From: Sphingomonadaceae bacterium
GTDB taxonomy: Bacteria; Pseudomonadota; Alphaproteobacteria; Sphingomonadales; Sphingomonadaceae
Direction: 5' to 3'
DNA length: 64,000 nt
Assembly: GCA_027533105.1 (NCBI GenBank)
Contig: JAPZTW010000008.1
Location: 248,001 to 312,000 of the forward strand
The translations under genes and the position numbers were made by a program. The notes under the pieces were generated by a model. That model was not told the DNA's origin, did not search any database, and saw only the letters and a program-made list of their open reading frames with translations. Within the stretch, counting starts at the first letter, position 1; every line of letters starts with the position of its first letter. Shown piece by piece: positions 1 to 64,000 of this stretch.

Positions 1-1
1 G

Positions 2-133
2 CTCTGGGGCCTGGCCGAGGCGAGCCGCGGCGGCGATCCCGAAGCGCTTTCCGCCCAGGCCGCCCAGGCCGGTTACGATCTTGGCCCGGTCCGCGCGCTG
101 ATGGACATGCTCAAGGCGAAAAGCGGGGGCTGA
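2..133 (+). CDS. C-terminal fragment of an uncharacterised protein (starts outside window)
   Basis: Open frame from base 2 (LWGLAEASRGGDPEALSAQAAQAGYDLGPVRALMDMLKAKSGG) to TGA at 131-133. Confidence 0.5.
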   Translation, partial: LWGLAEASRGGDPEALSAQAAQAGYDLGPVRALMDMLKAKSGG

Positions 134-139
134 GCAATC

Positions 140-568
140 GTGGGGGGCATCTGGATCGACCTGATCAAGCTGGCGGCATCCGGGATCGCGATCCTGGCCG
201 TAGCCGGACTGGCGCGCTGGATGGGCCTTGGCGCCGATGTGCGGATTCGCGATGCGGACCACGCCCGCTTCCTGGCCGGCCAGGCGGTTGACGGGTTCGA
301 GGCGGTCGATGTCGCGCTGGACCGGGCCGGGATCGGCGCCTTGCTGCGCGATGCGGCCGGGCGGCAGATGCTGCTGCGCCGCCACGGGGCGATGTGGGTC
401 GGCCGCCTGCTCGATGACCGGGTCGAGGCCCGGCTTGACCGCGATTTCCTGACCATCGGCACGGGCGAGCAGACCTTCGGCAAGATCACGCTGCACCTGG
501 GCGATGCGGCCCAGGTCTGGGCGGCGGGCCTGCGGCGGCTGCCAGCATCGGGAGTTGCCCATGGCTAA
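140..568 (+). CDS. Hypothetical protein (142 aa)
   Basis: GTG-start ORF with hydrophobic N-terminus; overlaps the start of the downstream sterol desaturase gene, same strand. Confidence 0.6.
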   Translation: MGGIWIDLIKLAASGIAILAVAGLARWMGLGADVRIRDADHARFLAGQAVDGFEAVDVALDRAGIGALLRDAAGRQMLLRRHGAMWVGRLLDDRVEARLDRDFLTIGTGEQTFGKITLHLGDAAQVWAAGLRRLPASGVAHG

Positions 569-1466
569 GCTGCCCAATCCGGTCGACTATGCGGTGCCGT
601 TCTTCATCCTGCTGATCGTGATCGAAATGTTCTGGGCGCGGCGCAAGGCGCCCGGGAAGTACGAGCCGCGCGACACCCTGGTTTCGCTGTCGTTCGGTCT
701 GGGCAGCACGGTCGCGGGCCTGATCTTCGGCGGGGCGATCTATGCGCTGATGCTGCAGGTGTGGGAATTCCGGCCGGTCACCGTGCCATGGACCTGGTGG
801 GCCTGGGCGCTGTGCTTCGTGCTCGACGACTTCCTCTATTACGTCTTCCACCGGTCCGCTCACCGGGTGCGCTGGTTCTGGGCCAGCCACGTCAACCACC
901 ATTCGAGCCAGCACTACAACCTGTCCACCGCGCTGCGGCAGACCTGGACCGGCTGGCTGGCAATGTCCTTCGTCTTCAAGCTGCCGCTTGCGGCGATCGG
1001 CTTTCCCCCGGCGATGATCCTGTTCTGCACCGGGGTGAACCTGATCTACCAGTTCTGGATCCACACCGAAGCGATCAAGCGGTTCCCGCGCTGGTTCGAG
1101 GCAGTGATGAACACGCCCAGCCACCACCGCGTGCACCACGCCACCAATCCGCGCTATCTCGATGCCAATTACGCCGGGGTCTTCATCATCTGGGACCGGA
1201 TGTTCGGCACCTTCGTGGCGGAAGTGGATGACGAGCCGATCCGTTACGGGATCGTCCGCCAACTCGGCACCTTCAACCTGCTTTACGCGGTGTTCCACGA
1301 ATGGATCGGGATCGCCAAGGACGTCTGGTCCGCACCCTGGCGGCACAAACTGTCCTACCTGTGGCGCGAGCCGGGCTGGAGCCACGACGGCAGCCGCGAC
1401 ACCTCCGACGCGATCCGCGCGCGCTGGCAGGAGCGCCAGGGCCCGCAGGAAAACCCGAATGCTTGA
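561..1466 (+). CDS. Sterol desaturase / fatty acid hydroxylase family protein
   Basis: Membrane protein with histidine clusters HRSAHRVRWFWASHVNHHSS and HRVHH; ATG at 561 preferred over the longer ORF start at 504. Confidence 0.88.
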   Translation: MAKLPNPVDYAVPFFILLIVIEMFWARRKAPGKYEPRDTLVSLSFGLGSTVAGLIFGGAIYALMLQVWEFRPVTVPWTWWAWALCFVLDDFLYYVFHRSAHRVRWFWASHVNHHSSQHYNLSTALRQTWTGWLAMSFVFKLPLAAIGFPPAMILFCTGVNLIYQFWIHTEAIKRFPRWFEAVMNTPSHHRVHHATNPRYLDANYAGVFIIWDRMFGTFVAEVDDEPIRYGIVRQLGTFNLLYAVFHEWIGIAKDVWSAPWRHKLSYLWREPGWSHDGSRDTSDAIRARWQERQGPQENPNA

Positions 1467-1800
1467 GATGCTTGCGCTGGCGCTGCTGCAAGCCAGCCCT
1501 GCCGCAGCCGACTATCCCTTCCGCGCCCTGCGGGAAGGTCGCGAGGGCGTCACCGAATTTGGCGTTCGCACCAATCCGCAGGGCCTTGTTATCGAGTGCT
1601 GGATCATTCGCTCAAGCGGATCGCCGGACCTTGATGCCGCGACCTGCCGGGTGGCGATCCGCCGGATTAAGGTCGCACCGCCGCTCGATGGGCAAGGGCA
1701 GCCACAGCCAGCCCAGTGGACATCGCGGATGGAATGGAGGATCGATGGCAGCGGGCCAGCGCAGGCAAGCCCGCAAAGGCTGACAGAAACGGCGCAATAG
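1459..1800 (+). CDS. Small secreted TonB C-terminal-domain-like protein
   Basis: MLEMLALALLQASPAAADYPFRALREGREG... resembles the C-terminal domain of the TonB encoded at 12742 (DYPTRALREEREG...SSGSSDLDEATC); no TM/proline linker. Confidence 0.65.
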   Translation: MLEMLALALLQASPAAADYPFRALREGREGVTEFGVRTNPQGLVIECWIIRSSGSPDLDAATCRVAIRRIKVAPPLDGQGQPQPAQWTSRMEWRIDGSGPAQASPQRLTETAQ

Positions 1801-1813
1801 GCGTTGCGCTCCA

Positions 1814-1831
1814 TTTAATCGTCTGATTAAA
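1814..1831. promoter_or_regulatory. Perfect dyad TTTAATC-GTCT-GATTAAA, putative operator upstream of the GMC oxidoreductase
   Basis: 7-bp perfect inverted arms with 4-nt spacer in the short AT-richer intergenic gap 1801-1862. Confidence 0.5.
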
Positions 1832-1862
1832 CCGTCCGCTCATTCCAGAAGGAGATCCGACC

Positions 1863-3440
1863 ATGGCAGAGTTCGATATCATCGTGATTGGCGGCGGCAG
1901 TGCCGGCAGCGCGGTGGCCGGGCGGCTGGCGGAAGACGGCAAGCGCCGCGTCTGCCTCCTGGAGGCCGGGCCCGATAACGACACGATCCGGATCAAGACC
2001 CCGGGCTTCATGCCCTTCATCCCGGAAAAGTCGAACTGGCGCTTCGATACCGTGCCGCAGAAGGGCCTGAACGGCCGGATAGGCTACCAGCCGCGCGGCC
2101 GGGGCCTGGGGGGATCGAGCGCGATCAACGCCATGGTCTATATCCGCGGCAACCACTTCGATTACGACCAGTGGGCCGAGCTGGGCTGCACAGGCTGGAG
2201 CCACGCCGATGTCCTGCCCTATTTCAAGCGCGCCGAAGGCAACGAGCGCGGCGGCAACGAATGGCACGGCGGCGATGGCCCGCTGAGCGTGATGGACCAG
2301 CACTGGCCCAACCCCGGCAGCAAGGCCTTCGTCGCCAGCGCCGCCGCGCTCCAGCTGCCCGAGAACAACGATTTCAACGGCGCCACCCAGGACGGCTTCG
2401 GGCTGTACCAGGTAACGCAAAAGGCCGGTGAACGCTGGTCGGCCGCGCGGGCCTATCTGACGCCGCGCCCGAACCTGTCGATCCGCACCGGCGCCCTAGT
2501 CGAGAAGATCGTGGTCGAGAATGGCCGCGCCGTGGGCGTCCAGGCGCGCTTTGGCGGCAAGAGCGAGGTGCTGCGTGCGGCGGGCGGCGTAGTGCTTTCG
2601 GCCGGGGCCTTCGGCAGCCCGCAGGTGCTGATGCTGTCGGGCATCGGCCCGGCCGCGCACCTGGCGGAAAAGGGCATTCCGGTGGTGCTGGACCGCGCCG
2701 CCGTGGGCGAGGACCTGCAGGACCACATCGACTTCGTCGCCAGCTGGCAGACCCAGTCGACCGATTTCATCGGCTCGAGCCTCGCGGGCACCTGGCGCAT
2801 GGCCAAGGCGGTGATCGAGCACCGCCTGAAGCGCACCGGGATCATGACCACCTGCTATGCCGAAGGCGGCGGCTTCTGGCGGACCAATCCCGACCTGCCT
2901 GCCCCGGACATCCAGTATCACTTCGTGCCGGCCATGCTGGAAGACCACGGCCGCACCAAGGTGCCCGGCCATGGCTTTTCGATCCATGCCTGCGTGCTGC
3001 GCCCGGAAAGCCGCGGCACGGTGCGGCTGAATTCGGCCGATCCGGCCGCCGCCCCGGCGATCGATCCCAACTTCCTCGACGATCCGCGCGACATCGCGAC
3101 GCTGCGCGCCGGCGTGCGGCTGATGTACCGCATCGCCGAGGCGCCGCCGCTGGCGGACTATGCCGGTACGCCGCGCCAGCCGGTCAACCTGGCCGACGAT
3201 GCCGCGGTGGACGAGCTGATCCGCAGCCGCGCCGATACGGTCTATCACCCGGTCGGCACCTGCCGGATGGGCGGCGATGCCGACAGCGTGGTCGACCCGA
3301 CACTCAAGCTGCGCGGGATCGACGGGCTGTGGGTGGCCGATGCCTCGATCATGCCGCGGCTGGTCTCGGGCAATACCAACGCGCCGAGTATCATGATCGG
3401 CGAACGCGCGGCCGATTTCATCAAGACCGCACTGGCCTGA
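1863..3440 (+). CDS. GMC family (choline dehydrogenase-like) FAD-dependent oxidoreductase
   Basis: N-terminal FDIIVIGGGSAGSAVAGRLAED Rossmann motif; C-terminal HPVGTCRMG...DASIMP...NTNAPSIMIGERAAD signature. Confidence 0.95.
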   Translation: MAEFDIIVIGGGSAGSAVAGRLAEDGKRRVCLLEAGPDNDTIRIKTPGFMPFIPEKSNWRFDTVPQKGLNGRIGYQPRGRGLGGSSAINAMVYIRGNHFDYDQWAELGCTGWSHADVLPYFKRAEGNERGGNEWHGGDGPLSVMDQHWPNPGSKAFVASAAALQLPENNDFNGATQDGFGLYQVTQKAGERWSAARAYLTPRPNLSIRTGALVEKIVVENGRAVGVQARFGGKSEVLRAAGGVVLSAGAFGSPQVLMLSGIGPAAHLAEKGIPVVLDRAAVGEDLQDHIDFVASWQTQSTDFIGSSLAGTWRMAKAVIEHRLKRTGIMTTCYAEGGGFWRTNPDLPAPDIQYHFVPAMLEDHGRTKVPGHGFSIHACVLRPESRGTVRLNSADPAAAPAIDPNFLDDPRDIATLRAGVRLMYRIAEAPPLADYAGTPRQPVNLADDAAVDELIRSRADTVYHPVGTCRMGGDADSVVDPTLKLRGIDGLWVADASIMPRLVSGNTNAPSIMIGERAADFIKTALA

Positions 3441-3460
3441 TCCGCAACAGACAAATCAAA

Positions 3461-3492
3461 GGGCCCGGCCGCGCGAGCGACCGGGCCCTTTT
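3461..3492. terminator. Bidirectional rho-independent terminator between convergent GMC oxidoreductase and TonB receptor genes
   Basis: GGGCCCGG...CCGGGCCC followed by TTTT; AAA upstream for the opposite strand. Confidence 0.75.
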
Positions 3493-3511
3493 CTGTTGCA
3501 TTGCAGGAGCC

Positions 3512-5959
3512 TTAGAAGCTCTTGCGAACCGTTACGCCATACTTGCGCGGGCTGCCCACGTTGTAGCCCAGCCGCGCCCGGCCGCCACGCTCACGATCGA
3601 GCGAGAGCAGCGGGGTCTCGTTGAACAGGTTGTTGACGTAGACCGAGATGGCCAGGCCATTGTCCCATTCCAGCCCGGTCGACAGGTTGACCAGGTTATA
3701 GCTGGGCAGCAGGTACGAACCGAAGTTGAACGCACCCGAGCCGAACGCACCGTTCACCGGGTTGTAGAACAACGAGTTGGTAAAGCTGCCCGAACCCGTC
3801 TCCTGGTCGCCCGGCTGGGTATAGCGGTTGCCGACATGCTGGAAGCTGGTGTTGAACGACCAGTCGAGCCCGTCGCCAACCTGGGTGGTATAGCTGGCCA
3901 GCGCCGCGATCTGGAACTTCGGCACGGTCGGCAGGCGATTGCCATCGCGCATCCCGGCAATCACCGCGCCGCCCGCATCGACCACCGAGCTGTCGAACTT
4001 CGAATCGGTCAGGCTGCCGTTAAGCGAGAACTCGAAGCCCGGAGCCGGCTTGATGCCGATTTCCACTTCGACGCCCGCGCTGTGGGCCTTGGGCACGTTG
4101 AACACGACGCGCGACGAGCACGAGCCGGCGTCAGCCGTCACCTGCAGGTTGCGGATGTCGTTGTAGAACACCGCCGCGTTGAAGGTGATGCCGTTGGTCG
4201 AAGCCTTCACACCGGCTTCATAGTTCCACAGCGTTTCGTCCTTGTAGTTCGGACGCCCGCCATAGGTCCGCGCATCCGGCCCGGTCGCCCCGCCCGAGCA
4301 GAGCGGAATGTTGAGCGGATCGTTCACGCCGCCCAGCCGGAAGCCCTTCGAGGCCTGGAGGTTGAACGACAGGTCGTCGTTCGGCTTGTAGGACAGGATG
4401 AAGCGCGGGGTGAAGCCGTTCGAGCTGGTCTTGTCGCCGCGGAAGACGTCACCGTTGGCAAAGATCCCGCCCGAGATGAAGTCACGCGTTTCGTTGAAGT
4501 CGTAATAGCGACCGCCCGCGGTCAGCTTGAACTGGCCGAATTCATAGCTGGCTTCGCCGAACAGCGCGAACTGCTCGATGTCATAGGGGATATCCGCATT
4601 GTAGGGCGAATTGGCCGGGAAGCCGTTGTAGGTGGCCGAAACCGGGGTCGGCAGGGTCGGTGGGGTCACCAGCGCATTGAGGAAGATCTGGCTGAAGGCA
4701 TCAGCCCCCGGGGTGGGCAGGCGCTGGGCATAGGTGCGGTCCACCTTGCTGTAAAAACCGCCAAACACCCACTGCAACGGGCCATCGCCGGTCGAGGACA
4801 GGCGCAGTTCCTGGGTCCACTGCTCAAGCTTGGTGGTGTCACGCAGGTTGGAATTGAGCCCCGCGCCGCCAGCGGCCGCCGCAGCAGCCCCCGCGAAGGA
4901 CACATAGACCGAACCGGTGAGCGCCGAAGCATCGCGGCTGACCAGGATGTCACGGTTGATGTAGCTGGTGATCGAGGTGAGCTGGATCGCGTCGCTGACG
5001 GCGAAGTTCATCGTCAGGTCGGCCAGCGTGGTCTTGTCGCGGAATTGCTCGCGCAGCTTAAGGTACTGCGTGTTTTCCGGCATCACCTGGTTCACGTTGA
5101 TCAGGCGGTTGTAGTACAGGTTGTACTGCTCGGCGCGGTTGAACCCGTTGGCCTTGACCTCCTGATAGATGAAGCGCGGGGTGATCGAGATCGAATCGCT
5201 CGGCTCGAACAGGATGCTGATCCGGCCGCCAAAGCGATCGCCATCGTTGACATTCTCACCACCGGCCGGACCGATCGCGTCGATGAAGCCGCCGAACTTT
5301 TCGCCATAGGCGACCAGGCGGATCGCGGCGTTGTCACCCAGCGGGGCATTGATCATGCCCTTGGCGCCATAGCCCATGCTGCCGCCCTCGAAAGTGCTGC
5401 CGCCAGCCTCAACGGCGCCTTCAGTGGCGCCCAGCTTGGGCTGGTTGGTGATGTAACGGACGGTGCCGCCGACCGAACCCGAGCCGAACAGGGTGCCCTG
5501 CGGACCACGCAGCGTTTCGACGCGGTTGAGGTCGAACAGATCGAAATCGGGGGTGAACAGCGAGAGCGAGATCACCGATTCATCGAGGTAGACGCCCACC
5601 TGCTCCTTCACGCCCGGCTGGTCGCGGACGATCTGGCCGGCCGAGACGCCGCGCACCGAGACCTGGCTCTGGCCCGGCCCGAGGTTCTGGACCGTCAGGC
5701 CCGCGACGCTGCGCGAAATGTCCTCGATGCTGGTCGCACCGGTCTTCTGGATATTGGCGGCGGTCACCGCAGCGATCGAGAAGGGCACATCCTGGATCGT
5801 TTCGCTGCGCTTGGTGGCGGTAACGACGATTTCGTTGCCATCGACCGTTTCATCGGCCTTGCCATCGGCTTCCTGAGCCAGGGCCGGCGTGGCCAGCGCG
5901 AAAACGGCGACCCCGGCAAGCAGGCGCTGGCTGAGCCGCGAGTTGAAGCTGTGACGCAT
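3512..5959 (-). CDS. TonB-dependent receptor
   Basis: Signal peptide MRHSFNSRLSQRLLAGVAVFALATPALAQ, TonB box/plug EIVVTATKRSETIQDVPFSI, terminal beta-strand GVTVRKSF. Confidence 0.95.
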   Translation of the reverse strand: MRHSFNSRLSQRLLAGVAVFALATPALAQEADGKADETVDGNEIVVTATKRSETIQDVPFSIAAVTAANIQKTGATSIEDISRSVAGLTVQNLGPGQSQVSVRGVSAGQIVRDQPGVKEQVGVYLDESVISLSLFTPDFDLFDLNRVETLRGPQGTLFGSGSVGGTVRYITNQPKLGATEGAVEAGGSTFEGGSMGYGAKGMINAPLGDNAAIRLVAYGEKFGGFIDAIGPAGGENVNDGDRFGGRISILFEPSDSISITPRFIYQEVKANGFNRAEQYNLYYNRLINVNQVMPENTQYLKLREQFRDKTTLADLTMNFAVSDAIQLTSITSYINRDILVSRDASALTGSVYVSFAGAAAAAAGGAGLNSNLRDTTKLEQWTQELRLSSTGDGPLQWVFGGFYSKVDRTYAQRLPTPGADAFSQIFLNALVTPPTLPTPVSATYNGFPANSPYNADIPYDIEQFALFGEASYEFGQFKLTAGGRYYDFNETRDFISGGIFANGDVFRGDKTSSNGFTPRFILSYKPNDDLSFNLQASKGFRLGGVNDPLNIPLCSGGATGPDARTYGGRPNYKDETLWNYEAGVKASTNGITFNAAVFYNDIRNLQVTADAGSCSSRVVFNVPKAHSAGVEVEIGIKPAPGFEFSLNGSLTDSKFDSSVVDAGGAVIAGMRDGNRLPTVPKFQIAALASYTTQVGDGLDWSFNTSFQHVGNRYTQPGDQETGSGSFTNSLFYNPVNGAFGSGAFNFGSYLLPSYNLVNLSTGLEWDNGLAISVYVNNLFNETPLLSLDRERGGRARLGYNVGSPRKYGVTVRKSF

Positions 5960-6128
5960 AATTCCTCCCATCGCTTCTGTGGCGAAAGCCGGGCTTGAAC
6001 CCGGCTGCATGCCTACTGGACCCGCTGAATCGCGAAGACAAGGGGGGCGAGTCCCGCATCCCGCAATTGACGGCAATCCTGTCGCAAAAAGGTCACAACC
6101 GGCGGCGAGGGGCGGAGCCGGATCCGGC

Positions 6129-6911
6129 CTAGTGATGGCAGGCGAGGGCCTCGACCACGTCGTCCAGCCGGGCCGGATCGCCGATCGCCAGGACATGGCC
6201 CGGGCTGGCAGCGTGGAGCGGCTCGCCGTTCCAGTCGCACATCGTCCCGCCGGCCCCTTCGACCACCGGCACCAGCGCGGCATAATCGTGGAGCTTCAGC
6301 CCCGCTTCGCAGACCAGGTCGATATGGCCCGAGGCCAGCAGGGCGTAATTGTAGCAATCGCCGCCCATCACCATGCGGCGGTGGTCGGTCTTGGCGGCCA
6401 GGCCCATGAAGTGCCCGCCATCGTGATCGTTGAAGTAATGCGGCCCGGTGGTCGCCAGTGTCGCCTCGGCCAGGGTGCGGCAGGGGCGGGTGCGCACTTC
6501 GCGGCCGTTGAGCGTGGTCGGCTGGCCGGTCGCACCGATCCAGCGTTCGCCGAGCACCGGCTGGTCGATCACCCCCAGCACCGGCCAGCCATCGACCACC
6601 AGCGCGATCAGCGTGCCAAAAATCGGCCGCCCGACCAGGAACGAGGTGGTCCCATCGATCGGATCGAGCACCCAGGTCCGCCCCGACGAGCCGTTCTCGG
6701 TGCCGAACTCCTCGCCATGCACCGCATCGCGCGGACATTCGGCCTTGAGGATCCGCCGCATCGCCTCTTCGGCCGCGCGATCGGCCAGGGTCACGGGCGT
6801 CGCATCGCCCTTGCGCTCGCTGGCCACCCCATTGCGGTAATGCGGCAGGATCGCGGCCCGCGCGGCATCGGCCAGGCGGTGGGCAATGGCGATATCGGCG
6901 GCGAGGTTCAT
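6129..6911 (-). CDS. hisN: Inositol monophosphatase family protein, histidinol-phosphatase-like
   Basis: HGEEFG...VLDPIDGTTSF motif and C-terminal GGTMCDWNGEPL. Confidence 0.8.
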   Translation of the reverse strand: MNLAADIAIAHRLADAARAAILPHYRNGVASERKGDATPVTLADRAAEEAMRRILKAECPRDAVHGEEFGTENGSSGRTWVLDPIDGTTSFLVGRPIFGTLIALVVDGWPVLGVIDQPVLGERWIGATGQPTTLNGREVRTRPCRTLAEATLATTGPHYFNDHDGGHFMGLAAKTDHRRMVMGGDCYNYALLASGHIDLVCEAGLKLHDYAALVPVVEGAGGTMCDWNGEPLHAASPGHVLAIGDPARLDDVVEALACHH

Positions 6912-6912
6912 C

Positions 6913-7848
6913 TCAGTCGAACAGCGAACTGACCGAGCTTTCGTCGGCGATCCGGCGAATGGCTTCTCCGATCAGCGGAGCGAGCGGCAGGGTACGGATC
7001 TTGGGGCTGGCCTGGGTGGCCTCGGTCGGCTGGATCGAATCGGTGATCACCAGTTCCTTGAGCGCCGAATTGGTCACCCGCTCCACCGCGTTGCCGGACA
7101 GAACACCGTGGGTGAGGTAGGCGGTCACGCTATTCGCCCCCGCTTCCATCAGCGCCGCCGCCGCATTGCACAGGGTGCCGCCCGAATCGATGATGTCATC
7201 GATCAGGATGCAGTCCCAGCCCTTCACATCGCCGATGATGTTCATCACCTCGGAGACGCCCGGCTTGTCGCGACGCTTGTCGACGATCGAGAGCGGGGCA
7301 TCGTTGATCCGCTTGGACAGCGCGCGGGCGCGCACCACCCCGCCGACGTCGGGCGAGACGACCATCAGGTTCTGGCCGCCCGTGCGCTCCAGGATGTCGG
7401 CCGCCATCACCGGCGCACCATAAAGGTTGTCGGTCGGGATATCGAAGAAGCCCTGGATCTGCCCGGCGTGCAGATCCACCGCCAGCACGCGGTCAGCCCC
7501 GGCCTGGGTGATCAGGTTGGCCACCAGCTTGGCCGAGATCGGGGTGCGCGGGCCGGGCTTGCGGTCCTGCCGGGCATAGCCGAAATAGGGCAGCACCGCC
7601 GTGATCCGCTTGGCCGAGGCGCGGCGCAGCGCGTCGATGCAGATCAGCAGTTCCATCAGGTTGTCGTTGGCCGGGGCCGAGGTCGACTGGATCACGAACA
7701 CGTCCTCGCCGCGCACGTTCTCGTGAATCTCGACGAAGATTTCCTGATCGGCGAAGCGCCGGACCGAGGCATCGGTCAACGGCAGCTCAAGATAGGCGGC
7801 AATATCCCGCGCCAGCGGCAGGTTGGAATTCCCGGCCATCAATTTCAT
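6913..7848 (-). CDS. prs: Ribose-phosphate pyrophosphokinase
   Basis: [20 protein letters not shown]..., [14 protein letters not shown] loop [18 protein letters not shown]. Confidence 0.96.
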
Positions 7849-7937
7849 CGTGCTGCCTTCCCCGCGATTCTTGCCCGCCCCGAGCCTCTAATCGCGAAGC
7901 CGGGGATTGCAAGGCAGAGCGCCGCGTCGAGGGTGGA

Positions 7938-8934
7938 TTAGCGCTTGCTGCGGTGTTCCCCGCGCACCCAGCGCACCGTGCCCGAGCTGGCGCGCATCAC
8001 CACGCTGTCGGTGGTCATCACCCCGTTCTTGTGGCGCTTCACGCCCTTGAGCATCGACCCGTCGGTCACCCCGGTGGCGGCGAAGATGCAATCGCCCTTG
8101 GCCAGCTCGTCGCGGGTGTAGATCTTGTTCAGGTCCTCGATCCCCCACTTGCGGGCGCGCGAGCGTTCGTCCTCGTTGCGGAACACCAGCCGGCCGTTGA
8201 ACTGCCCGCCGACACAGCGCAGCGCAGCCGCCGCCAGCACGCCTTCGGGCGCACCGCCCTGGCCCATGTAGAGGTCGATATTGGTTTCCTCGTTGGTCAC
8301 CGCGATCACCCCGGCCACGTCGCCATCGGGGATCAGCGCGATCCCGCAGCCCAGGCTGCGCAGTTCGGCGATCAGTTCGGCATGGCGCGGGCGATCGAGC
8401 ACGCAGACGATGATCTCGTTCGGCTGGACGCCCTTGGCGGCGGCCACGGCCTGGACGTTCTCGGTCGGGCTCTTGGCCAGGTCGATGATCCCTTCGGGAT
8501 AACCGGGGCCGACCGCCAGCTTGTCCATGTAAACGTCCGGCGCATTGAGCAGGTTGCCCTCTTCCGCGACGGCCAGCACGGCCAGGGCATTCGGCCCGGC
8601 CTTGGCGGTGATCGTGGTGCCTTCCAGCGGATCGAGCGCGATGTCGATCCGGGGGCCCTGGCCCTGCGCCGAGCCGACCTTTTCCCCGATATAGAGCATC
8701 GGCGCCTCGTCGCGCTCACCCTCGCCGATCACCACGGTGCCGTCCATCGGCAGCTTGTTCAGCGCCTCGCGCATGGCTTCGACGGCGGCGGCATCGGCGG
8801 CCTTCTCATCGCCGCGCCCGATCAGGGTGGAAGCGGCAATCGCCGCCGCTTCGGTCACGCGGACCATCTCGAGCACGAGAACGCGATCAAGCACCTTGCT
8901 GGCGGGGGTGGCGGTTTTGGTCATGATAAGGCCC
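7938..8934 (-). CDS. glpX: Class II fructose-1,6-bisphosphatase (GlpX)
   Basis: DGTVVIGEGERDEAPMLYIGEKVG, DPLEGTTITA; ATG at 8934 (MTKTATPASKVLDR). Confidence 0.95.
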
Positions 8935-9091
8935 GGGCTCCCAATAACGGCTGTTCTTGCATACCTATTCGGTCTGGCGCGCTTAGCCACCACAAGTCGA
9001 ACTGTCGAGTGCGCGAAGACCTTGCCAAGCATGCGCGCGGCGGGCAGCCTGTGCCGGTAGCCCGGGTGAGTCCGGACAGGGAGGCTCCGCC

Positions 9092-9583
9092 ATGATCCTT
9101 ACCAAGCCAAGCCTTCGCGCCATCCTCGCCAGCGGGATCACCCTGGCCCTGTTCACCGCTGGCGCCGCCCGGGCCGAGGACCCGCTGGTTGCCAGCCGCC
9201 TCACGGAACGGGGCATGAAGTTCGAGGTCGATGCCGATGGCGATTACAAGGTCACTTACAACTATGCCAAGGAAGGCCGCAGCCAGCTGGTCTTCGTCTC
9301 GGGCCGGACCGAGACAGTCGGCGGTCTGACGATCCGCGAGGTCTATTCCCCCGCCGCCCGGGTCGCGAAGGACGGGATCGACGGGGCCAAGGCGATCGAA
9401 CTGCTCCAGCAGAGCGGACGCAACAAGCTCGGCTCGTGGGAAATGCGCGGCGACGTCGTCTATCTGGTGATCAAGGTGCTGGATTATCTGAGCGCCGCCC
9501 AGCTCGAAGCGGTGATGGATATCGCCGCCGAGACGGCCGACAACATGGAGCTGGAAATCAGCGGCGCGCGCGACGATCTCTAG
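9092..9583 (+). CDS. Secreted hypothetical protein, possibly YbjN-like
   Basis: Signal peptide (…LALFTAGAARA), then a 140-aa domain; YbjN-type similarity is impression only. Confidence 0.65.
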   Translation: MILTKPSLRAILASGITLALFTAGAARAEDPLVASRLTERGMKFEVDADGDYKVTYNYAKEGRSQLVFVSGRTETVGGLTIREVYSPAARVAKDGIDGAKAIELLQQSGRNKLGSWEMRGDVVYLVIKVLDYLSAAQLEAVMDIAAETADNMELEISGARDDL

Positions 9584-9625
9584 CCGCGTCGCCAAGCTTC
9601 GCCAGCATTCACAAGCGGTTAAGCC

Positions 9626-10138
9626 GTGATCCGCTCCAACCCGGTGATGCGCTTGGGGGCTATCCTGGCTTTATTCCTGCTCTGGCTGGCGCCGGGGCAA
9701 GCTGCGGCACAGTCGGGTGCGCTTAACGCTGTGGGCGAGGCTGTGGCCGAGGCCGAAGGCGAGCCCGCATTCGATCCCGCCGTGCAGGCCCGGCTCGATG
9801 CCGCCCGCCGCCGCACTGCGGTCACCTCGGTGCAAAGCCGCTGCGATCGCCCGCGCCAGGGCGACGAGATTGTCGTTTGCGTTGATCGCGGCGAAGACCT
9901 GCGGGTGCCGACCACGGCGGAGAGCGACCCCGATTCGCTGGCGGCGCGGCGGGCGCGCAACAACGGGGTGCCGCTGGCCCCGCAGCTCGATCGCGGTTCG
10001 TGCAAGGGCAAGCCGGGCTGCGTGATCGGCGGCTGGGCCCCGCCGCCGCTTTACCTGATCGACCTGGCCGCCATTCCCGAAGCGCCTGAAGGTTCGGACG
10101 CCGACAAGGTGGCGAAGGGCGAACTGCCCGACCGCTAG
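9626..10138 (+). CDS. Secreted hypothetical protein (170 aa)
   Basis: Signal peptide ALFLLWLAPGQAAAQ; cysteine pairs in mature region. Confidence 0.65.
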   Translation: MIRSNPVMRLGAILALFLLWLAPGQAAAQSGALNAVGEAVAEAEGEPAFDPAVQARLDAARRRTAVTSVQSRCDRPRQGDEIVVCVDRGEDLRVPTTAESDPDSLAARRARNNGVPLAPQLDRGSCKGKPGCVIGGWAPPPLYLIDLAAIPEAPEGSDADKVAKGELPDR

Positions 10139-10141
10139 CGG

Positions 10142-11437
10142 CTATTCGCCCAGAATCTGCAGCACCAGCGGCGGCTCGGTCAGGCTGTCGGAGCCTTCGA
10201 GCAGCCGCACCGCCTCGGCCACGGCGCTTTCCGGGCCTTCGTGGGTGACCATGGCGACCATCACCGCCCCGGCATCGCCCGCCCGGCCCTTCTGGATCAG
10301 GCTTTCGATCGAGACCCCGGCATCGCGCATCGCGGCGGTGATCTCGGCCAGCACGCCCGGCCGGTCGGCCACCATGAAGCGCAGATAGGCGCGGCCCTGG
10401 CGGTGCCCGGTCGCGGCTGGCTCCATCGCCTCGAGCTCGGCCACCGGAACGGAGAACGGCGCGCCGATCTCGCCCCGGGCGATGTCGATCAGGTCGGCCA
10501 CCACCGCGCTCGCGGTCGGCCCTTCACCCGCACCCGCGCCCTGGAACAGCAGCCGGCCCGAGAAGTTGCCTTCCGCCACCACGGCATTGGTCGCCCCGTC
10601 GACATGGGCCAGCGGGTGGTCGAACGGCACCAGGTGCGGCTGGACCCGCTGGAACAGCTGGCCATCACCAGCTTCGGCCATCCCAATCAGGCGGATCACA
10701 TAGCCCAGCGCATCGGCCTGGGCGATGTCGGCCGCCTTCAGCCGAGTGATCCCGGTCGTGTCGACGCCGGGAAAGTCGATCCGGCTGCCAAAGGCGATCG
10801 CCGCCAGGATCGACAGCTTGTGCGCCGCGTCGGTCCCCTCGATGTCAAAGGCCGGATCAGCCTCGGCATAGCCCTTGGCCTGGGCCTCGCGCAGCACGTC
10901 GGCAAAGTCGCGGCCGGTGTCTTCCATGGTCGAGAGGATGTAATTGCAGGTCCCGTTGAGGATGCCATAGACCCGCTCGATCGCGTTGGCCGCGGCCCCT
11001 TCGCGCAGACCCTTGATCACCGGGATGCCGCCGGCCACCGCCGCTTCGAACTTCAGCGCCACCTTGGCCGCCTCGGCCTTGCCGGCCAGTTCGAGGCCGT
11101 GGTGCGCGATCATCGCCTTGTTGGCGGTGACAAAGGCCTTGCCCGCCTCGATCGTGGCGCGGGCGCAGGCCAGCGCCGGGCCATCGGCCCCGCCGACCAG
11201 TTCGACCACCACATCGACATCCGGGCGTTCGCCCAGGATGACCATGTCATCGTCCCAGGTATAAGGAGCCAGATCGACCGACCGCTTCTTGCGCCGGTCG
11301 CGCGCGCTGACCGTGGTGACCACGATCGGCCGGCCGGCCCGGCGCGCGATCAGCGCGGCATTGGCCTCGACCAGCCGGATCACACCGGCCCCGACCGTCC
11401 CCAGTCCTGCCAGCCCCACTCTCAACGGTTCAGCCAT
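10142..11437 (-). CDS. hom: Homoserine dehydrogenase
   Basis: MAEPLRVGLAGLGTVGAGVIRL, GILNGTCNYILSTMEDTGRDF, C-terminal ACT domain; in-frame extension to 11611 not needed. Confidence 0.95.
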   Translation of the reverse strand: MAEPLRVGLAGLGTVGAGVIRLVEANAALIARRAGRPIVVTTVSARDRRKKRSVDLAPYTWDDDMVILGERPDVDVVVELVGGADGPALACARATIEAGKAFVTANKAMIAHHGLELAGKAEAAKVALKFEAAVAGGIPVIKGLREGAAANAIERVYGILNGTCNYILSTMEDTGRDFADVLREAQAKGYAEADPAFDIEGTDAAHKLSILAAIAFGSRIDFPGVDTTGITRLKAADIAQADALGYVIRLIGMAEAGDGQLFQRVQPHLVPFDHPLAHVDGATNAVVAEGNFSGRLLFQGAGAGEGPTASAVVADLIDIARGEIGAPFSVPVAELEAMEPAATGHRQGRAYLRFMVADRPGVLAEITAAMRDAGVSIESLIQKGRAGDAGAVMVAMVTHEGPESAVAEAVRLLEGSDSLTEPPLVLQILGE

Positions 11438-11516
11438 CTGCGGCCCCCTTTCGCTCGCGCGCCCTATGCCAGCCGCGCCAGCGGCGCAACCACCGGTCGC
11501 GTCGGCCGCGCACCCG

Positions 11517-12419
11517 TCAGCGGCGCACCCGCGCGCAAGGGCCAAGCTGGTCGAGCACGAAACGATAGTCGCGCCCGGCCGCCTGACGCTCGGCCGGACT
11601 GCCCGAGACATTGGCCCCGGCCGGCAGCAACGGCGGCAGGAAACAGGCCAGGCGATACCAGGTCAGGCTGTCGCGCTGCGGCGGCGGCGCATCGGTTTCG
11701 ACCACTTCGGAAAACGAGACGGTCCAGCGCGGCGGCGCACCGGCTGCCCGGGTCACCGTGATCGCCGCCGGTTCGCCCGCCGCCGTGGCCAGGAAGAACT
11801 GGGTCTCGCCCTCGCCGGCCAGGGCCCCGGCGACATGGATCGCCTCGCGCACGCCGGTCACCCGCAGCGGAGCGCCGGGGGCATAAAGCTCGGCCAGGAT
11901 CGCCTTGACCCGGTCTTCCAGCATCGGGTCCCACAGGATCTGTGCATCCGGTGCCACCAGTTGCAGTTCGCCAGGTCGCGCCGCAACCGGACGGGCGAAG
12001 ATCACCACGCTGCGCTTGCCGAGCTTCGGCGGCTTGTCCTTGGCATCGCGCGGCACGTCGACCAGGTAACGGATCGCCTCGCCCAGCGCGGTGCGCCCGC
12101 CCAGCACGGCCTCGGTCCGCGCTTCAATATAAAGCCGCGCCCAGCCGGGGCGCAGGCCGGGGGCGCGGGCCGGCTCCACCTCTGCCGCCTTGCGAACCTG
12201 TGCCCGGACCACCAGTGGCGCAGAATCGGCGAGGTCGGTCAGGTCGGCATAGCTGGGCACCGGCAGCTGCGCCGGAACCGGCGCCGGCGCGGCTGCTGCG
12301 CGGGCGGCGCGCGGCGGCGAATCGGCCTGTAGCGGCGCTGGAACCAACAGGGCCAGGGCCAGCATCGGGCCAGCGCGCCAGGCGCCAGCCAGCGATGCGG
12401 TAAAGCGGGAGGGGAGCAT
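11517..12419 (-). CDS. Secreted hypothetical protein (300 aa)
   Basis: N-terminal signal peptide and long coherent ORF; no recognised domain. Confidence 0.65.
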   Translation of the reverse strand: MLPSRFTASLAGAWRAGPMLALALLVPAPLQADSPPRAARAAAAPAPVPAQLPVPSYADLTDLADSAPLVVRAQVRKAAEVEPARAPGLRPGWARLYIEARTEAVLGGRTALGEAIRYLVDVPRDAKDKPPKLGKRSVVIFARPVAARPGELQLVAPDAQILWDPMLEDRVKAILAELYAPGAPLRVTGVREAIHVAGALAGEGETQFFLATAAGEPAAITVTRAAGAPPRWTVSFSEVVETDAPPPQRDSLTWYRLACFLPPLLPAGANVSGSPAERQAAGRDYRFVLDQLGPCARVRR

Positions 12420-12691
12420 TTCCGAAGCCTTCCAATCTCGGTCTGGCCCGCAGATTCGGCGGGCCTTTCAGTCTGTTCCAGCTTAACACAAGTGAATCGC
12501 GCGTTAATGGATAAAGCGTTGCGTGTCTGCGCCCTCGCGGCTAAAGCACGAGGAAATCCGTGCCATAGAACAACAACGGCACGCATTCTGATCCGACCGG
12601 GCATCTGGCAGCGCCGGAAGATCCGGGTGGGTCGGCAGGGTGGATATTAAGATTTTGGGTGCCCGTGCCCTTTCTGGGGTGCGGTCACCGG

Positions 12692-12713
12692 GTCCCGGGT
12701 TTTGGCCCGGGAC
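12692..12713 (+). promoter_or_regulatory. GTCCCGGG-TTTTGG-CCCGGGAC stem-loop in tonB leader
   Basis: Perfect 8-bp stem, 6-nt loop, ending 28 nt before the tonB ATG. Confidence 0.5.
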
Positions 12714-12741
12714 GGGGACTGACTAGGAGTGATGCGTCTGA

Positions 12742-13395
12742 ATGGCTTACGCAGATCGTGATAGAACAACCGAGAATACGGTCGGGATGGTTATCTCTGC
12801 CGTGCTCATCGCGGTAGTCGGTTGGGCCCTTGTTTCGGGCCTGGCCTACGAAGGCGTGAAAGAGCTCGTCAAGAAGGTAACGACCGTCGACATCAAGGAA
12901 CCGGAGAAGCCGAAGGAGCCGCCACCGCCGCCTAAGCAGGATGCAGCGCCGCCGCCGATCGTCGCTCCGCCGCCGCCGGTCAACATCAACGTTGCCCCGC
13001 CGCCGGTGACTGTCGTCACAACCCCGCCGCCGCCGGCTCCGGTTGTGCCGATCATCGCCCCGCCGGCTCCGGTCGTTGCGCCGGCTCCGCGCGTGCAGCC
13101 CAAGGGCGCTGTGCCGCGTGGCAACCCGGCCAACTGGGCAACCACCAACGACTACCCGACCCGGGCCCTGCGCGAAGAGCGCGAAGGGACCAGCGGCTTC
13201 CGCGTGACGGTAAGCCCCGAAGGCCGGGTGACCAGCTGCGAAATCACCAGCTCGAGCGGCAGCTCCGACCTCGACGAGGCCACCTGCTCGAACGTGACCC
13301 GCCGGGCGCGCTTCAACCCCGCGACCGATGGCGAAGGGCAGCCCACCACGGGCTCCTATTCGAACCGCATCCGCTGGGTGATCCCGAAGGATTGA
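12742..13395 (+). CDS. tonB: Energy transducer TonB
   Basis: N-terminal TM, Pro-rich spacer (PPPPPKQDAAPPP...), TonB C-terminal domain; followed by exbB/exbD. Confidence 0.92.
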   Translation: MAYADRDRTTENTVGMVISAVLIAVVGWALVSGLAYEGVKELVKKVTTVDIKEPEKPKEPPPPPKQDAAPPPIVAPPPPVNINVAPPPVTVVTTPPPPAPVVPIIAPPAPVVAPAPRVQPKGAVPRGNPANWATTNDYPTRALREEREGTSGFRVTVSPEGRVTSCEITSSSGSSDLDEATCSNVTRRARFNPATDGEGQPTTGSYSNRIRWVIPKD

Positions 13396-13493
13396 TGTCG
13401 TTTTAAGTTTCGGCCCGGTCTGCGCCGGGTCATTGCCGGAACCCTGGGGAGCCGGCGCAATGCCAACCTATTTCGCTTGAGAGGAATACCCGC

Positions 13494-14261
13494 ATGTTTA
13501 CCGTTGACCTCCTGACTGCCGCCGCTGGTGCCGGTGCAGCCCCGCAGACCAAGTTCGGCTTCTGGGAAGCCATGGAACAGGGCGGCGCGATCGCCTGGTC
13601 CACCCTGGCGATCCTCGCCATCATGCTGTTCGGCTCGCTGTTCATCCTGTTCACCAAGTACCTCGAGCAGGGCAAGATCCTGAAGCAGTACGAAGGCGTG
13701 AAGGCCAACTTCTGGCGCGCGCCGAGCATGAAGGACGGCGTTGCCAAGCTGGAGAAGGACAGCGCCTGGCGCCAGATCGTCGAAGACGGCCTCGCCGCTG
13801 AAGAACAGCACGGCAAGATGGTGACCGAAACCGACGCCCACGACTGGCTCTATGGTTCGCTGGCCCGGTCGGAAGCCTCGATCAACTCGTACCTCGCCAA
13901 GGGCCTGCCCTGGCTGGCCACCACCGGTGCAACCGCTCCGTTCGTCGGTCTGTTCGGTACCGTGGTCGGCATCTACCGCGCGCTGATCAACATCGGCATC
14001 GCCGGTTCGGCCTCGATCGACAAGGTCGCCGGTCCGGTTGGTGAAGCGCTGATCATGACCGCCATCGGTCTGCTCGTCGCGGTTCCGGCCGTGCTCGCCT
14101 ACAACTACCTGCAGGCCCGCAACAAGCGCATCGCCGAGCTGCTCTCGGGCTTCTCGACCGACGTGCTGGCCTACATCAACTCGAAGGGCGCCGTGAAGCC
14201 TGCCGTGACTGCCGCTCCGGCTGCCAAGCCGGCTGCTGCTGCCCCGGCTGCCAAGGCCTAA
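13494..14261 (+). CDS. exbB: MotA/TolQ/ExbB proton channel family protein
   Basis: GLPWLATTGATAPFVGLFGTVVGIYRALINIG and three TM segments. Confidence 0.95.
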   Translation: MFTVDLLTAAAGAGAAPQTKFGFWEAMEQGGAIAWSTLAILAIMLFGSLFILFTKYLEQGKILKQYEGVKANFWRAPSMKDGVAKLEKDSAWRQIVEDGLAAEEQHGKMVTETDAHDWLYGSLARSEASINSYLAKGLPWLATTGATAPFVGLFGTVVGIYRALINIGIAGSASIDKVAGPVGEALIMTAIGLLVAVPAVLAYNYLQARNKRIAELLSGFSTDVLAYINSKGAVKPAVTAAPAAKPAAAAPAAKA

Positions 14262-14370
14262 GCTGCACGGGACTGTCGCAGCCATCCGGTTGCGACAGTC
14301 CACCAGCCAACCCGACCCGGCCATCAGGCCCTGGACAGGGTTGGCCCAACTTAAGGACAGGATGTAACCC

Positions 14371-14904
14371 ATGGCGATTTCGATGGGCGGCGGCGGCGAA
14401 GAAACGCCGATGTCGGATATCAACACCACGCCACTGGTCGACGTGATGCTGGTGCTTCTGATCATCTTCCTGATCGCGGTTCCGGTCGCGATCCAGACGA
14501 TCGAGAAGCTGAAGGTGCCGGTGATGGTCTCGGAAGAGTCCAAGGACAAGGTCGAGAACCTGCTGCTCACCGTGACCACGACGGACACCGCTGGCCGCAG
14601 CGCCGGCGATCCGGGCTACGAAGGTGCGAACCTGGGTGGCGAGTGCCGGATCTACTTCAACAACGTGACGCCGATGGATTCGGTCGAACTGCGCGAACAG
14701 GCGTTCAAGCGGCTTGACGGGATCGTGAAGCGCGCGGGCGGCCCGGAAGCCCTCAAGGCCAATCCGGATCTCATCCCGCAGGTCCACATCCGGGCTGACC
14801 AGTCTGCCCCGTGGCGCTGCGTGGCCGGTGCGATCTACAACTCGCAGATCTCGGGCTATCCGACCGTCGGCTTCATTTCGACCCCCGTCGAACCGGGCAT
14901 CTGA
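14371..14904 (+). CDS. exbD: ExbD/TolR biopolymer transporter (first copy)
   Basis: PMSDINTTPLVDVMLVLLIIFLIAVPVA signature. Confidence 0.95.
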   Translation: MAISMGGGGEETPMSDINTTPLVDVMLVLLIIFLIAVPVAIQTIEKLKVPVMVSEESKDKVENLLLTVTTTDTAGRSAGDPGYEGANLGGECRIYFNNVTPMDSVELREQAFKRLDGIVKRAGGPEALKANPDLIPQVHIRADQSAPWRCVAGAIYNSQISGYPTVGFISTPVEPGI

Positions 14905-14944
14905 CCCGGTTCGCTGGCCCGAACAAATTCAGGAGTAACCCAAC

Positions 14945-15391
14945 ATGGCAATGTCAGGCGGCAAGGATGATGGCTCGCCGATGATGGAAATGAACACGAC
15001 GCCGTTGATCGACGTCATGCTCGTTCTCCTCATCATGTTCATCATCACGATCCCCGTGGCGACCCACGCCGTGAACATCGACCTGCCGAGCCCGGCCGCG
15101 CCTCCGCCTGACGTGATCGTCGAGCGGACCAAGAACAAGGTCGTGATCATGCCGGACAGCACCATTCTCTGGAATGGCAGCCCGGTGAACGTGAACCAGC
15201 TGTCGGGCCTGCTGCAGGCCACCCTGGCGATCCAGCCGGAGCCGGAACTGCAGTATCAGCCGGATGCCCAGGCACCCTACGACACCTCGGTCCGCGTGCT
15301 GAACATCATCAAGGGTTCGGGCGTGACGGCCTTCGGGTTCGTCGGCAACGAACAGTATTCGGAATTCGGCAAGGCTCCGGGCGCCAAGTAA
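14945..15391 (+). CDS. exbD: ExbD/TolR biopolymer transporter (second copy)
   Basis: PMMEMNTTPLIDVMLVLLIMFIITIPVATHAV signature. Confidence 0.95.
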   Translation: MAMSGGKDDGSPMMEMNTTPLIDVMLVLLIMFIITIPVATHAVNIDLPSPAAPPPDVIVERTKNKVVIMPDSTILWNGSPVNVNQLSGLLQATLAIQPEPELQYQPDAQAPYDTSVRVLNIIKGSGVTAFGFVGNEQYSEFGKAPGAK

Positions 15392-15419
15392 GCGCCCGGG
15401 ACAACCGGAAACGAACGAA

Positions 15420-15447
15420 GGGGGCGGAGCGATCCGCCCCCTTTTTT
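15420..15447 (+). terminator. Rho-independent terminator after tonB-exbBDD
   Basis: GGGGGCGGA-GCGA-TCCGCCCCC-TTTTTT. Confidence 0.9.
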
Positions 15448-15470
15448 GCGTCTCCCGCAGGTGTCACCGG

Positions 15471-17921
15471 TCAATCCCGCGCGGGACGCATCGCCAATCC
15501 GGCCAGCCCCTCGGCCTCCAGCAGCAGTTCCTCGTCGGCCTGCCCCTGCGGCGTGCTTTCCCGCCCGACCATCACCAGCACCGGCACGGCCAGGGGGCTG
15601 ACCCGGTCGAGCCGGATGTGCTGCAACTGATGCTGCGCCCGGTCCAGCACTCCGGCCAGGCGACCGACATCGGTCATCCGCGCCCGCGCATCGGCCCAGG
15701 CCGCCTCGATCAGCACATGATCGGGCTCATGCTTCAGCAGCACGTCATAGATGAGGTCGGTCGAGAAGGTGACCTGCCGCCCGGTCTTGCGCTTGCCCGG
15801 ATGCTGGCGTTCGACCAGGCCCGAAATCACCGCCACTTCGCGGAAAGCCCGGCGCAGCAGGTAACTGTTCTGGACCCAGTCGACGAATTCGTCGGCCAGG
15901 ATATCGGGCGACAGCAGCGCCGCCGGATCGTCGATCGGCTTCAGTCCCCAGACCGCCAGTGCATAGTCATTGGCCACGAAGCCCATTGGCGCCAAGCCGC
16001 GGGCCTCCATCCGCTTGGTCACCAGCATCCCCAGCGACTGGTGCGCCGGCCAGCCTTCGAAGGTGTAGAACACGGTGTAGAACCGCCCCTGGTGCGGAAA
16101 GCTTTCCACCAGCAGCCGACCCGGCGCGGGCAGTTCCGACCGCCAGTCCTGCATCTCCAGCCATTCGCGCACATCGTCGGGAAAGCGCGCCCAGCCCGCC
16201 CGGTCGGCCAGCAGCGCCTGGACCCGCTCCGACAGGTGCGTGGTCAGCGGCATCCGCGCGCCCATATAGCTTGGGATCTGGCCCGATTTCCTCGCCGCCC
16301 GCACCCATAGCTCGGTCTCGCGCATCGCCTCGACTTCAAGGTCCAGCCCGGCAAAGCGGAAGGTGGCCCCTGGTTTGAGGCTGGCGGCGAAGCTCTCCTC
16401 CACCCGCCCCAGCGCCTTGCCATTGCGGAACCGCACCCCGATCATCTCGCTGTCCATGATGATCCCGGCATTGAGCCGATGCCGCGCGGCATGTTCGGGA
16501 TGAGTCAGCCGCCAAAGCCCGTCACGCCCCTTCGTGATCCGCTGGAACCGGTCATAGGCTCGCAGCGCATAGCCGCCACTGGCGACAAACCCCAGCACCC
16601 GCTCCCAGGTCGCGGCATCGACCCAGCGATAGGCTTCAGCCGATTGCACCTCGGCCAGCAGCGCGGCCCCGTCGAACGGGTCGGCACAGGCACAGGCCAT
16701 CACGTGCTGGGCCAAAACGTCGAGCCCGCCGGGCCGAAAGGTATCGCCATCGCGCTGCCCGGCGGCGACCGCTTCCTGTGCGGCAAAGGCCTCGAGAAAC
16801 TCGAACCGGTTGCCGGGCGCGAGCAGGGCGCGGCTGGGCTGGTCAAGCCGATGGTTGGCCCGCCCGATCCGCTGGAGCAGCCGCGAGGAGCCCTTGGGCG
16901 CCCCCATCTGCACCACCAGGTCAACGTCGCCCCAGTCGACCCCCAGATCGAGGCTGGCGGTGCAGACCAGCGCGCGCAGCTTGCCCGCCGCCATCGCGCT
17001 TTCCACCTTGCGCCGCGCCTCGACCGAAAGCGAGCCGTGATGGATCCCGATCGGCAGGTGATGCTCGTTCGCGTCCCACAGCTGCTGGAAAATGAACTCG
17101 GCGAGGAACCGGGTGTTGCAGAACACCAGCGTGGTGCGATTTGCCCGGATCGCCTGGTACAGTTGTGGTACCGCCCAGGCTGCCGCATGTCCCCCCCAGG
17201 GTACCCTGGCTTCCTCGGGCAGGACGATCTCCAGCTCGGGCGGCGCCCCCGCCTCGCCCTCAACCAGCGCCACCGCCGCGGCATCGCCGCCGGGCGCCAG
17301 CCAGCGGCGATAGGCGTCGGGCTCGGCCAGGGTGGCCGACAGCGCCACCCGCTGCATCTGCGGGGCCAGCGCCTGCAGCCGCGCCAACGCCAGCGCCAGC
17401 AGATCGCCGCGCTTGCCGTTGGCAAAGGCGTGAACCTCGTCCACCACCACCCGCTGCAACCCGGCAAACAGGGTGGCGGATTCCGGATAGGACAGCAGCA
17501 GGGACAGCGATTCGGGCGTGGTCAGCAGGATATGCGGCGGCCGGGCCCGCTGCCGCGCCTTGCGCTCGGATGGGGTATCGCCGCTGCGCGTCTCGATCCG
17601 CACCGGCAGGCCCAGCTCCTCGGCCGGGAGCAGCAGGTTGCGCCGCACATCGTGCGCCAATGCCTTCAGGGGAGAGACATAGAGCGTGTGCAGCCCATCG
17701 GGCGGCGGCATCCCTCCCAGCCTCGAGGGGCAGAAATCGGCCAGCGAGGGCAGGAACCCCGCCAGGGTCTTCCCCGCCCCGGTATCGGCCACCAGCAATG
17801 CGTGGCGGCCCTGCTCCGCCACGGCCAGCATCTCGGCCTGGTGCCGTCGCAGCCGCCAGCCCCGCGCGGCCAGCCAGCCGGCAAGTTCGGGGGGAAGCAG
17901 CGCGGAATCCATCATCTCCAT
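15471..17921 (-). CDS. Ligase-associated DEXH-box (Lhr-like) DNA helicase
   Basis: ALLVADTGAGKTLAGFLPSL, VVVDEVHAFANGKRGDLLALAL, VQMGAPKGSSRLLQRIGRANH; start placed at MEMMDSALLPPELAGW. Confidence 0.9.
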   Translation of the reverse strand: MEMMDSALLPPELAGWLAARGWRLRRHQAEMLAVAEQGRHALLVADTGAGKTLAGFLPSLADFCPSRLGGMPPPDGLHTLYVSPLKALAHDVRRNLLLPAEELGLPVRIETRSGDTPSERKARQRARPPHILLTTPESLSLLLSYPESATLFAGLQRVVVDEVHAFANGKRGDLLALALARLQALAPQMQRVALSATLAEPDAYRRWLAPGGDAAAVALVEGEAGAPPELEIVLPEEARVPWGGHAAAWAVPQLYQAIRANRTTLVFCNTRFLAEFIFQQLWDANEHHLPIGIHHGSLSVEARRKVESAMAAGKLRALVCTASLDLGVDWGDVDLVVQMGAPKGSSRLLQRIGRANHRLDQPSRALLAPGNRFEFLEAFAAQEAVAAGQRDGDTFRPGGLDVLAQHVMACACADPFDGAALLAEVQSAEAYRWVDAATWERVLGFVASGGYALRAYDRFQRITKGRDGLWRLTHPEHAARHRLNAGIIMDSEMIGVRFRNGKALGRVEESFAASLKPGATFRFAGLDLEVEAMRETELWVRAARKSGQIPSYMGARMPLTTHLSERVQALLADRAGWARFPDDVREWLEMQDWRSELPAPGRLLVESFPHQGRFYTVFYTFEGWPAHQSLGMLVTKRMEARGLAPMGFVANDYALAVWGLKPIDDPAALLSPDILADEFVDWVQNSYLLRRAFREVAVISGLVERQHPGKRKTGRQVTFSTDLIYDVLLKHEPDHVLIEAAWADARARMTDVGRLAGVLDRAQHQLQHIRLDRVSPLAVPVLVMVGRESTPQGQADEELLLEAEGLAGLAMRPARD

Positions 17922-17993
17922 CTGGCATGGCGCGGCGCGCTTGTCTTGCCCCGCAAGCGCGCGCCTGCCATCACCGGGGAGGAGGTGGATGCG

Positions 17994-19277
17994 ATGCAAA
18001 ACCTGGTCCCCAGCGACCTTGCCAGCCTCGAAGGCGTGGCCCTGGGCCTGGCGCTGGGTTTGCTGGTGGGCATCGAGCGCGGCTGGAGCCAGCGCGAAAG
18101 CGCCGATGGGGCGCGGTTCGCCGGGATTCGCACTTATGGCCTGCTTGGGCTGGCCGGCGGCCTGGGCGGAGCATTGCAGGCGACCGTCCCGATCCTCTCG
18201 AACCTGTTGCTGGTGGCGACCGCCGCGCTCGTCGTCCTGGGCTATTGGCGCTCGACCCGGGTGCAGCCCTCGATCAGTGGCACCGGCAGCCTGGTCGGCC
18301 TGCTGACCATGGCTTGCGGCTTCCTGGCCGGCGCGGGGGGCTTTGCCCTTGCCAGTGCGGCTACCGGCGTGATGGTGCTGGTGTTGGCCATGCGCCACCA
18401 GCTGCACGACTGGGTCCGGGCGCTGGAAGAACGCGAAGTGCTGGCGATCGCCCATTTCGCGCTGATCTCGCTGGTGATCCTGCCGCTGCTGCCCGATAGG
18501 CCCATGGGTCCGCTGGAGGCCTGGCGACCGCGCCAGATCTGGCTGATCGTGGTGCTGGTCTGCGGCTTTTCCTTCCTGGGCTATATCGCGGCCAAGCGGC
18601 TGGGCGCCTCGCGCGGGACCCTGGCCACGGCCGCGGCGGGCGCGGTGGTCTCCTCGACCGCTGTTACGGCATCGCTGTCTGGCCGGTTGCGCGATGGTTC
18701 GGGCGATGCCGCCGTAATCAATGCCGGGATCGCGCTGGCTTCGGCCGTGATGTTCCTGCGCGTCATGGCGTTGGTCGCGGCGCTGGCACCCTTTGCGCTG
18801 GGCAACCTGCTGATCTGGGCCTTGCCGGGACTGATCGTCAGCCTGGCGGGGGCCTGGCTGGCCGGGCGGCGCCGCGCCGGGCCACTCGATCCACCCGATG
18901 GCGAGATGCGCCTGCGCAATCCCTTTGCCCTGGGGCCAGCATTGCTTCTGGCGGCGCTGGTCATGGCGCTGAGCGTGATCGCCCGCTGGGTGCTGGGGCA
19001 ATATGGCGATGCCGGACTGGCCACGGTGCTGGCGATATCCGGCATGCTCGATGTCGATTCGGCGATCATCACCATGGGCAATCTGCCTGCGGACGCGATC
19101 GATCCCCGGCTCGCCGCGCTGGTGCTGATGCCGCCCATTCTGCTCAATACCCTGATCAAGGCGGCAATGGCCGTTGCCGTGGCGGGCAGGCGCAAGGCAG
19201 CCCCAGGGGCGCTGGTCCTGCTGGCCAGCGCGCTGGCGCCCTTGGCGGCACTGCCGTTCCTGCTGGCCGCAACCTGA
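17994..19277 (+). CDS. MgtC/SapB family membrane protein with DUF4010
   Basis: ALGLALGLLVGIERGW…FAGIRTYGLLGLAGGLGG then multi-TM DUF4010-like region. Confidence 0.88.
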   Translation: MQNLVPSDLASLEGVALGLALGLLVGIERGWSQRESADGARFAGIRTYGLLGLAGGLGGALQATVPILSNLLLVATAALVVLGYWRSTRVQPSISGTGSLVGLLTMACGFLAGAGGFALASAATGVMVLVLAMRHQLHDWVRALEEREVLAIAHFALISLVILPLLPDRPMGPLEAWRPRQIWLIVVLVCGFSFLGYIAAKRLGASRGTLATAAAGAVVSSTAVTASLSGRLRDGSGDAAVINAGIALASAVMFLRVMALVAALAPFALGNLLIWALPGLIVSLAGAWLAGRRRAGPLDPPDGEMRLRNPFALGPALLLAALVMALSVIARWVLGQYGDAGLATVLAISGMLDVDSAIITMGNLPADAIDPRLAALVLMPPILLNTLIKAAMAVAVAGRRKAAPGALVLLASALAPLAALPFLLAAT

Positions 19278-19288
19278 TCCGGTAAGGC

Positions 19289-20692
19289 CTAGTGCCCTGC
19301 TTGCGGGCCGCGCTCCAGCCCGCTGGCAGCCAGCTGGGCATCAACCTCGGCCAGCAGGCGTTCGCAGCCGGCTGCGCTGTCGCTTTCGGCCCGCGCGACC
19401 AGCACGTCCTGGGTGTTCGAGGCGCGCAGCAGCCACCAGCCATCGGGGGTGGAAACCCGCACGCCATCGATCCCGTCGACATCGGCCCCGGCCTGGGCGA
19501 GGCGGGCCTTCACTTCGTCGATCACGGCAAATTTGCGGCTTTCATCGACCTGGAAGCGCAGCTCGGGCGTGTTGACCAGCGCCGGCATGGCCCCGCGCAG
19601 TTCGGTGACCGACCGGCCCAGCCGGGCCGACGCCGCAATCAGCCGGACCGCGGCGTAGAGCGCATCGTCATAACCATAGTAATCGTGCGCGAAGAACACG
19701 TGGCCGCTCATCTCGCCGGCCAGCGGCGCGCCAGTCTCCTTCATTTTGGATTTAATCAGGCTGTGTCCGGTTTTCCACATAACCGGCTGTCCACCCAATT
19801 CACGGACATGATCGAATAGAGCCCGACTGGCCTTCACATCGGCGATAATCGTCGCTCCGGGCACTTGGGCAAGCAGGTCTTCGGCATAGATCATGAGCAA
19901 CTGGTCACCCCAGATCACCCGACCCGCGCCGTCGATCGCGCCAATCCGGTCGCCATCGCCGTCGAAAGCAATTCCGAAATCGAGGCTCTTGGCCGCGACC
20001 AGGGCCTTCAGATCGGCCAGGTTCTTCTCCTCCGTGGGATCCGGATGATGGTTCGGGAACGTCCCGTCCACTTGGGTGAAGAGCAGATGGTGTTCGCCAG
20101 GAAGCTGATCGACCAGCAGTTCGAGCGCGGGGCCGGCGGCCCCGTTTCCGGCGTCCCAGCCGATCTTGAGGTCGGCGAGGCGCGCGCGATCGATCCCGGC
20201 GAGGCCGGTGACCAGCCGGGCGACATAGGCGCCAAGGACCTTGCGCTGCTCATGTCCGCCATGACCGTCGAGCCAGGCACCGCTGGCGGCGATCCGGCCC
20301 AGCTCCTGAATGTCGGCGCCAAAGAACGGCCGCCCCATGAATACCATCTTGAAGCCATTGTAATTGGCGGGATTGTGGCTGCCGGTTATCTGAATGCCGC
20401 CATGTACATCTTCGGCTGAAGCCTCGGCATAATAGAGCATCGGGGTCGGGCCCATGCCGATCCGCACCGCATCGACGCCGCTGGCGTTGAGCCCGGCGAC
20501 CAGAGCCTCTTCCAGTTCGGGCGAGCTGATGCGGCCATCATAGCCCACCGCCACCCGGCTGCCACCGGCCTGGCGCAGCAGCGTGGCAAAGCTGCGACCG
20601 ATGGCATAGGCATCGGCGGTGCCTAGCGTCTGGCCAATGATGCCGCGGATATCGTACTCACGCAGGACGGTCGGATCAAACAGGTGGCTCAT
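19289..20692 (-). CDS. Phosphomannomutase/phosphoglucomutase
   Basis: [48 protein letters not shown]. Confidence 0.95.
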
Positions 20693-20985
20693 GAATTCTC
20701 CGGAAGATTGCGATCGAGCCGGGCCAGAAGCAGATCGCGCGCCGCATTGGCCGCATGGACCTGCTCGGCGGTGCCACCCCGGTCCGGATGGACGCGGGCG
20801 ATCAGGCGCTTGTGGGCCTCGACTATGGTGGCACGGTTAGCCGAGCGATCGACCCCAAGCAAGGCGCGTGCGCGCGCTTCTGCTTGAGATCGTTCGGAAA
20901 TGGCCCAGAGCTGCCAGGGCCAGCGACCGGTCAGCAGGCGGCAAGCAAGCACCGCCAGGGCCAGGATGACCAGCAGCTTGGCCAA
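20689..20985 (-). CDS. Membrane-anchored J-domain protein (DnaJ-like)
   Basis: N-terminal TM plus [31 protein letters not shown] with HPD; ATGA overlap with downstream phosphohexomutase. Confidence 0.85.
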
Positions 20986-20997
20986 GACCGGCGCGCC

Positions 20998-21822
20998 TCA
21001 GCCGGGCAGGGCCAGCGCCAGTTCGGGCGCGGAGGCGGAGGGTAGCGGCAGGTGCAGGTTGGCCAGCAGGCTGCGCAGTTCCTGGCGGGCAACCAGATGG
21101 CTGGTGCCCAGCTCGCCCAGGTGCCCCTTGTCGAGCAGGGTCAGGCCCGAAGGGAACAGCTCGCGATAAATCACGCGTTCGGACAGACCCTGGGCGATCC
21201 GGAAGCCGACCCGCTTGGACAGTTCGGTCAGCGCATTGTCGAGCCGCCGCATGTTGCGCGCCTCGACATGCTGGGTGCGGTTGCGGACCACCACCCAGTC
21301 CATTTCGCGGCGCTTTTCCTGGATCGTGGCCATGGCCCGCTTCTTGCGGGCTTCCCAGATCAGTTCGGCATAGAACGACAGGCGGCGGACCTTGAAGGTT
21401 TCGGGATCGACCTGGCCGATCAGGTCGAAATCGACGAAGCTGTCATTCAGCGGCGTGACCAGCGTATCGGCCGAAGTGGCAACGTGGCGGGCCAGCGGAT
21501 CGTCCTTGCCGGGGGTGTCGAACAGCAGGAAATGCTGCCCCTCGGACAGCTCTTCAGCCAAGCGATCCAGCTCGGCCGGATCGGTGCCATCGAACACGGC
21601 AAAGCGCGCCATCGGCAGTTCGATGCCCCGGCGCCGCATGGTTTCGGCGCGGTTTTCCAGGTAGCGGTGCAGCGTGCGCTGGCGCGGATCGAGGTCGATC
21701 GCGGTGACCCTAGCCCCCTGATAGGCAAGCGCCATGGCCACGTGGACGGCGGTGGTCGACTTGCCGGTGCCGCCCTTTTCATTGGCGAAGACGATGCGGT
21801 GGGGGGCTGCGGAAAGGGTCAC
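20998..21822 (-). CDS. mipZ: Division plane positioning ATPase MipZ (ParA family)
   Basis: HRIVFANEKGGTGKSTTAVHVAMALAYQGARVTAIDLDPRQRTLHRYLENR; deviant Walker A, MipZ-like throughout. Confidence 0.92.
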   Translation of the reverse strand: MTLSAAPHRIVFANEKGGTGKSTTAVHVAMALAYQGARVTAIDLDPRQRTLHRYLENRAETMRRRGIELPMARFAVFDGTDPAELDRLAEELSEGQHFLLFDTPGKDDPLARHVATSADTLVTPLNDSFVDFDLIGQVDPETFKVRRLSFYAELIWEARKKRAMATIQEKRREMDWVVVRNRTQHVEARNMRRLDNALTELSKRVGFRIAQGLSERVIYRELFPSGLTLLDKGHLGELGTSHLVARQELRSLLANLHLPLPSASAPELALALPG

Positions 21823-21913
21823 GGGGGAAACTGGCTCGCCTGGATGGTTGCTTGGGGCACGGGCACGCGGCTAGGGCGGCGCGTAGTGGCCTTCTACCCA
21901 AGGGGATTCGTCC

Positions 21914-22762
21914 GTGCAAACCATCACCCGGCTTGATCCACTGCGTGATGCAATTGCGGCCCTGCGTGCCGACGGGCCTATCGCGCTGGTCCCGACGATG
22001 GGGGCGCTGCACGACGGCCACCTGACCCTGGTGCGGGCGGCGAAGCGCGCGGCGGCCCACGTGGTGGCCTCGATCTTCGTCAACCCGCGCCAGTTCGGGG
22101 CGAACGAGGATCTTGATGCCTACCCCCGCCAACTGGCGCGCGACCAGGCCCTGCTCGAAAGCGAGGGCGTCAGCCTGCTCTGGGCGCCCGACGCCGAGGC
22201 GATGTACCCGGCCGGTTATGCCACCAATGTCTCGGTCAGCGGGGTCAGCGACGGCCTCTGCGGCGCGGCGCGGCCCGGCCATTTCGATGGCGTCGGCACA
22301 GTGGTGTGCAAGCTGTTCAACCAGGTGCAGCCCGACCTCGCCTTCTTTGGCGAGAAGGACTGGCAGCAGCTGGCCGTGATTCGCCGGATGGCCCGCGATC
22401 TGGACCTGACCCGGCCGCATGTCGATGCCATCCACGGCGTGCCCACCGTCCGCGAGGCCGATGGCCTGGCGATGAGTTCGCGCAATGCCTACCTCTCCGA
22501 TCAGCAACGCCAGCAGGCGGCAGCCCTGCCCCGCGCGATGGCAGGTGCCTGCGATGCCGTGCGGGTCGGGACCAATCCGGCCGCGGCGCTCGCCCAACTG
22601 GTCGAGCTATTGCTGGCCGCCGGGTTCAGCGCTGTCGATTACGCCGAGCTGCGTGATCCGGATTCGCTGGCGGTCGTTGCCAATCCGGCCAGCCAGCCGG
22701 CCCGGCTGTTTGTCGCCGCGCGGATCGGCGGCACCCGCCTGATCGACAATCGCGCAGTCTGA
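21914..22762 (+). CDS. panC: Pantoate--beta-alanine ligase
   Basis: VPTMGALHDGHLTLVRAAK, SIFVNPRQFGANEDLDAYPR, FGEKDWQQLAVIRRM, MSSRNAYLS. Confidence 0.96.
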   Translation: MQTITRLDPLRDAIAALRADGPIALVPTMGALHDGHLTLVRAAKRAAAHVVASIFVNPRQFGANEDLDAYPRQLARDQALLESEGVSLLWAPDAEAMYPAGYATNVSVSGVSDGLCGAARPGHFDGVGTVVCKLFNQVQPDLAFFGEKDWQQLAVIRRMARDLDLTRPHVDAIHGVPTVREADGLAMSSRNAYLSDQQRQQAAALPRAMAGACDAVRVGTNPAAALAQLVELLLAAGFSAVDYAELRDPDSLAVVANPASQPARLFVAARIGGTRLIDNRAV

Positions 22763-22900
22763 TGGCTCCGTTGGTGCCCACGGCACCATGACGCAATTGT
22801 GCAAGACATCATGGGGTTGCTGGCGCTAGTCTCCGGCGAGTCGGCCCGCGTCCACCGAGGGATCGGATCTGCGCCGGCCGGATTTGAGGGGAGTTTGCTT

Positions 22901-23686
22901 ATGCGCAAGATTATCGCCAGTGCAGTGGCCGTGGCCCTGATGGCCACCGGGGTAAGCGTGCCCGCCCTGGCCAAGGACACCAAGGGTTCCTCTGGCCGCC
23001 AGGCCCAGACCAAGGGTACGCGCGAGATTCCGCGCTGCACCAAGAACCTTGGTGCGATCGCGATTGTCGAGCCGGACAACCAGTGGTGGCGCGAACTGAA
23101 CCTGGGCAGCCCGGAAGCGATCCTGCGGGTCTTCGTGCAGCAATCGGGTTGCTTCACGCTGGTCAACCGTGGCCGGTCGATGCAGAGCCGGGCGATGGAA
23201 CGCGCCATGGCCGACCAGGGTGAACTGCAGAAGGGTTCGAACCTCGGCAAGGGCCAGGTCCGCGCGGCCGACTATTTCCTTGAGCCCAACATCGTTTCCG
23301 CCAACCGCAATTCCGGCGGTGGCGGCGTTGGCGGGATTCTGGGCGGGATCGGCGGCGGCCTGTTCGGGCGCGCTGCCGGGGCAATTGCCGGCGGGATCAA
23401 CATCAAGAAGGGCGAGGCCAACGTCACCCTGTCGGTGGTCAATGCCCGCACGACCGAGGAAGAGGCCCTGGTCGAAGGCTACTACCGCAAGTCCGACCTG
23501 GGCTGGGGCGCGGGTGGTGGCCTGTTCAGCGGCGGCACCTTTGGCGGTGCGGCTGGTGGCGGCTATCAGGATACCGCGATCGGCCAGATCATCGTGCTGG
23601 CCTATCTTGACGCCTATACCAAGATGGTGACCCAGCTGGGCGGCCTGCCGGAAAATGCCGCAGCCGCGGCCCCGCCGGCCAAGTAA
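22901..23686 (+). CDS. CsgG/HfaB-family secreted protein
   Basis: Signal peptide; FTLVNRGRSMQ…AADYFLEPNIVSAN…NVTLSVVNARTTEEE pattern of the CsgG family; Gly-rich central part. Confidence 0.7.
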   Translation: MRKIIASAVAVALMATGVSVPALAKDTKGSSGRQAQTKGTREIPRCTKNLGAIAIVEPDNQWWRELNLGSPEAILRVFVQQSGCFTLVNRGRSMQSRAMERAMADQGELQKGSNLGKGQVRAADYFLEPNIVSANRNSGGGGVGGILGGIGGGLFGRAAGAIAGGINIKKGEANVTLSVVNARTTEEEALVEGYYRKSDLGWGAGGGLFSGGTFGGAAGGGYQDTAIGQIIVLAYLDAYTKMVTQLGGLPENAAAAAPPAK

Positions 23687-23765
23687 CAACGGGTTTCGGC
23701 CTTGATCGGGGCGGTTCCGGCACCAGCTGGGGCCGCCCTGTTCATTTCGGTCAAAGGCAGGAAAG

Positions 23766-23839
23766 TGGAGCGGGTAAGGGGAATCGAACCCCTCTAGCCA
23801 GCTTGGAAGGCTGGAGCATTACCACTATGCTATACCCGC
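23766..23839 (-). tRNA. tRNA-Gly (anticodon UCC), CCA encoded
   Basis: Reverse complement GCGGGTATAGCATAGTGGTAATGCTCCAGCCTTCCAAGCTGGCTAGAGGGGTTCGATTCCCCTTACCCGCTCCA folds as a cloverleaf. Confidence 0.95.
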
Positions 23840-23883
23840 GCCGTGGCTTGCTGCTGCGCCTATGCGCCAGCGCCGCGGCCCGG

Positions 23884-24420
23884 TCAATGCCCGGGGAAAT
23901 CCATGAGCGCGCGAACCGTCAGCCCGGCTTCGCGGAGGCGGTCAGCACCGCCAAGATCGGGCAGATCGATCACGAACAGGGCATGGTCGACCCTGGTTCC
24001 GGCCCGGCGCAGCAACTGGGCGGCGGCCAGCGCCGTTCCGCCGGTCGCGATCAGGTCATCAATGATCACCACCCGCTGATCCGGGGCGATCGCGTCCGGG
24101 TCAATCTCGAGCGTGTCGGTGCCGTATTCCAGCGCATAGTCGATGGCCAGCACGGGCACCGGCAGCTTGCCCGGCTTGCGCACCGGCACGAAGCCGACGC
24201 CCAGCCGCGCCGCAACCGCCGCACCGAAGATGAAACCGCGCGCCTCCATACCGGCAATCGCCTCGGCCCCGGCGGCGCGCGCCAGGTCGGCGAGGTGTTC
24301 GACCGTGGCCGAGAGGCCCGCGCCATGGCCGATCAGGGTGGTGATGTCACGAAACAGGATGCCGGGTTTGGGAAAGTCCGGCACGGTGCGCACCAGCGCC
24401 TTGAGCTCTTCGGGTGTCAT
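23884..24420 (-). CDS. apt: Adenine phosphoribosyltransferase
   Basis: VPDFPKPGILFRDITTL, RVVIIDDLIATGGTALAA. Confidence 0.96.
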   Translation of the reverse strand: MTPEELKALVRTVPDFPKPGILFRDITTLIGHGAGLSATVEHLADLARAAGAEAIAGMEARGFIFGAAVAARLGVGFVPVRKPGKLPVPVLAIDYALEYGTDTLEIDPDAIAPDQRVVIIDDLIATGGTALAAAQLLRRAGTRVDHALFVIDLPDLGGADRLREAGLTVRALMDFPGH

Positions 24421-24435
24421 CGCCTTGCCCCAAGG

Positions 24436-24471
24436 AAAAGCCCCCCGCATCGGTTGATGCGAGGGGCGTTT
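24436..24471 (-). terminator. Rho-independent terminator downstream of petC
   Basis: GCCCCCCGCATC-GGTT-GATGCGAGGGGC with AAAA on the 5' side (T-run on minus strand). Confidence 0.7.
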
Positions 24472-24496
24472 CGATTTGCCTGTCAGGCCGTCAGGA

Positions 24497-25312
24497 TCAG
24501 TGACCCTTCTTTTCGGCCCAGATGTTGCGATAGGCCATGTAGCCCAGCACCGTGGCGAAGAGCAGGAAGCCCAGCCACCACAGACCGGTCTGGCGGCGCT
24601 GCTCGAGCTTGGGCTCGGCAGTCCAGACCAGGAAGGCAGTGACGTCGGTCGACATCTGCTCGACGGTGGCCTTGGTGCCATCGCTGTAGGTCACCTGGCC
24701 TTCGCCGGTCAGCGGCGGCGCCATGGCAAGGTTCAGGTTGGCGAAGTAGGGGTTGTAGTGCAGCCCGTCGCCGGTCTTGGCTTCGGGGAACTGCTTGAGC
24801 AGTTCGGCCGGCTGGTCGCGATACCCGGTCAGCAGCGAGTGCACGTAGGCCGGGCCATTCGGGCGAGCCTTGGTGATCAGCGACAGATCAGGCGGCACGC
24901 CGAGGCCGGCATAGACCACCGGCGGGAACTTGTCGGCCGGAAGGCCCGGACGATCCTTAAGCTCACCAGTCAGCGGGTCCTTGGCCGAAACAGTCGCCTT
25001 GGCGGCGATCGCCTTGACCTCGGCCTCGTTGTAACCCAGCGCCGCGAGATCGCGGAAGGCGACGTGCTTGATCGAGTGGCAGGCGGCGCAGACTTCCTGG
25101 TAAACCTTGAAGCCACGCTGCAGCTGCTGGCGATCGAACTTGCCGAACACGCCATCGCTCGAAAGGTGGAACGGCTCGGGCTTCAGATGGAAGACCTTTT
25201 CAGCCGAGAGCGTCTTGGGTTCGGTCACCGCGGTATGTGCACCGACGAGGAACGACCAGCCGAGGACCACCGTGAAGAAGGCGCCGACGAGGAGGGAGAA
25301 GATGCGGATCAT
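24497..25312 (-). CDS. petC: Cytochrome c1
   Basis: VCAACHSIKH heme motif, C-terminal TM anchor; downstream of cytochrome b. Confidence 0.96.
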   Translation of the reverse strand: MIRIFSLLVGAFFTVVLGWSFLVGAHTAVTEPKTLSAEKVFHLKPEPFHLSSDGVFGKFDRQQLQRGFKVYQEVCAACHSIKHVAFRDLAALGYNEAEVKAIAAKATVSAKDPLTGELKDRPGLPADKFPPVVYAGLGVPPDLSLITKARPNGPAYVHSLLTGYRDQPAELLKQFPEAKTGDGLHYNPYFANLNLAMAPPLTGEGQVTYSDGTKATVEQMSTDVTAFLVWTAEPKLEQRRQTGLWWLGFLLFATVLGYMAYRNIWAEKKGH

Positions 25313-25341
25313 TGGTCAGTCTCTTTCCGTCTCGCGTTGGG

Positions 25342-26607
25342 TCAGGCTTTGGCCGCGGCCGAGCCGAGCACCGATTCGGTGATCGAGTAGGGCAGCGGAT
25401 CGGGCCGTTCGATCGAGGAAACGATCGGCACGATGATCAGGAAGTGGGCGAAGTAATAGAGCGACGCGATCTGGCTGAGCATCACGTAGGGCTCTTCAGC
25501 CGGAGCGCCGCCGCAGTAGAACAGCACGGCCATGGCCACCACCAGCGCATAGAAGAACTTGCGGTAGAGGGGGCGATAGTTGGCCGAGCGCACCGGCGAA
25601 CGGTCAAGCCAGGGCAGGAAGAACCAGATCAGGATCGCGGCGAACATCGCCAGCACGCCCATCAGCTTCGCGGGGAAGAACAGGAAGTCCACCGTGAAGG
25701 CGCGCAGGATCGCGTAGAACGGCCAGAAGTACCATTCGGGAACAATATGCGCCGGGGTCTGCATCGGGTTGGCCGGGATATAGTTGTCCGGGTGGCCCAG
25801 CATGTTCGGGGCGAAGAACACCACCGCACTGTAGATCAGCATGAACAGGCCAACCGTCCAGCCATCCTTGGCGGTGTAATAGGGGTGGAACGGCACGGTA
25901 TCGCTCTCGCTCTTCACCTCGACCCCGGTCGGGTTCGACGAGCCCGGGATGTGGAGCGCCCAGATGTGCAGGATCACCACGCCCAGGATCACGAAGGGCA
26001 GCAGGAAGTGGAGCGAGAAGAAGCGGTTCAGCGCGGCGTTATCGGGGGCAAAGCCGCCGAGCAGCCAGTGCTGGATCGGCTCGCCGACCAGCGGAATGGC
26101 ACCGAACAGGCCGGTGATCACCTGGGCACCCCAGAAGCTCATCTGACCCCAGGGCAGGACGTAGCCCATGAAGGCGGTGGCCATCATCAGCAGGAAGATC
26201 ACGACGCCGAGCAGCCAGATCATTTCGCGCGGGGCCTTGTAGGACCCGTAGTAGAAGCCGCGGAAGATGTGCAGGTAGACCACCACGAAGAAGGCCGAGG
26301 CCCCGTTCGCGTGGGCATAGCGCATCAGCCAGCCCCAGTTGACGTCGCGCATGATGTGCTCGGTCGAATCGAAGGCAACCAGCGTGTTCGGCGCGTAATG
26401 CATCGCCAGGACCACGCCGGTGACGATCTGGATCATCAGGCACAGGCCGGCCAGGAAGCCGAAGTTCCAGAAATAGTTGAGGTTGCGCGGCACTTCATAG
26501 CCACCGCCCACCGCGCCGTAGACCAGCCGCGGCAGCGGCAGCTTCTCGTCCATCCACACCATGACGGGGTGGGTCGGCTTGTATTCGTTTGCCCAGGGAA
26601 AGCTCAT
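25342..26607 (-). CDS. petB: Cytochrome b (bc1 complex)
   Basis: [62 protein letters not shown]. Confidence 0.97.
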
Positions 26608-26618
26608 GTCGGGTGCCC

Positions 26619-27185
26619 TCAACCGATCTTCACGACAGTGTCGGAAGTGAATTCATATTCCGGAACCACCAGGTTCAGCGGAGCCGGACCCTTGCGGATG
26701 CGCGCGGCGGTATCATAGTGCGAACCGTGGCAGGGGCAGAAATACCCGCCATACTCGCCCTTCACCTCGCCCTCGGCGGCACCCTGCGGCACGCAGCCCA
26801 GGTGGGTGCAGACGCCCATGGTGATCAGCCAGTTCTCGTGGCCTTCCTTGGTCCGTTCGGCCAGGGTCTGCGGATCGCGCAGCGAACCGACATCGACCTT
26901 GTTGGCTTCTTCGATTTCGGCCGGGGTCAGGTTGCGGATGAACACCGGCTGCTTGCGGAACACCGCCTTGATCGCCTGACCCGGCTGGATCGCACTGATA
27001 TCGACCTCGGTCGAGCTCTGCGCCAGCACGTCGGCCGAGGCCGACATCTGGCTGATCAGCGGATAGACCACTGCGAGGCCGCCGACGCCAGCTGCACTGA
27101 CTGCGGCAATGTTGATGAAGTCGCGCCGCCGCACACCATCGGTGGAGGTCCCTTCGAGTGTGTCGGTGCCAGCATTTTCAGCCAT
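26619..27185 (-). CDS. petA: Ubiquinol-cytochrome c reductase Rieske iron-sulfur subunit
   Basis: Tat-like [28 protein letters not shown] and CPCHGSHYD clusters. Confidence 0.97.
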
Positions 27186-27398
27186 GGTCGAACCTATCCT
27201 GCCTTTTTGCGGGTACCCCCGGAACCGACCAGCGACCCCGGCGTACCAACCCTGAATTCCTGCCCAGGAAGCCCCCTTCCTGTCGCCGCGGTCCGCCCAG
27301 CCCAGCTGTCCGCACCTGCGATTTGGCGCGCCTGATAGACGCAAGGAAGCCCCATGCCAACAGCGTTTTTCGCACCATCGGATGCGCGGCCCGCAAGG

Positions 27399-28187
27399 TC
27401 AATCGGGCTGTCCGTCCGGCAGGCCGATCAGGGCGATCTGACGGCCATAATCGGGCTCGCCGCGGTGGGTGGCGCGGCGGAACGAAAAGAACCGGTCGGG
27501 GTCCGGATAGGTATCGAGATCGAGCCGCTCGATCGCCTTGATTCCAGCCGATTCCAGTCGCTTGGCCACATAGCCCGGCAAATCGAACTGCCAGTGGCCG
27601 GGCTGCCCCGGCGCGAAGAACCCGGCATTTTCCGCCGCCAGCGCCACCAGGCGATCGCGAAACCCGGCGTCCACTTCGTAGCTGGGCTGGGCAATCGTCG
27701 GCCCGATCGCGGCGACAATCCGCCCGCGCTGCGCCCCCAGGGCCTCCATCGCCGCGATGGTCGTGTCGGTCACGCCGCCGACCGCCCCCTTCCACCCGGC
27801 ATGGGCCGCGCCGACCACCCCGGCAGCCGCATCGGCCAGCAGGACCGGGGCGCAATCGGCGGTCACCACGCCCAGCAAGAGGCCGGGTCGGTCGGTCACC
27901 AGCGCATCGGCATGCGGCCGGTCGGCATCGGGCCAGGGTTCGGTCACGGTGACGCAATCGGGTGAGTGGACCTGATAGACCGTGGCCAGGCGCGCGCCGG
28001 GCAGCACCGCGGCGACGGCGCGGCGGCGATTCTCCGCCACGGCGGCGGGTTCGTCCCCGGTGCCGAGGCCAACGTTGAGCCCCGAGACGATCCCGCTCGA
28101 AACCCCGCCCCGACGCCCCAGGAAGCCGTGCGGCAGCCCGGCCAGCAGGGCGGCCCGGTTGACCTCGACCGGTTCCGGCTCAGCCAA
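27399..28187 (-). CDS. pgeF: Polyphenol oxidase (laccase-domain)/purine nucleoside phosphorylase YfiH family
   Basis: HGFLGRRGGVSSG, DCAPVLLAD, GAAHAGWKGAVGGV. Confidence 0.9.
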   Translation of the reverse strand: MAEPEPVEVNRAALLAGLPHGFLGRRGGVSSGIVSGLNVGLGTGDEPAAVAENRRRAVAAVLPGARLATVYQVHSPDCVTVTEPWPDADRPHADALVTDRPGLLLGVVTADCAPVLLADAAAGVVGAAHAGWKGAVGGVTDTTIAAMEALGAQRGRIVAAIGPTIAQPSYEVDAGFRDRLVALAAENAGFFAPGQPGHWQFDLPGYVAKRLESAGIKAIERLDLDTYPDPDRFFSFRRATHRGEPDYGRQIALIGLPDGQPD

Positions 28188-30798
28188 GGCTCTTGCTCAC
28201 CTGTTCATAGGTGTCCTTCGACAGCGCCGGTGCCGCCAGGATCCGCTCCAGCTCGGCCCGCATTAGCGCGGCGCGGCCCGGCTCGATCCGGCGCCAGCGC
28301 CCCAGCGGGGCGACGAACCGTGCGGCGGTCTGCGGATTGAGCGGGTCGAGCGCCAGGATCAGGTCGGCGATCAGGCGATAGCCGGTGCCATCGGCGGCAT
28401 GGAACGCGCCCAGGTTCCCGGCCAGCGCCATGTACAGCGCGCGGGCCCGGTTGGGGTTGGCCAAGGTAAAGTCCGGATGCTGCGCCAGGGCCGCGACATG
28501 ATCGAGCACCCGGGGGTGGAGCGAGGCCGCCTGGATCGAGAACCACTTGTCGATCACCAGGGCATTGCCGGCAAAGCGCTGGTAGAAGGCGGCGAGCTTG
28601 GCTTCGCGCAGCGGGTGATCGAGCCCGGCGAGGACCATGGTCGCGCCCTGCCGGTCGGTCATGTTGTCGGCCGCGTCGAACTGCGCGGTGGCCAGCTCGG
28701 CGGCCAGCCCCGGAACCCCGGCGGCGAGGTAAACCAGCGCCTGGGTCTTGACCTTGCGCGCACCCCGCGCCTCGGTCGAAAGGCTGTAGGGCACGGCACT
28801 GGCGCGGGCATGGAGCGCCACCAGGGCTTCTTGCAGGGCGCTGCCAAGGTAGGCCTTCAGCCCCTCGCGCTCGGCCCGGATCGCACCGGGATCGGCGTGC
28901 TCGAACTGCTCGGCCAGATAGGTTTCACCCGGCAGGGCCATCAGCTCGCCCCGCATCAGGTCATCCAGCGCCGGATCGGCGATCACGGCGCCCAGCGCCT
29001 CGGCAATGCCCTCGCGCCCGGCCTGGCGCTCGGCCGCGCACAGCGCCCCGCCACCGATCACGGCCACCAGGTGCTGCACGACGAGCTGCTGCAGCGCTTC
29101 GTAGCGGGCAAAGGGATCGTCGTCGTGCGCGGCCAGGAACATCAGGTCGGCCGGGGCGGCATCGGTGTCGACCGAGACCGGGGCGGAAAAGCCGCGGTTG
29201 AGGGACAGGACCGGGCGTTCGGCGAATCCGCTAAACTTCAACTCGACTTGAGGTTCACTCAGCGTAACCAGTTGTTCACCATGGTGTTTCGCCGTTTTCC
29301 GGTCGAACAGCGCCAGCCGCAGCGGGATGACCATCGGCTGCTTGTTCGGTTGACCGGGGGTGGCGGGCACGTCCTGGGTCAGGGTCAGCGTGGCCGTATC
29401 GCCTTCGTGGGCGAGCCGCGCGGTGACCTTGGGCGTGCCGGCCTGGCTGTACCAAAGGCGGAACCGGGTGAGGTCGATCCCCGCCCCGTCCTCGATCGCC
29501 CTGACGAAATCCTCGCAGGTCGCCGCCTCGCCATCGTGGCGGTCGAAGTAGAGGTCGCAGCCCTTCCGAAACCGCTCCGGCCCGACCAGCGTGCGCATCA
29601 TCCGGATCACTTCCGCGCCCTTGTTATAGACCGTGGCGGTGTAGAAGTTCGAGATCTCCTGGTAGGAATCCGGCCGGATCGGGTGCGCCAAGGGCCCGCT
29701 GTCTTCGGGGAACTGGGCGCTGCGCAGCACGCGCACGTCCTCGATCCGCTTGACCGGTTCGCTGCCCATGTCGGCACTGAACAGCTGGTCGCGCAGCACG
29801 GTGAAGCCTTCCTTGAGGCTCAGCTGGAACCAGTCGCGGCAGGTCACGCGGTTGCCCGACCAGTTGTGGAAGTATTCGTGGGCGACCACGCCCTCGATCC
29901 CGTCATAATCCATGTCGGTCGCGGTATCGGGATCGGCCAGGATATAGCGGGTGTTGAAGACGTTGAGCCCCTTGTTCTCCATCGCCCCCATGTTGAAATC
30001 GCTGACCGCGACGATGTTGAACAGGTCGAGGTCATATTCGCGGCCGAACACTTCCTCATCCCACTTCATCGAATCCTTGAGCGCCTGCATCGCATGGTGG
30101 GTGCGGTCCTGGTCGCCATCGCGGACCCAGATATTGAGGTCGACCGTGCGGCCGCTCATCGTGGTGAAGGTGTCGTGGTTCGCCACCAGATCGCCTGCGA
30201 CCAGCGCGAAGAGGTAGCTCGGCTTGGGCCAGGGATCGTGCCATTCGGCCCAGTGGGTGCCATCCGCGCCTTCGCCCGAGGCGGTGCAATTGCCGTTGGA
30301 CAGCAGCACCGGGAACAGCGCCTTCGGCCCGCTCATCCGCACCGCATAGACCGACAACACGTCGGGCCGGTCGGGGAAGAAGGTGATCCGGCGGAACCCC
30401 TCGGCCTCGCACTGGGTGCAGAGCATCCCGTTCGAGGCATAGAGCCCCATCAGCTGGGTATTGGCGGCGGGGTTGAGCGCGGTTTCGATCTCCACCACGT
30501 GGGCAGCACCCGCCAGGTCGATCAGCAGGTCCGCCCCGTCCATCCGCCAGTCACTGCGCGGCGCACCATCGACCAGCACCGCGCGGGCGGCGATCCCGTC
30601 GCCATTGAGGCGCAATGTCTGGGAAGCGCCATTACGCGTCACGCTCAGCCGCGCGCGGACCGTCGTTGCATCGAGGCCGAGTGCGAAATCGAGCGCGATT
30701 TCCGGCACCAGCCATTCGGGCGGCTGGTAATCCTCGCGGCGGATGGTTGCGGGAACCGGGGTCGGGGCGGCGGTCGGGGGGGCAGTCATGGCATCCAT
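28180..30798 (-). CDS. pepN: Aminopeptidase N
   Basis: GAMENKGLNVFN, VVAHEYFHNWSGNRVTCRDWFQLSLKEGFTV. Confidence 0.97.
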   Translation of the reverse strand: MDAMTAPPTAAPTPVPATIRREDYQPPEWLVPEIALDFALGLDATTVRARLSVTRNGASQTLRLNGDGIAARAVLVDGAPRSDWRMDGADLLIDLAGAAHVVEIETALNPAANTQLMGLYASNGMLCTQCEAEGFRRITFFPDRPDVLSVYAVRMSGPKALFPVLLSNGNCTASGEGADGTHWAEWHDPWPKPSYLFALVAGDLVANHDTFTTMSGRTVDLNIWVRDGDQDRTHHAMQALKDSMKWDEEVFGREYDLDLFNIVAVSDFNMGAMENKGLNVFNTRYILADPDTATDMDYDGIEGVVAHEYFHNWSGNRVTCRDWFQLSLKEGFTVLRDQLFSADMGSEPVKRIEDVRVLRSAQFPEDSGPLAHPIRPDSYQEISNFYTATVYNKGAEVIRMMRTLVGPERFRKGCDLYFDRHDGEAATCEDFVRAIEDGAGIDLTRFRLWYSQAGTPKVTARLAHEGDTATLTLTQDVPATPGQPNKQPMVIPLRLALFDRKTAKHHGEQLVTLSEPQVELKFSGFAERPVLSLNRGFSAPVSVDTDAAPADLMFLAAHDDDPFARYEALQQLVVQHLVAVIGGGALCAAERQAGREGIAEALGAVIADPALDDLMRGELMALPGETYLAEQFEHADPGAIRAEREGLKAYLGSALQEALVALHARASAVPYSLSTEARGARKVKTQALVYLAAGVPGLAAELATAQFDAADNMTDRQGATMVLAGLDHPLREAKLAAFYQRFAGNALVIDKWFSIQAASLHPRVLDHVAALAQHPDFTLANPNRARALYMALAGNLGAFHAADGTGYRLIADLILALDPLNPQTAARFVAPLGRWRRIEPGRAALMRAELERILAAPALSKDTYEQVSKSLG

Positions 30799-30856
30799 GC
30801 CGCCCCTTCTAGCCAAGCCGCTTCCGATTGCCAGCATCTCCGCCTATGGCGGCGCC

Positions 30857-31636
30857 ATGCCTCGCATGTTCATCTTCGGCCTCGGTTACACCGCCGCCCG
30901 GCTCGCCGCCGTGCTGCAGGCGCGGGGGTGGGAAGTGATCTCGACCGGCAGCGCCGGGACCCTGCGGTTTGACGATGCCACGAATGTGCGCCTGGCCCTG
31001 GCCGAAGCCGACCAGGTGCTGTCCTCGGTCCCGCCCGGCGCGGATGGCGATCCGGTGCTGGAAGTCTATGGCGAGGCACTCGCCGGCAAGCCCCTCACCT
31101 ATCTCTCCTCGACCGGGGTCTATGGCGATACGCAAGGCGCCTGGGTCGATGAAAGCGCACCCACCGGCACCGGCCGCCGCACCGCCAGGGCCGAGGCCGA
31201 CGCCGCATGGCTGGCGCGCGGCGCGCGGGTGCTGCGCCTGCCGGGGATCTATGGCCCCGGCCGCTCGGCGCTGGAGCGGGTGGAAGAAGGCAAGGCCCAC
31301 CGCATCGCGCTCGACAATCAGGTGTTCAGCCGGGTCCATGTCGACGATATCGTCAGCGCCACCGTGATGGCGCTGGATGCCCCGGCCGGGGCCTACAACA
31401 TTGCCGATGACCTGCCCTGCAGCCAGAACGCGGTGATCGAGCACGCCTGCCAGCTCCTCGGCCGCCCCTTCCCGCCGCTGCTGTCGCTTGACGAGGCGGG
31501 CCTTTCGCCCATGGCGCGGGCCTTTTATGCCGAGAACCGCCGGGTGGCGAACGGCAAGGCCCGCCGGGTGCTGGGCTGGCAGCCGCGCTTTCCCACCTAT
31601 CGCGAAGGGCTCGCGGCGTTACTTGCGGCCCGATAG
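30857..31636 (+). CDS. NAD(P)-dependent epimerase / SDR family (YeeZ-like)
   Basis: MFIFGLGYTAARLAAVLQARGWEV, LSSTGVYGDTQGAWVDE, RLPGIYGPGRS. Confidence 0.88.
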   Translation: MPRMFIFGLGYTAARLAAVLQARGWEVISTGSAGTLRFDDATNVRLALAEADQVLSSVPPGADGDPVLEVYGEALAGKPLTYLSSTGVYGDTQGAWVDESAPTGTGRRTARAEADAAWLARGARVLRLPGIYGPGRSALERVEEGKAHRIALDNQVFSRVHVDDIVSATVMALDAPAGAYNIADDLPCSQNAVIEHACQLLGRPFPPLLSLDEAGLSPMARAFYAENRRVANGKARRVLGWQPRFPTYREGLAALLAAR

Positions 31637-32512
31637 GGCAACCAGCAGCCCGGCCATGGCCAGCACGGCCCCGCCTGCGGCCAGCAGGCTCCACTTGTAG
31701 CCTTCGAACAGGGTGGACAAGACCATGGCCACGACTGGCACGGCCACCCCGTTATAGGCTGCCGGACCCGGTCCCCATTCGCGGATCAGCTGGGTATAGA
31801 GCGGAAAGGTCAGGGCCGAACCGACCAGGCCCAGGTAGACGATCCCCGCCAGATAGCCCGGCCGCGGATCGATCGTCGGCGCGCCGACGGCGACCACGGC
31901 GTAGCTGGCGCTGGCAATCACGCCCCAGAACATGCCCCAGCCCATCAGCGACAGCACCGGCACGCCCTTGGCCGTATCGGTGGCCTGCAGCAGGTTGCCG
32001 ACCGAGACCGACAGGATGGCAATGACGACAAGCACCACGCCGGTCGTCACCCCGCTGTTCGGCGGGGCGATCCGGTATTCGTGGAGCATCAGCAGCGCGA
32101 TCCCGGCCAGCGCGATCGCCGATCCCGCCATGAAGCGCCGGGTAATCGCCGCCCCCAGCACCAGCCGCGCGAGGATCGCGTTGGGCACGATCATCAGCGC
32201 AAAGACCACCGCGACCAGGCCCGAGGTGAGATAGTGCTCGGACTGGTAGATCAGCTGGAAGTTGAGGCTGAACTGGAACAACCCCATGGCCATGGCCAGG
32301 CGCAGCTCGGGGCCGGTCAGCCGCAGCCGCTCGCCGCGCAGGGCGGCAAAGGCCAGCATGGCCCCGGCGGCCAGGACAAAGCGCCAGACCACCGACCAGG
32401 CCGGCGGCACCGCGCTGATCTGGTCCTTGATCACCAGCCAGGTCGAGCCCCAGACCAGCGCCAGGAGGACAAAGGCCGCGATCGAACGCGGCGTCAGCGA
32501 AATGCCGCTCAC
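31619..32512 (-). CDS. EamA/DMT family transporter
   Basis: GTG start; VLLALVWGSTWLVIKDQISAVPP and 10 hydrophobic segments. Confidence 0.9.
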   Translation of the reverse strand: MSGISLTPRSIAAFVLLALVWGSTWLVIKDQISAVPPAWSVVWRFVLAAGAMLAFAALRGERLRLTGPELRLAMAMGLFQFSLNFQLIYQSEHYLTSGLVAVVFALMIVPNAILARLVLGAAITRRFMAGSAIALAGIALLMLHEYRIAPPNSGVTTGVVLVVIAILSVSVGNLLQATDTAKGVPVLSLMGWGMFWGVIASASYAVVAVGAPTIDPRPGYLAGIVYLGLVGSALTFPLYTQLIREWGPGPAAYNGVAVPVVAMVLSTLFEGYKWSLLAAGGAVLAMAGLLVALSGRK

Positions 32513-32522
32513 AGCCCGACAC

Positions 32523-33533
32523 TCACAGGGCGGAAATCGCGCGGGCCAGCGCCGCGACATCGGCGTCGCGGCTGTTCCAGGCCGTGACCAGCCGGGCGGC
32601 ATCATCGCCCCAATCATAGAACGAGAAGCCCTGGGCGCGCAGCGCGGCGCGTTCCGCCTCGGTCAGGCGCAGGAACACCTCGTTTGCCTCGACCGGGTGG
32701 AGCAGGCGGTCCTGCGCCGCACCGGCCAGTTCGCGTGCGGCGGCATTGGCGTGGCGCGCATTGGCCAGCCACAGATCGTCCTTCAGCATGGCGTGCAGCT
32801 GGGCGGCGAGATAACGGCCCTTCGATTGCAGGTGCCCGGCGCGCTTGCGGCGATAGCGCGCGACATCGGCCAGCGCGGGATCGAAGAACACCAGCGCCTC
32901 GGCCCCCAGGCCACCGTTCTTGATGAAGCCGAAGCTCAGCGCCGCCGCGCCCTGGCAGGCTTCCCAAGGGCTGCAGCCCAGATGCGCCACGGCATTGCCG
33001 AACCGCGCTCCGTCGACATGCAGCGGCAGGCCGCGCCCAGCACAGAAAGCCGCAATCGCTGCCATTTCGGCAGGATGATAGGCCCGGCCATATTCGCTGG
33101 CCTGGGTGATCGAGACGGCGTGGGGCTGGACCTGGTGGACGTCGTTGCGAATCGGATCGATCACCGCCGCGATGGCCGCGGGGGTCAGCTTCGCGCCCTC
33201 GCCCTCGGCCAGCAGCAGCTTGGCCCCATGGAGGTAGAACCCCGGCGCCCCGCCCTCGTCCACCTCGATATGCGCCTCGCGATGGCAGACCACGCCGCCG
33301 TGCGGCTGGACCATGGTGGCGAGCGCCAGGCAATTGGCCGCCGTGCCGGTGGCAGCCCACAAGACCGCGCAATCGCGCCCGAACAGCGCGGCAAAGGCGG
33401 CGTCGAGGCTCTGACTGAGCGCATCGCCGTCATAGGGCGAATCGGGCGCGTCGGCGGCCTGCATGGCCTGCCACAGCGCGGGATGGACCGAAGCGGCATT
33501 GTCGGAAAGGAACTGCATGACCATATGGCGCAT
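32523..33533 (-). CDS. Low-specificity threonine aldolase / beta-eliminating lyase
   Basis: FLSDNAASVHPALWQAM, VCHREAHIEVDEGGAP, LHVDGARFGNAVAHLG, FGFIKNGGLGAEALVFF. Confidence 0.9.
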   Translation of the reverse strand: MRHMVMQFLSDNAASVHPALWQAMQAADAPDSPYDGDALSQSLDAAFAALFGRDCAVLWAATGTAANCLALATMVQPHGGVVCHREAHIEVDEGGAPGFYLHGAKLLLAEGEGAKLTPAAIAAVIDPIRNDVHQVQPHAVSITQASEYGRAYHPAEMAAIAAFCAGRGLPLHVDGARFGNAVAHLGCSPWEACQGAAALSFGFIKNGGLGAEALVFFDPALADVARYRRKRAGHLQSKGRYLAAQLHAMLKDDLWLANARHANAAARELAGAAQDRLLHPVEANEVFLRLTEAERAALRAQGFSFYDWGDDAARLVTAWNSRDADVAALARAISAL

Positions 33534-33573
33534 GATGGCGGCGGGCCGCGCCGTCAAGCGTGAGGAATACGGT

Positions 33574-33864
33574 ATGGCCGAAGTGACTATCACCCGCCAC
33601 GGCACCGAAAGCGCTGGCGAATACCATGCCCACCTGCCCGGAGAGGTCGCGATCGGCCGCCTGACCTGGGTGACGCGCGGCAATTCGCGGGTGGCCGAAC
33701 ATACCCTGGTCCCGCGTGAAATCGGCGGTCGCGGGGTGGCCGGCCAGCTGGTCGAGGCGCTGATCGCCGATGCCCGCGCGCAGGGCTTCAAAGTGGTCCC
33801 CGCCTGCTCCTATGTCGCTGCTGCCTTTGATCGGCACCCGGAATGGGCCGATTTGCGCGCCTGA
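33574..33864 (+). CDS. GNAT-type N-acetyltransferase (YjdJ-like small family)
   Basis: LTWVTRGNSRVAEHTLVPREIGGRGVAGQLVEALIADARAQGFKVVPACSYVAAAFDRHPE. Confidence 0.85.
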   Translation: MAEVTITRHGTESAGEYHAHLPGEVAIGRLTWVTRGNSRVAEHTLVPREIGGRGVAGQLVEALIADARAQGFKVVPACSYVAAAFDRHPEWADLRA

Positions 33865-33927
33865 TAGGTAAAAACCGCTATTGCGCCACTGACGATCGTG
33901 TGACCAGATTGGTGCCAAATTGGTCCT

Positions 33928-34320
33928 ATGGGTTTTGCCGCGCATCTTTACCATCGTTCGCAAACCGGTCGCCGCGCCGATGCGCGCTTGCGGCTGAGTC
34001 TGCCAGGCGAGCTGATCACGCTTGATGGCCAGGGCCATGCGGTGGTCGAGAACCTGTCGCGCACCGGGGCCCGGATCGCCACCCGGATGATCCTTCGCCC
34101 CAAATCCTCCTGCGTGCTGCGCTGGCCCGAGGCCGAGACATTCTGCACGGTTCGCTGGAGCGCGGGTGGGCGCTGCGGACTGGTGTTCGATTCGCCGCTG
34201 AGCAAGGACGAGTTGATGCGGGCCCGCTGGCTCGACGCCAATCTCGACCAGATCGAACGCGATCACTGGCAGCGCTGGGCGCGCGAGTTCGTCAACGGCC
34301 GGGCCGGTTCCAGCCAGTAA
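33928..34320 (+). CDS. PilZ-domain protein
   Basis: QTGRRADARLRLSLPGEL…VVENLSRTGARIATRMIL pattern. Confidence 0.75.
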   Translation: MGFAAHLYHRSQTGRRADARLRLSLPGELITLDGQGHAVVENLSRTGARIATRMILRPKSSCVLRWPEAETFCTVRWSAGGRCGLVFDSPLSKDELMRARWLDANLDQIERDHWQRWAREFVNGRAGSSQ

Positions 34321-34341
34321 AGCGGTGAAGAAGGGGGCGAA

Positions 34342-34416
<75 letters not shown>

Positions 34417-34531
34417 ACACCATTCGCGAGACGGCCCGGCATGGCGCAGGGCCGGTCCGGGCAGGGGCGCGCTATTGGCCGCACCCCCTTGCTTTGTCAA
34501 GCACGAGCCTGATAGCGCAGCGCGATTGATC

Positions 34532-34669
34532 ATGGGTAAAGAAACCGAACTCACGCGCGAGGAGCGCCTGGCCGCCAAGCTGCGCGAAAACCTGCGCCGC
34601 CGAAAGCAACAGGCGCGGGCCCTGACCGGCGACAATCCGCCCCTTCCCAAAGAGGATGGGTCAAGCTAG
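34532..34669 (+). CDS. Small basic protein (45 aa)
   Basis: MGKETELTREERLAAKLRENLRRRKQQARALTGDNPPLPKEDGSS, immediately upstream of gpmA. Confidence 0.6.
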   Translation: MGKETELTREERLAAKLRENLRRRKQQARALTGDNPPLPKEDGSS

Positions 34670-34705
34670 GGGCGGGTGCTCCTAAGCCAATTGGGGAGCC
34701 GGTCT

Positions 34706-35392
34706 TTGCCTCGCCTGATTCTTGTTCGCCACGGCCAGTCGCAGTGGAACCTCGAAAACCGCTTCACCGGTTGGTGGGATGTCGACCTGACCGCCAAGGG
34801 CGAGGACGAGGCCCGCGCGGCCGGCTCGCTGCTCAAGGCCAAGGGCATGCTGCCCACCCTGGCCTTCACCTCGCTCCAGACCCGCGCGATCCGCACGCTC
34901 CATCTGGCGCTGGAAGTGGCCGGGCGCGTGTGGATCCCGGAAACCAAGGATTGGCGCCTGAACGAGCGGCACTATGGCGGGCTGACCGGGCTCGACAAGG
35001 CCGAGACGGCGGCGAAGCACGGCGATGAACAGGTCAAGATCTGGCGCCGCAGCTTCGACATTCCGCCCCCCGTGCTGGAAGCTGGCTCGGAGTTCGATCT
35101 GGGCAGCGACCCGCGTTATGCCGGGATCGCCATTCCGAACACCGAAAGCCTGAAGGACACCATTGCCCGGGTCCTGCCCTATTACGAAAGTGCGATCGCT
35201 CCGGCGCTGCGGAGTGGTGAAACGGTGCTAATCGCGGCCCACGGCAATTCGCTGCGGGCACTGGTCAAGCACCTCTCGGGCATTTCCGATGCCGAGATCA
35301 CCGGCCTCGAGATCCCGACCGGCCAGCCGATCGTCTATGAGCTGGATGACAGCCTGAGCGCCATCGAGCGCTACTACCTGGCGGAGCGTTGA
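34706..35392 (+). CDS. gpmA: 2,3-bisphosphoglycerate-dependent phosphoglycerate mutase
   Basis: [48 protein letters not shown] start assumed at 34706 (ORF opens at 34676). Confidence 0.93.
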
Positions 35393-35393
35393 A

Positions 35394-35873
35394 ATGACCG
35401 CACCTGTCGCGATCATCATGGGCAGCCAGTCCGACTGGCCGACGATGAGCCGCGCGGCCGAAGCGCTGGACAAGCTCGGCGTCGGCTATGACGCACGGAT
35501 CGTTTCCGCTCACCGCACCCCGCAGCGGATGGTCGAATTCGCGCAAGGCGCGGCGGACGAAGGCTTCAAGGTGATCATCGCCGGGGCCGGGGGCGCGGCG
35601 CACCTGCCGGGCATGGTCGCCAGCATGACCCACCTGCCGGTGCTGGGCGTGCCGGTGCAGTCCAAGGCGCTGTCCGGGCAGGACAGTCTGCTGTCGATCG
35701 TGCAGATGCCCGCCGGGATCCCGGTCGGCACCCTGGCGATCGGCGAGGCCGGGGCGACCAATGCCGGGCTGCTCGCCGCCGCGATCCTGGCGACGAACGA
35801 TCCGGACCTGGCCGAGCGGCTCAAGGCCTATCGCGCCGCACAGAGCGCCGGCGTGGCGGAACGGCCGAGCTGA
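35394..35873 (+). CDS. purE: N5-carboxyaminoimidazole ribonucleotide mutase
   Basis: [44 protein letters not shown]. Confidence 0.96.
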
Positions 35874-35877
35874 GGCG

Positions 35878-36933
35878 ATGATCCCGCCCGGCGAGACTAT
35901 CGGCATTCTCGGGGGCGGTCAGCTCGGGCGGATGCTGGCCATGGCGGCGGCGCGGCTGGGTTACCGGGTCCACATCTTCGCGCCGGAGGCCGATTCGATC
36001 GCCGCCGATGTCGCCGCGCAGTTCACCTGCGCCGACTGGGACGATGCCGCCGCCCTCGCCCGCTTTGCTGCCGATTGCGCGGTGGTGACCTACGAGTTCG
36101 AGAACGTCCCCGTCGCCCCGCTGAAGGCGCTGGGCGGGGTGGCGCTGCTGCCGGGTGCCCGCGCGCTGGAAGTGGCGCAGGACCGGCTGAGCGAAAAGCG
36201 CTTTGTCGAGGGACTGGGCGGGCGCCCCGCGCCCTATGCCCCGGTCGATACCGAGGAAGACCTCGCCCGCGCCCTCGAAACGATCGGCTCGCCCGGCATC
36301 CTCAAGACCCGGCGCGATGGCTATGACGGCAAGGGCCAGTGGCGGATCATGACCGATCACGATGCGCTGGGCATCCGCCTGCCCGGCCAGCCGCTGGTCT
36401 ATGAAGGCTTTGTCGAGTTCGAACACGAATTCAGCGTGATCCTGTGCCGCGCGCAGGACGGCACCATCGTGTTCTGGGACAGCGCCGAGAACGTCCACAA
36501 GAGCGGGATCCTTGACCGCTCGACCGTACCGGCCGGGCCGGAGGTGCTGGCCCAGGTTCCCGCCGCGCGCGACCTCGCCGGCAAGGTGGCGGCGGCGCTG
36601 GGCTATGTCGGCGTGCTGACGCTGGAATTCTTCGCCACCAGCGCCGGCCCCGTCTTCAACGAAATGGCGCCCCGCGTGCACAATTCGGGCCACTGGACGA
36701 TCGAGGGCGCGCTGACCAGCCAGTTCGAGAACCATATCCGCGCGATCTGCGGCCTGCCTCTGGGCGATCCCGCGCTCGCCGCCAGGGGCGTCGAGATGTG
36801 GAACCTGATCGGCGACGAGGCGCATGACTGGGCCCCGATCCTGGCCGACCCGCGCAATCACCTGCACCTTTATGGCAAGGCCGCCGCCCGGCCCGGGCGC
36901 AAGATGGGCCACGTGACCCGGCTGACGCTGTGA
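35878..36933 (+). CDS. purK: 5-(carboxyamino)imidazole ribonucleotide synthase
   Basis: TIGILGGGQLGRMLAMAAARLGY, APRVHNSGHWTIEGALTSQFENHIRAI. Confidence 0.96.
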   Translation: MIPPGETIGILGGGQLGRMLAMAAARLGYRVHIFAPEADSIAADVAAQFTCADWDDAAALARFAADCAVVTYEFENVPVAPLKALGGVALLPGARALEVAQDRLSEKRFVEGLGGRPAPYAPVDTEEDLARALETIGSPGILKTRRDGYDGKGQWRIMTDHDALGIRLPGQPLVYEGFVEFEHEFSVILCRAQDGTIVFWDSAENVHKSGILDRSTVPAGPEVLAQVPAARDLAGKVAAALGYVGVLTLEFFATSAGPVFNEMAPRVHNSGHWTIEGALTSQFENHIRAICGLPLGDPALAARGVEMWNLIGDEAHDWAPILADPRNHLHLYGKAAARPGRKMGHVTRLTL

Positions 36934-37439
36934 GCCATCGCGAGGTCTTTCTGGTGGTTGCCGTGGCCGCAAACGGCGTGATCGGGCGCGAGGGCGCGCT
37001 GCCCTGGCACCTGCCCGCCGACCTGCGGCACTTCAAGGCGCTGACCACCGGCCAAACTGGACGGGGCTGGCCCATGATCATGGGCCGCAAGACCTTCGAA
37101 TCGCTGCCCGGCCTGCTGCCCGGCCGCCGCCACATCGTGCTGACCCGCGATCCAGACTGGGCCGAGGATGGCGCGGAAGTGGCGCGCAGCCCGGAAGAGG
37201 CCATCGCGCTGGCCAATGCCCCCCACATCGCGGTGATCGGCGGGGCCGAGATCTATCGCGCGTTCCTGCCCCATGCCGACCGGATCGAATGGACCGAGGT
37301 GGCGGCCGAACCGGAGGGCGACACCCGCTTTCCCCCCTTCGACCGGAGCGACTGGATCGAGACCGCGCGCGAGGTCCACGCCCCCGATGGCCGCGCACCG
37401 GGCTTTGCATTCGTCACCCTGCTGCGTAAACCGGGCTGA
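36930..37439 (+). CDS. folA: Dihydrofolate reductase
   Basis: VAVAANGVIGREGALPWHLPADLRHFK, PMIMGRKTFESLP; GTGA overlap with purK. Confidence 0.96.
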   Translation: MSHREVFLVVAVAANGVIGREGALPWHLPADLRHFKALTTGQTGRGWPMIMGRKTFESLPGLLPGRRHIVLTRDPDWAEDGAEVARSPEEAIALANAPHIAVIGGAEIYRAFLPHADRIEWTEVAAEPEGDTRFPPFDRSDWIETAREVHAPDGRAPGFAFVTLLRKPG

Positions 37440-37464
37440 GGGACAGGCGAGGAAGGGGACAGCA

Positions 37465-38706
37465 ATGCGCAAACGGGTATGGATGCCGCTGGCGGCGCTG
37501 GCGCTGGGCGCGGCGGGCTTCTTTGGCTTTGCCCCCGGCTATGTCGAAGCCTCGATGAACAAGATCGACGGCCAGCCCGGCATTCCCGTCAGCGCCGAGG
37601 CCAGGGCGCTGCACCAGACGCTGCAGATCGTCGACCTCCATTCCGATACGCTAATGTGGCAGCGCGACATGCTCGACCGGGCGGAGCGCGGCCACATGGA
37701 CCTGCCCCGGCTGAAGGACGGCAACGTTGCGCTGCAGCTGCTTTCCAGCGTCACCAAGACCCCGCGCGGGCAGAATTACGACGGCAATTCCGGCGATACC
37801 GACAATATCACCCCGCTGGTGATCGCCCAGGCCCAGCCGATCCGCACCTGGGGCTCGCTGCTGGAGCGTTCGCTGTGGCATAGCACCAAGCTGGACCGCG
37901 CGGTGGCCAGATCGAACGGGGCGCTGCGCGCGGTCCGGGCGCCTGACGAGCTCGACCGCTTGCTGGCGGATCGCACGACTGGCGTCAAAGCGCCGGAGGT
38001 GCCGATCTCCACCCCGGGCATCGCGGTGCGCCCGGTCGGCGCCATGCTGACCATCGAGGGCCTCCAGAACCTTGAGGGCGACCTCAAGAACCTCGACAAG
38101 CTCCATGCCGCCGGTTTCCGCATGGCGGGCCTCGCGCACTTCTTCGACAACGATGTCGCCGGATCGATGCACGGGGTGAAGAAGGGCGGGATCACCCCCT
38201 TCGGCTGGCAGGTCATCGCCCGGATGGAAGAGCTGGGCATGATCGTCGACGTGGCCCACCTCTCGCACCAGGGGCTGGCCGAACTGCTGCCGCGCGTGCG
38301 CCGCCCGGTCGTGTCCAGCCACGGCGGGGTCCAGGCCACCTGCAAGACCAACCGCAACCTCTCTGACGACGAGATCCGCGCGGTCGCAAAAACCGGTGGG
38401 ATCATCGGTATCGGCTATTGGGACGGTGCGCTTTGCGACACCTCCCCGCGATCCGCCGCCCGGGCGATGAAGCACGTGCGCGACCTCGTTGGCATCCAGC
38501 ACGTTGCCCTGGGCAGCGATTATGACGGGGCAACCACCGTGCGATTCGATACCAGCGAACTGGTGCAGGTCACCCAGGCCCTGCTTGACGAGGGCTTCAC
38601 CCCCGACGAAGTGCGCGCCGTGATGGGCGGCAATGCCCTGCGCGTGCTGCGCGCCGGGATCGTCCCGCTCGGCCAGCTACCGCAAGCGACCAAGACTGCC
38701 GCATGA
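37465..38706 (+). CDS. Membrane dipeptidase (peptidase M19)
   Basis: VDLHSDTLMW, LGMIVDVAHLSHQGL, VSSHGG, HVALGSDYDGA. Confidence 0.94.
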   Translation: MRKRVWMPLAALALGAAGFFGFAPGYVEASMNKIDGQPGIPVSAEARALHQTLQIVDLHSDTLMWQRDMLDRAERGHMDLPRLKDGNVALQLLSSVTKTPRGQNYDGNSGDTDNITPLVIAQAQPIRTWGSLLERSLWHSTKLDRAVARSNGALRAVRAPDELDRLLADRTTGVKAPEVPISTPGIAVRPVGAMLTIEGLQNLEGDLKNLDKLHAAGFRMAGLAHFFDNDVAGSMHGVKKGGITPFGWQVIARMEELGMIVDVAHLSHQGLAELLPRVRRPVVSSHGGVQATCKTNRNLSDDEIRAVAKTGGIIGIGYWDGALCDTSPRSAARAMKHVRDLVGIQHVALGSDYDGATTVRFDTSELVQVTQALLDEGFTPDEVRAVMGGNALRVLRAGIVPLGQLPQATKTAA

Positions 38707-39632
38707 CCATTCCCCGCCTTCACGCGACCGACCCGATTCCCGATTCCTTGCGCGGCGCGATCATCGCGCTGGGCAATTTCGATGGCTTCCACCTGGGCCA
38801 CCAGGCCGTGGCGGGCGAGGCAATCGCCTGGGCGAAGGCCGAGGGCCGCCCGGCCATCATCGCCACTTTCGATCCGCACCCGGTGCGCTTCTTCGCCCCC
38901 GATGCCGCCCCGTTCCGCCTGACCACGCTGGATCAGCGACAGGAACTGTTCGCCGCCGCCGGAGCCGATGCCATGCTGGTCTTCGCTTTCGATGCCAGCC
39001 TTGCCGCGACCACGGCGGAAGATTTCATCGCCAGGCTGCTGATCGAACGGCTCGGCGCGGCGGGCGTGGTGACGGGCGAGGACTTCACGTTCGGCAAGGG
39101 GCGCGGCGGCTCGGTCGCGCTGCTCAAATCGCTCGGCGGCGAACTTGGCCTTGCCTCGCGCGCGGTCGGCCCGGTGCTGGAAGGCGGCGAAGTCGTTTCC
39201 TCCAGCCGGATTCGCGAGGCGCTGAAGGCGGGCGATTGCGACACTGCCACGCGGCTCCTCACCCGCCCCTTCGCGATCCGCGGCGTGGTCCAGCATGGCG
39301 ACAAGGTGGGCCGCACGATCGGCTTTCCCACCGCCAACCTGCCGCTCGGCAATTACCTGCGCCCGCATTACGGGATCTATGCCGTCTCCGCCCGCTGGGA
39401 CGGCGGCCCGCTGCTGCACGGCGCGGCCAACCTGGGGGTGCGCCCCACTTTCGATCCGCCCAAGGAACTGCTGGAGCCGCACTTCTTCGATTGGTCGGGC
39501 GATCTTTACGGGCAGGAGATCGAGGTGGCCTTCCACCATTTCCTGCGGCCCGAGGCGAAGTTTGACAGTCTTGACGCGCTGACCCAGCAGATGTTGATCG
39601 ATTGCGATCAGGCCCGTAAGCTGCTGGCATGA
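38703..39632 (+). CDS. ribF: Bifunctional riboflavin kinase/FAD synthetase
   Basis: LGNFDGFHLGHQAV, SSRIREAL, GRTIGFPTANLPL. Confidence 0.95.
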   Translation: MTIPRLHATDPIPDSLRGAIIALGNFDGFHLGHQAVAGEAIAWAKAEGRPAIIATFDPHPVRFFAPDAAPFRLTTLDQRQELFAAAGADAMLVFAFDASLAATTAEDFIARLLIERLGAAGVVTGEDFTFGKGRGGSVALLKSLGGELGLASRAVGPVLEGGEVVSSSRIREALKAGDCDTATRLLTRPFAIRGVVQHGDKVGRTIGFPTANLPLGNYLRPHYGIYAVSARWDGGPLLHGAANLGVRPTFDPPKELLEPHFFDWSGDLYGQEIEVAFHHFLRPEAKFDSLDALTQQMLIDCDQARKLLA

Positions 39633-40699
39633 AATCCTATATTCCGGGGACCTGGCCAAAGCGCGTGGCCGCGCTGCTGGCGCTGACCGTGCTGGCGCTG
39701 GTGCTGATCAACGCCTGGTGGCTGGCCGACAATCCGCGCGGCTATGTCAAGCTGGTGGCCCATCGCGGCGTGCACCAGCTCTACGATCACACCGGCATCG
39801 ATAACGACACCTGCACCGCCAGCAGGATCGAGGCGCCCTATCACCCGCACCTTGAAAACACGCTGGGTTCGATTGCCATGGCCAAACGGCTGGGCGCGCA
39901 GCTGATCGAGGTGGACATTGCCCCCACCAGGGATGGCCGGATCGCGCTATTCCATGACTGGACGCTCGATTGCCGCACCAATGGCACGGGCGAGGTGCGG
40001 GGCAAGACCCTGGCCGAGCTGAAGGCACTCGATGCGGGGCACGGCTATACCGCCGATGGCGGCAAGACCTTCCCCTTCCGCGGCAAGGGCCTGGGGCAGA
40101 TCCCCAGCCTGGAGGAGGCTTTGGTGGTGGCGGGCGAAACCCCGCTGCTGTTCAACTTCAAGAGCAAGGATGCGGCCGAGGCCGACCTGCTGCTGGCCGC
40201 GCTGAAAGCCGCCGGGCGCGATCCGGTGAAGGCGGGCGACGGGTTCTACGGCGGCGTCGAGGCCGGGCCGGTGGCCCGGATGCGCGCCCTGCTGCCGGGG
40301 GCCTGGGTGTTCAGCAAGGAGAGCGCCAAGGCCTGCACCATGGGCTATCTCAAATCCGGCTGGTTCACCGTCACGCCCGATGCCTGCCGGGGTGGCACGC
40401 TGATGATCCCGCTCAATTACCAGTGGGCCTTTGCCGGCTGGCCCAACCGCCTGATCGAGCGGATGGACAAGGTCGGCGCGCGGGTGATCGTGACCGGGCC
40501 TTATGGCGGCAAGAGTGGTACCGGGTTGGACCTGCCCGAACAGATCGGCGAGATTCCCGCCACTTTCACCGGCTATGTCTGGGTGGAGGATATCTGGTCG
40601 ATCGGCCCGGCGCTGCGCCCGGCCTACAACAAGCGCACCCCGCAGGAGGAATCCGACACCGCCCGCGCGCTGGAGGCGCGCCGCGCGGCGCGGGAATAG
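39629..40699 (+). CDS. Glycerophosphodiester phosphodiesterase family protein
   Basis: LVAHRGVHQLY, HLENTLGSIAMAKRLGAQLIEVDIAPTRDGRIALFHDWTLDCRTNGTG. Confidence 0.92.
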   Translation: MKSYIPGTWPKRVAALLALTVLALVLINAWWLADNPRGYVKLVAHRGVHQLYDHTGIDNDTCTASRIEAPYHPHLENTLGSIAMAKRLGAQLIEVDIAPTRDGRIALFHDWTLDCRTNGTGEVRGKTLAELKALDAGHGYTADGGKTFPFRGKGLGQIPSLEEALVVAGETPLLFNFKSKDAAEADLLLAALKAAGRDPVKAGDGFYGGVEAGPVARMRALLPGAWVFSKESAKACTMGYLKSGWFTVTPDACRGGTLMIPLNYQWAFAGWPNRLIERMDKVGARVIVTGPYGGKSGTGLDLPEQIGEIPATFTGYVWVEDIWSIGPALRPAYNKRTPQEESDTARALEARRAARE

Positions 40700-40746
40700 C
40701 GGGGGGACTGGCGCGCTTATCGCCTTTGCTTTAACGGCGGCGCGCT

Positions 40747-43599
40747 ATGACTGAAGCGCGCGATTATCGAGACACCGTCTTCCTGCCGAAGACCGAGTTC
40801 CCCATGAAGGCCGGCCTCCCCCAGAAGGAGCCGGGCATTCTGGCGCGCTGGAACGATATTGGCCTCTACCGCCAGCTGCGCGAGGCCCGCAGCGGACGTG
40901 AGAAGTTCGTGCTCCACGATGGCCCGCCCTATGCCAATGGCGACATGCACATCGGCCACGCGCTGAACCACATCCTGAAGGACATGGTGGTCCGCACCCA
41001 GAGCCTGCTGGGCAAGGACGCGCCCTATGTGCCCGGCTGGGACTGCCATGGCCTGCCGATCGAGTGGAAGGTCGAGGAGCAATACCGCAAGAAGAAGCTC
41101 GACAAGGACCAGGTCGACCCGGTCGAGTTCCGCGCCGAATGTCGCGCCTATGCCCAGCACTGGGTCGATACCCAGCGCGAGCAGCTGAAGCGCCTGGGCA
41201 TCAATGGCGATTGGGACAAGCCCTACCTGACGATGGACCCCGAGGCGGAAGGCACGATCGTTGCCGAACTGCTGAAGTTCGCGGAAAGCGGCCAGCTCTA
41301 TCGCGGGGCCAAGCCGGTGATGTGGTCCCCGGTCGAAAAGACTGCCCTCGCCGAAGCCGAGGTCGAATACGAGGACATCACCTCGACCCAGATCGACGTG
41401 GCCTTCGACATCACGGAATCGCCGATTGCCGAACTGGTCGGCGCCCATGCGGTGATCTGGACCACCACGCCCTGGACCATCCCGACCAACCAGGCGATCG
41501 CCTATGGGCCGGAGGTGGAGTATGTGTTGCTCGATGCCAGTCCGATCCGCGTCCTGATTGCCAAATCGCTGGCTGATGCTGCTTTCCGCCGACTGGCCAA
41601 TGCGGGTATTCTGGCCCTCGATCCGACGGAGCCTTCGTTCCGCGCCGACGATGTCGTTTGGGAAGGCAAAGGCTCCGATCTCGCGGGCACCATCGCCCGC
41701 CACCCGATGCACCACCTCGGCGGGTTCTTCGCCAAGCCGCGTCCGCTGCTCCCCGGTGACTTCGTCACCACCGACAGTGGCACGGGCCTGGTCCACATGG
41801 CACCCGACCACGGCGAGGACGATTTCCTGCTGTGCAAGGCGCACGGGATCGAACCGGTCTTTGCGGTCGAGGGCGATGGCAAGTACCGCGCCGACTGGGG
41901 CTGGCTGGGCGGGCAAGGCTCGGTCATCAACCCCAAGTTCAACGCGCCCGACGGGCCGATCTGTTCGGACCTGCGCGAGACCGGCGCGCTGCTGGCGGCC
42001 TCGGCCGATTACAAGCACTCCTACCCGCACTCGTGGCGCTCCAAGGCCAAGGTGATCTTCCGCTGCACGCCGCAATGGTTCGTGCCGATGGACAAGATCG
42101 TCGTCCCGGCGGACGCCGGGACCGGTGGCGAGGAAGCGCAGGACGGCCAGCGGTCCCGGGTCAAGCCCGGGACGACGCTGCGGCAGAATGCCATGGCCGC
42201 CATCGCCGCCACCCGCTTCGTCCCCGAAAAGGGCCGCAACCGCATCGGTTCGATGGTCGAGGGCCGCCCCGACTGGGTGCTCAGCCGCCAGCGCGCCTGG
42301 GGCGTGCCGATCACCTTGTTCGTCCACCGCCAGTCGGGCCAGTACCTGGTCGATCCCGCCGTCAACGCCCGGATCATCGCGGCGGTGAAGGCCGAAGGCG
42401 TCGATGCCTGGTCCGCCGCCCGCGCGCAGGAGTATCTTGGCTCTGATTACCAGGCCGAGGACTACGAGCAGGTCACCGACATTCTCGACGTCTGGTTCGA
42501 TTCGGGCTGCACCCATGCCTTTGTGCTCGAATCGGGCCGCTGGCCGGAACTGAAGTGGCCGGCCGATCTCTACCTTGAAGGCTCTGACCAGCATCGCGGC
42601 TGGTTCCAGTCGAGCCTGCTGCAGTCCTGCGCCACCCGTGGCCGCGCGCCTTATGAGGCGGTGCTGACCCACGGCTTCACCATGGATGCCAAGGGCCTGA
42701 AGATGTCGAAGTCGGTCGGCAACACGGTCGACCCGCTGAAGGTGATGGAAACCTATGGCGCGGACATCATCCGGCTGTGGGCGCTGTCGGTCGATTTCAC
42801 CGAGGATCACCGCATCGGCGACGAGATCCTGAAGGGCGTGGCCGACCAGTACCGCAAGCTGCGCAACACCTTCCGCTATCTGCTGGGCGCGCTGGATGGG
42901 TTCAGCGATGCCGAAGTGGTGGACGTGGCCCAGATGCCCGAGCTGGAGCGCTATATGCTCGGCCAGCTCAAGCAGCTGGATACCGTGCTGCGCCAGGCGA
43001 TCGCGGATTTCGACTTCAACGAATATACCCGCGCGCTGACCGATTTCTGCAACGAGGACCTGTCGGCCTTCTTCTTCGATATCCGCAAGGACCGGCTCTA
43101 TTGCGACGATCCAGCCGGGATCGAACGCCGGGCTTATCGCACCGTACTCGATCACCTGTTCCAGGCGCTGGTCCGCTATGCCGCACCGGTGCTGGTCTTC
43201 ACCGCCGAGGAAGTCTGGACCACCCGCTATCCCGACAGCGGCAGCGTCCACCTGACCGAACTGGCCGACCTGCCCGAGGCCTGGCTTGACGAAGCCCTGG
43301 CCGAACGCTTTGCCACCCTGCGCGCCCTGCGCGGCCAGGTGCTGGAAGCGATCGAACCGCTGCGGCGCGAGAAGGTGCTGGGCTCGGGCCTGGAAGCCGA
43401 GGTGACCGTACCGGCCGACGCGCCCGAAGGCGATCTGGCCGAGTTGTTCATCACCGCGAAAGTCGTGCGCGGGCAAGGCGACGGCGTGACCGTTTCGCGC
43501 ACCACCGACCACAAGTGCGGCCGCTGCTGGCGCCATCTGCCCGAGGTGACGGCGGACGGGGCCTTGTGTGCCCGTTGTGATCCCGTGGTGGGCGCATGA
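40747..43599 (+). CDS. ileS: Isoleucyl-tRNA synthetase, containing an in-frame palindromic element
   Basis: DGPPYANGDMHIGHALNHILKD, RPDWVLSRQRAWGVPI, KMSKSVGN; insert region VVPADAGTGGEEAQDGQRSRVKPGTT at 42099-42177. Confidence 0.96.
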   Translation: MTEARDYRDTVFLPKTEFPMKAGLPQKEPGILARWNDIGLYRQLREARSGREKFVLHDGPPYANGDMHIGHALNHILKDMVVRTQSLLGKDAPYVPGWDCHGLPIEWKVEEQYRKKKLDKDQVDPVEFRAECRAYAQHWVDTQREQLKRLGINGDWDKPYLTMDPEAEGTIVAELLKFAESGQLYRGAKPVMWSPVEKTALAEAEVEYEDITSTQIDVAFDITESPIAELVGAHAVIWTTTPWTIPTNQAIAYGPEVEYVLLDASPIRVLIAKSLADAAFRRLANAGILALDPTEPSFRADDVVWEGKGSDLAGTIARHPMHHLGGFFAKPRPLLPGDFVTTDSGTGLVHMAPDHGEDDFLLCKAHGIEPVFAVEGDGKYRADWGWLGGQGSVINPKFNAPDGPICSDLRETGALLAASADYKHSYPHSWRSKAKVIFRCTPQWFVPMDKIVVPADAGTGGEEAQDGQRSRVKPGTTLRQNAMAAIAATRFVPEKGRNRIGSMVEGRPDWVLSRQRAWGVPITLFVHRQSGQYLVDPAVNARIIAAVKAEGVDAWSAARAQEYLGSDYQAEDYEQVTDILDVWFDSGCTHAFVLESGRWPELKWPADLYLEGSDQHRGWFQSSLLQSCATRGRAPYEAVLTHGFTMDAKGLKMSKSVGNTVDPLKVMETYGADIIRLWALSVDFTEDHRIGDEILKGVADQYRKLRNTFRYLLGALDGFSDAEVVDVAQMPELERYMLGQLKQLDTVLRQAIADFDFNEYTRALTDFCNEDLSAFFFDIRKDRLYCDDPAGIERRAYRTVLDHLFQALVRYAAPVLVFTAEEVWTTRYPDSGSVHLTELADLPEAWLDEALAERFATLRALRGQVLEAIEPLRREKVLGSGLEAEVTVPADAPEGDLAELFITAKVVRGQGDGVTVSRTTDHKCGRCWRHLPEVTADGALCARCDPVVGA
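42099..42177 (+). repeat. 79-bp palindromic element, copy B, in-frame within ileS
   Basis: CGTCGTCCCGG...CCGGGACGACG perfect 11-bp inverted termini; internal hairpins; 59/79 identical (hand-aligned, ungapped) to 48961-49039. Confidence 0.85.
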
Positions 43600-44126
43600 A
43601 GGGCCTGTTCACCCGCCCCCGTGTGATCGGCCTGGCCCTTGCCGGGCTGATCTTCGTGGTCGATCAGTGGCTCAAGTGGCTGATGATCGGTCCGCTGCAA
43701 TTGCGGCAGGTCGGCAACATCCACCTGCTACCCTTCTTCGACCTGACCTGGGTCGAAAACTACGGCGTTTCGCTGGGTATGCTGACCGCACGGTCGATGG
43801 AAATGCGCTGGGGGCTGGTCGCGCTGACCGCGCTGATCGCACTGGTCGTCGCGGTGTGGATGATGCGCGAGAAACTGCTGGGGGAAATCCTCGGCCTCAG
43901 CCTGATCCTGGGCGGGGCGCTGGGCAATATCGTCGACCGCGTGAAATTCGGCTATGTGGTTGATTATGCAGATTTTCATATCGGCGATTTTCGGCCATTC
44001 CTGGTCTTCAACCTGGCCGATGCGGCGATCACCATCGGCGTCGTGATAATCCTTGCCCGCAGCTTCCTGATCAGCGAAAAGCCGGAAACGAAGAATGACG
44101 CGGGCGCTCCCGTGACGGAGAATTGA
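43596..44126 (+). CDS. lspA: Lipoprotein signal peptidase (signal peptidase II)
   Basis: FVVDQWLKWLMIG, GGALGNIVDRVKFGYVVDYADFHIGDFRPFLVFNLADAAITIG. Confidence 0.96.
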   Translation: MKGLFTRPRVIGLALAGLIFVVDQWLKWLMIGPLQLRQVGNIHLLPFFDLTWVENYGVSLGMLTARSMEMRWGLVALTALIALVVAVWMMREKLLGEILGLSLILGGALGNIVDRVKFGYVVDYADFHIGDFRPFLVFNLADAAITIGVVIILARSFLISEKPETKNDAGAPVTEN

Positions 44127-44130
44127 GACA

Positions 44131-44553
44131 ATGCGCAAGTTCCTGGCCCGTAAAGCAATGGTTTTGGCCGCGATCGGTTCCGCCACCCTGCTGGCAGGGT
44201 GCGGCAGCACCGGCCTGTTCAACCGCGACCGGCCCGACGAATTCGCCGTGCAGCGCCAGGCGCCGCTGGTGATCCCGCCCGATTTCGCGCTGACCCCGCC
44301 GGCCCCCGGCGCACCGCGCCCCTCGGATCGCAGCACCGCCCAGCAGGCGCAGGACGCGCTGTTCGGCCCGCCGGCCCCGCGCAGCGAGATTGAGCGCGCC
44401 GCCACCGGCCGCGCCGGCACCGCCGCCGCCGCGATCCGCTCGACGGTCGGCGATCCCAAGACCAACACCGTGGCCAAGGGCGAGGTAACCCGCGACATCA
44501 TCGCCGCCCCGCAGGGCGACGGCCGCGAAGCCCAGGCGGTGGCCGGGGGCTGA
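44131..44553 (+). CDS. DUF3035-type lipoprotein
   Basis: Lipobox LLAGCGS; RPDEFAVQRQAPLVIPPDFALTPP motif. Confidence 0.82.
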   Translation: MRKFLARKAMVLAAIGSATLLAGCGSTGLFNRDRPDEFAVQRQAPLVIPPDFALTPPAPGAPRPSDRSTAQQAQDALFGPPAPRSEIERAATGRAGTAAAAIRSTVGDPKTNTVAKGEVTRDIIAAPQGDGREAQAVAGG

Positions 44554-44648
44554 ACCGCCGGATTTTTGCAGGATAGCAGGGGGCTCGTCGGCAACGGCGG
44601 GCCCTTTTCGCGTCGGCCCCTGTTCGCCCTAGGCGGTCGGCTTGGGTG

Positions 44649-45959
44649 TCAGTCGTGGTTCGGCCGAGCCAATTCGCTGACCAGCAGCTTGTCGATCTTG
44701 CGCCCGTCCATATCGACCACCTCGAAGCGCCAGCCCTGATCGGTGAAGTGCTCACCCTCGTGCGGCAGCTTCTTCATCACCCACAGCGCATAGCCGGCCG
44801 CCGTGGCGAAATCGCGCGGTTCGGGCAGGTCCAGCCCCAGGCGGTCGGCCAGGGCATCGGCCGGATAGGACCCGGCGATCAGCAGCGAGCCATCATCGCG
44901 GGTGACCACCTGCGGATCGTCGCCGATATCGGCATGGCTGGCAAAGCTGCCGACGATCGCCTCAAGCAGGTCGGCCGGGGTCACCACCCCTTCGAGGTGG
45001 CCGTATTCGTCATGCACCAGCGCCATCGACACGCCCGACTGCTGGAGGATGCGCAGCGCGTCCATCGCATCGAGCTGGTCGGGCACGATCTCGGCCTTCT
45101 TCATCAGCCGGGCGATCTGCACCTTCTTGCCGGCCAGCAGCGCGGCCTGGACATCGCGGACCTTGATCACCCCGACGATATTGTCAGGCGAACCATCGGC
45201 CACCGGCAACAGCGAATGCGGGCTGGCCTTGATCGCGGCGCGCAGCTCGTCCTCGCTGGCGCGGCGGTCGATCGTGTCGAGTTCGGTGCGGGGGGTCATC
45301 AGCTCGCGCACCGGACGGTCGGCCAGCTTCATGATCCCGGTCATGATCTGGCGCTCGTCCTCCTCGATCGCGCCAGAGCGGGTCGCCTCGGCGAAGATCA
45401 TGTGCAGTTCCTCGGCCGTAACGCCTGCCTCGCCCTTGTGGCGCACCCCCAGCAGCCGCAGCAGCAGCGCCGAGGAGCGATCGAGCAGCCAGACGAACGG
45501 CGCGGTCGCGCGGGCGATCAGCGCCATCGGCAGGGCGGCCAGCATGGCGATCGGCTCGGCCGCGCGCAGGGCCACCTGCTTGGGGACCAGTTCGCCGATG
45601 ACCAGGCTGAAATAGGTCGTCAGCGCGATCACGAACGCAAAGCCAACCTCATCGGCATAGCGCTCCGGCAGGCCCAGCGCGGCCAGCCGCTCGCCAGTCG
45701 GCCCGCCCAGGCTGGCGCCCGAATAGGCCCCGGCGATGATCCCCACCAGGGTGATCCCGATCTGCACGGTCGAGAGGAACTTGCCCGGATCCTCGGCCAG
45801 GGCCAGCGCGGCGCGCGCCCCGGCATGGCCGCGTTCGGCCTGGAGCCGCAGGCGCGCGGGGCGGGCGGAAACAATCGCCAGTTCGGACATCGCGAACAGG
45901 CCGTTCAGGAGAATCAGGCCAGCGATGATCAGAACATCGGACCAGGGAAAAGGTTCCAT
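44649..45959 (-). CDS. HlyC/CorC family (CNNM + CBS) transporter
   Basis: LNGLFAMSELAIVSAR, VMTPRTELDTID-like (LMTPRTELDTIDR), MALVHDEYGHLEGVVTPADLLEAIVG. Confidence 0.93.
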   Translation of the reverse strand: MEPFPWSDVLIIAGLILLNGLFAMSELAIVSARPARLRLQAERGHAGARAALALAEDPGKFLSTVQIGITLVGIIAGAYSGASLGGPTGERLAALGLPERYADEVGFAFVIALTTYFSLVIGELVPKQVALRAAEPIAMLAALPMALIARATAPFVWLLDRSSALLLRLLGVRHKGEAGVTAEELHMIFAEATRSGAIEEDERQIMTGIMKLADRPVRELMTPRTELDTIDRRASEDELRAAIKASPHSLLPVADGSPDNIVGVIKVRDVQAALLAGKKVQIARLMKKAEIVPDQLDAMDALRILQQSGVSMALVHDEYGHLEGVVTPADLLEAIVGSFASHADIGDDPQVVTRDDGSLLIAGSYPADALADRLGLDLPEPRDFATAAGYALWVMKKLPHEGEHFTDQGWRFEVVDMDGRKIDKLLVSELARPNHD

Positions 45960-46110
45960 GGCCCGCCAGCTAGCAGGATTCAGCGCGGGCGCGAAGGGGG
46001 TGCGGGCAAATCGTTGGACCGGCACGTTGACAGGGCGCCCCATCCACGATTCATTCAGGTTCCGGAGCCGATGGTTAACACCAGTCTGCAATCATGAAGG
46101 GGATGGTACC

Positions 46111-46803
46111 ATGAAGAAATCCCGCCTGCTGGTTTCCAGCTTTGCCGCAGCCGCACTGCTCACCACCTCGGCCTGCGTGACCGACCCCAACACCGGCGAA
46201 CGCAAGGTTTCGCGCACCGCCATCGGCGGGGCCGGTGGCGCGCTGGCCGGCCTGCTGCTGGGCGGCCTGATCGGCGGCAAGACCGGGCGCATCGTTGGCG
46301 CGGGGATCGGCGGGATCGCCGGGGCCGCGATCGGCTATACGATGGACAAGCAGATCAAGGAGCTGAAGGAGCAGACCGCCGGCTCCGGGGTCGACGTGAC
46401 CGAGACCGACAATGGCTCCGCGATCCTGGTCAACCTGCCCGACGGCGTCACCTTCGACGTGGCGAGCTATACCCTGAAGCCGGAATTCCGCACCACGCTG
46501 GATGCCGTGGCCGACAGCCTGATCAAGTATCCCAACAGCCTGATCGACGTTTACGGGCACACCGATTCGACCGGATCGGACGCCTATAACCAGACGCTGT
46601 CGGAAAACCGGGCGCGCACTGTGGCCAATTACCTGACGGCGCGCGGCGTGCCGGCTGCCCGCATCCGCAGCCAGGGCTTTGGCGAGACCATGCCGGTCGC
46701 CACCAACGATACCGAGGACGGCCGCAGCAAGAACCGCCGGGTCGAGATCAAGATCGTGCCCGTCACCCAGGAAGAAGTGCAGGCCGCCCGCGCGGCGGGT
46801 TGA
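46111..46803 (+). CDS. OmpA-family lipoprotein with glycine-zipper domain
   Basis: Lipobox-like TTSACVT; GGAGGALAGLLLGGLIGG; IDVYGHTDSTGSDAYNQTLSENRARTVANYL. Confidence 0.93.
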   Translation: MKKSRLLVSSFAAAALLTTSACVTDPNTGERKVSRTAIGGAGGALAGLLLGGLIGGKTGRIVGAGIGGIAGAAIGYTMDKQIKELKEQTAGSGVDVTETDNGSAILVNLPDGVTFDVASYTLKPEFRTTLDAVADSLIKYPNSLIDVYGHTDSTGSDAYNQTLSENRARTVANYLTARGVPAARIRSQGFGETMPVATNDTEDGRSKNRRVEIKIVPVTQEEVQAARAAG

Positions 46804-46809
46804 GGCCAG

Positions 46810-47589
46810 CTATCCGGCGAGCGCCCTGGCCCGGTCGGCCAGGCGCTCGACCGCAGCGGCGTGGATTGCCGGGGCCGACACCAGCAGGCCGAAGGCACGC
46901 GGATCGCGCTTGTTGTAATTGAGCGGCTCGCCAAAGGCATCGGTCACCGCCGCCCCGGCCTCGCGCGCGATCAGCGCGGCGGCGCCGATATCCCATTCAT
47001 AGCCCCAGCGCAGGGTGGCGACGAGATCCGCTTCGTCCGCCGCGACCATCGCCACGCGCAGCGCGATCGAATTGGGCTGGTAGACGCTGACCAGGTCGGC
47101 GTCGCTCTTGGGCAAGACCTCGGCCGGCACGCGCGATCCCACAAACTCCGTCCGGCGGCTGGCCGATAGCCGCTCGCCGTTGCGCCAGCTGCCTTGCCCG
47201 GCCTCGCCCACCCACAATTCGTCACGCGCCGGGGCGCAGAGCAGGCCGATCAGCGGCCGCCCCGAACTGACCAGCGCCACCGAGACGGCCCAGCCCGGCC
47301 GCCCGCGCATGAAATCGCGCGTGCCGTCGATCGGATCGACCAGCCACAGCAGCCCACCTTCCAGCCGTTCGGGCGCATCGATCGTTTCTTCAGACAACCA
47401 GCCGGCCGATGGCAGCAGCGCCGCCAGCTCGCGCTTGAGGAAAGCATCGACCGCCAGGTCCGCCTCGGTCACCGGGCTGCCGGCGTCCTTTTCCCAGGCT
47501 TCCAGCGCATGGCCATGCCCCGGCCAGCGATCGAGCGCGATGCGCCCGGCCTCGCGGACAATGGCTTCAAGGCGCGCGCGGTCGATCAT
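46810..47589 (-). CDS. cysQ: 3'(2'),5'-bisphosphate nucleotidase (CysQ-like)
   Basis: SPVTEADLAVDAFLK, LSEETID, LWLVDPIDGTRDFMRGRPGWAVSVALV. Confidence 0.85.
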   Translation of the reverse strand: MIDRARLEAIVREAGRIALDRWPGHGHALEAWEKDAGSPVTEADLAVDAFLKRELAALLPSAGWLSEETIDAPERLEGGLLWLVDPIDGTRDFMRGRPGWAVSVALVSSGRPLIGLLCAPARDELWVGEAGQGSWRNGERLSASRRTEFVGSRVPAEVLPKSDADLVSVYQPNSIALRVAMVAADEADLVATLRWGYEWDIGAAALIAREAGAAVTDAFGEPLNYNKRDPRAFGLLVSAPAIHAAAVERLADRARALAG

Positions 47590-47750
47590 TCGCCCCGGTT
47601 TGTGGATGCCGCGCCGCCTTGGCAAGCCGCCATGCATCAAAATCCGCAGTTAACCGCCCGATTAAGGCCCTTTTCAAGTGGGCCGCACTGTGCTTAGGGC
47701 CATGACACTTCCGGCCCGCACGCGGCCACTCCCCAGTGCAGGAAACGCGC

Positions 47751-48959
47751 ATGAACATCCATGAATACCAGGCCAAGGAACTGCTCGCGAAGTTCGGCGT
47801 CGCCGTGCCGCAGGGCATTGCCGCCATGTCGGCCGAAGAAGCCGTTGCTGCTGCCAAGCAGCTGCCCGGGCCGCTCTATGTGGTGAAGGCCCAGATCCAT
47901 GCCGGCGGGCGCGGCAAGGGCAAGTTCAAGGAACTGGGCCCCGATGCCAAGGGCGGTGTGCGCCTGGCCAAGAGCCTGGAAGAAGTGGAAGCCCACGCCA
48001 AGGACATGCTGGGCAACACCCTGGTCACCGTGCAGACCGGCGAAGCCGGCAAGCAGGTCAACCGCCTCTACATCACCGATGGCGTTGATATCGGCAAGGA
48101 ATTCTACCTCGCGCTGCTGGTCGATCGCGCCACCAGCCGGATCGCCGTGGTCGCCTCGACCGAAGGCGGGATGGACATCGAAACCGTCGCGCACGACACC
48201 CCGGAAAAGATCCACACCATTACGATCGACCCCGCCACCGGCCTGATGCCGCACCATGGCCGCGCCGTGGCCAAGGCGCTGGGCCTGTCGGGCGACCTGG
48301 CCAAGCAGGCCGCGCAGATCCTGTCGGGCCTCTATGCCGCGTTCCTCGGCACCGATGCCAGCCAGATCGAAATCAACCCGCTGGCGATCTGCCCGACCGC
48401 CGAGGGTGACAAGCTCTACGTGCTCGACGCCAAGGTCGGCTTCGATTCGAACGCGATGTTCCGCCACAAGGACCTGGCCGCGCTGCGCGACATCACCGAG
48501 GAAGATCCGGCCGAAGTCGAAGCCAGCGAATATGACCTGGCCTATATCAAGCTCGACGGGAACATCGGCTGCATGGTGAACGGCGCGGGCCTGGCCATGG
48601 CGACGATGGACATCATCAAGCTGAACGGCGAATTCCCGGCCAACTTCCTCGACGTGGGCGGTGGCGCCTCGAAGGAAAAGGTCACCGCGGCCTTCAAGAT
48701 CATCCTCAAGGATCCGGCGGTGAAGGGCATTCTCGTCAATATCTTCGGCGGGATCATGAAGTGCGACATCATCGCCGAAGGCATCGTCGCCGCGGCGAAG
48801 GAAGTGAACCTCTCGGTGCCGCTGGTGGTTCGCCTCGAAGGCACCAATGTCCAGCAGGGCAAGGACATCCTGGCCAATTCGGGCCTGCCGATCGTCCCCG
48901 CCAATGACCTGGGCGATGCCGCCAAGAAGATCGTCGCCGAAGTCCGCGCGGTGGCATAA
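47751..48959 (+). CDS. sucC: Succinyl-CoA ligase (ADP-forming) beta subunit
   Basis: [54 protein letters not shown]. Confidence 0.97.
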
Positions 48960-48960
48960 C

Positions 48961-49039
48961 TGTCATCCCGGCGCAGGCCGGGATCGCTGGCCTGGCAGCG
49001 CCTTCTTGCCAGCGGTCCCGGATCAGGTCCGGGATGACA
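48961..49039 (+). repeat. 79-bp palindromic element, copy A, intergenic sucC-etfB
   Basis: TGTCATCCCGG...CCGGGATGACA perfect 11-bp inverted termini; internal inverted repeats CGCTGGC/GCCAGCG; ungapped homology to 42099-42177. Confidence 0.88.
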
Positions 49040-49110
49040 AGATGAGAGTTGACGTTTACGTAAACGGCAGTAATGCCGCGTTGCAACATTGCTTAGCGAA
49101 AGGCTGACAG

Positions 49111-49863
49111 ATGAAGGCCCTGGTCTGCGTGAAGCGCGTGATCGATTACAACGTGAAGCCGCGGGTGAAATCCGATGGCACGGGCGTCGATCTCGCCAAT
49201 GTGAAAATGTCCATGAACCCGTTCGACGAGATCGCGGTCGAGGAAGCCATCCGGCTCAAAGAAAAGGGCGTGGTGACCGAGATCGTGGCACTCTCGGTTG
49301 GCCCGGCCAAGGCCCAGGAAACGCTGCGCACCGCGCTGGCGATGGGCGCGGACCGCGCGATCCTCGTCCAGGTCGAGGATGGCGTCGAGGTTGAGCCGCT
49401 GGCGGTCGCCAAGATCGTCAAGGGCGTGGCGGGCGAGGAAGCCCCCGGCCTGATCATCACCGGCAAGCAGGCGATCGACGACGATTCGAACCAGGTCGGC
49501 CAGATGGTCGCCGCGCTGATGGATCGCCCGCAGGGCACCTTCGCCAACGAAGTCACTGTCGAAGGTGACAGCGTGGTCGTGAAGCGCGAAATCGACGGCG
49601 GTCTGGAAACCGTGAAGCTGGCCCTGCCGGCCGTGGTCACCACCGACCTGCGGCTTAACGAGCCGCGCTATGCCTCGCTGCCCAACATCATGAAGGCCAA
49701 GTCGAAGCCGCTCGCCACCAAGGCCCCGGCCGACTACGGCGTGGACATCGCGCCGCGCCTCAAGACCCTCAAGGTCAGCGAACCGCCGGTGCGCAGCGCC
49801 GGCATCAAGGTGGCCGACGTGGATGCCCTCGTCGCCAAGCTCAAGGAAATGGGAGTCGCCTGA
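49111..49863 (+). CDS. etfB: Electron transfer flavoprotein beta subunit
   Basis: [68 protein letters not shown]. Confidence 0.96.
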
Positions 49864-50795
49864 TGGCCAAGACGCTCGTTTGGGTCGAACACGACAACGC
49901 CTCGGTCAAGGATGCCACCCTGGCCGTCGTCACCGCCGCCGCGCAGCTGGGTGAAGTTCACCTGCTGGTGGCCGGTCACAATTGCGCCGCTGCCGGTGCC
50001 GCCGCCGCGCAGATCGCCGGCGTGGCCAAGGTCCACGTGGCCGACGATGCTGCCTATGCCAATGGCCTGGCGGAAAACGTCGCGCCGCTGATCGCCCAGC
50101 TGATGGCCGATCACGACGCCTTCCTGGCGCCGGCCACCACCACCGGCAAGAACGTGGCACCGCGCGTCGCCGCCCTGCTCGACGTGATGCAGGTGTCGGA
50201 CATCCTCTCGGTCGAAGGTCCCAAGACCTTCACCCGCCCGATCTATGCCGGCAACGCGATTGCCACGGTGGAATCGAGCGATGCCAAGCTGGTGATCACC
50301 GTGCGCGGTACCGCCTTTGCCAAGGCTGCCGCCACTGGCGGTTCGGCCGCGGTCGAAGCCGTTTCGGGCCCGGCTGCCGCCGGTACCAGCAGCTATGTCG
50401 GCTCGGAAATCGCCAAGAGCGAGCGTCCGGAGCTTACCTCAGCCAAGATCATCGTCTCGGGCGGCCGCGCCCTCAAGGATGCGGACACCTTCCAGGCCAC
50501 GATCTTCCCGCTGGCCGACAAGCTGGGCGCGGGCGTTGGCGCGAGCCGCGCGGCGGTCGACGCGGGCTATGTCCCGAACGACTACCAGGTCGGCCAGACC
50601 GGCAAGATCGTCGCCCCCGAAGTCTATGTCGCCGTCGGCATCTCGGGCGCGATCCAGCACCTCGCCGGCATGAAGGATTCGAAGACCATCATCGCCATCA
50701 ACAAGGACGAGGACGCCCCGATCTTCCAAGTATCGGACATCGGCCTTGTCGCCGACCTGTTCAACGCCGTGCCGGAACTGACCGGCAAGCTCTGA
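49863..50795 (+). CDS. etfA: Electron transfer flavoprotein alpha subunit
   Basis: Starts at last base of the etfB stop; [51 protein letters not shown]. Confidence 0.97.
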
Positions 50796-50817
50796 ACCGG
50801 GCGATAGCGCGAAACAC

Positions 50818-50848
50818 GGAAAAGGCCCTGCGCAAGCGGGGCCTTTTC
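50818..50848 (+). terminator. Rho-independent terminator after etfA
   Basis: AAAAGGCCC-TGCGCAAGC-GGGGCCTTTTC. Confidence 0.85.
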
Positions 50849-50983
50849 TCGTTGAATGCGAAGCTTGGCAACAGCAACCCGGCTTGGTAGTGCCCGAATA
50901 CCGGGGCAGTGCAACCCCCCGGTCAAGCGCAGCGCGTGCTCAAGGGTTGCTTCTTTGCCGGTTCGCCGGCCGGGGAGCTGTTG

Positions 50984-52345
50984 ATGATCCGCCCAGCCGT
51001 TCTGCTTTTCCTTTCTGCCACCGCGTTTCCGAACACTGCCTGGGCCGATGCCGGGCCTTCGCGCGCCGTTCCGGCCGCTGACCTGAAGGTCACGGGGAGC
51101 CTGCGGGTGCGTCATGAAATCCTCGGCGGCCAGCCGCGGACCGGTCTGCCGACCGACGACGAGCAGATCGCCGTCCGCACCACGCTGACCGCGGAATATC
51201 GCAAGCAGGGGCTGCGGCTGGGTGGCGAGATCTATGACAGCCGGGTCTATGCCAGCCCGCCGGGCGGGGCCCTGAGCGCGAACGAGGCGAATGCGCTGGA
51301 ACTGGTCCAGGCCTATGTCGGGGCCGACCTTGGCGCAGTGCTGGGCACGGGCTCATCGGCGCAGCTCCAGGCGGGCCGGATGACGCTGAACCTCGGCTCG
51401 CGCCGCCTGGTGGCGGCAGACGATTATCGCAACACCACCAATGGCTACACCGGCATTCGCGCCGATCTGAAAGCGCGCGACGGGACTGCCGCAACCTTCA
51501 TCTACACCCTGCCGCAGATCAGGCTGCCCGACGACCCGCAGGGTCTGCGCGAGCGCCGCGTGCAGTGGGACCGCGAGAGCTTCAATCTGCAATTGTGGGG
51601 TGGCCTCGTCAGCCGGCCGCGCACCCTGGCCGGGGCCATGGCCGAAGTCGGCTATTTCCGGCTGCAGGAAACCGACAGTCCGGGGCGGCCGACGCGCAAT
51701 CGCCAGCTGCATTCGATCAGCGCCCGGATCATTCGCGACCCCAAGCCCGGCCGGCTTGATTTCGAGGCCGAGACGATTTTCCAGTTCGGCACGGTTCGCA
51801 CCGGCCTCGCCGTGTCAGCTCCGCAGGTCACAGTCGACGCCCGGTTCCTCCATCTCGATCTGGGCTACAGCTTTCCCGGCAAGGCGCGCGTGCGCGTCTC
51901 GCTTGAATATGATTACGCCAGTGGCGACGGTCCGGGCCAGAACTATGGCCGGTTTGACACCCTGTTCGGCATGCGCCGCGCCGATCTTGCCCCGGCGGGG
52001 ATCTACAATGCGATTGGGCGCGCCAATATCCGCACGCCGGCGGTGCGGGTGGAAGCGGCACCCGGCAAGCGGTTCGATGCCTTTGCGGTATACCGCGCCA
52101 TGTGGCTGGCGGACCGGACCGACAGCTTCTCGACCACCGGGGTGCGCGATGCAACGGGCCAGAGCGGCAGCTTTGCCGGACACCAGGTTGAAGCGCGGTT
52201 GCGCTACTGGCTGGTCCCCAACCGGCTGCGCGGCGAGCTCAACGGAGTCTGGCTGGCGAAGGGGCGCTTCCTGCGCGAGGCGCCGAACGCACCGCAAACC
52301 GGCAACACGCGCTATCTTGCCACCAGCCTGACGGCCAGCTTCTGA
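50984..52345 (+). CDS. Outer-membrane alginate export/porin-like protein
   Basis: Signal peptide; amphipathic beta-barrel, [31 protein letters not shown] and [26 protein letters not shown] resemble the alginate_exp family. Confidence 0.75.
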
Positions 52346-52354
52346 CCGGTCCGG

Positions 52355-52897
52355 TCAAACCCGCTCCCACAGCCCCAGCGCCGCGCCGCTTTCCGGTTGC
52401 TGGGTGCCATAGCGGACAAAGCCCAGCTTCATGGCAATCGCCTCGCTCGCACCGTGGCCTTCTTCGATCATGCAGGCCACGCGCTGGCGGCCGTGGACGC
52501 TATCGAACCAGGCGAGCGCGGCGGGCATGACTTCGCTGGCGAGGCCCTGGCCCCAGGCGTCGCGGTGGACGATCCAGCCGGCTTCGGGGACGTTATCCAG
52601 CCCCTGCTCCGCTCCGAAGCCGCGATGGCTGCGAAACACGCCGCAATTGGCGACGATCCGCGCCTCGCCTCGGCCGCGGACCATGAAGGTGCCATAGCCC
52701 CACAGCGCCCAGGACCCGGCATTGCGCAGCAGGCGGGCAAAACTGTCCGCCTCGCTCGGCACAAAGCCGCCGAGGAAGCGGCGGGTTTCCTCGTCGCGGG
52801 TCAGGTCGAACAGGTCGGCCAGGTCATCGGCCCGGGGCTGCCACAACTCGTAGCGCGCGGTGGTGAGGACCGGTGCGGGAGCTGGGGTGACCGTCAC
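52355..52897 (-). CDS. GNAT family N-acetyltransferase
   Basis: ARYELWQPRADDLADLFDLTRDEETRRFLGG, GYGTFMVRGRGEARIVANCGVFR; GTGA overlap with upstream gene. Confidence 0.85.
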   Translation of the reverse strand: MTVTPAPAPVLTTARYELWQPRADDLADLFDLTRDEETRRFLGGFVPSEADSFARLLRNAGSWALWGYGTFMVRGRGEARIVANCGVFRSHRGFGAEQGLDNVPEAGWIVHRDAWGQGLASEVMPAALAWFDSVHGRQRVACMIEEGHGASEAIAMKLGFVRYGTQQPESGAALGLWERV

Positions 52898-54165
52898 AGC
52901 AGCTGGTCCACGGCATGGATGATCACGCCCACCAGCCCGCCGACCAGGGTGCCGTTGATGCGGATGAATTGCAGGTCGCGGCCGACGGCGCCTTCGATCC
53001 GGTCAGTCACGGTGCTGGCATCCCAGCGCTTGACCGTTTCGGAGACGAGCCGGACGATCTGATCACCATAGCGGCTGGCCGCACCGACCAGCGCGCGGCG
53101 GGCAAAGCGGTTGATCTGGGCCTGGAGCGCGGGATCATCGCGCAGGTGGCGGCCCATTTCGGCCAGGGCCTCGGCCATCTGGCCACCGATCTCGCCCTCG
53201 GGCCGGCGCAGCCGTTCGAGCATGCCGGTGCGCAGGCGTTCCCACACGCCCTGCCACCAGACCGAGACGGCGGGATTGGCGATCAGCTCGCCCTTCAGCC
53301 GCTCGACCCGTTCGCGCATTTCGGGGCTGGACTGCAGATCGCTGGCGAGCTGGGCCAGCCCTTCCTCGATCTTGGCGCGGAGCGGATGGTCGGGATCGAC
53401 GATCACTTCGGCCAGCAGCTTGTACAGCCCGTCGAGCACCGAATTGGCTACCCGCTCGTCGAGCCCGGTCCAGCGCAGGATCGCATTGGCGCGGGTGTGG
53501 ATCAGGTCGCGGACCAGCGCCTCGTTATCTTCCAGCGTCAGGCCGGCCCAGCGGACCAGCGATTCGATCACCGGCATGTGCCGCTTGTCGGCAATCGCGG
53601 TGCCCAGCATCTGGCCCAGCAGCGGCGAGACTTCCAGCCGGTCAAGCTGGCGGAACAGCCCGCCGCGAACCTGGTTGCCGAGCCGGTCGGGATCGAGCGA
53701 TTCGAGCACCTGGGCCAACAGTTCGGCCGCCCCGGCGCGGACCCGCCCGCCCCCGCCACTTTGCGGATCGGCCAGCCAGCCGCCCACGGCCGCGGCAATA
53801 TTGGTGCCGCGCAGCCGCCGCGCGACGACCTGGGGGGTGAGGAAATTGGTGCGCAGGAAGGTCGCCATCGTATCGGCGATCCGGTCCTTGTTTTCCGGCA
53901 CGATCGCGGTGTGCGGGATCGGTAGGCCCAGCGGGCGGCGGAACAGCGCGGTCACCGCAAACCAGTCGGCCAGGCCGCCCACCATCGCCGCCTCGGCAAA
54001 GGCCAGGACATAGCCCATCGCCGGATGCAGCCCCTGGTACTGGCGCGCGACGAGATAAAGCGCGGCCATCGCCACCAGCAGGCCGGTGGCCGTGCGGCGC
54101 ATGGTGCGCGCGCGGTCGACCGGGTGGCCGCCGCGCGCGTTCACCGGGGCAGAGGGTCCGCTCAC
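52894..54165 (-). CDS. DUF445 family membrane protein
   Basis: AEAAMVGGLADWFAVTALFRRPLGLPIPHTAIVPENKDRIADTMATFLRTNFL; GTG start. Confidence 0.88.
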   Translation of the reverse strand: MSGPSAPVNARGGHPVDRARTMRRTATGLLVAMAALYLVARQYQGLHPAMGYVLAFAEAAMVGGLADWFAVTALFRRPLGLPIPHTAIVPENKDRIADTMATFLRTNFLTPQVVARRLRGTNIAAAVGGWLADPQSGGGGRVRAGAAELLAQVLESLDPDRLGNQVRGGLFRQLDRLEVSPLLGQMLGTAIADKRHMPVIESLVRWAGLTLEDNEALVRDLIHTRANAILRWTGLDERVANSVLDGLYKLLAEVIVDPDHPLRAKIEEGLAQLASDLQSSPEMRERVERLKGELIANPAVSVWWQGVWERLRTGMLERLRRPEGEIGGQMAEALAEMGRHLRDDPALQAQINRFARRALVGAASRYGDQIVRLVSETVKRWDASTVTDRIEGAVGRDLQFIRINGTLVGGLVGVIIHAVDQLL

Positions 54166-57100
54166 TCCGCCGGGAGGGCCCCGCCCTCAAGCCGGGCCTG
54201 GGCCTGCCGGTCGGGCAGACTGTCCTTGGGATCATAGCTGAGCAGGCGCTTGCGCAGCCAGGGCCCCGCGCGGCGTTCGAACCCGTCGGCCAGGCTGAAG
54301 CCAGCCGGCACGATCAGCAGCGTGAGCAGGGTCGACAGGATCAGGCCACCGATCACCACCGTGCCCATCGGCTGGCGCCAGGCCGAATCCCCGCCCAGCG
54401 ACAGCGCCGTGGGGATCATGCCCGCGGTCATCGCCACGGTGGTCATCACGATCGGCTGGGCGCGCTTGTGCCCGGCATCGACGATCGCCTCGTACTTGGG
54501 CACGCCCTGCGCCATTTCCTCGATCGCGAAGTCGATCAGCAGGATCGAGTTCTTGGCGACGATCCCGAACAGCATCAGGATGCCGATGAACACCGGCATG
54601 GTCACCGGCTGGCCCACCACCGCGAGCAAGAGCAGCCCGCCCAGTGGCGCCAAAAACAGCGAGCCCATGTTGACCAGCGGCGAGACGAAGCGGTGGTACA
54701 GCAGCACCAGCACCGCAAAGACCAGCAGGATTGCCGAGACCAGCGCGATCTGGAAGCTGGTGATCAGCTCCTCGAAGATCTCGTCCTCACCAAACGGCTT
54801 CTTGTTCACGCCCAGCGGCAGGTTCTGCATGATCGGCAGCTTTTCCACCTGCTCCATCACCGGACCCTTGAGCGCACCCGGCGCCAGGTCCGCACCGACG
54901 AAGACCCGGCGTTCCTGGTTATAGCGGCGGATCGAGACCGGCCCGGAACCAAAGCTGATATCCGCCACCCGGCTAAGCGGCACCGAAGCCCCGGTAGTCG
55001 TCGCCACCGGCAGGTTGGCGATCACCGAGATATCGCGGCGGTCATCCTCGGACAGGCGGACGCGGATCGGAATCTGCCGGTCGGACAGCGAGAACTTCGC
55101 CGCGTTCTGGTCGATATCGCCAATCGTGGCGATGCGGATCGTCTGGCTGAGCGCGGCGGTGGTCACCCCCAGGCTGGCGGCCAGATCCTGGCGCGGCGTG
55201 ATGATCAGTTCGGGACGGCGGGTATCGGCGGCAATGCGCGGCGCGACAATCCCGGGCACGGTCTTCATCTGCTCGACCAGGCTGGTTGCCGCCTGTTCGA
55301 GCGCAACCGAATCCGCCCCCGTCAGCATGACCGAGATCGGGCGGCCCAGCCCCGGAGGACCGGCCTGGAACACCGCCTGGAAGTTTACCCGCGCATCGGG
55401 TACCTGCTGCAACAGCGGGGTCATCTCGCGCTCGAATTCCTGGCTGGTCTTGCCGCCACGGTCTTCCTTCAGCGTGATGAAGATCGAGCCGCTGCCTTCA
55501 CCGATCCGCTGCTGCACCCGCTCCACTTCGGGCCGGGCACGCAGCAGGGCGGCAACCTGGTCGGATACCTGCTCGGTCTGCTGCAGGGTGGTGCCCGGCA
55601 CCATCTCGATCGTCACGCGGCTGAAATTGCTGTTCTGATCGGGGAACAGCTGCTGCGGCAGGATCGCGAACATGACGCCCGACAGCACCAGTGCCGCCAG
55701 GGCGACGCCCAGCATCCATACGCGGTGATCGCGCAGGCGCGCGTTGAGGCGGCGGGTCCAGAACATGCACCAGGCGAAGAAGCCCTGCTCCTGACGGGTC
55801 ACGAACCGGTTGATCAGCGCCCCGATCAGCGACATCAGCAGGAACGAAAGGCCATAGGCAATCGGCGCGCCCAGCAGCATGGCGGCCAGGACCAAGCCGA
55901 GGCCAGGCCCGCTATCGACCTTGCCCACTTCGGGCGCGGATTGCAGCACGAACGGCGCCAGGGCGACAAACAGCGCCACCGCCGCCGGGATCAGGTGATA
56001 GACCGGCGCACTGGCCACACGGGCGATCTGGCTGCGCATTTCCTTGGCCCGGCGGTTGTCGAGGCTGAAATGGAGCAGCCGGTCATAGCGGTCCATCCAG
56101 GGGCCCGTGCCATGTTCGGCCGGCCCGGCCGACTTCAGGAAATAGGCGGCCACCATCGGCGTGATCATGCGGGCAACCGCAAGGCTGATCAGCACCGAGA
56201 CCACCACGGTCCAGCCAAAGTTGTAGAAGAACTGCCCCGGAATACCCGGCATCAGGCCCACCGGCAGGAACACCGCGACAATCGAGAAGGTGGTGGCCAC
56301 CACCGCCAGCCCGATTTCGTCCGCCGCGTCGATCGAGGCCTGATAGGCCGATTTGCCCATCCGCATGTGCCGGACGATGTTTTCCACCTCGACGATGGCA
56401 TCGTCCACCAGCACCCCGGCGACCAGGCCCAGCGCCAGCAGCGACATCTGGTTGAGCGTGATGCCCAGCATGTCGAGGAACCAGAACGAGGGGATCGCCG
56501 ACAGCGGAATGGCAATCGCGGAGATCACCGTGGCGCGCCAGTCACGCAGGAAGAAGAACACCACGATGACGGCGAGGATCGCGCCTTCGACCATGGCCGC
56601 GATCGAGCTGTTGTACTGGTCCTTGGTGTAGGGAACCGTGGTGAACAGCCGGGTGAACTTGATCCCGGGATTGTCGGCTTCGAGCTTTTCGAGCCGGGCG
56701 ACCGCGGCATCATAGACCGCGACGTCGGATTCGCCCCGCGCGCGGGAAATGCTGAAGGTGACGACCGACTTGCCATTGGTCTTGCCGATCGAGGTGATCT
56801 CGCCATAGCTGTCGGTAACCTTGGCGATATCGGCCAGCTTGATCACCCGGCCACCGCCCAGCGGGATGTCGGTCTGCGACAGGGCATAGGCCGTTTCGGC
56901 ATTGCCCAGCACGCGGACCGACTGGCGCGAGCCGCCGATTTCCGCCCGGCCACCGGCCGCGTTGAGGTTCAGCTGGCGCAGCACCTGGTTGATCTGGCCG
57001 GCCGAAACGCCGTTCGACTGCATCTTGGCCGGATCGAGGATCACCCGGATTTCCCGGTTGACCCCGCCGCCGCGATTGACCTCGGCCATGCCGGGCACGC

Positions 57101-57608
57101 TGAGCAGTGCCTTGGTGACGGTATCGTCGACGAACCACGACAATTGCTCGAGCGTCATGTCATCGGCCATGACCGAGAAGAAGCCGATCGAATCGTTCGA
57201 TACCTCGACCTTGAAGACCTGTGGTTCGAGGATCCCGTCGGGCAGGCTGCCGCGGACCTGGTCGACCGCGTTCTTCACGTCGTTCAGCGCCTCGATCACG
57301 TCGACGCCGATCTCGAACTCGAGCTGGGTTTCGCTGCTGCCTTCGCGCGCGGTCGAGCTGATGTTGTTGACGCCCTGGATCGATTGCAGCGCGGCCTCGA
57401 TCTTCTGGGTGATCTGGTTCTCGATCTCGGTCGGCGCGGCGCCCGGCTGGGCAATGGACACCACCACGATCGGGAACTCGATGTCCGGATCGTTCTGCAC
57501 CTTCATCCGCGAGAAGGTGACCATGCCGGCCAGGACCAGCCCGATGAACAGGATGATCGGCACCACCGGGTTGCGGATGCACCAGGCCGAGATGTTGCGG
57601 AAACTCAT
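54162..57608 (-). CDS. RND efflux transporter permease (AcrB/HAE1 family)
   Basis: MSFRNISAWCIRNPVVPIILFIGLVLAG, VDDAIVEVENIVRHM, GIVAKNSILLIDFAIEEM. Confidence 0.95.
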   Translation of the reverse strand: MSFRNISAWCIRNPVVPIILFIGLVLAGMVTFSRMKVQNDPDIEFPIVVVSIAQPGAAPTEIENQITQKIEAALQSIQGVNNISSTAREGSSETQLEFEIGVDVIEALNDVKNAVDQVRGSLPDGILEPQVFKVEVSNDSIGFFSVMADDMTLEQLSWFVDDTVTKALLSVPGMAEVNRGGGVNREIRVILDPAKMQSNGVSAGQINQVLRQLNLNAAGGRAEIGGSRQSVRVLGNAETAYALSQTDIPLGGGRVIKLADIAKVTDSYGEITSIGKTNGKSVVTFSISRARGESDVAVYDAAVARLEKLEADNPGIKFTRLFTTVPYTKDQYNSSIAAMVEGAILAVIVVFFFLRDWRATVISAIAIPLSAIPSFWFLDMLGITLNQMSLLALGLVAGVLVDDAIVEVENIVRHMRMGKSAYQASIDAADEIGLAVVATTFSIVAVFLPVGLMPGIPGQFFYNFGWTVVVSVLISLAVARMITPMVAAYFLKSAGPAEHGTGPWMDRYDRLLHFSLDNRRAKEMRSQIARVASAPVYHLIPAAVALFVALAPFVLQSAPEVGKVDSGPGLGLVLAAMLLGAPIAYGLSFLLMSLIGALINRFVTRQEQGFFAWCMFWTRRLNARLRDHRVWMLGVALAALVLSGVMFAILPQQLFPDQNSNFSRVTIEMVPGTTLQQTEQVSDQVAALLRARPEVERVQQRIGEGSGSIFITLKEDRGGKTSQEFEREMTPLLQQVPDARVNFQAVFQAGPPGLGRPISVMLTGADSVALEQAATSLVEQMKTVPGIVAPRIAADTRRPELIITPRQDLAASLGVTTAALSQTIRIATIGDIDQNAAKFSLSDRQIPIRVRLSEDDRRDISVIANLPVATTTGASVPLSRVADISFGSGPVSIRRYNQERRVFVGADLAPGALKGPVMEQVEKLPIMQNLPLGVNKKPFGEDEIFEELITSFQIALVSAILLVFAVLVLLYHRFVSPLVNMGSLFLAPLGGLLLLAVVGQPVTMPVFIGILMLFGIVAKNSILLIDFAIEEMAQGVPKYEAIVDAGHKRAQPIVMTTVAMTAGMIPTALSLGGDSAWRQPMGTVVIGGLILSTLLTLLIVPAGFSLADGFERRAGPWLRKRLLSYDPKDSLPDRQAQARLEGGALPAE

Positions 57609-57634
57609 ATCGCGCTCTCCCGAGGCACCGAAGC

Positions 57635-58819
57635 CTACTTCGCCACCACCGGCTTGATCGTTTCACCGGGCTGCAGGAAGCCACCGGCCCGCAGGACAAC
57701 CTGCTCGGTCCCGCTCAGGCCTTCGGTCACCACGACGCCGCCCGGCACGATCGGCCCGGTCTTCACGTCGCGGCGCTCGGCCTTCTTGTCCTTGCCGACC
57801 AGGTAGACGAAGCTGCCCTTCGTGTCAGACAGGATCGCCGATTCCGGCAGGACCGGGGCGACCATGGTGCCCGCCTTGATCGTGACCGTGGCAAAGCCGC
57901 CCGGCCGCAATTCGGGCGCATAGGCCAGCGCGACCCGGGCAATGCCCTGGCGGGTCTGGGGATCGATCACCGGGGCGACCTGCCAGACCTGGCCGGAAAA
58001 CGAGCGCTCGCTCCCGACCGGGGTGACATTGGCGCTGATCCCGGTCGAAATCGCGGCCAGGTCGGTTTCACCCAGCAGCGCGCGCAGCTCCATCTCGCCG
58101 CCCTTGGCGAGGCGGAACAGGACGCCCGAACCGCCACTGACCACCTGACCCGGTTCCACGCGGCGCTCCAGCACCAGCCCGGCGGCCGGGGCCACCACGT
58201 TGAGGCGGCGGACCTGGGCGTTGAGCACGCCGAGCTGGGCACCGGCGACGCGGACCTGTGCCACGGCGGCATCGCGCGTCGCGGTCAGCCGGTCGATATC
58301 GGCCTTGGACACGAAGCCGCGATTGACCAGCTGCTGCGCGCGATCGAGATTGGCCTGGGCCAGATTGGCATTGGCCCGGGCCACTTCGACCTGCGCGGCC
58401 TGGCTGGCCTGCTGCTGGGTCTGAACCGAACGGTCGATCACGGCCAGGACCTGGCCGGCGCGAACCCACTGGCCGGGTTCGACCAGCACCGAAACGATCT
58501 GGCCACCCTCGCCCGGCACGCCGACCGGCATTTCGCGGCGCGCGGCCAGGGTGCCGTTGGCATTGATCGTGCCATCGACCGTGACCTTGCCCGGGACGAC
58601 CACCGAAACCACCGGCGCCTGGTTCGCCTTGGCGCCATCATCGGCAGCCTTGCCGCGATTGAGCCAGAACCAGATCGCCACGACCAGCGCGGCGACAGCC
58701 AGGCCGATCAGCCACAGCTTGCGGCGCGAGCGGCGCTCTTCCTCGACATCGCCCAGCAGCGTGGTGGCGGAATCGATCTCCGCCTGGTCTTCCGCGGCGA
58801 TTCGCGAATCGTAGTTCAT
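57635..58819 (-). CDS. RND efflux periplasmic adaptor subunit
   Basis: N-terminal TM, lipoyl/coiled-coil ANLAQANLDRAQQLVNRGFVSKADIDRLTATRDAA, VLERRVEPGQVV. Confidence 0.94.
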   Translation of the reverse strand: MNYDSRIAAEDQAEIDSATTLLGDVEEERRSRRKLWLIGLAVAALVVAIWFWLNRGKAADDGAKANQAPVVSVVVPGKVTVDGTINANGTLAARREMPVGVPGEGGQIVSVLVEPGQWVRAGQVLAVIDRSVQTQQQASQAAQVEVARANANLAQANLDRAQQLVNRGFVSKADIDRLTATRDAAVAQVRVAGAQLGVLNAQVRRLNVVAPAAGLVLERRVEPGQVVSGGSGVLFRLAKGGEMELRALLGETDLAAISTGISANVTPVGSERSFSGQVWQVAPVIDPQTRQGIARVALAYAPELRPGGFATVTIKAGTMVAPVLPESAILSDTKGSFVYLVGKDKKAERRDVKTGPIVPGGVVVTEGLSGTEQVVLRAGGFLQPGETIKPVVAK

Positions 58820-58844
58820 GGCCGGCTTGCCCCGTATCGGTTGG

Positions 58845-58884
58845 CGTCATGTGACGGGCCCGGAACGGACCCGGGCTGCTGACG
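58845..58884 (-). promoter_or_regulatory. Stem-loop in leader of the RND operon
   Basis: CGTCA ... GCCCGG-AACGGAC-CCGGGC ... TGACG nested inverted repeat. Confidence 0.35.
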
Positions 58885-58890
58885 CAGGCT

Positions 58891-58902
58891 GTATTACTAT
58901 AC
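58891..58902 (-). promoter_or_regulatory. GTAT-N4-ATAC dyad in AT-rich promoter patch of the RND operon
   Basis: gtattactatac within an AT-rich island about 70 nt upstream of the adaptor start codon. Confidence 0.35.
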
Positions 58903-59043
58903 TAAATCACCATCGGCAAGCCGAGGCAATTTATCGTTTCGGCCCATAGGCCGCGCCCGCCGGTGGCGCAATCGGGCGCTCGGCCAACCGCCAACCGGGG
59001 TCTGCGAATGGCGCGCGCCCGGAAATCCGGGCGCACCGCGGGG

Positions 59044-59313
59044 TTAACGAACCTTGCCGCGCTGGATCATATTGACCACGCCCAGCAGGATGACCGCGCC
59101 CAGCACGGCAATCGCCAGGCCGGTCAGCGAGAACTGCTTCACCGAGCCGCCGATCCCCAGCAGCGGGCCGACAACCATGTTGCCGACCACCGAGCCGACG
59201 CAGCCGACCACCACATTCCAGAACACCCCCATCGCGGCGTCCCGGTTCATGACCCGGCTGGCGATCCAGCCGGCCACACCGCCCACGATCAGCGCAACAA
59301 TCCATCCACCCAT
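59044..59313 (-). CDS. GlsB/YeaQ/YmgE family stress-response membrane protein
   Basis: IVALIVGGVAGWIASRVMNRDAAMGVFWNVVVGCVGSVVGNMVVGPLLG. Confidence 0.88.
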   Translation of the reverse strand: MGGWIVALIVGGVAGWIASRVMNRDAAMGVFWNVVVGCVGSVVGNMVVGPLLGIGGSVKQFSLTGLAIAVLGAVILLGVVNMIQRGKVR

Positions 59314-59376
59314 GGCCTGCTCCTTTCAAGCACACCATCGCACGGCACGCCTGGCCGGACTGCCGCGAACGACGAC

Positions 59377-59408
59377 AAACCCGGGCAGACGGAGGCCTGC
59401 CCGGGTTT
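59377..59408 (-). terminator. Terminator downstream of the DUF1153/SciP gene
   Basis: AAACCCGGGCAG-ACGGAGGC-CTGCCCGGGTTT: perfect 12-bp stem. Confidence 0.7.
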
Positions 59409-59460
59409 GCAGTCTACACCAGCCGCAAACATCTGTCGCGGCGGATGTTTTCGGAATGGA

Positions 59461-59766
59461 TCAGTACTTGAGCTGCCGCTCATAAAGGTCGCGGTAATGC
59501 TGGATCCGCGTGACACGCAGGCCCTGCATCCCGGAACGATCAACGGCGCGCTGCCAGGAAGCGAATTCCTCGAGCGTCAGGTTGTAGCGTTCGCAGACCT
59601 CGTCGATGGTCAGCAGACCGCCATTGACCGCGGCGACAACCTCGGCCTTGCGGCGGACCACCCAGCGGGTCGTGTCGGGCGCCGGCAGGGACTCGAGCGT
59701 CAAGGGCTCGCCAAGCGGGCCAATCACCATCGCGGGTCGAATTTTCTGGTTCTCGATCATATTCAT
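59461..59766 (-). CDS. sciP: DUF1153 protein, SciP-like CtrA inhibitory protein
   Basis: GPLGEPLTLESLPAPDTTRWVVRRKAEVVAAVNGGLLTIDEVCERYNLTLEEFASWQRAVDRSGMQGLRVTRIQHYR matches the DUF1153/SciP pattern. Confidence 0.88.
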   Translation of the reverse strand: MNMIENQKIRPAMVIGPLGEPLTLESLPAPDTTRWVVRRKAEVVAAVNGGLLTIDEVCERYNLTLEEFASWQRAVDRSGMQGLRVTRIQHYRDLYERQLKY

Positions 59767-60086
59767 CCTCGACCGTCGTGCGCAAAGTGCGCGGCGGCGG
59801 CATCGGTTTTGCCCTCGGGGGCTTTGCCATCTGCTAAATCAGTTGGGTTAACAGGCCGTGAGCCATAGCTCGCAACACCTACCACCGTAACGGCCCCCGA
59901 CCCGAACGAGCCACCCAGCCGGCGGAGCGAATCGACCTCGACCTGCCGCAGCGCGAGGCGGGCGGCATGCGCCGCCTGCAGGCGCGCGCTGAGCGAATGC
60001 CAGTCGCACTGCGGCGCACCGGCCGGCGCAAGGTCCGGATCAAGTCGCGCATTTTGCCCGACAAAGAGGTTTCTGGCGAATTCCAT
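59763..60086 (-). CDS. Hypothetical 107-aa protein, translationally coupled (ATGA) to sciP
   Basis: Stop TGA (59763-59765) overlaps the sciP ATG (59764-59766); MEFARNLFVGQNARLDPDLAPAGAPQCDWHSLSARLQAAHAARLALRQVEVDSLRRLGGSFGSG... Confidence 0.6.
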   Translation of the reverse strand: MEFARNLFVGQNARLDPDLAPAGAPQCDWHSLSARLQAAHAARLALRQVEVDSLRRLGGSFGSGAVTVVGVASYGSRPVNPTDLADGKAPEGKTDAAAAHFAHDGRG

Positions 60087-60116
60087 GCCTCCCTTCTACG
60101 CCGACAAGGTCAACAT

Positions 60117-60139
60117 CGGGTAAACCCCGCCTTTACCCG
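60117..60139. promoter_or_regulatory. Perfect dyad CGGGTAAA-N7-TTTACCCG between sciP operon and mnmA
   Basis: 8-bp perfect arms in the divergent intergenic region 60087-60219. Confidence 0.55.
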
Positions 60140-60219
60140 CCGTTCACGGGCCCAGACCGGTTCTCGAGCCCTGCGGCCAAGCTTTGCGCGGCCCGCCGGA
60201 GCGTGTAAGGCGCGCGGCC

Positions 60220-61386
60220 ATGTCTTCTGCCACGCCCGCCCCTGCTGCCCTGTCCGGCATTCTTGCCGAAGATCCCGCGGCGCTGTTCCAGCTCGCTGGC
60301 CCGGCGCGGGGCAAGCGGATCGTCGTGGCCATGTCGGGCGGGGTGGACAGCTCGGTCGTCGCTGCCCTGGCGGCGCAGAGCGGGGCCGAAGTGATCGGCG
60401 TGACCCTCCAGCTTTACGATACCGGCGCGGCCGCGGCCCGCAAGGGCGCCTGCTGCGCCGGCGACGACATCCGCGACGCCCGCGCCGTCGCCGACCGGCT
60501 GGGCATCGCGCATTACGTGATCGATCACGAATCCGCCTTCCGCGAGGAAGTGGTGGAACGCTTTGCCGACGAATACCTGGCCGGGCGCACCCCGATCCCC
60601 TGCATCCGCTGCAACATGGGGCCCAAGTTCACCGACCTGTTCGCCATGGCCCGCGAATTCGGGGCCGATTGCCTCGCCACGGGCCATTATGTCCGGCGCG
60701 TGATCGGGCCAGCCGGTCCGGAACTGCACCGCGCGCTCGATCCGGCGCGCGACCAGTCCTATTTCCTCTACGCCACCACCGAAGCCCAGCTCGATTATCT
60801 GCGCTTTCCGCTGGGCGGGCTGCCCAAGCCGCAGGTCCGCGCCCTGGCCGAGGCGGCCGGGCTGCGCACCGCGGCCAAGCCGGACAGCCAGGACATCTGC
60901 TTCGTCCCCGATGGCGACTATGCCCGGATCGTCAAGGCGGTCCGCCCCGAAGGCGTGCGCCCCGGGGCGATCGTCCATGCCGAGACCGGCGTCGAACTGG
61001 GCCAGCACCAGGGAGTGATCCACTTCACCGTCGGCCAGCGCCGGGGCCTCGAGATCGGGGGCCAGCCCGAGCCGCTCTATGTCACCGGGATCGATGCCGC
61101 GACCGCGACCGTGCTGGTCGGCCCGCGCCGGCTGCTGGCGGTCGGCAGTGCCCGGCTGATCGAAACCAACCGGATCGGCCCGGTGCCGGCCGAACCGCTC
61201 ATGGCCAAGGTTCGGTCACTGGCAAAGCCCGTTGCAGTGACGCTTGAAGGCCCCTTTGGTGACGGTTCAGGGTGCACGATCCGCTTCGCCCAGCCCGAAT
61301 ATGGCGTCGCCCCGGGCCAGGCGGCGGTGCTCTATGCCGGCGACCGGGTGGTCGGCGGCGGCTGGATCGACACCACCGAAAGCTGA
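60220..61386 (+). CDS. mnmA: tRNA 2-thiouridine(34) synthase MnmA
   Basis: [59 protein letters not shown]. Confidence 0.96.
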
Positions 61387-61395
61387 GCCAGGCGA

Positions 61396-62208
61396 TCAGC
61401 CGAGCGGCTGGGCAATCAGCACCAGCGCATCGTCCGGAACCGCCAGTTCGGCCAGCGAACCGGCCACGCCGCACTCCCCCGCCGCGATCGCTTCGTCACC
61501 GATCCTCACCGTCCCGCGCAGCGGAACGGCCAGCACCGGAGCCTCACCATAGCGGGCCAGCACTTCGGCGGCGGGCTGACCCGCGATCCGGTCGAGCCGG
61601 AACAACGGGCCATCGACCAGCTGCACCGCACCCTCACCCGGTACCTGCAGGCGGCAATTGGCCGGATGGGGCGCGCCCTGCGCCACGGCCAGCCCGGCAT
61701 CGAGGTGCAATTCGCGGGGGCGACCGTAATCATAAAGCCGATAGGTAATGTCGCTGTTCTGCTGAACCTCGACCAGACTGATCCCGCCCCCGATCGCGTG
61801 GACCGTGTTGGCCGGAATATAGAAGAAGTCTCCCGCAGTAACGGGATGCCATTCCAGCAGATCCTCGATCGACCCGTCGAGCGCGGCAGCGCGCAGCTCT
61901 TCCGGGCTGGCCGGTTCGCGCAGGCCGATCCCCAGCCGCGCGCCCGGTTCGGCGGCGATCACCAGCCAGCATTCCTCCTTGCCCTGCCGGCCCTGCCCGG
62001 CAGCCAGCGTCTGGTCATCGGTGGGGTGAACCTGGACCGAGAGCGGCTCGGAGGTGAAGATGTACTTGACCAGCAGCCGGTCGAGCACAGGCGGTGGCTC
62101 GAACCAGACCTCACCGATCCGGTCGGGCGACAGGCCGGTGAACGGCGCCGGCAGATCGGCCCGGCCCCACGGTTTGGCGACCATCCGCGTGGCCAGGCGT
62201 GCGCTCAT
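61396..62208 (-). CDS. manA: Class I mannose-6-phosphate isomerase
   Basis: VAKPWGRADLP, LSVQVHPTDDQ, GKEECWLVI, FFYIPANTVHAIGGGISLVEVQQNSDITYRLYDYGRP. Confidence 0.94.
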   Translation of the reverse strand: MSARLATRMVAKPWGRADLPAPFTGLSPDRIGEVWFEPPPVLDRLLVKYIFTSEPLSVQVHPTDDQTLAAGQGRQGKEECWLVIAAEPGARLGIGLREPASPEELRAAALDGSIEDLLEWHPVTAGDFFYIPANTVHAIGGGISLVEVQQNSDITYRLYDYGRPRELHLDAGLAVAQGAPHPANCRLQVPGEGAVQLVDGPLFRLDRIAGQPAAEVLARYGEAPVLAVPLRGTVRIGDEAIAAGECGVAGSLAELAVPDDALVLIAQPLG

Positions 62209-63245
62209 TGCTGGCTGGCGCCCTTGAGCTTGCCGACCAGCTGGGTTCCGGTCCGGCTGGTGACCAGCACCTCGTTGCCATCGACCACCACGATCACGTC
62301 CTGCAGCCCGATCACCGAGACGCGCGGCCCATCGCTGCTGACCAGGACATTGTGGCAATCGACCAGTTCGGCCTCGCCCTGCACGCTGTTCCCCTCCGCA
62401 TCATGCGGCAGGGCGGCGTGGAGCGCGTCCCAGCTGCCGATATCCGACCAGCCCATGTCGACCGGCACCATCGCCGCCTGGCCGGTGTTTTCCATCACCG
62501 CATAGTCGACCGATTCGGGCTTGAACCCGTCGAACTCGGCCGCGCCCGGGTGAAACCGGCGGCCATCGGCCTGACCAGCGGCCACTGCAGCGCGCGCTGC
62601 GGCATGGATCGCCGGCCGGTGCGCCATGAGCTCGGCCAGGAACGTGCCGACGCGGAAAGCGAAGATCCCGCCATTCCAGGCGTGGCGCCCGCCGGCGACA
62701 AAGGCCTCGGCCCGGGCGCGATCGGGCTTTTCGACAAACCGGGCCACCCGGAAGCCGTCATGGGCGATCGGTTCGCCGCGTTCGAGATAGCCGAAGCCGG
62801 TTTCCGGGCTCTTGGCCTCGATCCCGAAGGACACCAGAAAGCCCTCCGCCGCCAGCGCCGCGGCACGATTGGCCGCCGCACGAAAGGCCGCCGGATCGGC
62901 AATGTGATGATCGCTGGGGCAGACCAGCATGATTGCATCGTCCGGCAGCCGGAAGGCCGCCAGGGCAATCGCCGCTGCCGTGTTGCGAGCGACTGGTTCG
63001 ACGATGATCGAGGCCTCCGGCATGGTGCCGAGCTGCGCTTCGACGTGATCGACATGCGCCGCGCCGGTCACCACGATCGGCGCGGCGAAGCCATGCTCTG
63101 GTGCGGCACGGGCGATCGTCGCCTCGAACAGGGTGGCGCTGCCCAGCAGGGGCAGGAACGGCTTGGGCTTGGTCGCCCGGCTGCGTGGCCACAGGCGGGT
63201 GCCGCTGCCTCCGCACAGGATGACCGGGGTGATGGATGGCTGCAT
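62205..63245 (-). CDS. manC: Mannose-1-phosphate guanylyltransferase
   Basis: TPVILCGGSGTRLWPRSRATKPKPFLPLLG, WNGGIFAFRVGTFLAEL, WSDIGSWDALH; ATGA overlap with manA. Confidence 0.95.
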   Translation of the reverse strand: MQPSITPVILCGGSGTRLWPRSRATKPKPFLPLLGSATLFEATIARAAPEHGFAAPIVVTGAAHVDHVEAQLGTMPEASIIVEPVARNTAAAIALAAFRLPDDAIMLVCPSDHHIADPAAFRAAANRAAALAAEGFLVSFGIEAKSPETGFGYLERGEPIAHDGFRVARFVEKPDRARAEAFVAGGRHAWNGGIFAFRVGTFLAELMAHRPAIHAAARAAVAAGQADGRRFHPGAAEFDGFKPESVDYAVMENTGQAAMVPVDMGWSDIGSWDALHAALPHDAEGNSVQGEAELVDCHNVLVSSDGPRVSVIGLQDVIVVVDGNEVLVTSRTGTQLVGKLKGASQQ

Positions 63246-63323
63246 GGTTCAGTCTGACTGCCGAAACGAGGCGGCGCTCCTGCCGAAATAATCTTGTAAA
63301 GTCAATTGCATGGTCATCTGGCG

Positions 63324-63665
63324 TCAGTGCTCCCACGGTTCGAGCCGGCAACCCTCGCCTTCGGTGGAGGTGGCGGTCTGGCTGGCCAGCAGCGGGAAAG
63401 TGGCGGTGACGCTGCGCGCCTCGGCATCCTCGCTCAGCATGACCAGTTCCATGCCCGGTTCGAAATCCTTGCGGCAATCATCCAGGCTGCGTCCGCCCAG
63501 GTGGCGGCACGAGCAGGCGACCCGGGCCCCATAGGATGCGCCCGTCAGCGCAAAGCTGTTCAGCGGCTGCCAGAACCAGCCCAGCAGCGCGGCAACCAGG
63601 CCAAGGACGAGCCAGGGCCAGCGGCGGCGGGCGCGCGGTGAAACGGCAGGGTTTGCGGTTGCCAT
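63324..63665 (-). CDS. Hypothetical single-TM protein
   Basis: PWLVLGLVAALLGWFW TM segment; Cys-containing domain CSCRHLGGRSLDDCRKDFEPGM. Confidence 0.6.
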   Translation of the reverse strand: MATANPAVSPRARRRWPWLVLGLVAALLGWFWQPLNSFALTGASYGARVACSCRHLGGRSLDDCRKDFEPGMELVMLSEDAEARSVTATFPLLASQTATSTEGEGCRLEPWEH

Positions 63666-63697
63666 CGGCCAGCCTTTGCGCAAGGGATGCACGCGCC

Positions 63698-64000
63698 ATG
63701 CCGACGCGCCGCCTCTCCCTTATCCTGCCCGTGCTGGCCCTGCCAAGCCTGATCGCATGCGGCGGGCAGCCGGCCACCGAGCCGCCTCCGGCGCCGCTGA
63801 CCGAGGCGGCGCGCGCCGCCGTGGTCAAGGATCCGGGCGTCTCGCGCGCGGCCCTGGCCCGAGCGGTCGACCGCTTGTTCAGCGCCCCCGAAACCGCCGA
63901 AACCCGCGCAGTTCTGGTACTCCACCAAGGCCGGATCGTGGCCGAACGCTATGGTTCCGGCTATGGTCCGCAGACCCGTTTCATCAGCTGGTCAATGGCC
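63698..64000 (+). CDS. Serine hydrolase (class C beta-lactamase-like) lipoprotein, N-terminal part
   Basis: Lipobox SLIACGG; AVLVLHQGRIVAERYGSGYGPQTRFISWSMA (start of an SxxK motif) running off the window. Confidence 0.8.
   Translation, partial: MPTRRLSLILPVLALPSLIACGGQPATEPPPAPLTEAARAAVVKDPGVSRAALARAVDRLFSAPETAETRAVLVLHQGRIVAERYGSGYGPQTRFISWSMA

Follow-up and report, generated by a model that had tools for sequence, protein, structure and literature searches.

A CGTC-tagged REP pair within sphingomonad ileS lies in a codon slot occupied by palindromes of several families

The closest described elements are the CGTC-tagged REPs, a superfamily presented by Di Nocera, De Gregorio and Rocco in 2013 (PMC3733652). 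In the sections of that article drawn on here, each unit carries an unpaired CGTC-type tag (with TGTC and CCTC variants) at one end and folds into a stem of 8–9 bp with a loop of 4–5 nt, A-T pairs almost always occupying stem positions 1 and 2; the units are multi-copy, dispersed and mainly intergenic, often form inverted pairs and have no associated transposase. Copies within genes are described in the same sections for tRNA synthetase genes of E. litoralis and S. alaskensis and for truB, and insertion at the same site is noted there only for recB of two Xanthomonas. Rickettsia palindromic elements (Ogata 2000, 2002; reviewed in PMC10969869) are palindromes that unrelated genes carry and translate in frame, and an earlier note on this DNA had named them as a precedent; the parallel is apt, given that RPE-4 and RPE-6 of R. 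conorii are classed as CGTC REPs in the sections cited (PMC3733652).

Here, we describe a CGTC-tagged REP pair inside the ileS gene of a Novosphingobium-group genome (G000), found in a contiguous stretch of 64,000 nucleotides, hereafter the window. Measured against the cited sections of PMC3733652, it matches the CGTC REPs in its tag, 8-bp stems, 4- and 5-nt loops, inverted pairing, alphaproteobacterial host and absence of a Y1/RAYT (PF01797) match, but differs from the cases given there in that a single codon slot holds palindromes of six or more families and has changed state at least 36 times, and in that the family occupying a tsaD slot is not the same in two sister species. The synthetase case of E. 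litoralis or S. alaskensis may concern the same slot. With the Rickettsia elements the locus shares insertion in frame within genes, but the hosts are others and the same slot is here refilled by unrelated families. The single long hairpin made by two inverted REP units also recalls the REPINs mobilised by RAYT (TnpA-REP), although a cognate RAYT gene (Y1_Tnp) was not found in G000. RAYT-mobilised REPINs elsewhere are of the GTAG-tagged type. MITEs are likewise short and non-autonomous and have terminal inverted repeats (here 11 bp, perfect), but the comparisons of G000 with its sister genome G156 lack their target-site duplication. REPs within genes, synthetase genes included, are thus of a known kind; on REP insertions in synthetases of sphingomonads, literature searches turned up no source other than PMC3733652, and in mostly open-access literature we did not find a description of repeated filling of fixed slots by several families.

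The REP pair in ileS and its family

The ileS gene (40747–43599, plus strand, as are slot A and both REP pairs of the window) encodes an isoleucyl-tRNA synthetase of 950 aa, identified by its open frame and IleRS Pfam domains. Aligning 206 ileS loci delimits a variable filler, slot A (42094–42177, residues 450–477), between the borders PQWFVPMD and LRQNA. Within it, blastn and covariation define the REP pair (42099–42177) as two inverted units with their tags outermost. The left CGTC tag (42099–42102), complementary to 42174–42177, is followed by a hairpin (42103–42122) with an 8-bp stem, a 4-nt GGAC loop and the arms GTCCCGGC/GCCGGGAC, and by a tail, CGGTGGC (42123–42129), that is largely complementary to the right tail, GCCAGCG (42146–42152). 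Between the tails lies a spacer (42130–42145) that varies among the aligned copies. The right hairpin (42153–42173) has an 8-bp stem, a 5-nt TCAAG loop and the arms GTCCCGGG/CCCGGGAC, and ends on the right tag GACG (42174–42177; CGTC on the other strand), whose ACG is the codon of Thr477, directly before Leu478. Both hairpins had been pointed out in the earlier note, as had the exact inversion of the ends, which we find to be a perfect match of 11 bp: CGTCGTCCCGG (42099–42109) is the reverse complement of CCGGGACGACG (42167–42177). The minimum free energy of the 79-mer is -57.2 kcal/mol (z about -6).

Read in frame, the 79-mer yields IleRS residues 452–477, IVVPADAGTGGEEAQDGQRSRVKPGTT. About 26 extra residues without a stop had been proposed; the frame is open throughout its 950 aa, but the net gain amounts to only 20–21 residues relative to the commonest short slot of relatives (7–8 aa). 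A single IleRS match was found in the genome (2.87 Mb, 13 contigs, about 99.8% complete), and therefore the enzyme must work with its insert; since this essential gene is single-copy and its frame is open, we infer that the insert is translated in frame. In an AlphaFold model of this IleRS (39 sequences; mean pLDDT 87, pTM 0.76), residues 458–467 of the insert are the only stretch with a pLDDT below 50, a coil between strand 437–446 and helix 478–488, and the insert is predicted to be a disordered surface loop. In solved bacterial IleRS structures the position of slot A is only a few residues wide.

A second pair of the window, TGTCATCCCGG...CCGGGATGACA (48961–49039), lies between two ORFs, is absent at the same place in G156 and, as had been observed, aligns with the ileS copy without gaps (77% identity over query positions 2–78). 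Searching the whole genome by blastn (E ≤ 1) gave 67 pieces with the ileS copy as query and 51 with the second window copy, which together collapse to about 35 CGTC REP loci. The idea of a dispersed palindromic family inside an essential gene, in frame, is thereby borne out, and the dispersed pieces, the fold z of about -6 and the covariation speak for more than chance. The consensus of 22 full-length copies is CGTC-ATCCCGGC-gcar-GCCGGGAT-CGCTGGC-(variable)-GCCAGCG-GTCCCGGR-tcarg-YCCGGGAC-GACG, with 96.5% of cells paired; changes on both sides of a pair occurred at five pairs in 18 cells, versus a shuffle mean of 5.5, and the signal was lost when partners were slid. Indeed, the ileS copy itself carries a paired change, from A-T to G-C at the first stem pair, and its first stem pair is G-C in both units. 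An xGTC tag is present in all 22 aligned copies, its first base being C in 20, T in one and G in one. The left unit begins with A-U in 18 of 22 copies, followed by U-A in all, and the right unit with G-C and then U-A; the units (8 bp/4 nt and 8 bp/5 nt), supported by covariation, fall within the 8–9-bp stems and 4–5-nt loops of CGTC REPs. The consensus tail is CGCTGGC, and CCA is the commonest though not a universal tail in the sections of PMC3733652 considered here.

Copies within genes supported by protein domains were found in G000 only in ileS, tsaD and the PDH E1-beta linker, among the 35 loci. The last is a single unit read as VVPAQAGTGGG between the lipoyl and transketolase-like domains (L030:419-1849, minus strand). 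Of the long stop-free frames that overlie other G000 copies, most lack a Pfam domain, and these were not counted as in-gene. Nor are the REPs unusually stop-free: frames were open in 64% of cases, versus 64% in shuffled copies, and therefore we claim no special coding bias. A search for the Y1/RAYT transposase gene gave no PF01797 match in G000, its controls matching in 5 of 14. Elsewhere in the window, a GC-rich inverted repeat (AAACCCGGGCAGACGGAGGCCTGCCCGGGTTT, 59371–59414) is terminator-like yet overlaps called ORFs.

Codon slots and their fillers among relatives

Is the filled slot peculiar to this genome? The stretch from PQWFxxMD to LRxxA is hypervariable in an alignment of sphingomonad IleRS. 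We combined 80 named loci, an even draw from the order and fetched regions, which gave 206 distinct ileS slots (5 of 221 loci were unparsed, mostly at contig ends or through anchor mismatches) of 3–70 aa: 77 short (<15 aa), 48 palindromic and 81 other. Outside the group the slot usually spans 3–9 aa, and more in Devosia (L167) and Pelagibacterium (L139); within the group it is short in many members and reaches 70 aa in others. An even draw of family genomes had 22 of 96 slots filled. The palindromic fillers, named here by working labels, comprise CGTC (7), SRLREG..PPASGRG (6), PLPEGE (15), STSLxTNG (8), LRQAQDER/PEPVEG (5), PPPAS (5) and others (2). We assigned them by hand from arms and peptides because blastn clustering of the slot DNA lumped WENEGG peptides with GC-rich repeat families; the count of 48 is somewhat uncertain owing to this assignment and to the 11 of 48 fillers with z above -4, and under a strict criterion based on the arms alone (16 of 18), 29 slots qualify. 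Their median fold z is -5.9 versus -0.2 for other long slots, with energies down to -146 kcal/mol. Five filler families are multi-copy in their carrier genomes: SRLREG, STSLxTNG, PPPAS and PLPEGE each match many other places there, as CGTC does in G000.

On a FastTree phylogeny of the 206 IleRS with the slot removed, the split between filled and unfilled slots needs at least 36 changes (INDEPENDENCE), and the six named groups, in the order listed, need at least 6, 6, 14, 8, 5 and 5; these changes are gains or losses, and some branches are weak. Closely related loci may differ completely, with 42 aa (L102) versus 8 aa (L182) at 94% nucleotide identity and 30 aa (L196) versus 7 aa (L107) at 89%. 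The content of the loop is clade-specific: the window peptide is common to the sister G156 and absent from the next relatives, so that the 206 loci do not share one conserved peptide. All 84 slot bases are identical in G000 and G156, though ileS overall differs by about 4%, and the CGTC pair most likely entered ileS in their common ancestor. These sequence comparisons show that palindromes from six or more families have entered slot A on many separate occasions; the ileS insert is one case of a recurrent process, which the earlier note had missed.

Three side observations concern the same region. Around slot A, about 200 bases are without differences between G000 and G156 (L061/L176), through constraint, recent exchange or chance. 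A non-palindromic slot peptide of 27–37 aa, ..KTPxEKRWENEGGAINPxEExLCAAPT, is conserved across genera (L112, L117, L118, L119, L203, L217 and about 30 more loci); its RWExEGG core resembles RWEGEGD of some repeat fillers, a likeness that may be coincidental or may mark the peptide as a filler domesticated long ago. In the complete genome of Hankyongella ginsenosidimutans (L153), the ileS frame is apparently broken shortly before slot A, by sequencing error or in reality.

Strict palindromes recur at two more ileS slots, B about 160 residues before and C about 410 residues after slot A. In valS, a comparison gene read in 52 family genomes, palindromes of several groups occupy reference residue 601 in eight or nine genomes, and others lie at residue 789 in three and at residue 568 in one; ileS is therefore not unique. 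A slot inside the TsaD domain (tsaD at L013:1139-2272; L394), empty in nearly all others, reads DRRPGLDPGPL..RRDD in G000 (a CGTC dimer), GASTGSARTE..VRPELVEGQ in G156 and SVRPEPVEGQ..STSSARTV in G213. The sisters G000 and G156 thus hold different palindrome families in one slot of a region that is 91% identical. The slot flanks diverge evenly by about 7%, and no recombination tract around the swap was seen in the G000/G156 comparison; therefore either the slot alone was exchanged or it was filled separately. Strong palindromes in the Sphingomonas/Sphingobium loci L142, L145, L149 and L168 (at about -520 residues) were not counted as in-gene since they lie before the likely ileS start; they are possible leader elements.

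Junctions, codon phase and competing explanations

We sought the flanks of 22 G000 copies in G156. Of the aligned copies, three (L035, L039, L047) are preserved there with hardly a letter changed, about ten places have no pair, one has a single unit (L046) and one the other family (L033, tsaD), a comparison of two genomes that does not separate gain from loss of pairs. At the places without a pair, the short spacers on both sides are wholly different, and no target-site duplication was seen in the G000/G156 junctions. This gives no support to a simple insertion with target duplication, as considered earlier; both flanking spacers are replaced by unrelated bases.

We consider it probable that the ileS insert, a CGTC REP pair, is translated as a disordered loop, and that REP pairs circulate in these genomes with tolerant loops of essential genes as safe harbours. 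REP pairs would be copied to many places in the genome; copies in essential genes would persist only if they preserve the frame and fall where neither length nor sequence is of much consequence, and a handful of permissive loops would be emptied and refilled, the junctions resembling a short replacement of bases more than cut-and-paste with target duplication. Two observations stand against pure tolerance: each slot group has one codon phase, and the 84 slot bases are identical between G000 and G156, albeit in a low-divergence patch. In slot A, the first base of the CGTC unit falls on the third codon position in 7 of 7 cases (for one, the right unit served to judge), and the reading is VxPAxAG; in slots B and C it falls on the first position in 15 of 17, reading RHPGEGRDP (Fisher p about 1e-4; 5e-4 once relatives are collapsed). 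One fixed nucleotide target at the slot junctions was rejected because repeat ends scatter; the phase bias nevertheless remains. It could arise from peptide selection or from the position of the target and, not being predicted by tolerance itself, hints at a preference for one or the other.

A directed process could account for the phase. It seems unlikely, if worth stating, that a site-directed or selected exchange swaps palindrome families in fixed codon slots of ileS, valS and tsaD, with a fixed phase per slot; if so, alphaproteobacterial REPs would spread by short replacement at preferred sites and not by transposition. Equally doubtful is targeted insertion, in which a nuclease or recombinase, or a RAYT acting in trans, would recognise the sites, so that recurrence would reflect target choice instead of tolerance. 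Besides the single phase per slot, in three phylogenetically separate CGTC cases (L061, L193, L216) the Leu codon of LR follows directly on the repeat's GACG end, ACG followed by Leu CTG is the commonest junction of short slots (22 of 77), and several unfilled relatives have GACG at the repeat-end position in slot C. However, families with different ends use the same slot, the distance between repeat end and slot border takes many values, and the unfilled G156 spacers have no visible common motif.

The extreme stability of the fillers, evident from the energies and the median z given above, would also suit a function in the mRNA, with a stem-loop that slows ribosomes or tunes mRNA stability and is regained when lost. 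We regard this as improbable: the 77 short slots and 81 long fillers without unusual hairpins include close relatives of filled ones, the valS and tsaD slots lie at unrelated positions, and a palindromic source already explains the strength of the hairpins. Hairpin insertions in coding sequences are a hallmark of mitochondrial byp elements, and a ribosome might likewise bypass the hairpin here so that the peptide is not made; this is very improbable, as the fillers are stop-free and in frame (with the few unparsed loci mostly explained by contig ends or anchors) and under bypassing the filler lengths would not need to be divisible by three. That the slot peptide is an ordinary conserved IleRS insertion, repeat-like through GC-rich chance, recalls relatives with conserved non-palindromic peptides such as HIEPKTPREKRWENEGGAINPAEEDLCAAPT (37 loci) but is refuted for the window insert, which matches dozens of dispersed copies and whose peptide is conserved no further than one sister species.

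Implications for REP spread and for essential enzymes

The slots bear on how REPs without a transposase spread and on the fate of mobile DNA inside essential proteins. Being refilled dozens of times, they constitute a natural replicate experiment: one fixed position offers many junctions, phases and families for comparison, and species with 94% identity over ileS differ in whether this essential enzyme carries a filler. They also warn against taking every variable peptide of these enzymes for a functional domain, since some of these peptides are repeat DNA, and they mark insertion-tolerant loops of IleRS, ValRS and TsaD.
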